Made by a program: the position numbers and the translations under genes | Part shown: positions 1 to 36,601 of the stretch, in pieces | Numbering within the stretch: position 1 is the first letter of the stretch | How the letters are laid out: the number at the start of each line of letters is the position of its first letter | NCBI GenBank assembly: GCA_018824115.1 | Contig: JAHJGY010000009.1 | Span: 1 to 36,601 of the forward strand | Direction: 5' to 3' | Origin: Patescibacteria group bacterium | GTDB lineage: Bacteria; Patescibacteriota; 4484-211 | DNA: 36,601 bases | The notes under the pieces: model-generated | What the model saw: only the letters and a program-made list of their open reading frames with translations | Told to the model about the DNA's origin: nothing | Databases searched by the model: none

Positions 1-189
1 CTATTTATAAATGAAAACAGTCAGTTTAAACTTTTTTACCACGGACGGATTAATGACAACTGGCAAAACCCAGAGGCTGTTCAAGAAGAAAATCTAAAAA
101 ACGCCATTAAGCTCCTTGTAAACGACCAGCCAGCACCTCCCGAACAACCCCCTTCCATGGGTTGCTCCATTAAGTGGAAAGGCCAGTAA
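1..189 (+). CDS. C-terminal fragment of a thioredoxin-like / AhpC-TSA family protein
   Basis: Frame 1 is open from base 1 to TAA at 187-189: LFINENSQFKLFYHGRINDNWQNPEAVQEENLKNAIKLLVNDQPAPPEQPPSMGCSIKWKGQ*. The YHGRIDDNW...GCSIKWK ending resembles thioredoxin-family peroxiredoxin-like proteins. Not in the ORF track because it lacks a start. Confidence 0.75.
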   Translation, partial: LFINENSQFKLFYHGRINDNWQNPEAVQEENLKNAIKLLVNDQPAPPEQPPSMGCSIKWKGQ

Positions 190-192
190 ATA

Positions 193-260
193 AGGGAATT
201 TAACCTCCCAGGTTAAATTTGCTGTTGCCGAGCCAACCGCGGCGATTTTTTTGCCCTCAC
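193..260. repeat. Dispersed intergenic repeat copy 1, with perfect inverted repeat AATTTAACCT-ccc-AGGTTAAATT
   Basis: Shares AGGGAA(A)TTTAACCTCCCAGGTTAAATT plus a similar downstream GC block, T-run and CTCAC-rich tail with 2128-2200. Confidence 0.7.
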
Positions 261-534
261 ATTGCCCTCACTTTATTTTCTTGCTCATTATTTTCTCGCT
301 CATTCTCTACATCCGCTATACCCAAACGGATTATCCGTAACTGATCTCGTACTTACATAGCAAGCGTGTGGCCGAGAAATATTCTTCACTTTCCCTGTAG
401 TAGCGGGCTTTAATCGGCGATACGCTCGCACACTAAAGTGTGCTATTACATGAAAACGGGAAAAAGATAATTAGAATGGGTAAAGGGTTAGCTGAGAGTG
501 TGTTTGAAGTTGAGGTTGAGTTTGTTTTTTTGTA

Positions 535-670
535 ATTCTCAGCTCAGTGAAATGTTTTGTGCTAGCAGGTTGGAGAACGGTAGGTTTCTACGAAACAATC
601 ACCCTACTAGGTGCTCATTTCGCGTTCCCGCCGTCCCCCAACCAACACCCTTGCCCTGAGGAGGCAATAA
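535..670 (-). ncRNA. Candidate small structured RNA (ncRNA-3)
   Basis: Minus-strand promoter-like TTGACA (700-705), 17 nt spacer, TAGCAT (677-682). 13-bp helix 568-580/631-643 has two G.U pairs on the minus strand that would be A/C mismatches on the plus strand. Internal GTTTC-gta-GAAAC hairpin. Confidence 0.45.
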
Positions 671-676
671 TGTAGT

Positions 677-705
677 ATGCTACACTATCCTATAATTACT
701 GTCAA
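677..705 (-). promoter_or_regulatory. Sigma70-like promoter (TTGACA-17-TAGCAT)
   Basis: Reverse complement reads TTGACAgtaattataggatagtgTAGCAT. Confidence 0.45.
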
Positions 706-709
706 GCCC

Positions 710-740
710 AACAAAAAGAACCCGCCGAATAGGCGGGCTC
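710..740 (-). terminator. Intrinsic terminator for a minus-strand transcript
   Basis: Minus strand: gagcccgcctattcggcgggttctttttgtt, a GC-rich hairpin followed by a T tract. Confidence 0.6.
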
Positions 741-1700
741 TTTAGTTATTTTCTATTAAATTTATTAACTCGGCTAAACTAAACTAACGAACTTTGTTCC
801 TTAACTTAGTTTGGCGAAGTTAAACTGAGTCTCGGTGTGAAGAAGTTTAGAAAAGATATTCTAAATTTCTTTGTTGAGATGAAACTCAGTTTTTTAAGTA
901 AAGGACCTGGTGCCGGTCCGGACAAAGGCAATCGCCCGACTCCCCGTCGGCGCAACCGGCGGCCAGAGGGGCGTAAAGCCAGTTCCTCTATGACCAGCAC
1001 CAGGATTTTTCGGGATTTGACTGATCGGGGCACGCCTACCCCTTCTCAAGGCTTGCCGCCTCCCTTTTTTCCCCCGGAGGGGGCTTACCGTTTCCCATTC
1101 ATCCCGATTTTACGTCGGGAGGCCTTTACCCGAAGGCGATCATGCTGGCAGGTGCCAGCTGACGATCCAGCATGATCTAAAGGAAACGGTCCCGTCACTA
1201 AGGACGAACATCCCCTCTCGCATGGGGACTCTAGAAATTGGCCAGCCTATCGGCCGGAACCAATCGGGAGTGGCCATAGGCCGCCCTCCCTAGATGACTC
1301 AAAAATATCACCCGTGACTAACGAAGGGCCTCGCGTAAGGCTGTATTCGCGCCACGTGGCCAGTGATTTCTTGAATCTTCATGTGTCACTTTCCCAATCC
1401 CCTTGCCAAAGGGGTTCATCCGTTTACTCCTCGGCATGAGTTGCGGTTATCTCGAAACTCTCCGTTTCGAGACCCAGATGAAAGAAAAGTGACGTCCTCG
1501 GTCGCCCAAATCTCGAAGCCCGGAGGCCTCGAACTGAGCCGGCTCACCGCTGTGCCATAAGAAAAAAGTGTCGTCGCTCGAAGAGCGCACGAAATTCAGG
1601 ACAATATATTTTGACCAGAATTCAGCACGCTCTTCGCTGACGAGATGTAATTTGAAAAAGAGCTAAAAATGACTGGCCTACTTTTGCCAATCTAAACAAT
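712..1700 (-). ncRNA. Candidate large (~1 kb) structured non-coding RNA (ncRNA-2), class not recognised
   Basis: No credible CDS. Perfect long-range helices: 822-830/884-892 (9 bp), 906-913/997-1004 (8 bp), 1087-1095/1182-1190 (9 bp), 1385-1392/1486-1493 (8 bp), 1579-1587/1628-1636 (9 bp), most enclosing further hairpins. Promoter-like signal upstream at 1707-1735 and terminator at 710-740. Confidence 0.5.
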
Positions 1701-1706
1701 GCGCAC

Positions 1707-1735
1707 ATAGTAACATGCCCTATAACATTTGTCAC
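1707..1735 (-). promoter_or_regulatory. Weak sigma70-like promoter (GTGACA-17-TACTAT)
   Basis: Reverse complement reads GTGACAaatgttatagggcatgtTACTAT. Confidence 0.3.
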
Positions 1736-1814
1736 GGAGTGTTTTCGGTTGGTGTTTAAGGGAATTGAGAAGGGTGGAGCTAGCCGCGGTTGGTAGTGTT
1801 TGGCTAACTAGCCC

Positions 1815-2030
1815 CAGTTTATTAAAAATTCGACTTCATGACGCCGGCCTTAACCGGGATCCCCAGGCCCCACAACGAAGGCCGGCGTCAATCCGTCAAA
1901 GGAGGAGAAAGAAAAAGTGCATCGTGCCCGGGGCTGGGCTGTTTGTTGACAAATCGGCTCAGGTACAGGCTGCTGAGCCGCCGCCTCAAACCCCGGGCAA
2001 AAAACTGATGTGGCCGGAACGGCCAGTCAA
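1815..2030 (-). ncRNA. Candidate structured sRNA (ncRNA-1) with a single-stranded CU-rich anti-SD-like linker
   Basis: Near-consensus promoter at 2037-2065. Perfect helices 1839-1851/1878-1890 (13 bp), 1925-1933/1991-1999 (9 bp), 1955-1962/1973-1980 (8 bp). Unpaired CUUUCUCCUCCUUUGACG between the two domains. Confidence 0.5.
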
Positions 2031-2036
2031 TACCCC

Positions 2037-2065
2037 TTTATACCATGGCCGATAGCAGTTGTCAA
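2037..2065 (-). promoter_or_regulatory. Near-consensus sigma70 promoter (TTGACA-17-TATAAA)
   Basis: Reverse complement reads TTGACAactgctatcggccatggTATAAA. Confidence 0.6.
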
Positions 2066-2127
2066 GCGCGAACGCTAATTGCCCACGGCTCATACGAGTG
2101 TAAAAATTCCCGGGTAAAACTACAACA

Positions 2128-2200
2128 AAGGGAAATTTAACCTCCCAGGTTAAATTACTTGTTGGAGGGCCGCAGCCGGCATTTTTCGCGCTCACCCACA
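2128..2200. repeat. Dispersed intergenic repeat copy 2 (AATTTAACCT-ccc-AGGTTAAATT)
   Basis: Same 23-nt perfect palindrome and similar downstream GC/T-run/CTCAC tail as 193-260. Confidence 0.7.
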
Positions 2201-2423
2201 CCGCCCACACTTACCCACACTCACTCACATTTAGCTGCGCTTATCTCCGCAACCCTCGCCAAGCTGCTATGCCTATAACAGCCACATTCGAGAACTCTGA
2301 TAGATTTTTAACAGCAATGCGCGTCATTGGTTTTTAGCCTTACAATAACGATTATAAGACTAAGCATTTGTAAGTACGCCCACCCTACCCCACAGTAAGG
2401 CCTAAACTGCAAATTACCACTTC

Positions 2424-2471
2424 TTGACAAGTATTGGTGAAAATGGATACATTTATGGTGAATTGTGGTGG
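2424..2471 (+). promoter_or_regulatory. mraZ promoter with candidate MraZ-box repeats
   Basis: TTGACA at 2424-2429. TGG-initiated repeats at 2435, 2444, 2456 and 2466 (TGGTGAAAA/TGGATACAT/TGGTGAATTG/TGGTGG) overlap and follow the -10 region. Confidence 0.45.
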
Positions 2472-2559
2472 CACATCATGAAATCATGAAAACAAGGAAT
2501 CATCTAAACAACCGTTCTTGTAATTTCATGATCTTGTGATTTTATGTTCTCGTGATTTT

Positions 2560-2970
2560 ATGTTTCTAGGTGAATATCAACAAAAACTTACCGGAAAAGG
2601 CCGTGTTCTACTACCCGCCAAGATGCGTCAGCAGGTTCAAGGCGATGAAATTGTACTTTCTAAGGGATTTGAAAAATGTTTATTCGGCTTTAGTAAAAAT
2701 CAATGGGAAAAATCTACCCAAGAACAAATTACCTCATCTTCTGTAACACAACTAAACTCCCGTGACCTGCGCCGCTATATCTTCTCCGGCGCCGCCGTAA
2801 CCACGCTTGACACTCAAGGCCGCTTTATTATTTCCCACAATCTCTCTGAGTATGCGGGGGTTAAACAAGATGTAACCATCATTGGAGCTGGAGATCACTT
2901 TGAGATTTGGGAACCTGTCGAATGGAAAAAGAAACTTAAACAAATCGAAGAAGAAAGTTCGAATACCTAG
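2560..2970 (+). CDS. mraZ: Transcriptional regulator MraZ
   Basis: MFLGEYQQKLTGKGRVLLPAKMR...TLDTQGRFIISHNLSEYAG; MraZ/AbrB-like fold signatures. ORF track extends to GTG 2536; ATG 2560 fits the family better. Confidence 0.9.
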   Translation: MFLGEYQQKLTGKGRVLLPAKMRQQVQGDEIVLSKGFEKCLFGFSKNQWEKSTQEQITSSSVTQLNSRDLRRYIFSGAAVTTLDTQGRFIISHNLSEYAGVKQDVTIIGAGDHFEIWEPVEWKKKLKQIEEESSNT

Positions 2971-3218
2971 TATTAATTAACAATTAGTGTTCTCACCTAA
3001 CCCCACAGTAAATACTGCGGGGCAATGCCTACCGGCAGATAGGAATCACTGTCCCTTACCGGACCTTTTGAGGAAAAAACACCCTCAACCGCACCATGTC
3101 ACATGGCAAAGTCAGGTAAACCCCCGCCCATTCGGCGGGTAAACCTATCTGCCGAGTAGGCCGACTGCGCGAAGGCCGAAGACAAACTACCGACTTCGGC
3201 AGTACATTTAAGTACCGG

Positions 3219-4160
3219 ATGACTTATCAAAATGAAACCAAATTTCATGAACCGGTCTTTGTATCAGAAGTCTTACAGTACCTTAAAGTTAAGCCCGGTG
3301 GAAAATATATCGATGCCACAGTTGGCGGAGGAGGACACAGTGCCGCCATTATCGACAACGGGGGTATCCTTTTAGGAATTGATGTCGATCCTGGCGCGCT
3401 TAGTTTTGCTGAAGCTCGATTGGCGGCAAACTCAAAACGCAACCCGTCCTCGACGAAGTCGAGACGCAGTCGGGAAACTCAAAACACAAAACTAATCAGA
3501 GGTAGTTATCGCAACCTTAAAACAATCGCAGAGAGAAACAACTTTAGCCACGTCGATGGGATCTTGTTTGACTTGGGTATGTCTACCTGGCAAATTAAAA
3601 AGTCCGGTCTGGGCTTTAGTTTCATGGCTAATGAACCATTGGACATGAGAATGGATCCAAAATTAAAAGTTACGGCCGCCGATCTGGTCAATGGACTATC
3701 AGAAAAGGAACTTGTAAAACTTTTTATTACCTACGGCAATGAAGTTAATGCTAAACGTATTGCTAAAAATATTATTAACGCGCGTCATTTAACGCCAATA
3801 ACGCACACCCTCCAGTTAGTGGAAGTTATTGGATATTGGCGCCGGAGAAATTCGACAGCGGGGAAAATTCACCCGGCAACGAAGGTGTTTCAAGCCCTAA
3901 GGGTCGCAGTAAATGACGAGCTAAACAGCCTGAGGACCGCACTGCCCGAAGCAATAAAATTATTAACAAAAGAGGGAAGGCTCGTGGTTATTAGCTTTCA
4001 TTCTTTAGAAGACAGGATTGTTAAACAGTTTCTTAAGGAACAAGTCAAGTTAAATCGAGTACGCATTTTAACGCCAAAGCCAATCACACCATCTACCGAC
4101 GAAGTCGACAGGAACCCTTCCGCCAGGTCTGCTAAATTAAGGGCGGCAGAAAAAATATAG
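3219..4160 (+). CDS. rsmH: 16S rRNA (cytosine1402-N4)-methyltransferase RsmH
   Basis: HEPVFVSEVLQYL...DATVGGGGHSAAI...LFDLGMSTWQ...PATKVFQALRVAVNDEL...ISFHSLEDRIVKQF...RSAKLRAAEKI. Confidence 0.95.
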   Translation: MTYQNETKFHEPVFVSEVLQYLKVKPGGKYIDATVGGGGHSAAIIDNGGILLGIDVDPGALSFAEARLAANSKRNPSSTKSRRSRETQNTKLIRGSYRNLKTIAERNNFSHVDGILFDLGMSTWQIKKSGLGFSFMANEPLDMRMDPKLKVTAADLVNGLSEKELVKLFITYGNEVNAKRIAKNIINARHLTPITHTLQLVEVIGYWRRRNSTAGKIHPATKVFQALRVAVNDELNSLRTALPEAIKLLTKEGRLVVISFHSLEDRIVKQFLKEQVKLNRVRILTPKPITPSTDEVDRNPSARSAKLRAAEKI

Positions 4161-4162
4161 TC

Positions 4163-4513
4163 ATGTCACCAGAACTAAAAAAAGCTGTTAATCCCAAAAA
4201 CAATAACCCAGAAACGCCCGGCAGGAACTGGGCTAAATTACTTCTTAATAGCCTGATTGTTTCCTGTTTTTTACTTAGTGGACTTCAAATCTATCTTACT
4301 AATAAAACTGCCGTCCTCGGGGAGGAAATCGGTACCCAAGAACAACTGCTCACCAAACTGCACAAGGAAGTTTCCTCACTAGGACACCGAATTAGAGAAG
4401 GGGGGGCGCTTTCCTATATTGAGAACAAGGCCCGCAACGATCTAAAAATGGTTAATGCCAATCAACATATTATCTATCTTAGCCCAGAATTCTTTGCTTC
4501 GGTAAACCCGTGA
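4163..4513 (+). CDS. FtsL/DivIC-like septum formation protein
   Basis: Short protein with one TM helix followed by a coiled-coil region, located between rsmH and ftsI. Confidence 0.6.
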   Translation: MSPELKKAVNPKNNNPETPGRNWAKLLLNSLIVSCFLLSGLQIYLTNKTAVLGEEIGTQEQLLTKLHKEVSSLGHRIREGGALSYIENKARNDLKMVNANQHIIYLSPEFFASVNP

Positions 4514-4555
4514 ACCACATAGGGTTCATGGCAAGCCCTAACCCTTAACTTCAAC

Positions 4556-6331
4556 ATGCCGCCTAAGTTAGGTAAGACAAAACAGTTTTCGGCTTGGCGA
4601 ATGGCTCTGGTAAAACTATTGTTTTTTGTTGTTGCCTTAACCGTCTCTGCCAGACTCTTCTATATCCAAATAATCCAGCATAAACAATTCGTTGCTCTCG
4701 CCGAGACACAGCACTGGCAGCATCAAAAAATTCCCGCCCAGCGCGGCCAAATATTAACCAGTGATTATTACCCTTTGGCTACTGACCAGGAAGCTTACGA
4801 TTTCTTCATTATTACCTCGGAGTTTAAGCTTAAGAGTGATGCCGAACTACCCGTTGATAAACTGGTCGATCTCTTCATAGAGGGGAAGGTCTGGAAGAAA
4901 GACTCGGTTGATGAACGGAAAAAACAACTCCAAAATAACCTTCAAGACCCACAAATCAGCTGGCTATTAGTTGAAAAACAAATAAACCTCAGCCTAAAAG
5001 ACAAAATCGAAAATCTCTTCAATGGAATCTATTTTAAGCGGCACAACCGCCGGGAGTATCCCGAAGGCACACTTGCCTCACATTTACTCGGCTTTGTTGG
5101 AGCAAATACAACAGGGGAAGATCAAGGATATTTTGGGCTAGAGGGCTATTATCACGCTGACTTGGCAGGAAAACCAGGTTGGGTCGCTTTAGAAATAGAC
5201 GCCCTCGGCAATCCAATTCCGGTTGGCGAATATATTTCAAACGACCCCGAAAATGGTCGAGACCTTATTCTAACAATAAATCGCGATCTTCAGTTTGTTC
5301 TTGAAAAAAAACTAGAAACAGGCGTTAAACAATACGGGGCCAAAAGCGGCACTTTTATCCTTGCTTCACCTTTTACCGGCGAAATCCTCGCTCTGGCTAA
5401 TTATCCTAACTTCAATCCCACTACATGGGCAAAAGATATTATTAGTGAAAACGATAAGGATATTTTCTCCAATCTGGCAATTTCTCAAAGCTTCGAACCT
5501 GGTTCTGTTCTAAAGACAGTAATTATGGCCGCAGCTCTCAACGAGAATATCGTCCAACCAAGCAGTTCTTTTACCTGTGATGGACCATTAACAATCCAAG
5601 GCCACCAAATAAAAACGTGGAACAACCAGTATCACGGTACTGAAACCATGGCAGAAATATTACAGCATTCCTGCAACGTAGGCGCTGCTTGGCTATCCCA
5701 CGAAGTTGGGCAAGAGATGTACTTTAAATACCTTACTGCCTTTAAACTGGGCGAGAAAATGGGTATTGATTTGGAAGGTGAAGCAAACGGCATTGTAAAA
5801 CCGCAGACAAGCTGGCGCCAAATCGACCTGGCGACAGCCGCGTTCGGTCAAGGTATCTCTGTTACTCCCATCCAATTAGTCACAATTTTTTCTACTATCG
5901 CAAATAACGGAGTGAGAGCTAACCCCTTTATCGTAGAAAAGATAATTGCAGAGAACCGGGAAATTCCATTATCGCCGCCTAAACAGGAACGCGTGCTCGC
6001 CGAAAAGACAACCTTTAAACTCAAGCGGATGCTCCAGGACGTTGTTGAGAAGGGAGAGTTTAAATGGTTCGTGAAACAAGCTGGTTTAGACAAATTTGCC
6101 ATAGCTGGCAAGACCGGAACCGCCCAAATCCCGCGACAAGGACGCTATGACCCGAATAAAACTAACGTCACATTTGTCGGTTTCTCACCAGTAAATGATC
6201 CCATCTTTGTTTTGTTAGTTAAGCTCGAAGAACCATCCAGCTCCACCTACAGCGCTGAAACGGCTATCCCTCTCTGGCTAGAAATGGCCAGAGAACTAAT
6301 CATCTATTTTGGCATCACACCAAAACAATAA
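4556..6331 (+). CDS. ftsI: Class B penicillin-binding protein (FtsI/PBP2)
   Basis: N-terminal TM, PBP dimer domain, SxxK (SVLK), SxN (SCN), KTG (GKTGTAQ). Confidence 0.9.
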   Translation: MPPKLGKTKQFSAWRMALVKLLFFVVALTVSARLFYIQIIQHKQFVALAETQHWQHQKIPAQRGQILTSDYYPLATDQEAYDFFIITSEFKLKSDAELPVDKLVDLFIEGKVWKKDSVDERKKQLQNNLQDPQISWLLVEKQINLSLKDKIENLFNGIYFKRHNRREYPEGTLASHLLGFVGANTTGEDQGYFGLEGYYHADLAGKPGWVALEIDALGNPIPVGEYISNDPENGRDLILTINRDLQFVLEKKLETGVKQYGAKSGTFILASPFTGEILALANYPNFNPTTWAKDIISENDKDIFSNLAISQSFEPGSVLKTVIMAAALNENIVQPSSSFTCDGPLTIQGHQIKTWNNQYHGTETMAEILQHSCNVGAAWLSHEVGQEMYFKYLTAFKLGEKMGIDLEGEANGIVKPQTSWRQIDLATAAFGQGISVTPIQLVTIFSTIANNGVRANPFIVEKIIAENREIPLSPPKQERVLAEKTTFKLKRMLQDVVEKGEFKWFVKQAGLDKFAIAGKTGTAQIPRQGRYDPNKTNVTFVGFSPVNDPIFVLLVKLEEPSSSTYSAETAIPLWLEMARELIIYFGITPKQ

Positions 6332-6385
6332 GTCTGCAAAAGCAATACCCTTGGTGTATAATCGTAGCGCTCACAGAATAATTTA

Positions 6386-7753
6386 ATGAAATATATTATT
6401 GAGGGAGGTATACGCCTAAAAGGAGAATACTCTGTATCAGGAGCCAAAAATGCAGCTTTAAAAATGCTCATGGCCACCCTCCTCACCCCCGAAGCAGTAA
6501 TACTTAAAAATGTCCCCAGGATCAGTGAAACTGATGTTATTCTCGAAATTCTTCAATTCCTTGGAGCTAAAGTGAAGTGGCGTAACGATCACGAAGTCCT
6601 AGTCCACGCTCAGAATATCACCGGTGCCGCTATCCCCATTGAATTGGCAAAGAAATGCCGCACCAGCTTCCTTACTCTCGGAGCTCTCTTGGGCCGGTTA
6701 GGAAAAGCGTCTATACCCGACCCCGGAGGTTGCCAGATCGGGCGTCGCCCAGTAGATCGTCACATCGAAGCTTTCAGACAACTTGGAATTGAGATTACAC
6801 GCGAAAACGGCTTTTTTCACGCTCACGGTAAACCGACTGGTGGAGTAATCGAGTTTCCAAAAAACACCCACACGGGTACGGAAAATGCTATCATCGCTTC
6901 TGTTCTAGCCAAAGGAGAGGTTCTCATTAAAAATGCAGCTCAAGAGCCAGAAGTCGATAACCTTATTGTGATGTTGAACTCTATGGGAGCAAAAATTAAG
7001 CGAGTGGACCCAAGAGAAATCCAGATCAAAGGAGTCGATCAGCTCAAAGGAACGCAATGCCGTGTGATCGGGGACCGAATTGAGGCTGTAACCGCAGCGA
7101 CCGCTGCCGCCATAACACGAGGAGATATCTTAATTAAAGGGATAACTAGTGAATATCTAACTTCTGCTTTATCTAAATTTGAAGAAATCGGTGTCAATTT
7201 TAAAGCAACTGAAGAAGGTCTGCATGTCTGGTCACACACAAATGACCCATTATATCCAGTTTCGATTGAATCCCGTCCTTACCCCGGATTTATGTGTGAT
7301 TGGCTACCTCTCTTCACCACGCTCCTTACGCAAGCCGACGGCGAATCTACCGTTCACGAAACGATTCACCCAAATCGTTTTCAATACGTGAAACACCTCC
7401 AAAGCATGGGCGCCGAAATTCAGTTATTTAACCCAGCAGTACCGAATCCCGAAGAATTTTATAACTTTAACTCCGAAGACAATGACCCTAAATACAACCA
7501 TGCGGCCAAAATCTTTGGGCCTACTCCCCTTGTTAGTACAAAATTAGAAGCATCTGATATTAGGGCCGGGGCAACTTTAGTAATCGCCGCTCTCGCCTCT
7601 AAAGGCACCTGTGAGCTAAAAGGGATTGAACATATCCATCGAGGCTACGAAAACTTCTCGGAAAAACTTCGGGCCCTCGGCGCAAAGATTAGTTTAGAAA
7701 ATGAAACAAATGATGAAACGGGTAATCAACCTCGTCCTGGCCATACTTGCTAA
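6386..7753 (+). CDS. murA: UDP-N-acetylglucosamine 1-carboxyvinyltransferase
   Basis: GEYSVSGAKNAALKMLMA...PGGCQIGRRPVDRHIEAF (active-site Cys present)...DIRAGATLVIAAL. Confidence 0.95.
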   Translation: MKYIIEGGIRLKGEYSVSGAKNAALKMLMATLLTPEAVILKNVPRISETDVILEILQFLGAKVKWRNDHEVLVHAQNITGAAIPIELAKKCRTSFLTLGALLGRLGKASIPDPGGCQIGRRPVDRHIEAFRQLGIEITRENGFFHAHGKPTGGVIEFPKNTHTGTENAIIASVLAKGEVLIKNAAQEPEVDNLIVMLNSMGAKIKRVDPREIQIKGVDQLKGTQCRVIGDRIEAVTAATAAAITRGDILIKGITSEYLTSALSKFEEIGVNFKATEEGLHVWSHTNDPLYPVSIESRPYPGFMCDWLPLFTTLLTQADGESTVHETIHPNRFQYVKHLQSMGAEIQLFNPAVPNPEEFYNFNSEDNDPKYNHAAKIFGPTPLVSTKLEASDIRAGATLVIAALASKGTCELKGIEHIHRGYENFSEKLRALGAKISLENETNDETGNQPRPGHTC

Positions 7754-8477
7754 TATCTGGTATCGCTTCCCAAGCCGTAAAATTACTCTAATTGGGATTA
7801 CTGGCTCTAACTGCAGGGAGGCCACTGCTCTATACTCTCATGCAATACTTCTCCAAACAAGCAAGAACGTAGGTTTAATAACTCCTTCAAAACAAACAAT
7901 CATTAGTGTTCACATTCCTGATCATCTCAAAGTGAATTCTGACGTTCCTAACCCATTTAAACTTCAACGACTGTTACGGGAACTGGTTTACCGCGGCTGT
8001 AAGTATGGCATCTTAACCGTAAGCGCGGAAAGTCTCCACGAGAAACGACTTTGGGGCTGCAATTTTACAGTAACTGTTCTTACCAATTACAACCATCAAT
8101 CTGGTTATTTCGATAGCAATGAGCAGCACCTGCATGCTAAGAGCAAGCTCTTTACAAAAACTCCTCTGGTCGTATTAAATAAAGACGATCCAAGCTACTC
8201 ATTTCTTTCCCGCCTAACACAGGGCAAGAGAATCACTTATGGTATTAAAAACGAAGCGCAGATTAAAGCAGCGAAAATACAAAACGGAAGCTGGGGTTCA
8301 TTTTTCTACTACACCAACAAAGAATCGGTCTGGAAAAATCAATTATCAATTGATCGCAGTATCAAACTACAAGACAAAAATCTCGATGTTGTTCCTTGTG
8401 CATTAGCAGCCATTGGTATAGCCGCCGCACTGAACATCCCAGAATTCAGGATCAAAAAAGGCTTAGAAAGCGTGTGA
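7701..8477 (+). CDS. Truncated, P-loop-degenerate Mur ligase-like protein (MurE-like middle domain)
   Basis: ITLIGITGSNCREATALYSHAIL aligns with the Mur ligase GxTGTNGKTT loop but lacks the Lys. HLHAKSKLF and VVLNKDDPSY resemble Mur ligase middle-domain motifs. Ends at GLESV*, where the C-terminal domain should start. Confidence 0.75.
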   Translation: MKQMMKRVINLVLAILANIWYRFPSRKITLIGITGSNCREATALYSHAILLQTSKNVGLITPSKQTIISVHIPDHLKVNSDVPNPFKLQRLLRELVYRGCKYGILTVSAESLHEKRLWGCNFTVTVLTNYNHQSGYFDSNEQHLHAKSKLFTKTPLVVLNKDDPSYSFLSRLTQGKRITYGIKNEAQIKAAKIQNGSWGSFFYYTNKESVWKNQLSIDRSIKLQDKNLDVVPCALAAIGIAAALNIPEFRIKKGLESV

Positions 8478-8513
8478 ACACCAGAATCTTGAAACTGATA
8501 GAATACAATCAAT

Positions 8514-9626
8514 ATGCCTAACCCAGATAAGACCAAAATAGGCGTAATTTTCGGTGGCCTTTCTTCGGAGAACGAGGTATCACTAGCCACAGGTCGTTAT
8601 ATCTTTTCCTTATTAGATCCACAACAGCATGAAAGTATCGCTCTCTATTTAGACCGGTTTGGTAAAGTTTGGCAAATACAGCCCAAACTTGTCTTGCAAA
8701 ACACAACTGCCGATATCGAAAACAAACTTAAGGATAGCCAAGTAGCAACTCGTGTCGAATGGGAACAGCTTAGTTCTTTAGTTGATCTTATCTTCATTGC
8801 GCTTTTAGGCAAAGTTGGAGAAGACGGAACCATCCAAGGAATTTTCGAGTTACTCGATATCCCTTACACTGGTTCGGGAATTCTCTCCTCAGCTATAGGT
8901 ATGAATAAAAAAGTTCACAAAAAAATCATTAACCAAGCAGGGATTGCTGTAGCAAGAGATATCACCATCAGAAAAACCGACTGGGATAACCTGGCGAAAA
9001 GAAAAGAACTAGCCAAATATATTAACGATGAACTACAATTCCCCGTCATAATCAAACCTGTGGCGGAGGGATCAAGTATCGGCGTAACAAAAGTTAATTG
9101 CAGTGAAGACCTTGATCATGCCTTAATGAATGCCTTCCAATGGGACAGCGAGGCACTGGCCGAAGAATTTATCACTGGCCACGAATTTATGTGCGTTGTT
9201 TGGGGAAATCGCAACCCTCAGGCAATGAGTCCTACTCAAGTTCAATTTGAAGGAGATATTTACACCTATGAAGGGAAATACATGCCTGGTAAAACCAAAA
9301 CTATTACTCCTGCTCCATTCGAAAAGGATACGCTCCGTGAAATACAAGAAACAGCTGTGAAGGTCTATGAAATGATAGGTATCCAAGGCTACGGCCGCGT
9401 AGATGGATGGGTTACTAATGATCAGGAAAGAGATATGATCATCATTGGAGAACCTCACACCGGCACCATTATGGTCCCTTCTTCTTATATTTTTCAGCAA
9501 GCCGCTAAGTTTAACATCGAACTAAAAAATAAAAAGGTTCAAACCGGTATGAGCCCGCGGACATTTGTCAGCGAAATCATCAGGCTGGCTAAAGATGCCC
9601 ACGGAAGCAAAAAGCAGATGCTATAA
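8514..9626 (+). CDS. ddl: D-alanine--D-alanine ligase family protein (paralogue 1)
   Basis: IGVIFGGLSSENEVSLATG, GEDGTIQGIFELLDIPYTGSG, FPVIIKPVAEGSSIGV, GRVDGW, GEPHTGTIMVPSS. Confidence 0.85.
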   Translation: MPNPDKTKIGVIFGGLSSENEVSLATGRYIFSLLDPQQHESIALYLDRFGKVWQIQPKLVLQNTTADIENKLKDSQVATRVEWEQLSSLVDLIFIALLGKVGEDGTIQGIFELLDIPYTGSGILSSAIGMNKKVHKKIINQAGIAVARDITIRKTDWDNLAKRKELAKYINDELQFPVIIKPVAEGSSIGVTKVNCSEDLDHALMNAFQWDSEALAEEFITGHEFMCVVWGNRNPQAMSPTQVQFEGDIYTYEGKYMPGKTKTITPAPFEKDTLREIQETAVKVYEMIGIQGYGRVDGWVTNDQERDMIIIGEPHTGTIMVPSSYIFQQAAKFNIELKNKKVQTGMSPRTFVSEIIRLAKDAHGSKKQML

Positions 9627-10181
9627 TTGATCATCATGTCAATAATTCCTATTGTTCAACTCGGAAACCCAATTCTACGTCAAAAAGCCTCTGAAATTTC
9701 TAGAAAAGATCTCTTCTCGAAAGAAACGCGACGCGTCATCAGGGATTTAAAAGATAGCCTGGATCCCGAGACCACGGCAGGCTTAGCCGCTCCTCAAATT
9801 AACCAACCCGTCCGTATAATCGCCCTCCAACTAACAGCCGTCCTACCGATCTATCAAAGAACTAGGAACCCAGTACAAGTCCTTATCAATCCCAGAATAA
9901 TTGATTTTTCCCAGGACGTTATTGAAGATTGGGAAGGTTGTGTCAGCTTCGACTTCCTTCGTGGTCTCGTTGCCCGCCACCAGAGCGTTATTGTAGAAGC
10001 TTGGGACAAGCAAGGCAAAGAGATAACCATTGAAGCTTTCGATCTACACGCCCGCTTACTTCAACATGAAATTGACCACTTAGACGGAATCCTTTATTTA
10101 GACCGAATGACTGATTTTAAATCACTAATGAGTACAGACGAATTTGAGAAAGAATATCAAAACGGGGCAAGCGTGGATTAA
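9627..10181 (+). CDS. def: Peptide deformylase
   Basis: GLAAPQ, EGCVSF, QHEIDHLDG motifs present. Confidence 0.93.
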   Translation: MIIMSIIPIVQLGNPILRQKASEISRKDLFSKETRRVIRDLKDSLDPETTAGLAAPQINQPVRIIALQLTAVLPIYQRTRNPVQVLINPRIIDFSQDVIEDWEGCVSFDFLRGLVARHQSVIVEAWDKQGKEITIEAFDLHARLLQHEIDHLDGILYLDRMTDFKSLMSTDEFEKEYQNGASVD

Positions 10182-10182
10182 C

Positions 10183-11304
10183 ATGAATAAACAGAAAAAG
10201 AACGGGACACCTCAATTGAAAATCGGTATTCTCATGGGAGGCAGATCCGCAGAAAAAGAAATTTCACTTGAATCCGCACGTCACGTTTACAACCACCTGG
10301 ATCCTTCAAAATACATATTAATACCAATCTTTACTGACCGAAAAATGTGCCTCTGGCACATCCCCGAGAGCCTACTTTGGTTAAACACCTGCAGCGACAT
10401 TGAGGGAAAACTAAATGAAGCTGAACAAATCACCTACGAAATTCTGCCTAGGAAGATCGACTTTGCCTTCCTTACCACACACGGTAAATACGGAGAGGAC
10501 TGCCTCCCGGCGCTCCTACACTTACTCAGGATTCCTAATAATTCTTGCGGTGTATTAGGGGGAGCAATCAACATGGATAAATTTATGCAGCGAAAACTTC
10601 TTATCGCCGATGGTCTAAATGTCCCTCTTACTGTGGGTATCAGAAAAAAAGATAAAGAGTATCAGTGCATCCATCTTCTACCCGACCAATTCGCCCAAGA
10701 ATCAACTCTGTCCAGAGCAAGGCTCTGGACTAGGCTTGCGGAATCACTAAATCGGCCATTTGTGATTAAACCATCACGTGAAGGTTGTAGTTTAGCAATC
10801 AACAAAGTAACCTGTGCTAATGAACTACACGAAGCGCTAGCTGAGGCTTTTCAGTACGACAACCTCATTTTAGCTGAGGAATTCCTAGAGGGAAAGGAAA
10901 TCACCACCACCGTTTTGGGAAATGAAGAGCCCTTTGCTCTTACGCCGACCGAAACACCCAGCAAAGGTGACTATCTTACCGTGGAGGAAAAGTTTCTACC
11001 CGGAGACGCCCAAATGATAACCCCGCCAGATTTACCTAAAGCCGTAATTAAACAAATTAAAGCTGGCTGTGTCAAAGCTTATCAAAGCATGGAACTAAGG
11101 GTTTTCTCCCGAATTGATGGCTTCTGGTGCCCCTCCAGGCCAGAAGGGTCAAAGTTCGTAATTTTGGAGCCAAACTCACCCCCCGGGATGACCCCTTCCA
11201 CCTGTATCTTCCACCAAGCGGCCGAAGAAGGCTGGAGTCAGAGTGACTTCTTTGACAAAATTATTAAATTCGGCTTAAATAACTTCACTCCACATCAAGG
11301 TTAA
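10183..11304 (+). CDS. D-alanine--D-alanine ligase family protein (paralogue 2)
   Basis: IGILMGGRSAEKEISLESA, THGKYGEDCLPALL, FVIKPSREGCSLAI, SRIDGF, LEPNSPPGMTPST. Confidence 0.8.
   Translation: MNKQKKNGTPQLKIGILMGGRSAEKEISLESARHVYNHLDPSKYILIPIFTDRKMCLWHIPESLLWLNTCSDIEGKLNEAEQITYEILPRKIDFAFLTTHGKYGEDCLPALLHLLRIPNNSCGVLGGAINMDKFMQRKLLIADGLNVPLTVGIRKKDKEYQCIHLLPDQFAQESTLSRARLWTRLAESLNRPFVIKPSREGCSLAINKVTCANELHEALAEAFQYDNLILAEEFLEGKEITTTVLGNEEPFALTPTETPSKGDYLTVEEKFLPGDAQMITPPDLPKAVIKQIKAGCVKAYQSMELRVFSRIDGFWCPSRPEGSKFVILEPNSPPGMTPSTCIFHQAAEEGWSQSDFFDKIIKFGLNNFTPHQG
10710..10730. repeat. REP-like hairpin inside ddl-2 (GTCCAGAGC-AAG-GCTCTGGAC)
   Basis: Perfect 9-bp stem with AAG loop; core AGAGCAAGGCTCT identical to the hairpin flanking the downstream transposase. 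Confidence 0.7.
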
Positions 11305-11322
11305 CAAGAGCAAGGCTCTTGT
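11304..11322. repeat. REP-like hairpin, left flank of RAYT
   Basis: aCAAGAGC-AAG-GCTCTTGt immediately at the ddl-2 stop codon. Confidence 0.75.
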
Positions 11323-11330
11323 AATTACCC

Positions 11331-12098
11331 TTACAACAGTGTTTCTAAGTACTTCTCCCTTAAACTCTGCTTCCACTCTTCATTTAACTCCCTAAACTCC
11401 CGAAACCAATTAAAATCATCGTCAAGTGACAACCCTTCTAATCGCACTGCTTCATATTCATCAATAATGGCAAAGACAAAATCCAAATAACTTCCTTTTC
11501 TAGCAAAACTTGATAAAACCACACCGGTGTTAACTAAACTACTCTTACTAGGGTTAATGTAATCCCGCAGAGAAGACCACGCATAATCAATTAACTCCTT
11601 CTTAGATCTGATTCCAATTCCCTGAGGATTTAAATGATGGTAACGTGATAGGTGCAGAAGCTGATCCTCTCGCTCCACATGAACAGCCTTAAACTTTCCT
11701 TGAAAAAGATTTCCTGATCTTTCATATCGTAAGTTGAAATAATTAGTATAAGAAGTTCCCACACGGTGCATGTAGTTAGTTATCCCTCCCGTAACTAGTT
11801 GCTTAAGTGCAAGGTGATAATGATTAGGCATCAAGCAAAACGAAATAATCTCCACCGGCGGCCGATCCAACCTTTTTAATCTAAACCCCCTTAGAACATC
11901 CTGCTTGTCTTCTAATGATTGGGCTTGATCAAAACTCCTCCTGAATCCGCTATACGGGTAGTTATACTCCAGATAATGCTGGAGAATAGACAGAAAGCGC
12001 GAGTAAAACGAATCATTGGGATAAACGATTCTTTTTTCTATCCCTCGATTGTAGACGTGATAATAATTGTCGGTGATAAAAGGAAATTTACGTTTCAC
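11331..12098 (-). CDS. REP-associated tyrosine transposase (Y1_Tnp, RAYT-like)
   Basis: YYHVYNRGIEKR, FCLMPNHYHLALKQ (HUH), RSGNLFQGKFKA, LSRYHHLNP. Confidence 0.9.
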   Translation of the reverse strand: MKRKFPFITDNYYHVYNRGIEKRIVYPNDSFYSRFLSILQHYLEYNYPYSGFRRSFDQAQSLEDKQDVLRGFRLKRLDRPPVEIISFCLMPNHYHLALKQLVTGGITNYMHRVGTSYTNYFNLRYERSGNLFQGKFKAVHVEREDQLLHLSRYHHLNPQGIGIRSKKELIDYAWSSLRDYINPSKSSLVNTGVVLSSFARKGSYLDFVFAIIDEYEAVRLEGLSLDDDFNWFREFRELNEEWKQSLREKYLETLL

Positions 12099-12143
12099 GG
12101 AATTTCGCGCATTTTCATTAGATCCCCCGCAACAACAGCCCCT

Positions 12144-12162
12144 ACAAGAGCCTTGCTCTTGT
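12144..12162. repeat. REP-like hairpin, right flank of RAYT (inverted relative to left copy)
   Basis: aCAAGAGC-CTT-GCTCTTGt. Confidence 0.75.
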
Positions 12163-12179
12163 TTGGAAACAAAAGATAA

Positions 12180-13589
12180 CTAGTGGCCTTGGATAACAGC
12201 AAGGGGCGCCAACTTAACAACCTTCTTAGCTAAGCCAATTTCCACTAACGTGTCGACCGCTAAGTCAATGTCCTTATAAGCCTGAGGTGCTTCATCGGCA
12301 ATAAGTCTGAAAGGTAGGTTATGAATAATTCCTTTTACTTTCTCCTGAAAATCTGATTCGCGAATCGTTTTTTTGGCTTTGGTACGCGACATAGCCCGCC
12401 CAGCCCCATGATTCACAGAAAAGAATGTTTCCGCGTTTTTATCAGTACCTACCAGTACATATGACGGCGCACCCATACTGCCGGGAACAATTGCCGGATG
12501 CCCCGTGGTTAAGTATTTCTTTGGATTTTGCTGATGTCCCGGCGGCAACGCCCTGGTAGCCCCTTTCCGGTGTATTAATACCTTCTCGCCTCCGTGCTTT
12601 TCCCATTTTGCAATATTGTGGGCAACATCATATAAGAGTTCCAATCGCCCTTCCAAGCCAAATTGCTTTTCAAACACACTGCGAATGAAATGTGTAATTA
12701 CCTGCCGATTACAAAACGCAAAGTTAACCGACGCAGCCATGGCCGCGAAATATCTTTGTGCTTCGGGGACTTCAATTGGTAGGGCTGCCAGCCCTTTACG
12801 GGGAGTATTAATCTGATATTTAAACCTTAGATCCCAAAAAATATCGGTGTAGTCGTTACACGTCTGATGCCCCAAAGCTCTTGATCCGCAATGAACCATA
12901 ACACAAATCTGGTGTTTGAATAAACCGAACTGACGAGCTACTTCCTGATCAATTACTTCTTCCACTTTTAAGATCTCAATAAAATGGTTGCCGGACCCCA
13001 AAGTGCCAAGTTGATTCTCAGCCCGGCTGACTGCTTTAACTGTTAATGAATCCATTCGCGCCCCCTCTAAATATCCGTATTCTTCTGTACTATCACGGTC
13101 ATCCTCGGTAGCAAAACCCTCTTGAACCAGATAGTTTATCCCTTGCGTAACTACCTTTTCGAAACTTAAAGATAAACCCTTCTTTCTTTCCCGCCCGACT
13201 CCGGCCGGAACCAGCTTCTCGATTTGGGCAATTAAGTTAGATAGTAACTCGCGGTTGGGAAACTCTGGAGTATAAGTGAATGAACTTTTAAGCAGTCTTA
13301 CCCCGCAATTAATGTCCATCCCTACCGCACCAACGCTCAAAAGCCCTTGTGTAGCCATTACTCCCCCAATAGGAAGACCAAATCCCTGATGAATATCTGG
13401 CATCCCAATCACTGGCGAAATAACTTTAGGCAACCTACTCGCTTCTACCAGCTGATCAAGGGAAAGATCTCCCTGCATTAAGGGCAATAGTTCCTTTTTG
13501 GCATAAACTACCGCTTTAACTATCTGATATTTTGTCTCGCTAACTAAATATTTGTTGGGGGAAATTTTCTCGAGTGGAAGATTACTCAT
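12180..13589 (-). CDS. rtcB: RNA-splicing ligase RtcB
   Basis: IGMPDIHQGFGLPIGG, VGMDINCGVRLL, GSGNHFIEI, VMVHCGSRALGHQ, NHGAGRAMSR. Confidence 0.95.
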   Translation of the reverse strand: MSNLPLEKISPNKYLVSETKYQIVKAVVYAKKELLPLMQGDLSLDQLVEASRLPKVISPVIGMPDIHQGFGLPIGGVMATQGLLSVGAVGMDINCGVRLLKSSFTYTPEFPNRELLSNLIAQIEKLVPAGVGRERKKGLSLSFEKVVTQGINYLVQEGFATEDDRDSTEEYGYLEGARMDSLTVKAVSRAENQLGTLGSGNHFIEILKVEEVIDQEVARQFGLFKHQICVMVHCGSRALGHQTCNDYTDIFWDLRFKYQINTPRKGLAALPIEVPEAQRYFAAMAASVNFAFCNRQVITHFIRSVFEKQFGLEGRLELLYDVAHNIAKWEKHGGEKVLIHRKGATRALPPGHQQNPKKYLTTGHPAIVPGSMGAPSYVLVGTDKNAETFFSVNHGAGRAMSRTKAKKTIRESDFQEKVKGIIHNLPFRLIADEAPQAYKDIDLAVDTLVEIGLAKKVVKLAPLAVIQGH

Positions 13590-13722
13590 CTCAGCTAAAC
13601 CTCCTTTGGAAATTACTTTTCCAGTATCTTTAACTCGTAACCTTAGTTAATAGGGATTGAACAAACGCATCACCTACGCCCTATTCTGGGTAGCTATATA
13701 CTCTCCGGACCCATAACCAACT

Positions 13723-14316
13723 TTACTCTTCTGAAGAGCCTTTGATTGCACTTTCAATGACATCTCTGGGTAAAGACGCTGCTGTCTGCAGAGCACCGCG
13801 AACTGCCTTTCCGGCCGCGCTACTAATGTTATCAGCCGCATGAATTGCTCCAACAACGGCTTCACTGGCCGCCTTGGCTGTATCTGCACCTACCGAGCCG
13901 GCCGCATTAATCGCTCCTTCAACAGCACCCACAGCGGCTGACCCTAAATCTTGACCCACTTCCGATGCACCGGTAACAGCCCCATGGGCGGCATTACGCG
14001 CGGCATCGAAAATATCACCGCCAACTTCGGTCACACCGAGAATCGCGGCGCTCACTGTATTCTGCGCCACATCCACAAGCGATGCCCCAACCTCTCCTAC
14101 GCTCTTCATCCCACCAGTGACAATCGCCACTATTGATTCCATACCGGTCGTCGTAACATCACTAACATCTTTTAATGCCCCGGCAACCTGACTCCTAACT
14201 GCGCCACGGAGGGCGGTAAAAACGTCATCTGCTCCTTGAATTGCGGAAACGATCGCCGCTTTGGTTTCATCAACAAGTTTTACTAACATCCTCGTCACCT
14301 CCTCTACAGAATTCAA
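13723..14316 (-). CDS. Gly/Ala-rich amphipathic helical-repeat protein of unknown function
   Basis: Repeating xxAxxGAVxGAxxVGxDxxxAA pattern through the protein; no TM helix or catalytic motif seen. Upstream of rtcB on the same strand. Confidence 0.6.
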   Translation of the reverse strand: MNSVEEVTRMLVKLVDETKAAIVSAIQGADDVFTALRGAVRSQVAGALKDVSDVTTTGMESIVAIVTGGMKSVGEVGASLVDVAQNTVSAAILGVTEVGGDIFDAARNAAHGAVTGASEVGQDLGSAAVGAVEGAINAAGSVGADTAKAASEAVVGAIHAADNISSAAGKAVRGALQTAASLPRDVIESAIKGSSEE

Positions 14317-14415
14317 TACATCTATTAACAGTCTAACATCTCTTCCACACTTGGGGCAAGAAGTGCGTTCTAAGACGGCTGGTCGGAATTGCGGACATAA
14401 ATCAGTATTGGAATA

Positions 14416-15243
14416 CTAAATGCCCAAGATGCATAGAATTATCCCCACAAGTAGGGAAAAGACCGTGGTAAAGATTTGCACTTTAGCAGTTTCCTTTAAC
14501 GAAACCGATATTAAGGGCAGCAACCCATGACCGTCCTGACTAAGAGTGGATACCAACAACACCGAAAAAGGAATTAAACCTTGTGAATACAAAGTTATAA
14601 AGATTAAATGAGGGCCGGATTCGGGAATTATACCAATAAGTGCTGCCAAAATAATGAGAAACAAGCGATTCCGAGGAAGAATCTGAGCCAGATCGAACCG
14701 ACTCATTAATAATTGTACACCCAACAAAGTCAAAAATATCCAGAGAAAAAGCTTGGGTAAATGCTGTTTGATTATGTGACTATAAACACGTTCTTTAAAA
14801 AAATGTTGTCCACCGTTCTTTTCTGGATGCAAATTTAACTGACATACCCCATCACGAGGTAATGCCAACTTTTGGGCAATTTTATCGGCGATATATCCGC
14901 CAATGATCCCTAATAACATACACACTACAAAGACTGTAATCGCCATTTTGGGGTCAGTAGCCAACATCACAAACGCCTCATCGCCAGCCGTGGAAAGCAT
15001 TACCGCCGCCAGTGCTCCAAACCCAACCAGCCCGTGCGAATAGAGAGAGACCACAAAAAAAGCGTCTACACAGCCTGGGATTGTTCCAAGCAGTGAAGCG
15101 GAAATAATTTGCCATCGCTTGTCCAGCGACAGGAAGCGCTTAAGCTTGTCCTGAAAGCGTACACTTAACCATTCGATTAAAACCATTAGGACAAAAACAA
15201 GGGTAATTATTTTTGTTGATTCCAGAAAAACTTTTACTAACAT
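14416..15243 (-). CDS. Putative 10TM heavy-metal exporter-like permease (ArsP_2-like)
   Basis: Two half-repeats: LLGTIPGCVDAFFVVSLYSHGLVGFGALAAVMLSTAGDEAF and LIGIIPESGPHLIFITLYSQGLIPFSVLLVSTLSQDGHGLLPL. Confidence 0.65.
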   Translation of the reverse strand: MLVKVFLESTKIITLVFVLMVLIEWLSVRFQDKLKRFLSLDKRWQIISASLLGTIPGCVDAFFVVSLYSHGLVGFGALAAVMLSTAGDEAFVMLATDPKMAITVFVVCMLLGIIGGYIADKIAQKLALPRDGVCQLNLHPEKNGGQHFFKERVYSHIIKQHLPKLFLWIFLTLLGVQLLMSRFDLAQILPRNRLFLIILAALIGIIPESGPHLIFITLYSQGLIPFSVLLVSTLSQDGHGLLPLISVSLKETAKVQIFTTVFSLLVGIILCILGI

Positions 15244-15260
15244 AGGTATAACCTTTCACC

Positions 15261-18200
15261 TCACCTTGCAAATGGGAGATTATTAAACAAACTACCTATA
15301 TTTCCCAGCCAACCAAAGGTAGCCTGGAGATTACTAATAATCAAATCCAGCACACTATCAGTAGCTCTGCCTGTAATTACGGCCTGATCTCCGGATTTAC
15401 TCGCATTCCCCGCACCATCTTTAGAAACCACACGCAGGTGATAGGGTTTAGAATGCCGCAAGTCAGACACGATCACCAAATGAGAGTTTGTTAAAGTAGC
15501 ATCGTCTACAGTCCTGTTTGTGTACATATCACCACCCACGCCCTCAGCATACTCCACTTGAGAAGTAGCTACCTCATCGGTTTTCCAAGCCACAATAATT
15601 TGGGCAGTTGCTTCTTTACCCGCTCCAATAATTGCAGTTTCTAATGAAATCTCACTTATTTTTGGCGGACGAGTATCAAACGGCGTTGAATAAGTAACCA
15701 AATCTGAAGTGGCTATATTCCCAAACCGGTCTCTCCCCTTGGCTCGCAACTGATAAATCGTATTATCCAACATGTCACTTATTGTTATCTCATGCTTAGT
15801 AGCCATTGCTGACTTTACTTTTTCACTGAAAATCTGATTCTCGGGAGCAAATTCAACAATGCTGTCCGCCTTAACATTAGTTTCCCAATTTACCATCACT
15901 GTAGCACTGGAAGCTTCTTCCACTGGTTCAAAAGTAACATTAAAGATGCGGGGAAAAGCCAAGGTCTGGAACACATAATCATCACTCACTAGATCATTAC
16001 CTTCAATATCGACCCCATAGATACGGACATGATATAAACTCTCGGAATCCAAATTAGATAACCTAACTGTATGCAGGGTCGTTGCTCCCGTACTCATATC
16101 ATCGACAGACTCCCCATAATCCGTGGTTTTACCATACTTAACCACTGAAGTGCTCACTGTAGTCGTTTTCCAACTTACTAAAGCCAAAGTTTGACGAACA
16201 TCTTCAATGTTTACATCGCTAATCGCAGGAGCCACGGAGGTTGTAAAAGTAAATTGATCCGATTGAGCTTGTTCCAGGGTATAATCCCGTGCTTCATCAA
16301 AACTTTGAGCCCGATAATAATAATTTGTCGCGGGATTTAATCCGGTTAATTCTACTTCGTGAACAACAACTTCCTCCAAACTACCTTTCGACTCCCCTAA
16401 ATCCGTTGACCTACCATAATTAACAAATGAACTGGAAACACGATCGGTAGTCCAGGAAATCGTGGCCGTACTCGAGGTTACCACTACCTCTGGATCAGTG
16501 GTATATTCGGGAGGAGTAAGATAGCGGCCTGTCGGTTGCTTGGATACTACAGAAGAGAAGCTACCCTCTGCTCCGGCATTATCCTCGGCGGTAATTTTGT
16601 AGTAATAAGTAAAATCTGTATCCAGTCCGCTATCTAAGTGAGCAACAGACTCGGTTCCGGCCACTTCCGCATAGACCGAGCCGTCAGAACTACGATAAAC
16701 ATTATAATGATCAACTGTTGATCCCGCCGAACTCCAGCGTACAGTTAGGGCAAAATCCTCCGAAGCCCGATCTGATGAATCGGTAATCGAAATAGTACTT
16801 GGGGGACTAGGCGGCGTAGTCTCCACCGAGAAAGTAATACTGATGTAATTACCTAGATTGTAGTTCCCCACATCATCAATGGCTACCACATAAAAGGTAT
16901 TGGTGCCTTGCTGTGTAGCCGCGGGCATCGGACCAATATTAGATTCGGTTACTTCACTAATGTTATCTTCGTTAGGAACATTATTTACAGCATAGTAATA
17001 TCCACCAATAGTCACCCCTTCATCCACTGGTGAATCCCAATCAAAAGTAAAACTATTCGTCGAAGTAGTAGTTGGATCAACAGAAAGGCTGGTCGGTGAA
17101 GAAGGGGCATCGTTGGTGTCAAAAGTATAATTAGCCGAATATCCAATATTTCCATCTTCATCAACCCACTTAAGTTTAATATAATAAGTTGTATCCGGAG
17201 CTAAATCAACCAATGTTACCCCATGCTCTCCGGTAAGTTCCGAAGTTCCCTGCTCCGAGCCAAGATCAACAGTAGTTCCATAAAGAACAAAGGAAGTTGC
17301 GGGATGGGTAGCGAGATCTTCGGTTAACCACTCAATTACAGCCGACCGAATTCGCGGGGTGATTGTTGGACTTCCCACCATGTCCGGTGCCGAAGTAAAT
17401 TTACCTTCGGGTTTTTGCGATCTTACAGAGGTGTAATCGGATTCCGCTCCGGCTGAATCAAGAGCAGTAAGTTTATAATAATAAGTTGCGGAGTTACTTA
17501 AGCCAACATCTGTATAACCATATTCAGATTGAGTTTCGGAGTGTAAAAGGTTTTGCAGTAAAGTGTAACTAAGTCCATCAGTTGATCGGTAAATGTTATA
17601 TTTGTATAGCTCCGAGCCCTCGTTTTCGGCAGGTTCAGTCCAACCGAGGGTTAACCTGTAAGTTCCGGCCAGCCTATCCGATGCATCAGTTAGTGAAAAA
17701 TTACGCGGTGTATTTGGCGAAATTGTCGAAGACTCAAAAGCAATACAGCCGACGCCGCTTTGGCAATCAAACTCTTCATCCCAATCCACATTCCCAGCTT
17801 CATCTTTAGCTACAATGTATAAATAGTTTGTGCCTGGTTGGGTATTTGGAGTACGAAAAGCAGACAGAAAGCGAGAAGAAGTTTCGGAACTGGTTGTCCA
17901 GCGGCCATAGATTTCATTACTGCAGTAGCTAGCTGTGGGTTCCTGATTAATCTGGTAGCAGTAAGCGGTAATGTCAAACGCGTGCGTTGTCGGTTCATTC
18001 CAAGAAAAAGTGTGTGAGTAAGGGTCATCTTCCACGACGCCGTGCTGGACGCTCAAAACCTCACTAGGCGGAGTTACTGCATATCGGTATTGTACTGTTT
18101 CCCACTCGCCGCTATTGGAGTAATTGCCTGCTTCATCCTTAGCCCTGACTCTAAAGGTATTAGTTCCTTCAGTCAGCGCCTCAAGACCAGTTACCGCCAA

Positions 18201-21200
18201 CTGCGTGCTGGAAATACAGGTTTCCGAAGCATCATAAGTGTCCTCGTCAAAGTACCTCATGTAGCAGTACTGGAAATAGCTTGACCCTCCCGAATCTGAA
18301 CCCGCCGTCCAGGTAAAGTCAAAACTATCTGTGGCCGTGGGTACCGAAGGTTCAGCAGTTATATTTGTTGGCCGCGAGGGAGCAACATTATCCAGTTTAT
18401 AAATAAACGGCGCCCAGGTCGTGTCATTAACATTTCCAGCATAATCTTTAGTTTTAATCCTCAGATAATAAGTGGTGTCTGTTGAAAGGTCGGAGACGGT
18501 ATAGGTTGTGCTTGTTTGCAAGTAATCCTCACTTGAAGCAGGATCTATTGAACTATTCGTTCCAAAATAGACATAGTACCCTTCAATTCCAATACCGCCA
18601 GCGTTATCAGTTGCCCCGCTCCAGGAAAAATATGGCGAGGCATGATTGTACCAGTTTCCTGTAGTTATTTCCGTACCACCCGCCCCGCTTAAAGCAGTTA
18701 AACTTAATGGGTTACTTGGGGCTGTACCATCAACAAAATAACTTAAAGTAATATCATTAACCGTAGGTGTATACATCTGGTCTGATGCAAAAGAAACTTT
18801 AAACTGTAAGTACTGGGCGACAGTGGAATCTATGGTGTAATACTTGGTGATTCCAATGGCCCGTTGATTGGAAACTTCATCCCAATCAGACCAGTTTTCG
18901 TTATCCGAATCCGAGCTACAACCAGAATTACTACAGGTCCGGGTATAATAAATTAAAGAGGTATTAGTTGATTCGGAGTCGTTAATAGTTAAGCCAGCAA
19001 AATCATAAACAGCACCCAAGTTAACGATTTGTGAAATCCAAGAGCCACTTTGTTCAAACCCGGTAGTGCCGGAAGAAGGAACATAGCGGGTCATCGCCGA
19101 GGTGTTTAAACCGCGGAACCCGTACAAAACACCGTTTGGCCCGGTAGTTAGAGCTCCATAGTACCAGTATTCGTTAGTACTACGAGTACTCCACGAATCG
19201 CCAGAAATGTTATAGACATAAAAATCAGTGTTATCCGTATTTCCCCGAGGCACATAAATTAAATTACTCCCATCATAGGCGCAGGCATCGCCGCGATAAA
19301 TACCACCCGGTGCATCAGCTAGAGTCGTTACTACATCCCAAGTTTGACTGGTCAGATTAAATCTAAAGATATCCGCCGTATTTTGGGCTCGAATCAGATA
19401 GATATAATTACCCGCCTTTACTGCACAACCGCCTTGATAAACATTAGCCGGAACATTGTTGTTATCACCAATCTGCTCCCAGGTTCCACCACTAACAGAA
19501 TATCTTAGAAAAATACGCGTATTCTGACCACGCGCACTATAAATATAGCCGTCCGCACCATCTACCAAATTAGCTCCATAACCAAGCCAGTAATTATTTG
19601 GAGTTACGCCAGCATTATCCCACAAATTTGTCGCGACATCATAAACGTACATCTTCGATTCATTATCTTTGTTATAAGATCCCGCCATATACACTTTGTT
19701 ATCCTTGTAAAGAACATCACAACTGATATAACACGGAATAGGAGAGTCCATTAAACGCTCCCACTGAGCACTGGAAATAGTGTATTTGTAAAAGTCTGTC
19801 GTGTTATTACCTCGCGTTGTATAAAGAGTGTCACTACCATCATACGTAATCCCGGCATAGTAAAATCCGTTGGATGACTGATCATGAGGAAGACCGGTAT
19901 TTAACCACTTATCGCTCCGCACATCGTAGCTATAGAAAGAATACTCATTATAGCCGCGCAACAGATAAATAATATCGGTACTGTCGTCATAAACCATACT
20001 ATTACTAGAACCATAGTAATGAGTTGACGGCATATGAGACAAATATTCCCAGGTATCGTTGGTAATATCGTACCGCAAGAAATTATGAGAAGCGTAACCC
20101 CGGGTAGCATAAATATATCCCCCGTGGTACAAAAGCGACCCGCCATAATCGACATAATATGGGACCGTCGTCACATTCGTCCAGCTATTATCGGAAAGTT
20201 CGTATTTAAAAAATTGGGCCGTATTGTTCCCTCGCATCGCATAGAGACATCCTCCAGCATCTAAGCAATAATCCCCACTAGGTATAAAAACCATCGCCGC
20301 GCCCCGTTGAAAACTGTTCGCTGTTGAGGTCCGGGCCATCCAGGTATTGGTTGAAATAGTATAACGATAAAATTCAGTAGAGTTGTTACCGCGCAGGGCA
20401 AATAGATAATCACTTCCGTTCCAGACTAAAGATCCACCATAACCTACCCCATTGCCTCCAAACACAGCTCTAGCGGTCCAGGTATCAGCATCGGTCCCGT
20501 CAATATCGTAACGTAAGAACTCGGTAGAGTTATTCCCTGGGAAAGCATAAAGACACTCGGTTGTTCCGGAATTATCACTTCCGTCATCACGACAATACGT
20601 TTCTCCCGAGACATACTCTAATACGGCCCCGAAATAGGCATCGGCCGTACTCCCGATATCACTCAGAGCGGCCCAGACCTTGGTTGACATAGTATATTTA
20701 TAAAAACTCTTACTATTTACTGCCCTAAGAACATAAATCGTATCATCTCCATCAAAGGCTAATGAGGTGTCGTTATAGGCAGTGGCACTCGTAACCTCAC
20801 CATAGGTCGCCGCTAAATCCATCCAGACCCCTCCGCCAGTGACAGAGGATAAGGTCATATCAGTCCCCGTACCAGCTCCCGTATTGATGTTGGAAGAAGT
20901 AGTTCCCGCAGTTTCAAAATCCGCTTGCATCGTCCACACCTGAGTAGCTGCACTAGAAATACCGTTATACACATAGGTGAACAGGGTAACTGGATCGGAC
21001 ACATTACCCACATTATCTTTGGTAGCTACTCTAAGGTAGTAGGGACTATCTCCCGCATCCAGTTCCGCATTAACTTCGTAGGTTGTGGCTATCTGATAAT
21101 AATCTTCCGTCTCGTCTGGGTCATCATTCTCATCGTCTGTCCAACGCACGTAATAACCGGCCACCCCTGATCCGGCATCACTCGCTCCCGAGAGCACAAA

Positions 21201-23666
21201 ATAGGGTTGGGTATAGTAATACGAATTGCCGGAGATAACCTCAACCGCCTGTGTAGAATCCGCATAGCCTGTGACCGTCGGGTTTTCGGGATCCACGCCA
21301 TCTCCAGAATAATTTATTGTATAATCCGATAATGTAGGCGTGTTCGTCCCGTCCGAGTTTAACACCACCTTGAGCTGAATGTAGCGCCTCTCCGGCGAGG
21401 AAATTGCTCCGCCGCTAATCACCGCCCAGTCTGACCAGCCAACTTTATCTGCGGCCGTTCGAGAATAAAAAGCAATTGAAGTTGATCCCGGCATCGTCGA
21501 TGTGGAAGCAAAAGAGGCAAACGAACTCACGTAATTTAAATCATACGCAGGTGAAATCCAATTCGCCGAATTGAGATATTCATCTGTAGTAAAATCTGCT
21601 TTATAAACCGACTGGGTATTAAATCCTCGACTGGCATAGATGATACTGTTGGTGGTATCAATCGCCAGTGAGGCATGGTATCCATTAGTTCTTTCCGGAA
21701 AATTAGCCGACTTCTTCCAACTATTTCCCACTACATCATAACGCCAAAAGTAGTCTCGGTAATCTCCGGAAATTGCATAGATATATTGTGACCCGTCATA
21801 AATTAAATTCCCGTTATAGTAAGAACCGGTCGGGAGTGCGTCTAAAGGACTCCAGCTACTCTCACTAACATCGTATTGGTAAAATTCTCCTCTCCAGTTA
21901 CCCATCAGAGTATAGATATCCGTTCCATCATTAGCCGTGGCTGAACCATAGTAAATTTGGTAAGGTGAAATTGTTTCTTCGGACCAGGAACTACCGTTAA
22001 AACTAAAAAAATGGTTTGAGTTATTGCCCTTTAAAGCGTACACCGTCGTCCCCACGCATGTAATACTGGCCCCGTAACGAACATTTGCGGTCCCGGTGGC
22101 TCCTGTTTCTGAATGAGTCGAAGGCATACTCGTTAAAGTCGTCCAATTACCACCATCCGGCAAAGAGATATCTATATCAAATCCATAAAAACTAAGGGTA
22201 CTATTTCCTCGTAGCGTGTAAATTCTCCCAGCTCCGTTGTAACACATTGAGGCCCCTTGTTGGATTGAAGCCGGCACAACTTCAAGAGTGGTCCATGTTT
22301 TATCGGTAATCTCATAACGCCAAAAGGTGGTGGTATTTGATCCCCTGGCCGTATATAAACAGCCGTCAGCATCATCACAATAATCAATATTTTGGGACAC
22401 TAATACCATCAGGTCGTCTTCTGCATTAGTCCCCATTGCCGTGGGGGTAGAAATCGAATCCCATTCACCATCGGTAATGTCGTAGCGCCAAAACTCGTTG
22501 GTATTGTTTCCTCGAAGGGCGTAGATGTAGCTATCAAGGTATACTAAGGCACCGCCGTAATAAACCGTATTGGGAGCGTCCGGTGTATCGGCCGTATCCT
22601 CATCCCATGTTTCTGTATCCACATCATACATAAAGAACTCGTCGTTGTTATAGCCCTTAAGAGCGTAAAGATCACCATTTACCGAATCATAAGCCATTGA
22701 CGACCCGTAATGCACTCCCCCTAGAGCTGAAGGTATTTCTGTCGCGGTGTACCACTGATTTTCCGAAATGTCAAAACGGAAAAATTGACGGTTGTTATTC
22801 CCGCGGAAAGCAAATAAACAACCCTCAGTACATACTTCTGGAGACCCATACGCATCCGGCATATACTCCAAGGCATGCCCATTAGTAGTATATATTTGGT
22901 AACTGGGAATATTTGGCAACGTATCACTCCAGGTATCAGTCGCTACATCGTAGGACCAAAAAGTCGACGTCGAAATCCCCCTCACCGCGTAAATTATCCC
23001 CGAGCCATTAGAAATGATATCAGAACCCAGTCCCCAAGTATCCGGAGCATCAGAGAGACTAGTCCAATTATCGCTGGCAATATCATACCTGTAGAAGTGC
23101 ATCCCGGCCGCACCGTTTTCGTTCTGCTCCCCACCGTCAACTGCGTACAAAGCGCCACCATAGTATGCTATCGCACCCCCATAATAAAAAGAGGTCGGCG
23201 CACGTGTGAGCATTTTAAAAGTATTTAACTCAGGGTTGTAACGAATAAGATACGGCCGGCGGTTACCAGTTATCATGTAGATGTAAGTTCCATCGGTAGT
23301 TAAATCAGCCCCGTAAGAAACCTGATCGTAGGTCCATAATCCATAGCCATCGGTCTCGGTAATAAAGCCGGGCGTCTCATCACTCCAAGTTACCCCAGCC
23401 CCGCCAGCAATTTTCATGTCTCCCGGAGAGGAAATTGTATCAATTGATCCTGAATAATACTCCCCTGCTTCCCACTCGGCCTGGGAAGAAGTTGTGCCCA
23501 GAATTTCTTGCTTATAAGTTCCGGACTCTTTTCTGCGATCCCAGTAAGCTCCACCGATCACAGCTACTGCGAAAACAAACAAATATCCAACAAGGCGTAG
23601 TTCTCGCTTACTACTCAGCCAAATAGCGGTCATTCTTTTCTTCCATCCCTTTATTTTTTCTACCAT
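15261..23666 (-). CDS. Giant surface protein with two kelch-like arrays and multiple fibronectin type III-like domains
   Basis: Single N-terminal TM segment (LVGYLFVFAVAVIGGAYW), repeated [Y]ALRGNNTxxFxRYDIxxxxW units, then Fn3-like repeats (e.g. VTSSTATISWTTDRVSSSFVNYGRSTDLG). Confidence 0.85.
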   Translation of the reverse strand: MVEKIKGWKKRMTAIWLSSKRELRLVGYLFVFAVAVIGGAYWDRRKESGTYKQEILGTTSSQAEWEAGEYYSGSIDTISSPGDMKIAGGAGVTWSDETPGFITETDGYGLWTYDQVSYGADLTTDGTYIYMITGNRRPYLIRYNPELNTFKMLTRAPTSFYYGGAIAYYGGALYAVDGGEQNENGAAGMHFYRYDIASDNWTSLSDAPDTWGLGSDIISNGSGIIYAVRGISTSTFWSYDVATDTWSDTLPNIPSYQIYTTNGHALEYMPDAYGSPEVCTEGCLFAFRGNNNRQFFRFDISENQWYTATEIPSALGGVHYGSSMAYDSVNGDLYALKGYNNDEFFMYDVDTETWDEDTADTPDAPNTVYYGGALVYLDSYIYALRGNNTNEFWRYDITDGEWDSISTPTAMGTNAEDDLMVLVSQNIDYCDDADGCLYTARGSNTTTFWRYEITDKTWTTLEVVPASIQQGASMCYNGAGRIYTLRGNSTLSFYGFDIDISLPDGGNWTTLTSMPSTHSETGATGTANVRYGASITCVGTTVYALKGNNSNHFFSFNGSSWSEETISPYQIYYGSATANDGTDIYTLMGNWRGEFYQYDVSESSWSPLDALPTGSYYNGNLIYDGSQYIYAISGDYRDYFWRYDVVGNSWKKSANFPERTNGYHASLAIDTTNSIIYASRGFNTQSVYKADFTTDEYLNSANWISPAYDLNYVSSFASFASTSTMPGSTSIAFYSRTAADKVGWSDWAVISGGAISSPERRYIQLKVVLNSDGTNTPTLSDYTINYSGDGVDPENPTVTGYADSTQAVEVISGNSYYYTQPYFVLSGASDAGSGVAGYYVRWTDDENDDPDETEDYYQIATTYEVNAELDAGDSPYYLRVATKDNVGNVSDPVTLFTYVYNGISSAATQVWTMQADFETAGTTSSNINTGAGTGTDMTLSSVTGGGVWMDLAATYGEVTSATAYNDTSLAFDGDDTIYVLRAVNSKSFYKYTMSTKVWAALSDIGSTADAYFGAVLEYVSGETYCRDDGSDNSGTTECLYAFPGNNSTEFLRYDIDGTDADTWTARAVFGGNGVGYGGSLVWNGSDYLFALRGNNSTEFYRYTISTNTWMARTSTANSFQRGAAMVFIPSGDYCLDAGGCLYAMRGNNTAQFFKYELSDNSWTNVTTVPYYVDYGGSLLYHGGYIYATRGYASHNFLRYDITNDTWEYLSHMPSTHYYGSSNSMVYDDSTDIIYLLRGYNEYSFYSYDVRSDKWLNTGLPHDQSSNGFYYAGITYDGSDTLYTTRGNNTTDFYKYTISSAQWERLMDSPIPCYISCDVLYKDNKVYMAGSYNKDNESKMYVYDVATNLWDNAGVTPNNYWLGYGANLVDGADGYIYSARGQNTRIFLRYSVSGGTWEQIGDNNNVPANVYQGGCAVKAGNYIYLIRAQNTADIFRFNLTSQTWDVVTTLADAPGGIYRGDACAYDGSNLIYVPRGNTDNTDFYVYNISGDSWSTRSTNEYWYYGALTTGPNGVLYGFRGLNTSAMTRYVPSSGTTGFEQSGSWISQIVNLGAVYDFAGLTINDSESTNTSLIYYTRTCSNSGCSSDSDNENWSDWDEVSNQRAIGITKYYTIDSTVAQYLQFKVSFASDQMYTPTVNDITLSYFVDGTAPSNPLSLTALSGAGGTEITTGNWYNHASPYFSWSGATDNAGGIGIEGYYVYFGTNSSIDPASSEDYLQTSTTYTVSDLSTDTTYYLRIKTKDYAGNVNDTTWAPFIYKLDNVAPSRPTNITAEPSVPTATDSFDFTWTAGSDSGGSSYFQYCYMRYFDEDTYDASETCISSTQLAVTGLEALTEGTNTFRVRAKDEAGNYSNSGEWETVQYRYAVTPPSEVLSVQHGVVEDDPYSHTFSWNEPTTHAFDITAYCYQINQEPTASYCSNEIYGRWTTSSETSSRFLSAFRTPNTQPGTNYLYIVAKDEAGNVDWDEEFDCQSGVGCIAFESSTISPNTPRNFSLTDASDRLAGTYRLTLGWTEPAENEGSELYKYNIYRSTDGLSYTLLQNLLHSETQSEYGYTDVGLSNSATYYYKLTALDSAGAESDYTSVRSQKPEGKFTSAPDMVGSPTITPRIRSAVIEWLTEDLATHPATSFVLYGTTVDLGSEQGTSELTGEHGVTLVDLAPDTTYYIKLKWVDEDGNIGYSANYTFDTNDAPSSPTSLSVDPTTTSTNSFTFDWDSPVDEGVTIGGYYYAVNNVPNEDNISEVTESNIGPMPAATQQGTNTFYVVAIDDVGNYNLGNYISITFSVETTPPSPPSTISITDSSDRASEDFALTVRWSSAGSTVDHYNVYRSSDGSVYAEVAGTESVAHLDSGLDTDFTYYYKITAEDNAGAEGSFSSVVSKQPTGRYLTPPEYTTDPEVVVTSSTATISWTTDRVSSSFVNYGRSTDLGESKGSLEEVVVHEVELTGLNPATNYYYRAQSFDEARDYTLEQAQSDQFTFTTSVAPAISDVNIEDVRQTLALVSWKTTTVSTSVVKYGKTTDYGESVDDMSTGATTLHTVRLSNLDSESLYHVRIYGVDIEGNDLVSDDYVFQTLAFPRIFNVTFEPVEEASSATVMVNWETNVKADSIVEFAPENQIFSEKVKSAMATKHEITISDMLDNTIYQLRAKGRDRFGNIATSDLVTYSTPFDTRPPKISEISLETAIIGAGKEATAQIIVAWKTDEVATSQVEYAEGVGGDMYTNRTVDDATLTNSHLVIVSDLRHSKPYHLRVVSKDGAGNASKSGDQAVITGRATDSVLDLIISNLQATFGWLGNIGSLFNNLPFAR

Positions 23667-23787
23667 AAGATGAAGCTAATATAACAAAATTAGATAGCTG
23701 GGTAAAGCCTAAACAGCAGAAAAGTAATGCTATGTATGGGCTATTCGAAAAAGGTAAATAATCAATAATCCAGCGTGGGGAATTACT

Positions 23788-24252
23788 CTACGCAGAGGAA
23801 TTTTGTAAGCCTAATCTTTTCTTCACTTTATCCATCACGTCACCTGGCTTTCGATCCCCCCGGGGGAAATAGCCCTCAACCTCAATAATCTCTTTAACTA
23901 CTTGCACAACCTTCTCTAACTTCCATTCCGTTTTAACTAAGTAAATGATATCACTATCAATTTCTTCCGCCTCTTGTTGAGAGGTACCAACATTCGTTAA
24001 CAGAACAATCGGAACAAGTGCCCCCCATTCGTCTTCTCTTAGTTTCCTAGCAACTGTCAGTCCGTCCATCCCAGGCATAAGAATATCAAGGATTATCACT
24101 GCCGGATACTCTCTCAAAGCGGCATCCAAACCTTCCTCTCCATTCCTGGTTTCAATGACCTTAAATCCCTCCCTCGCCAATACGTCACTTAAAATCTTAC
24201 TGGCAGGAGCTTCATCTTCAACTATTAGAATTTTCTTCGGTTCTTCAGTCAT
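23788..24252 (-). CDS. Response regulator, receiver domain
   Basis: ILIVEDEAPASKIL...VIILDILMPGMDGL...LLTN...K; no recognised DNA-binding domain. Confidence 0.88.
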   Translation of the reverse strand: MTEEPKKILIVEDEAPASKILSDVLAREGFKVIETRNGEEGLDAALREYPAVIILDILMPGMDGLTVARKLREDEWGALVPIVLLTNVGTSQQEAEEIDSDIIYLVKTEWKLEKVVQVVKEIIEVEGYFPRGDRKPGDVMDKVKKRLGLQNSSA

Positions 24253-24270
24253 GATCAGTTAGTTTACATC

Positions 24271-25602
24271 TTACACTATCTTGCTACCCTTTTCCACCCA
24301 CTGGGTTGGCAACTCAATAGAGAACGTGCTTCCTTCATTCTCTTTCGACTTAAACCAAACCTCTCCTCCCGCTCCTTCGACAATCGACTTAACAATATAT
24401 AGGCCAAGACCAGTTCCCTCATGTCCCAGCTCTTTAACGTTATCGGCCCGAAATAACTTAGTAAAAATCTGCGACTGCTGATATGGAGGAATCCCACAAC
24501 CAGTATCAGTAACGCTTAACACAAATCGCCCTTCTGCTTTTTCCCTAGTATAAGTCGGCTCGGTCGGCAGTGATAAACTAATTTCTATTACTCCTCCCTT
24601 GGAGGTATATTTAACTGCATTCGAAATCAGATTTTGAACGATCACACGCATAAATTCCGGATCAGCCCTCACCCGAAGTATCTCCTCCTGAAAACCCTTT
24701 TTCACCTGGAGACCCTTCTCCAGTATCTGCACCCTCAACTCATCTAAAACACTATCGATTAGGTTGGCCAGATCCATTTCTTCCAGCTCAAACCTCAGAG
24801 ATCCCAATTCAATGCGGGCAATACTAAGAAGTATATTAACTAGCTTGATCATCCGTTGATTCTCGCGGTAGATTTCGACCAAATAATCCCGTTGTTTCCG
24901 CGTGACCTTCCCTGCGTCTTCTCTTAGAATATACTCCGTATACCAACTAATCGTTGAAAGAGGCGTGCGTAACTGATGTGAGGCCAAAGAAACAAACTCT
25001 GTTTTTGCTCGATCTACTTCTCTCTGCTCAGTAGCATCCGATACGACGATTAAGTTCATCAACAAACGGTCCGCCTTATCTCTTATTGGGGTAACACTCA
25101 TTATACCAATCCTCACTTCGCCCTTCTTGGTAACAAATTCCAGCTCATGCGGAGGAACCCCCGCCTTTCTCACCCGTTGGGAAATAATCCTCGCTTTCAC
25201 CCTCCCTCTCTCAGATAAAAAGGGTAAATCGGAGATTCTCTTCCTAACAAGCTCTTCGCTGCTGTAGCCTAACCAACTTTTAACCTGACGATTCACATCG
25301 ATAATAATTCCATCTTCATCAACAACAAAAATCGCTTCTGGGAAGAGATCAAATACATTTTGATACATCTGTTTAAGCTTATCTAGTTCACCTCCGTATT
25401 TAGTAATTAACTTTAATTCCTTTTGTACCAACCTAAGAGAAATTTCGGTAACGATAATGACGAAAATTACTCCAATCCCCCAATCAATCACATTCACCCT
25501 GAATGGTACCCCTCGAACAAAATAATAAATTTCTACCCAGGCAATCAGGAATGCTGCAATCAGCCATATTTTCAACCTCAGCATAAGCAATGACTTTCTC
25601 AT
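24271..25602 (-). CDS. Membrane PAS sensor histidine kinase
   Basis: TM segments, PAS (FPEAIFVVDEDGIIIDVN), H-box FVSLASHQLRTPLSTI, N-box NLISNAVKYTSKGG, DTGCGIP, GTGLGLYIVKSIV. Confidence 0.93.
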   Translation of the reverse strand: MRKSLLMLRLKIWLIAAFLIAWVEIYYFVRGVPFRVNVIDWGIGVIFVIIVTEISLRLVQKELKLITKYGGELDKLKQMYQNVFDLFPEAIFVVDEDGIIIDVNRQVKSWLGYSSEELVRKRISDLPFLSERGRVKARIISQRVRKAGVPPHELEFVTKKGEVRIGIMSVTPIRDKADRLLMNLIVVSDATEQREVDRAKTEFVSLASHQLRTPLSTISWYTEYILREDAGKVTRKQRDYLVEIYRENQRMIKLVNILLSIARIELGSLRFELEEMDLANLIDSVLDELRVQILEKGLQVKKGFQEEILRVRADPEFMRVIVQNLISNAVKYTSKGGVIEISLSLPTEPTYTREKAEGRFVLSVTDTGCGIPPYQQSQIFTKLFRADNVKELGHEGTGLGLYIVKSIVEGAGGEVWFKSKENEGSTFSIELPTQWVEKGSKIV

Positions 25603-25617
25603 AAGATATTTTCTTAA

Positions 25618-26826
25618 CTACTCGTAACGTAAAGCGTCCAGTGGGTTAAGCCCGCTTGCACGCCGGGAAGGGTAGAGACCGGTAGTAAAACCGACAATAA
25701 CAGCAAATATAACGACACCCAATGCAAATATCACTGGGGTATGAAACACGTCTACTGGCTCGTTGCCAGTCGCATATGCTAAACGATTAAGTACAAAATT
25801 AGCTCCCTCTCCCAATCCGTACCCAAACAAAATTCCCAATGCGCCGCCAATACAGGAAATAATCAAGGCTTCGGAAAGAAATAAAGCGAAAACATCCTTT
25901 CTCTTCGCACCTAATGCCTTCATTAAACCCACTTCTCTAGTCCTTTCTAGTAAAGATACAGTCAAAGTATTAAACATACCTAAAGCGGCAACTATCAAAG
26001 CAATGGCACCAAACGACGCTAAAACGATCCGAAAGATTGAGAATATCTGGTCAATCTGCTGTACAGTATCTACTGCTGACATAGTGCTAAAACCTAATGA
26101 CTCTACTTTCCCCCTCACATCCTCTAACTGCGATTTATTCTCCACCCGCAATTTCGCCTGCGAATAATTCTCGACACCTTTATTCTTTAAAATATCAAAG
26201 GGTAAAAAGGTGTAGGGAGTCTCGTTATCATCTATAACACCTGTTATTTCCAACTCTTCTTTAACCAGTTTAGTTGATTTCTCGGCCGAATCATCACTCA
26301 GTAATTCCGGAAGAATCCATAACTCCAAGCTAGCCTTCTCACCAACGACCATGTCATACTTGTTCTCTTCTACTCCCACTAATTTTAAAACTGCCTTATT
26401 CACTACGACTTGATTCTTGTCTGCCTCATAAACCGTTCCAACACTGGCTTTAATCGAAGACAATTTTAAATAATCCGGCGATGCACCAAAAACGACAATA
26501 TCTGTGGAAGATCCGCCAAAACTAATTTTCCCCGGTAAACTGATCAACGGCTCAATTAGCTCTACTCCTTCAATAGCGTTTAGATTTCTCAGACTTTCCC
26601 CATTAAGTCTAATAATCTTGCTTTTCACCGTAGAAATATCAATAACCCGCAACGCGTCCAAACCTGTAATTCGTTCTACAATTAGGAGTTGAATTCCATA
26701 CCCTAAGGAAACAAGGAACACAATTGCGCCAATACCTACAGTGACGCCACCAATCGTTAATAGACTTCTCAATTTTTTACCAAATAGAGTTTTTAATGCA
26801 ATAATAAAAAGTGATGAGAATTTCAT
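25618..26826 (-). CDS. ABC transporter permease, MacB/FtsX type
   Basis: N-terminal TM, periplasmic core-like region, FtsX C-terminal TMs (LLERTREVGLMKALGAKRKDVFALFLSEALIIS). Confidence 0.88.
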   Translation of the reverse strand: MKFSSLFIIALKTLFGKKLRSLLTIGGVTVGIGAIVFLVSLGYGIQLLIVERITGLDALRVIDISTVKSKIIRLNGESLRNLNAIEGVELIEPLISLPGKISFGGSSTDIVVFGASPDYLKLSSIKASVGTVYEADKNQVVVNKAVLKLVGVEENKYDMVVGEKASLELWILPELLSDDSAEKSTKLVKEELEITGVIDDNETPYTFLPFDILKNKGVENYSQAKLRVENKSQLEDVRGKVESLGFSTMSAVDTVQQIDQIFSIFRIVLASFGAIALIVAALGMFNTLTVSLLERTREVGLMKALGAKRKDVFALFLSEALIISCIGGALGILFGYGLGEGANFVLNRLAYATGNEPVDVFHTPVIFALGVVIFAVIVGFTTGLYPSRRASGLNPLDALRYE

Positions 26827-27560
26827 TTTATTCCATGTGTTTTAAGATCGTTGATCAAATCACCAATTTCTTTCCTAGCGAAAGATCCCTCTATACGACC
26901 ATCCTTAATTGCAATTGCACGGTCAGCAAATTCTAGGAACCGCAACTCGTGCGTGACCATCACTACAGTCCGACCGAACCGCTTAATTAAATCAATGAAT
27001 AACTGAATAACCTCATTTCCGGATTTAGTATCCAAGTTGCCGGTAGGTTCATCGGCAACTATCACAATTGGGTCAGTACTTAAGGCCCGCGCCACACTTA
27101 CTTTCTGCTGTTCTCCCCCTGATAGCTGGGAAGGGTGCTTTGTAGCAAATTCTCCTAAACCTACCTGACCCAAAGAGTAGAGAGCTCGTTCTTGTGCATA
27201 CTTCATTGACCCGCCCCTCAAGAGCAATGGCAACGCCACATTTTCTATTACATTCAAACTTTTTACCCAATTTGCCTGTTGATATACCACCCCATAGTGA
27301 AAATTGCGAAACTCAGCCCGTGCATCCTCCTCTAACCCAAAGACATCGCGCCCTTGAACATACACTTTACCCGTAGTTGGCGGTTCTAAACCAATAATCG
27401 TATTTAATAGTGTGGATTTCCCTGAACCAGAAGGCCCATAAATAATCGTAAACTCCTGCGGATAGATATGTAATTCAGCTTCGTGTAAAACATTTGACTG
27501 CCCGCGACCAGAGGGGAATTCTTTGTTCACTTTTTCAAGGCGAATAATATGTTTTTTCAT
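26823..27560 (-). CDS. ABC transporter ATP-binding protein, MacB/LolD type
   Basis: Walker [10 protein letters not shown], signature [15 protein letters not shown], Walker [13 protein letters not shown]. Confidence 0.93.
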
Positions 27561-27590
27561 GAACTAGTTCGAGAAATATGGAACTCTGGA

Positions 27591-28703
27591 TCAAGAACCG
27601 GGCAGTTCTTCTCTTAGACTATAGGTAACTGTCTCAGCCAATATCTCATTAATCTCCGCAAAAATCGCATCTAAATCATCACCCGTTGGCGCATAAAAGT
27701 GTAAACCATCTGTTAGATCAGCAATGTCACCCATCAGTTCATATGCCTCTGTTCCTGGCCCTGCCGCGGTTCCCAAGCTAATCGTAAAAATCGGATAATC
27801 AGCATTAGCTGCAAGTTCTGCTTGATACAACGCATATTGTACTGGGTATTGCGCTGGAGGTACATGTGTTGGCGCCGGCGGCATCGCCTGCACCTGGTTC
27901 GCAGGCCGATTGGCAATTCCGTCGGAGAGCAAAACCATGGCCCGGATCGAATCAACACGCGCACCAGCATCAAGTTCTTCTCGTGACAGAAGAATTCCCT
28001 CACCTATATTCGTCAAACTCTCGCAACCAGTATCACAACCCCACCCCCCACATAGACTACCAATACCCGCGTCAACTACATTGAAATTACTTGATAATGG
28101 GAGCAATTGAGTCGCATTGGTCGTAAATTTAGTTAAACCAACTAAATCTTGGCCCTCGTTTAGCCGGTCAACAAAACCTACAGCGGCTACCTTCACATCC
28201 CCTGCCGGCTGAAATTCATCGTACTCATCTACCCCGTCAATATTATTCTCGCATCCATCATCATCCATACTACCGGAAGTATCTAATGTTAATATCACAT
28301 CAATCGGTCTCGCACCCCCTTGAAGGATAGTTACTTCTGCTAATAACCGGCGTCTAGCATCTCCCCTTTCGGCTGTAATATCAACTTCTTTTTGATTACC
28401 ACTAGTCAACACCGTTCGACGGATGGTAACTAAACCAATCCGGTAAGTATCTGAGTAGTTTAAATTCTCTGGCCAGTCACCATCATTTTGAATATGTTGC
28501 AGAGTATCGTACATTGCTCCCTCAACCGCATAATAAACCTGATTCACCCGATGAACTAAATCCACACCCGAGTACCCCGCGCGCGTAAAGAGTAAACTGA
28601 CGGCAATAAAACCAATAGCGGCGGCAGCAACTAAAATAACTGCCGTTAATACTGCAAACCCTTTATTATTTTTTACCTCAGTAAAATAATTTCTCAACAT
28701 CAC
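27591..28703 (-). CDS. Pilin-like N-terminus fused to a von Willebrand factor A domain
   Basis: NNKGFAVLTAVILVAAAAIGFIAVSLLF prepilin/PilX-like N-terminus; MIDAS DTSGSMDDDG, plus a later MVLLSDGIANR segment. Confidence 0.8.
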   Translation of the reverse strand: MMLRNYFTEVKNNKGFAVLTAVILVAAAAIGFIAVSLLFTRAGYSGVDLVHRVNQVYYAVEGAMYDTLQHIQNDGDWPENLNYSDTYRIGLVTIRRTVLTSGNQKEVDITAERGDARRRLLAEVTILQGGARPIDVILTLDTSGSMDDDGCENNIDGVDEYDEFQPAGDVKVAAVGFVDRLNEGQDLVGLTKFTTNATQLLPLSSNFNVVDAGIGSLCGGWGCDTGCESLTNIGEGILLSREELDAGARVDSIRAMVLLSDGIANRPANQVQAMPPAPTHVPPAQYPVQYALYQAELAANADYPIFTISLGTAAGPGTEAYELMGDIADLTDGLHFYAPTGDDLDAIFAEINEILAETVTYSLREELPGS

Positions 28704-29195
28704 TTACTTTGCTTTCTCTTGTAATCTCCGGCTAGCTGCAGTTGCAAACGTTCGCCAGCGACTACCATCCCTAAGTGTAAAAGCTATTCGGACGCTAGGA
28801 TACTCATTGGAAAAAGAAACGTCTTCAAGCAAATAATCACTAATATAAACACCTGACGGCATGAACGATTCAATTACTCCGGTACCCTCGTCTTCAAGAT
28901 ATAAAACACTATCTTGAACAAAAATAACTTCACCCGAGCCCGATTTCTCCACCCGTAATTGATCGCCAGAAATAATATCTACATCATCGCTGTAACGAAT
29001 TTTTTGCGTTATCTGTTGCAGAATATGGAATCCAGCCCTATCAAGTACTTGAAACTGTTGAGATTGCACTCTAAAACTTAACACTTGAGAAATGAACTGC
29101 GGAAGAATGAGCAGAACAATCGCCGCTAAAACAGTATAAACGAGCAACCCAATTAATGAGAATCCTTTTGTTGTATTATTATCTTTTAGCTTCAT
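28704..29195 (-). CDS. Minor pseudopilin (PilW/GspJ-like)
   Basis: TTKGFSLIGLLVYTVLAAIVLLIL prepilin motif. Confidence 0.7.
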   Translation of the reverse strand: MKLKDNNTTKGFSLIGLLVYTVLAAIVLLILPQFISQVLSFRVQSQQFQVLDRAGFHILQQITQKIRYSDDVDIISGDQLRVEKSGSGEVIFVQDSVLYLEDEGTGVIESFMPSGVYISDYLLEDVSFSNEYPSVRIAFTLRDGSRWRTFATAASRRLQEKAK

Positions 29196-29653
29196 TCCTC
29201 TACAACACCTACCTCCGAATAGTAGGAAACAATTTCTTTTTCATGTGTAACTCCTAAATCTGACCAGTGGACACTTACTTCTACCCTTTTCGTTTTTTTA
29301 TCCTCGTCACCACTATCAGACAAATTACCATCCGCGTCACGCAGTGCGTTACTTATTGTAATAACCCTAGTAAAATCACCTATCTCTTCACTTCCGGTCA
29401 GCAATACCCACACACCAGAGCCCAAATCGGGATGATATTCTCCAACTGATACTTCTTCCCATTGATGAGACAACACATTATAAGCCGATTCCATTGCCTC
29501 TTGCGCGTAGAACACAGCCTGTATCTGATCACCAATATCTACCCCAACGCTATAACCACGTATCATTACCCCAACCAGCGGAACCATTACAATCGCCAGA
29601 ATTGCCACTGCCAAAACTATCTCAATTAAAGAATACCCGTCTTGTCTCTTCAC
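29192..29653 (-). CDS. Minor pseudopilin (PilV/GspI-like)
   Basis: QDGYSLIEIVLAVAILAIVMVPL prepilin motif. Confidence 0.75.
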   Translation of the reverse strand: MKRQDGYSLIEIVLAVAILAIVMVPLVGVMIRGYSVGVDIGDQIQAVFYAQEAMESAYNVLSHQWEEVSVGEYHPDLGSGVWVLLTGSEEIGDFTRVITISNALRDADGNLSDSGDEDKKTKRVEVSVHWSDLGVTHEKEIVSYYSEVGVVEE

Positions 29654-29665
29654 AGTAAGATTAAA

Positions 29666-30127
29666 TTAATCTAAATCGATAACCCCATTGCCGCTGACCG
29701 AAATTCGCTTATGTAAACGACCATCACTAAGAGTGATACTACCAACAACAGAAGAGGTGCCTGTTAACTTTGCAAAAAAGACTTCATCTCCTGCGAAAGT
29801 AACCTCATCGAAGTATACACTCGCCGGCAAACGGTACACCTGAATAATATCTACCGGTTTGTTGTCGGTTATCAAAAGATACTCGCTAATATCCAGGACA
29901 AGGTGAACCCCGTAGGCTTTACCTTCCTTAACCCTGACCGAATAATCCTGCGCCTCTTGCAGAGTTAGCATCAATTCCGCCGCAGCCTGATCCACCAGAG
30001 AACGTTGGAATAAAAGCTGATAGGCGCCAATCCCCATTAATGCTAACGCACTAATAATTGCGAAAGCGAGTAATATTTCGATTAAAGTAAAACCTGTATT
30101 TCTCTGCCAAGTTCGACTAGATACCAT
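29666..30127 (-). CDS. Minor pseudopilin (GspH/FimT-like)
   Basis: NTGFTLIEILLAFAIISALALMGIGAYQ prepilin motif. Confidence 0.78.
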   Translation of the reverse strand: MVSSRTWQRNTGFTLIEILLAFAIISALALMGIGAYQLLFQRSLVDQAAAELMLTLQEAQDYSVRVKEGKAYGVHLVLDISEYLLITDNKPVDIIQVYRLPASVYFDEVTFAGDEVFFAKLTGTSSVVGSITLSDGRLHKRISVSGNGVIDLD

Positions 30128-30233
30128 TCTGTTACCATTATACGGAATAGCAGATAAATGTAAAGGAAATTATTTGGGGGGATAACCGGCAGCCGTGTGA
30201 TAAATCACTTGGCTCAGATTAACATAGCGGCAG

Positions 30234-30270
30234 CCACGTTTATTCCGATGGACATCGGAATATCACGTGG
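30234..30270 (-). repeat. Nested hairpin at the tRNA-Ala 3' trailer
   Basis: Minus strand: CCACGTGATATTCCGATgtccATCGGAATAAACGTGG; outer stem CCACGT/ACGTGG includes the tRNA CCA end. Confidence 0.65.
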
Positions 30271-30343
30271 TGGACCGTAGGAGATTCGAACTCCTGGCCT
30301 CCACTATGCGACAGTGGCGCTCTACCAACTGAGCTAACGGCCC
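30268..30343 (-). tRNA. tRNA-Ala (anticodon CGC), CCA encoded
   Basis: GGGCCGTTAGCTCAGTTGGTAGAGCGCCACTGTCGCATAGTGGAGGCCAGGAGTTCGAATCTCCTACGGTCCACCA folds as a cloverleaf by hand; loop GTCGCAT. Confidence 0.85.
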
Positions 30344-30465
30344 AAAACACACCAACATTGTATCAAACCCAATTCCTGATCAGGTTTGCTTGTTGACTCA
30401 TTCCAATCTTCTCAATGGCTAAGCCATTGGGATCGCTGCTGTGAAAGTGTTATCGGCAAGGTGAC

Positions 30466-31710
30466 TCACCCGAACATTAACCATTCGGGCTTAAAAAGTA
30501 GTAAGAGACCAATAATTAAAATCAGAATTCCCCCAATTAAACGTGAGTACCGCGCATATTTACCATCTAGCCCCACTGCTTTTAAAGTGGTCATTGCAAT
30601 AAAAAAGATTAACAAATCATCAAGCATGAAAAAGAAAACATAAGCCAACAGGTACGAATAGTATTGCCAGGTATTGAGGTTGCTTAAACTCAAAATATGG
30701 GTAAAAACAGCCGGAAAACCAGCTGAACAAATCAACTCAATTAAATTCACCACAAACGCCAGCAGCACAATCCCCACTAACGCTCCCCCCAAGTTTCTGC
30801 CCTCTATAACTTCCCTCAACAGATCCGTAATCCTCGTTTTTCGCTCCCCTCCCGTCACTTTGCAAACGCCACCCCTGTTTTTCCAAAAATCGTTTAAACA
30901 GTAACCTGCAATAATAAAAGCTGCTAACCCTACGATAACGCGGATCCACGAAATATATCCCAGAAACAAGAACAAATTCAGCCAGGCACTCATGAAAAGG
31001 AAATACACGAAAGCCGAAGTAACAATAAAAGCGGCCCCGAGAAGCCACCTGCGGTAGCCATCTTCCATACCGAGTAATAAACTAATTAAGAACACCAGCG
31101 CCCACATTGCACAGGGGTTGAATCCATCTATCAGGCCAAGGATTACACTCAGAACGGGTAATGATAAACCTTTAATATTTATTTCCCCAAGTAAAGGTAT
31201 CGTGAGTTTATCAACCCTACCCAAATCCTGATCAACTTCACCACATCCACAATCGTTTGCACAAGCAGCTGGTGTTGGCATTAAACTTATCGTCGGTTCC
31301 GGACTAATAATTGACGCAACCACGTCGGGACAAGGAGTCTCCAATGAGTTTTTAACGAGAGTCTCAATCACCTCACCAGTGGTCTGTTCATTATAAAAAC
31401 CAAGAACGTGCTGGTCCCCTATAACAGTAAAAGGAACTAGACCGCGTTCATTACCGAACTCTTGTGCCACTTTCTTAAACAAACGCGAATTATCGGCATT
31501 ACCAGAAACCTCAAAATCTTTAACTTGAACCTGAGGATATTTCTCGACAAGTTTTGCAAGAAAATCCTTTTCATCCCGGCAATGAGGACAGGTAGACGAC
31601 CAAAAAAGATAAACAGTTACCTTTTCGTCACCAGCTCGTACTGAAACTGGTGTCAGCATTGAAACAATTGAGATGATTAAGAAGAAGATTATTAAAAGTT
31701 TTTTTAGCAT
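30466..31710 (-). CDS. Thioredoxin-like domain fused to a DsbD/CcdA-like membrane domain
   Basis: Signal/TM N-terminus, YLFWSSTCPHCRDEKDFL, then several TM helices with GFNPCAMWALVF and ELICSAGFPAVF. Confidence 0.75.
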   Translation of the reverse strand: MLKKLLIIFFLIISIVSMLTPVSVRAGDEKVTVYLFWSSTCPHCRDEKDFLAKLVEKYPQVQVKDFEVSGNADNSRLFKKVAQEFGNERGLVPFTVIGDQHVLGFYNEQTTGEVIETLVKNSLETPCPDVVASIISPEPTISLMPTPAACANDCGCGEVDQDLGRVDKLTIPLLGEINIKGLSLPVLSVILGLIDGFNPCAMWALVFLISLLLGMEDGYRRWLLGAAFIVTSAFVYFLFMSAWLNLFLFLGYISWIRVIVGLAAFIIAGYCLNDFWKNRGGVCKVTGGERKTRITDLLREVIEGRNLGGALVGIVLLAFVVNLIELICSAGFPAVFTHILSLSNLNTWQYYSYLLAYVFFFMLDDLLIFFIAMTTLKAVGLDGKYARYSRLIGGILILIIGLLLLFKPEWLMFG

Positions 31711-31730
31711 ATGTATATTATAACGCGGCT

Positions 31731-31772
31731 CATCGCCTTCATCCCGATTTTAGATCGGGGTATCACGCGATG
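31731..31772 (-). repeat. Nested hairpin at the tRNA-Arg 3' trailer
   Basis: Minus strand: CATCGCGTGATACCCCGATctaaaATCGGGATGAAGGCGATG; outer stem CATCGC/GCGATG includes the CA of the tRNA CCA. Confidence 0.65.
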
Positions 31773-31846
31773 GCGCCCCCGGAGGGATTCGAACCCGCAA
31801 CCTTTGGTTCCGGAAACCAACGTTCTGTCCATTGAACTACAGGGGC
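31771..31846 (-). tRNA. tRNA-Arg (anticodon CCG), CCA encoded
   Basis: GCCCCTGTAGTTCAATGGACAGAACGTTGGTTTCCGGAACCAAAGGTTGCGGGTTCGAATCCCTCCGGGGGCGCCA; cloverleaf by hand, loop TTCCGGA. Confidence 0.9.
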
Positions 31847-31989
31847 TTGACCATAAAGATTTTATCATAGACTCCAGTAAATTCACCGTTGTATTTCCAT
31901 TTTAAACTCTCGGTTCCACTCTGCGCCACGCATCCATGTCCCGACCGCTAAGAGTATATGATAGAATGAAACTAATCTCATTATTAAGC

Positions 31990-32253
31990 ATGTGCCTAGC
32001 TACTCCACTTCAAATCAAACAAATTAACAAACAAACTGCCACTGTTGGTGACGCTCAGCACACCCACGAGGTGGATTTATCGCTCATAGAAAATGCACAA
32101 ATAGGGGATTGGCTCATTTGTCACGCGAATTTAGCTTTGAATAAAATTAACGAACAGGAAGCTCAGGAAATACTTCAACTCCAACAAAGGGTAAGCCCTT
32201 GCTGTGGCTTACATACGGCTCAATGTACCGAACAGGTAAGGCAGGGATCGTAG
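31990..32253 (+). CDS. hypC: Hydrogenase assembly chaperone HypC/HybG
   Basis: MCLATPLQIKQI... start with Met-Cys as required by the family. The ORF track start at 31936 is too far upstream. Confidence 0.85.
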   Translation: MCLATPLQIKQINKQTATVGDAQHTHEVDLSLIENAQIGDWLICHANLALNKINEQEAQEILQLQQRVSPCCGLHTAQCTEQVRQGS

Positions 32254-33515
32254 GCACGAATAAGCATTTGCACTAATTTCTTTTTCTCCTCATCGCTTTT
32301 ATCTCTGTATTTCTCAATCAGTTGCTGACAGGTTACTTCTAAATTGGCCACGTTTTGTGAAGTTGGCGTTATAATGTTGTACTCATCAATTAAAAAGTTT
32401 TCATTTAAATTAACCCGATGATAAAGCAGACCACGCGGCGCTTCTACGCAACCAACTCCCCGTCCTCCAGAATAGCCAGTTCCCGAAAAAGGCCTTACTA
32501 ATCCCGATTGTAAATCGCTTTCTTCGATTAACCACTCAATTAACTTCTCCGCTTCCTCATAACAGTGAACTATCTCGATTGCCTGAGCAAGATTATTATA
32601 AAAAGGATTATTTAACTGCTCCTCAGAAAAACACTGATTGTACAAATTCTTAGCTCGAGGAGCTAACTGACCAGACGATAGGTTTAGGCGAGTTAAAGCT
32701 CCAGTAAAATAGGTCTTATTTTTTAAGAACGAAAACTTGGCCGAAGAATAATTCCGTACTTCTTCTTGAATATTATTCTCTAAATCCCTCGGGTCAAATC
32801 TATCTCCATTCAATAATCCAACCATACCTCTGTAAAGTGCATAACTGTTGTCATCAGCTAAACTCAGCATGTCTTCTAACACCGAAAATTCTGGGTACTC
32901 TTGTTCGGCAAACAACTCCACTAAATTTACCGCCTCATCAATTGTATCTTCTAATTGTAAAGATAGACTTCGAATTTCCTCTTCTGTTGGCACCATAGTA
33001 AACCCTCCAGGAACAGCCCTTACGGGATGTACAACTCTCCCGCCAACAATGCTAATAATTTTATCGCAAAATCTTTTTATATTTAGGGCCAGATGAAACT
33101 CGGCCGGGAACTTTTCGGCAAGTTCAACGGCACTACTTACGCCTACATAATCGGGCAGAACTAAGAAAAATAGATGCAACAAGTGCGAACCAATAATCTG
33201 ACCGCATAAAAGAAGCTCTCGTAACCGAACTGCTGTTAATTCTGGCTTAATGCGTAACGCTTCCTCAACCGCTTTGATCGCCGCCAGCGTATGAGCAACT
33301 GGACAAACTCCACAGATACGGGAGGTAACCCAAGGGGCTTTGTCAAATTTCTGCCCGACTATCATTGCCTCGAACATCCTCTCCCCCTCATCCACTTGCA
33401 TATGGGCAGTATTCTGATCAAAGTCGATTTTCAATACCCCATGACCCTCGATACGCGTTACATATTGATTCAATTGTTGAACAAATTGATCAGCCATAAT
33501 TTCATCAGCACCCAC
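32220..33515 (-). CDS. NiFe hydrogenase large (alpha) subunit, group 3b/sulfhydrogenase-like
   Basis: RICGVCPVAHTLAAIKAVEEA (L1) and C-terminal DPCLTCSVH* (L2). Confidence 0.92.
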   Translation of the reverse strand: MGADEIMADQFVQQLNQYVTRIEGHGVLKIDFDQNTAHMQVDEGERMFEAMIVGQKFDKAPWVTSRICGVCPVAHTLAAIKAVEEALRIKPELTAVRLRELLLCGQIIGSHLLHLFFLVLPDYVGVSSAVELAEKFPAEFHLALNIKRFCDKIISIVGGRVVHPVRAVPGGFTMVPTEEEIRSLSLQLEDTIDEAVNLVELFAEQEYPEFSVLEDMLSLADDNSYALYRGMVGLLNGDRFDPRDLENNIQEEVRNYSSAKFSFLKNKTYFTGALTRLNLSSGQLAPRAKNLYNQCFSEEQLNNPFYNNLAQAIEIVHCYEEAEKLIEWLIEESDLQSGLVRPFSGTGYSGGRGVGCVEAPRGLLYHRVNLNENFLIDEYNIITPTSQNVANLEVTCQQLIEKYRDKSDEEKKKLVQMLIRAYDPCLTCSVH

Positions 33516-33541
33516 AACTCAACTTCGGCGGGCGCGGTAAC

Positions 33542-34348
33542 TTAAATTTTTTGGATTTTCAGTTTTGGGCTAAGTTTTGAATTTTGAGTTTTAACATTAG
33601 AGTTTTCATTTCTCCAATAAATTCTAAACCTCTTACCAATTTCCTCTTCGGACATAAACTCCTTAAACTTTTTCTTCAGCGCCTCCACATTAGTCCCGTC
33701 CAATTTGCCCCAACAGCCATAACAAGGGATACCATGCGAAAGACACAAAGCCCCACACCCTCCGCGTGTCACCGGCCCCATACAGGGCAAATTTTCTAAC
33801 AGCAAACACCGGTTCTGCTTAGCTTTACACTCCATACATACCGTGTAAGATTTAGGCCGCGGAAAAAATCCATGTACTAGTTTTCCCAAAACTTCTTCTG
33901 CCTCGGAGCCACTCACCGGACACCCGGGTATCACCACATCTACCTTAATATGTGCTGAAAGTGGCCGGCTATCTGTTGCTTTTAATCGGTATTCGGAATT
34001 ATATATCTTATTCTTTGCCGCCTCTCTCTCAGATTGGTTAAGAATGCTATTAACGCCGCCGATCGCCGCACACGAACCTAAAGCCACTACAATCCCGGCC
34101 CGCTCCCTAATCTCTTTTACCAACTCTACCTCTTCGCTAGTAATCGGAGTTCCTTCAATTATCACCACATCAAAGTTCTGCCGCAAGGCTTCCGAACGAT
34201 CTTGAGCCAACCGCCATTCAACAAACTCTACTTTATCACTAAGATCTAATAATCTCTCCTTAAAAGATATTAATTCTAGCTGGCATCCCTCACAGTCCGT
34301 TAAATCAATAATTGCTAAAGTTGGTTTCAATTCTTTTTTCATTGCCAA
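33542..34348 (-). CDS. NiFe hydrogenase small (delta) subunit
   Basis: LTDCEGCQLEL, ALGSCAAIGG, VIPGCPVSG, additional Fe-S cysteines CMECK..NRC, LPCMGPVTRGGCGALC, PCYGC. Confidence 0.92.
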   Translation of the reverse strand: MAMKKELKPTLAIIDLTDCEGCQLELISFKERLLDLSDKVEFVEWRLAQDRSEALRQNFDVVIIEGTPITSEEVELVKEIRERAGIVVALGSCAAIGGVNSILNQSEREAAKNKIYNSEYRLKATDSRPLSAHIKVDVVIPGCPVSGSEAEEVLGKLVHGFFPRPKSYTVCMECKAKQNRCLLLENLPCMGPVTRGGCGALCLSHGIPCYGCWGKLDGTNVEALKKKFKEFMSEEEIGKRFRIYWRNENSNVKTQNSKLSPKLKIQKI

Positions 34349-35139
34349 TCACAATTTCTCAACTGCTCATAACTAAACACCGGCCCATCCACACATACAT
34401 AGTACTTACCGAGCGTACAATGCTGACACTTACCTACCCCGCATTTCATGTGCCGTTCTAACGACATAAAAATTCTATCATCGGATACGCAAATCTCTTT
34501 AAGCTCTTCAATTACGAATTTGAACATCACCGGCGGTCCGCATATCACCGCCGCTAAATTGTTAGGAGGAAAATCTATCTTTTTAAAAAGCGCCGTTACT
34601 ACGCCTACATGACCTTCCCAATCAGGACAGTCTTCATCAATAGTTTGATAAAGGTTCATCTCTCTTTCCCATTCTTTAAGGTCTTTCTTAAAAAGGAAAC
34701 CATACGGATCCCGGCACCCATAAAGAAGATAAATCTCACCATAATCTGATCTATGTAATAAAATATTCTTAATTAAAGGACGTAAAGGGACCAGGCCCAA
34801 GCCTCCTCCAACCAAGACAAGGTTTTTACCTCTAAGTTGCGGGAGTGAGAATCCATTTCCAAACGGGCCGCGAATTCCTACCACATCCCCTTCTCGTAAT
34901 TTATGTAAGGCTGTAGTTACCGTACCCACTTTACGCACTGCCAGTTCAATAAAGTCTTCAGCAGGATGACTGGTAATCACCACAGGGATCTCGCCGGCAC
35001 CAAGGACAGAAAGTTCTATAAACTGGCCAGGATTGAAACCGAGTATATGGTCCAAACGAAAAAGCTTAACGTCGGGACATAAATCCTTAATTTCTCTGAT
35101 TTGAACCAACTCAGGTTTGTAATCGCTCTGCAATTCCAT
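34339..35139 (-). CDS. Hydrogenase gamma subunit, FAD/NAD(P)-binding oxidoreductase
   Basis: FNPGQFIELSV, GIRGPFGNGF, LVGGGLGLVPLRPLI, CGPPVMFK, MKCGVGKCQHC. Confidence 0.9.
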   Translation of the reverse strand: MELQSDYKPELVQIREIKDLCPDVKLFRLDHILGFNPGQFIELSVLGAGEIPVVITSHPAEDFIELAVRKVGTVTTALHKLREGDVVGIRGPFGNGFSLPQLRGKNLVLVGGGLGLVPLRPLIKNILLHRSDYGEIYLLYGCRDPYGFLFKKDLKEWEREMNLYQTIDEDCPDWEGHVGVVTALFKKIDFPPNNLAAVICGPPVMFKFVIEELKEICVSDDRIFMSLERHMKCGVGKCQHCTLGKYYVCVDGPVFSYEQLRNCDWQ

Positions 35140-35158
35140 TTTTAATTAAGAATTAATT

Positions 35159-36166
35159 TCACGTCTTTTCCTCTAACTCTTTCACCAACCTCACCAAATT
35201 TTTCTTAATATTAATCCCAGCCGGACAATAGGCACTACAGCGGCCGCAACCTGTACAGCCAAGAAACCCGTACTCCTCCGGCATCCGCACAAATTTATGA
35301 TAATACCAATTATAAAACCGTTCTCTCAATGACTCACGAAAATTAATATCATTGCCGATTCGAGCAAAATCTCTCAATAAACAACTATCCCAAACCCTCT
35401 CCCGAGACCCTTCACCACGTATATTAATTTTGTCGCAGACGTCAAAACAATAACATAACGGACAAACCCAGGTACAAATCCCGCAACCAATACATAATTC
35501 GGCCATCTCGTCCCATAACTTGCTATCTTTCGATAACTCAACCGCGCTCTTCAATTTTTCGACATCGGCCAAAATAGGATCGACCAAAGGAGGGCCTTTT
35601 TCTGGTGACTCGGCAGTTCTTCTCAGTGGAATTCTACTTATCACGTCTCTCCCTTTATCCGAACCGATCAATATCTGGTAATCCTCACCAACATCATCTA
35701 GGAATAAATCAAATAATCCCTCCTTTGCTTCTATTGGCGGCTGAAACGCCTTAGGGTGAGCTGGATAATCTACCCCCATGATAATTACTCTTTCCCGGAC
35801 CTTCCAATACGGGACATCTTTAACCGGCGATTCCATTATTTTATCCAAACGCTTCAATGCCAAAAGGTCGGTAATCTGAACCCCGAACAAGACAACTTGT
35901 TCCCGACCCTCGGTTTCGGACAATAAATTCGGAGACTCGACTTTGAAACCAAACAGTTCTTGCCAGCATGGTAAAATTCCAATCTTTTGTGGAGGAAGAA
36001 TACTTAACGTATAATCAAGATCCAAGCAGGGTTCCTCATACGATTCCAATCTCCGAAAAACAACTTTTTGCCCCTTTCGTTCTACTGGAGCTATTACACT
36101 AAATCTCTCTTGCAAACTCTTAACCAGTTTAGAAACTTCAGTTTTGGGTAACAGCAATTTATCCAT
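35159..36166 (-). CDS. Hydrogenase beta subunit, 4Fe-4S protein
   Basis: CIGCGICTWVCPLCYCFDVCD and CTGCGRCSAYCPAGI cluster motifs; first gene of the beta-gamma-delta-alpha order. Confidence 0.88.
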   Translation of the reverse strand: MDKLLLPKTEVSKLVKSLQERFSVIAPVERKGQKVVFRRLESYEEPCLDLDYTLSILPPQKIGILPCWQELFGFKVESPNLLSETEGREQVVLFGVQITDLLALKRLDKIMESPVKDVPYWKVRERVIIMGVDYPAHPKAFQPPIEAKEGLFDLFLDDVGEDYQILIGSDKGRDVISRIPLRRTAESPEKGPPLVDPILADVEKLKSAVELSKDSKLWDEMAELCIGCGICTWVCPLCYCFDVCDKINIRGEGSRERVWDSCLLRDFARIGNDINFRESLRERFYNWYYHKFVRMPEEYGFLGCTGCGRCSAYCPAGINIKKNLVRLVKELEEKT

Positions 36167-36317
36167 TTCCTATTCTTATTCTATTTACACTATTGACTAT
36201 TTTCAACACCCAAATTCTATTCTCACCAAACCCCTAAATACCTCACAGAAATGGACCCTGGGAATCATTGACTCACTAACGTAGACAATGTCCAAGCATT
36301 CGATTATACTTAATTTA

Positions 36318-36601
36318 ATGAGTCACCTGTCTCTACCTCTAAAATTTCTCCTATCGATCATCCTCGGTGGAATCGTTGGCTTAGAAAGGGAATCTGTCCA
36401 CCAAAAAATACGCGACCCCGAAGCTTTTAGAATGGGTAAGCTTGGTGGTGTAAGAACTTTTGCCCTCATGTCTCTCTTGGGTGCCACCGCGGGATACTTA
36501 AGTGTAACAAATAACCCCGCCCTTTTCCTAATTATCACCATCACCTTTTTCGTCCTCATCTGTACTTACTACGCAGTCAAAACTATCCTTGTTAAGTCAG
36601 C
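36318..36601 (+). CDS. MgtC/SapB-family membrane protein, N-terminal part (runs off the window)
   Basis: MSHLSLPLKFLLSIILGGIVGLERESVHQKIRDPEAFRMGKLGGVRTFALMSLLGATAGYLSV...; open to the window end, not in the ORF track. Confidence 0.8.
   Translation, partial: MSHLSLPLKFLLSIILGGIVGLERESVHQKIRDPEAFRMGKLGGVRTFALMSLLGATAGYLSVTNNPALFLIITITFFVLICTYYAVKTILVKS

Follow-up and report, generated by a model that had tools for sequence, protein, structure and literature searches.

A candidate structured small RNA gene with its own promoter and terminator, divergent from mraZ in a patescibacterial genome

The long intergenic DNA upstream of mraZ in this patescibacterial genome raises two questions: whether its minus strand carries a discrete small RNA gene, and whether the product of such a gene would act by covering ribosome-binding sites. 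A preliminary description had proposed a structured sRNA with a trans anti-Shine-Dalgarno (SD) role. Its promoter, fold and terminator largely stood up to analysis, whereas the anti-SD mechanism did not. A discrete minus-strand RNA gene probably exists here; a general role in blocking ribosome-binding sites is not supported.

Genomic setting and architecture of the candidate RNA

The window analysed (36,601 nt) is contig C58 of genome G000, an assembly of ~1.0 Mb in 86 contigs that is 95.8% complete. The candidate is located in a 2373-nt intergenic region bounded on one side by the end (~189) of a thioredoxin-like ORF with the C-terminus ..GCSIKWKGQ* and on the other by mraZ (a PF02381 match), the first gene of a cell-wall/division operon (rsmH etc.). 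The candidate lies upstream of mraZ in divergent orientation. As genome background we used 289 kb of stretches of G000, of which 33.4 kb (11.6%) was intergenic according to simple ORF calls. Of the other intergenic regions in this sample that measured 150 nt or more (73 in all), none was as long; the largest of them had 1040 nt and their median was 273 nt. The GC content of the candidate segment was 57%, compared with 44% for the genome, and a long intergenic region rich in GC is a recognised sign of structured non-coding RNA (PMC6429828). The features are collected in Table 1.

Table 1. Coordinates of the candidate RNA, its signals and the neighbouring structured block
Feature	Position	Strand	Basis or value
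Sigma-70-type promoter TTGACA-17-TATAAA, extended -10 (TGG)	2065-2037	minus	sequence match
-35 hexamer TTGACA	2065-2060	minus
-10 hexamer TATAAA	2042-2037	minus
5' mini-hairpin (6 G/C-rich + 3 weaker pairs), then U6	2029-2000 (pairing 2029-2006)	minus	predicted fold; -10.2 kcal/mol
Domain 1: closing stem, further pairs and inner hairpin	1998-1926	minus	z -3.2
9-bp closing stem GCCCGGGGU/GCCCCGGGC, last pair U-G	1998-1990/1926-1934	minus
8-bp inner hairpin	1980-1973/1955-1962	minus
Open pyrimidine-rich linker ACUUUUUCUUUCUCCUCC, putative interaction segment	1918-1901	minus	p_unpaired 0.74-0.99
Intrinsic terminator: outer stem, internal loop, 13-bp stem, small apical hairpin, UUUUU	1900-1824	minus	-40.5 kcal/mol, z -4.0
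Outer stem UUUGAC/GUCGAA (6 pairs)	1900-1895/1834-1829	minus
Perfect 13-bp stem	1890-1878/1839-1851	minus
U5 run	1828-1824	minus
Neighbouring block (~1 kb), candidate large structured RNA	1705-713	minus	-417.7 kcal/mol, z = -9.0
Promoter-like site of the block, GTGACA-17-TACTAT with TG	1735-1707	minus
Classic terminator of the block	745-713	minus

The promoter was present as claimed and, in addition, carried the extended -10. It was the single match to TTGACA-N16-18-TATAAW in the window, where 0.07 were expected. The 289 kb of G000 contained 15 promoter-like sites that agreed with the consensus at 11 or more of its 12 positions; 12 of them were intergenic, the candidate's own site included, as were all five exact TTGACA/TATAAT sites. 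The density of sites of this quality in intergenic DNA was ~30 times that in coding DNA. The coding rate (3 sites in 256 kb) predicted ~0.4 false sites for the intergenic part against the 12 seen, indicating that most intergenic near-consensus sites should be real promoters. TGG-extended -10 hexamers were also found upstream of the genes for 16S rRNA and RNase P in G000. Judged from its distance to the -10 (~7 nt), transcription would start near 2030.

At the other end, the perfect 13-bp hairpin claimed earlier was recovered, and the window contained no other short-loop perfect inverted repeat that reached 13 bp (2 vs 0.1 expected with both strands counted). None of 60 shuffles contained such a stem followed by a T-run. 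The T-run itself exists, but it does not lie a few nucleotides past the 13-bp stem as had been described; six more pairs lie between the two and U5 follows those directly. The U-run abuts the stem because, past a 4x4 internal loop (GGAU/UGAA), pairing resumes in the outer UUUGAC/GUCGAA helix. No T-run occurs on the plus side, and the terminator therefore fits the minus strand alone. Intrinsic-terminator-like sites of -15 kcal/mol or below were ~9 times denser in intergenic DNA of G000.

The predicted transcript of ~205 nt (~2030-1824) had a minimum free energy of -92.2 kcal/mol (z = -4.5) and was the most stable among 1040 windows of 210 nt. The closed 9-bp domain and its inner 8-bp hairpin were both present in the predicted fold. 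The two-domain structure did not begin within ~10 nt of the promoter, as the preliminary description had it; domain 1 begins 39 nt past the -10, and the mini-hairpin with its U6 intervenes. From its modelled structure, this mini-hairpin may be a weak early terminator or attenuator. Placed just 30 nt past the start, it might abort transcription, which counts against a ~205-nt RNA. The plus strand of the candidate folded nearly as well (-90.1 kcal/mol, z -4.3). When intergenic 200-nt windows of G000 were folded, tRNAs included, 11.7% had z < -4 and 17.6% had z < -3, showing that fold energy alone is weak evidence in a genome where intergenic hairpins are common. The real argument is the ordered unit of promoter, RNA and terminator rather than the fold. 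The candidate RNA has its own promoter upstream and a same-strand intrinsic terminator at its 3' end, and no protein-coding explanation of the segment was found.

The linker and the Shine-Dalgarno question

The linker was the sole long single-stranded stretch of the predicted RNA. It had been described as unpaired and as resembling the 3' end of 16S rRNA, and both statements held in part. Positions 1918-1901 were open, but the UUUGAC end was mostly paired in the terminator; since the terminator stem takes in UUUGAC, the linker is not unpaired throughout. The 16S rRNA of G000 ends in GGATCACCTCCTTTCT, and the core common to it and the linker was the 8-mer CCUCCUUU. In the predicted fold UCUCCUCC was open, whereas the UUU of CCUCCUUU was mostly paired in the terminator. 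The window contained four copies of the 8-mer where 1.8 were expected, so the 16S-like core is unremarkable.

Four results told against the proposal that the CU-rich linker binds ribosome-binding sites. SD use was low in G000, with GGAGG before 6.2% of starts compared with 1.5% of control positions; an anti-SD mode, if true, would be odd where SD sequences are seldom used. Target prediction with the linker, which the preliminary description had suggested, gave start-region duplexes no better than those of shuffled linkers (a difference of 0.74 observed vs 0.84 +/- 0.37, for duplex energies at 194 start regions relative to coding controls). Near-complements of the linker with at most 2 mismatches were not enriched genome-wide (18, compared with 24 matches to the reversed pattern used as control). 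Hfq (PF17209) was detected in none of 8 genomes of the order, G000 among them, although positive controls were found.

A specific, Hfq-independent antisense role through the linker is possible. The leader L067, which precedes a 46-aa ORF and contains UCAAAGGAGGA, shows perfect complementarity over 11 nt to the linker and the base of the stem (-20.0 kcal/mol). A second near-complement was found in L079, which belongs to a 226-aa protein, and both leaders have real-looking SDs. By their sequences the two are no more than candidate targets. The L067 match may be due to chance because the linker showed no start-region preference and its near-complements were not enriched.

Our best account is a standalone, lineage-specific minus-strand sRNA gene whose product acts as a trans antisense through the open linker without Hfq, and we hold it tentatively, at a little below even confidence. 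RNA polymerase would start near 2030 at the extended -10 promoter, and transcription would stop near 1824 at the strong intrinsic terminator to give an RNA of ~205 nt. From 5' to 3', this RNA would comprise a closed domain rich in GC, the pyrimidine-rich linker with its 18 open nucleotides, and a terminator hairpin. Through the linker it would pair in trans with a few purine-rich mRNA leaders independently of Hfq, and it would not be a global anti-Shine-Dalgarno decoy. Computation establishes the promoter, the terminator and the fold as features of the sequence, together with their rarity; we infer transcription, a stable product and pairing of its linker with targets. Antisense action through the open linker would be the best single mechanism.

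Known systems resemble the candidate in part. Like the C-rich-motif, SD-binding sRNAs of Firmicutes (IsrR, RsaE/RoxS and FsrA), it is a structured RNA with a promoter and a terminator of its own, in which a pyrimidine-rich single strand lies beside stems; IsrR has three stem-loops, single-stranded C-rich regions and a canonical terminator (PMC9410917). However, the Rfam search revealed no sequence relation to these RNAs, the linker of the candidate is U-rich (CUUUUUCUUUCUCCUCC) with a C-rich core of just CUCC/CCUCC, and its targets are sequence-based candidates. The scarcity of SDs in G000 is also unlike the situation argued for staphylococci (PMC9410917). The Hfq-dependent trans-acting sRNAs of Proteobacteria are similar in being ~200 nt long and intergenic and in ending with an intrinsic terminator and U-run, but no Hfq was detected in G000 or any of the 8 order genomes searched. 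A further likeness is to the candidates from GC-rich intergenic regions (GC-IGR/DIMPL), which share a long GC-rich intergenic region, strong predicted structure and no homologue. Such homologue-less structured regions were called 'unnamed', 31 of them in T. lienii (PMC6429828). The present candidate differs in being delimited by a near-consensus promoter and a terminator.

Homologues and competing readings

DNA searches against 97 and, at most, 381 genomes of the phylum found no homologue; the same family was represented by 3 of these genomes and the same order by 7. A covariance model built on the single sequence, with limited reach at an effective number of sequences of 0.7, retrieved no homologue, and none was present in 305 kb of further loci. 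Distant blastn searches of phages and plasmids and exact-pattern scans of viral contigs gave no match. In the three same-family genomes compared, MraZ identity was 59-65%, a distance at which it is ordinary for sRNAs to have no homologue. In relatives, mraZ and its operator region were the sole parts that aligned with the window. Upstream of mraZ the relatives had neither synteny nor a counterpart, the neighbours being ftsA/ftsZ-like and relA-like. A MraZ search of the genome contigs returned one distant match. The structure and the linker are without evolutionary support.

Rfam 15, searched at gathering and permissive thresholds, returned nothing convincing; the best hit, mir-645, scored 22.6 bits against a cut-off of 90 and was attributed to chance. 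The models for RNase P RNA and tmRNA did not match here, and both have their own genes elsewhere in the genome (C83:38762-39176, 76.8 bits with a cut-off of 100, and C49:4523-4912, respectively). 6S RNA was set aside solely for its architecture, a long hairpin with a central bubble, which the imperfect 73-nt hairpin of domain 1 does not match. No minus-strand ORF of at least 80 aa was present, just an 8-aa AUG ORF and GTG/TTG ORFs of at most 33 aa.

The segment might instead be one module of a larger minus-strand non-coding locus that includes the 1705-713 block immediately downstream, a reading we regard as unlikely. In that case the locus would encode a large structured RNA whose role is structural or ribonucleoprotein instead of antisense, and the ~205-nt RNA would accompany it or form the 5' portion of one longer transcript. 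The block lies on the same strand of the same outlier intergenic region, folds with the energy given in Table 1, holds no ORF with a Pfam match, and has a minus-strand terminator at 717 (-17.1) besides its promoter-like site. However, the strong terminator at 1900-1824 separates both parts, the block folds well both ways (890-1570: z -5.4 plus, -7.0 minus) and neither part has a homologue. The block had no Rfam match either, and a 113-nt sub-model was included in the homologue search. It is rather doubtful that the 2.37-kb region is a two-RNA locus, comprising a new ~1-kb structured RNA and a ~205-nt companion unrelated to described RNA families; if true, it would be a new RNA pair in a streamlined ~1-Mb bacterial genome.

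It is also unlikely that there is no gene at all, and that the segment is hairpin-rich, fast-changing intergenic DNA with REP-like palindromes and terminators, in which the promoter is fortuitous or drives just a short aborted transcript. The frequency of intergenic windows with z < -4, the palindromes and REP-type elements in the same region, the equal folding of both strands, the lack of conservation and the U6 terminator-like hairpin 30 nt past the start are all in keeping with this reading. It accounts poorly for a promoter of a quality so enriched in intergenic DNA, and for a promoter and terminator that are correctly ordered and oriented on one strand. Furthermore, the element has no second copy in G000, showing that it is not a repeat family.

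Two coding explanations fared worse. The linker can be read as AUG CAC UUU UUC UUU CUC CUC CUU UGA (1922-1896, peptide MHFFFLLL), with the stop codon at the terminator stem base, as in an amino-acid leader-peptide attenuator; this is very improbable, since every run of pyrimidines yields F/L/S/P codons, the AUG lacks an SD (the upstream CCCCGGGCACG belongs to or borders the domain 1 stem), no downstream minus-strand gene is available for regulation, and the Phe_leader/Leu_leader matches were weak, below the gathering score and away from the candidate at 711-803. Least probable of all is a functional plus strand with the hairpins as mRNA structure, in which AAAGGAGGAG (1898-1907), a strong SD-like sequence 9 nt before GTG 1917, serves a 10-aa ORF or is part of an overlapping 108-aa frame (1729-2055) on a strand that folds well; the 108-aa ORF had no Pfam match, the plus strand lacked a good promoter upstream, and the terminator T-run belongs to the minus side.

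As it stands, the standalone sRNA gene is one orphan candidate, and more may be gained from its larger structured neighbour. Searches of open-access papers gave nothing on point about small RNAs in Patescibacteria/CPR bacteria, so a candidate with a near-consensus promoter and a terminator offers metatranscriptome studies of such small genomes something definite to search for.

Other elements of the window

The palindrome TTTAACCTCCCAGGTTAAA was present at 199-217 and 2136-2154 and in 9 copies in G000 (at most 2 mismatches). Several copies lay right after gene ends, one of them containing the stop codon, and some were followed by a GGGCCGC-like segment. The palindrome was absent from the 7 other genomes of the order. 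A REP-type element, TGTAGTAGCGG..TTTAATC..GCTATTACA, was located at 394-456; its relatives in genome G001 were on C36 and on C21, the latter within an array of hairpins like it. A Y1_Tnp (IS200-like/REP-associated) transposase is encoded elsewhere in the window, at 11331-12098 on the minus strand.

Contig C14 of the same assembly repeated the end of the thioredoxin-like gene at 94% identity and matched 473-550 at 89%; the DNA between the two was unalignable, as in fast-changing intergenic DNA. The copy can be read as a second strain or as a duplicated locus. C14 stops at the equivalent of window position ~550, short of the candidate element.

Three TGGGN-type direct repeats with ~9-10-nt spacing (TGGGT-AAGTG-TGGGC-GGTG-TGGGT, 2186-2225 minus) lie upstream of the sRNA promoter and are reminiscent of MraZ boxes. 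TGG-type repeats beside the mraZ promoter (2434-2470 plus) aligned with those of relatives. A short hairpin-like insertion, CCTCGACGAAGTCGAG, was found within the rsmH reading frame near 3451, and the mraZ-rsmH intergenic region (3011-3220) had a strong minus-strand fold of -92.2 kcal/mol in 210 nt.
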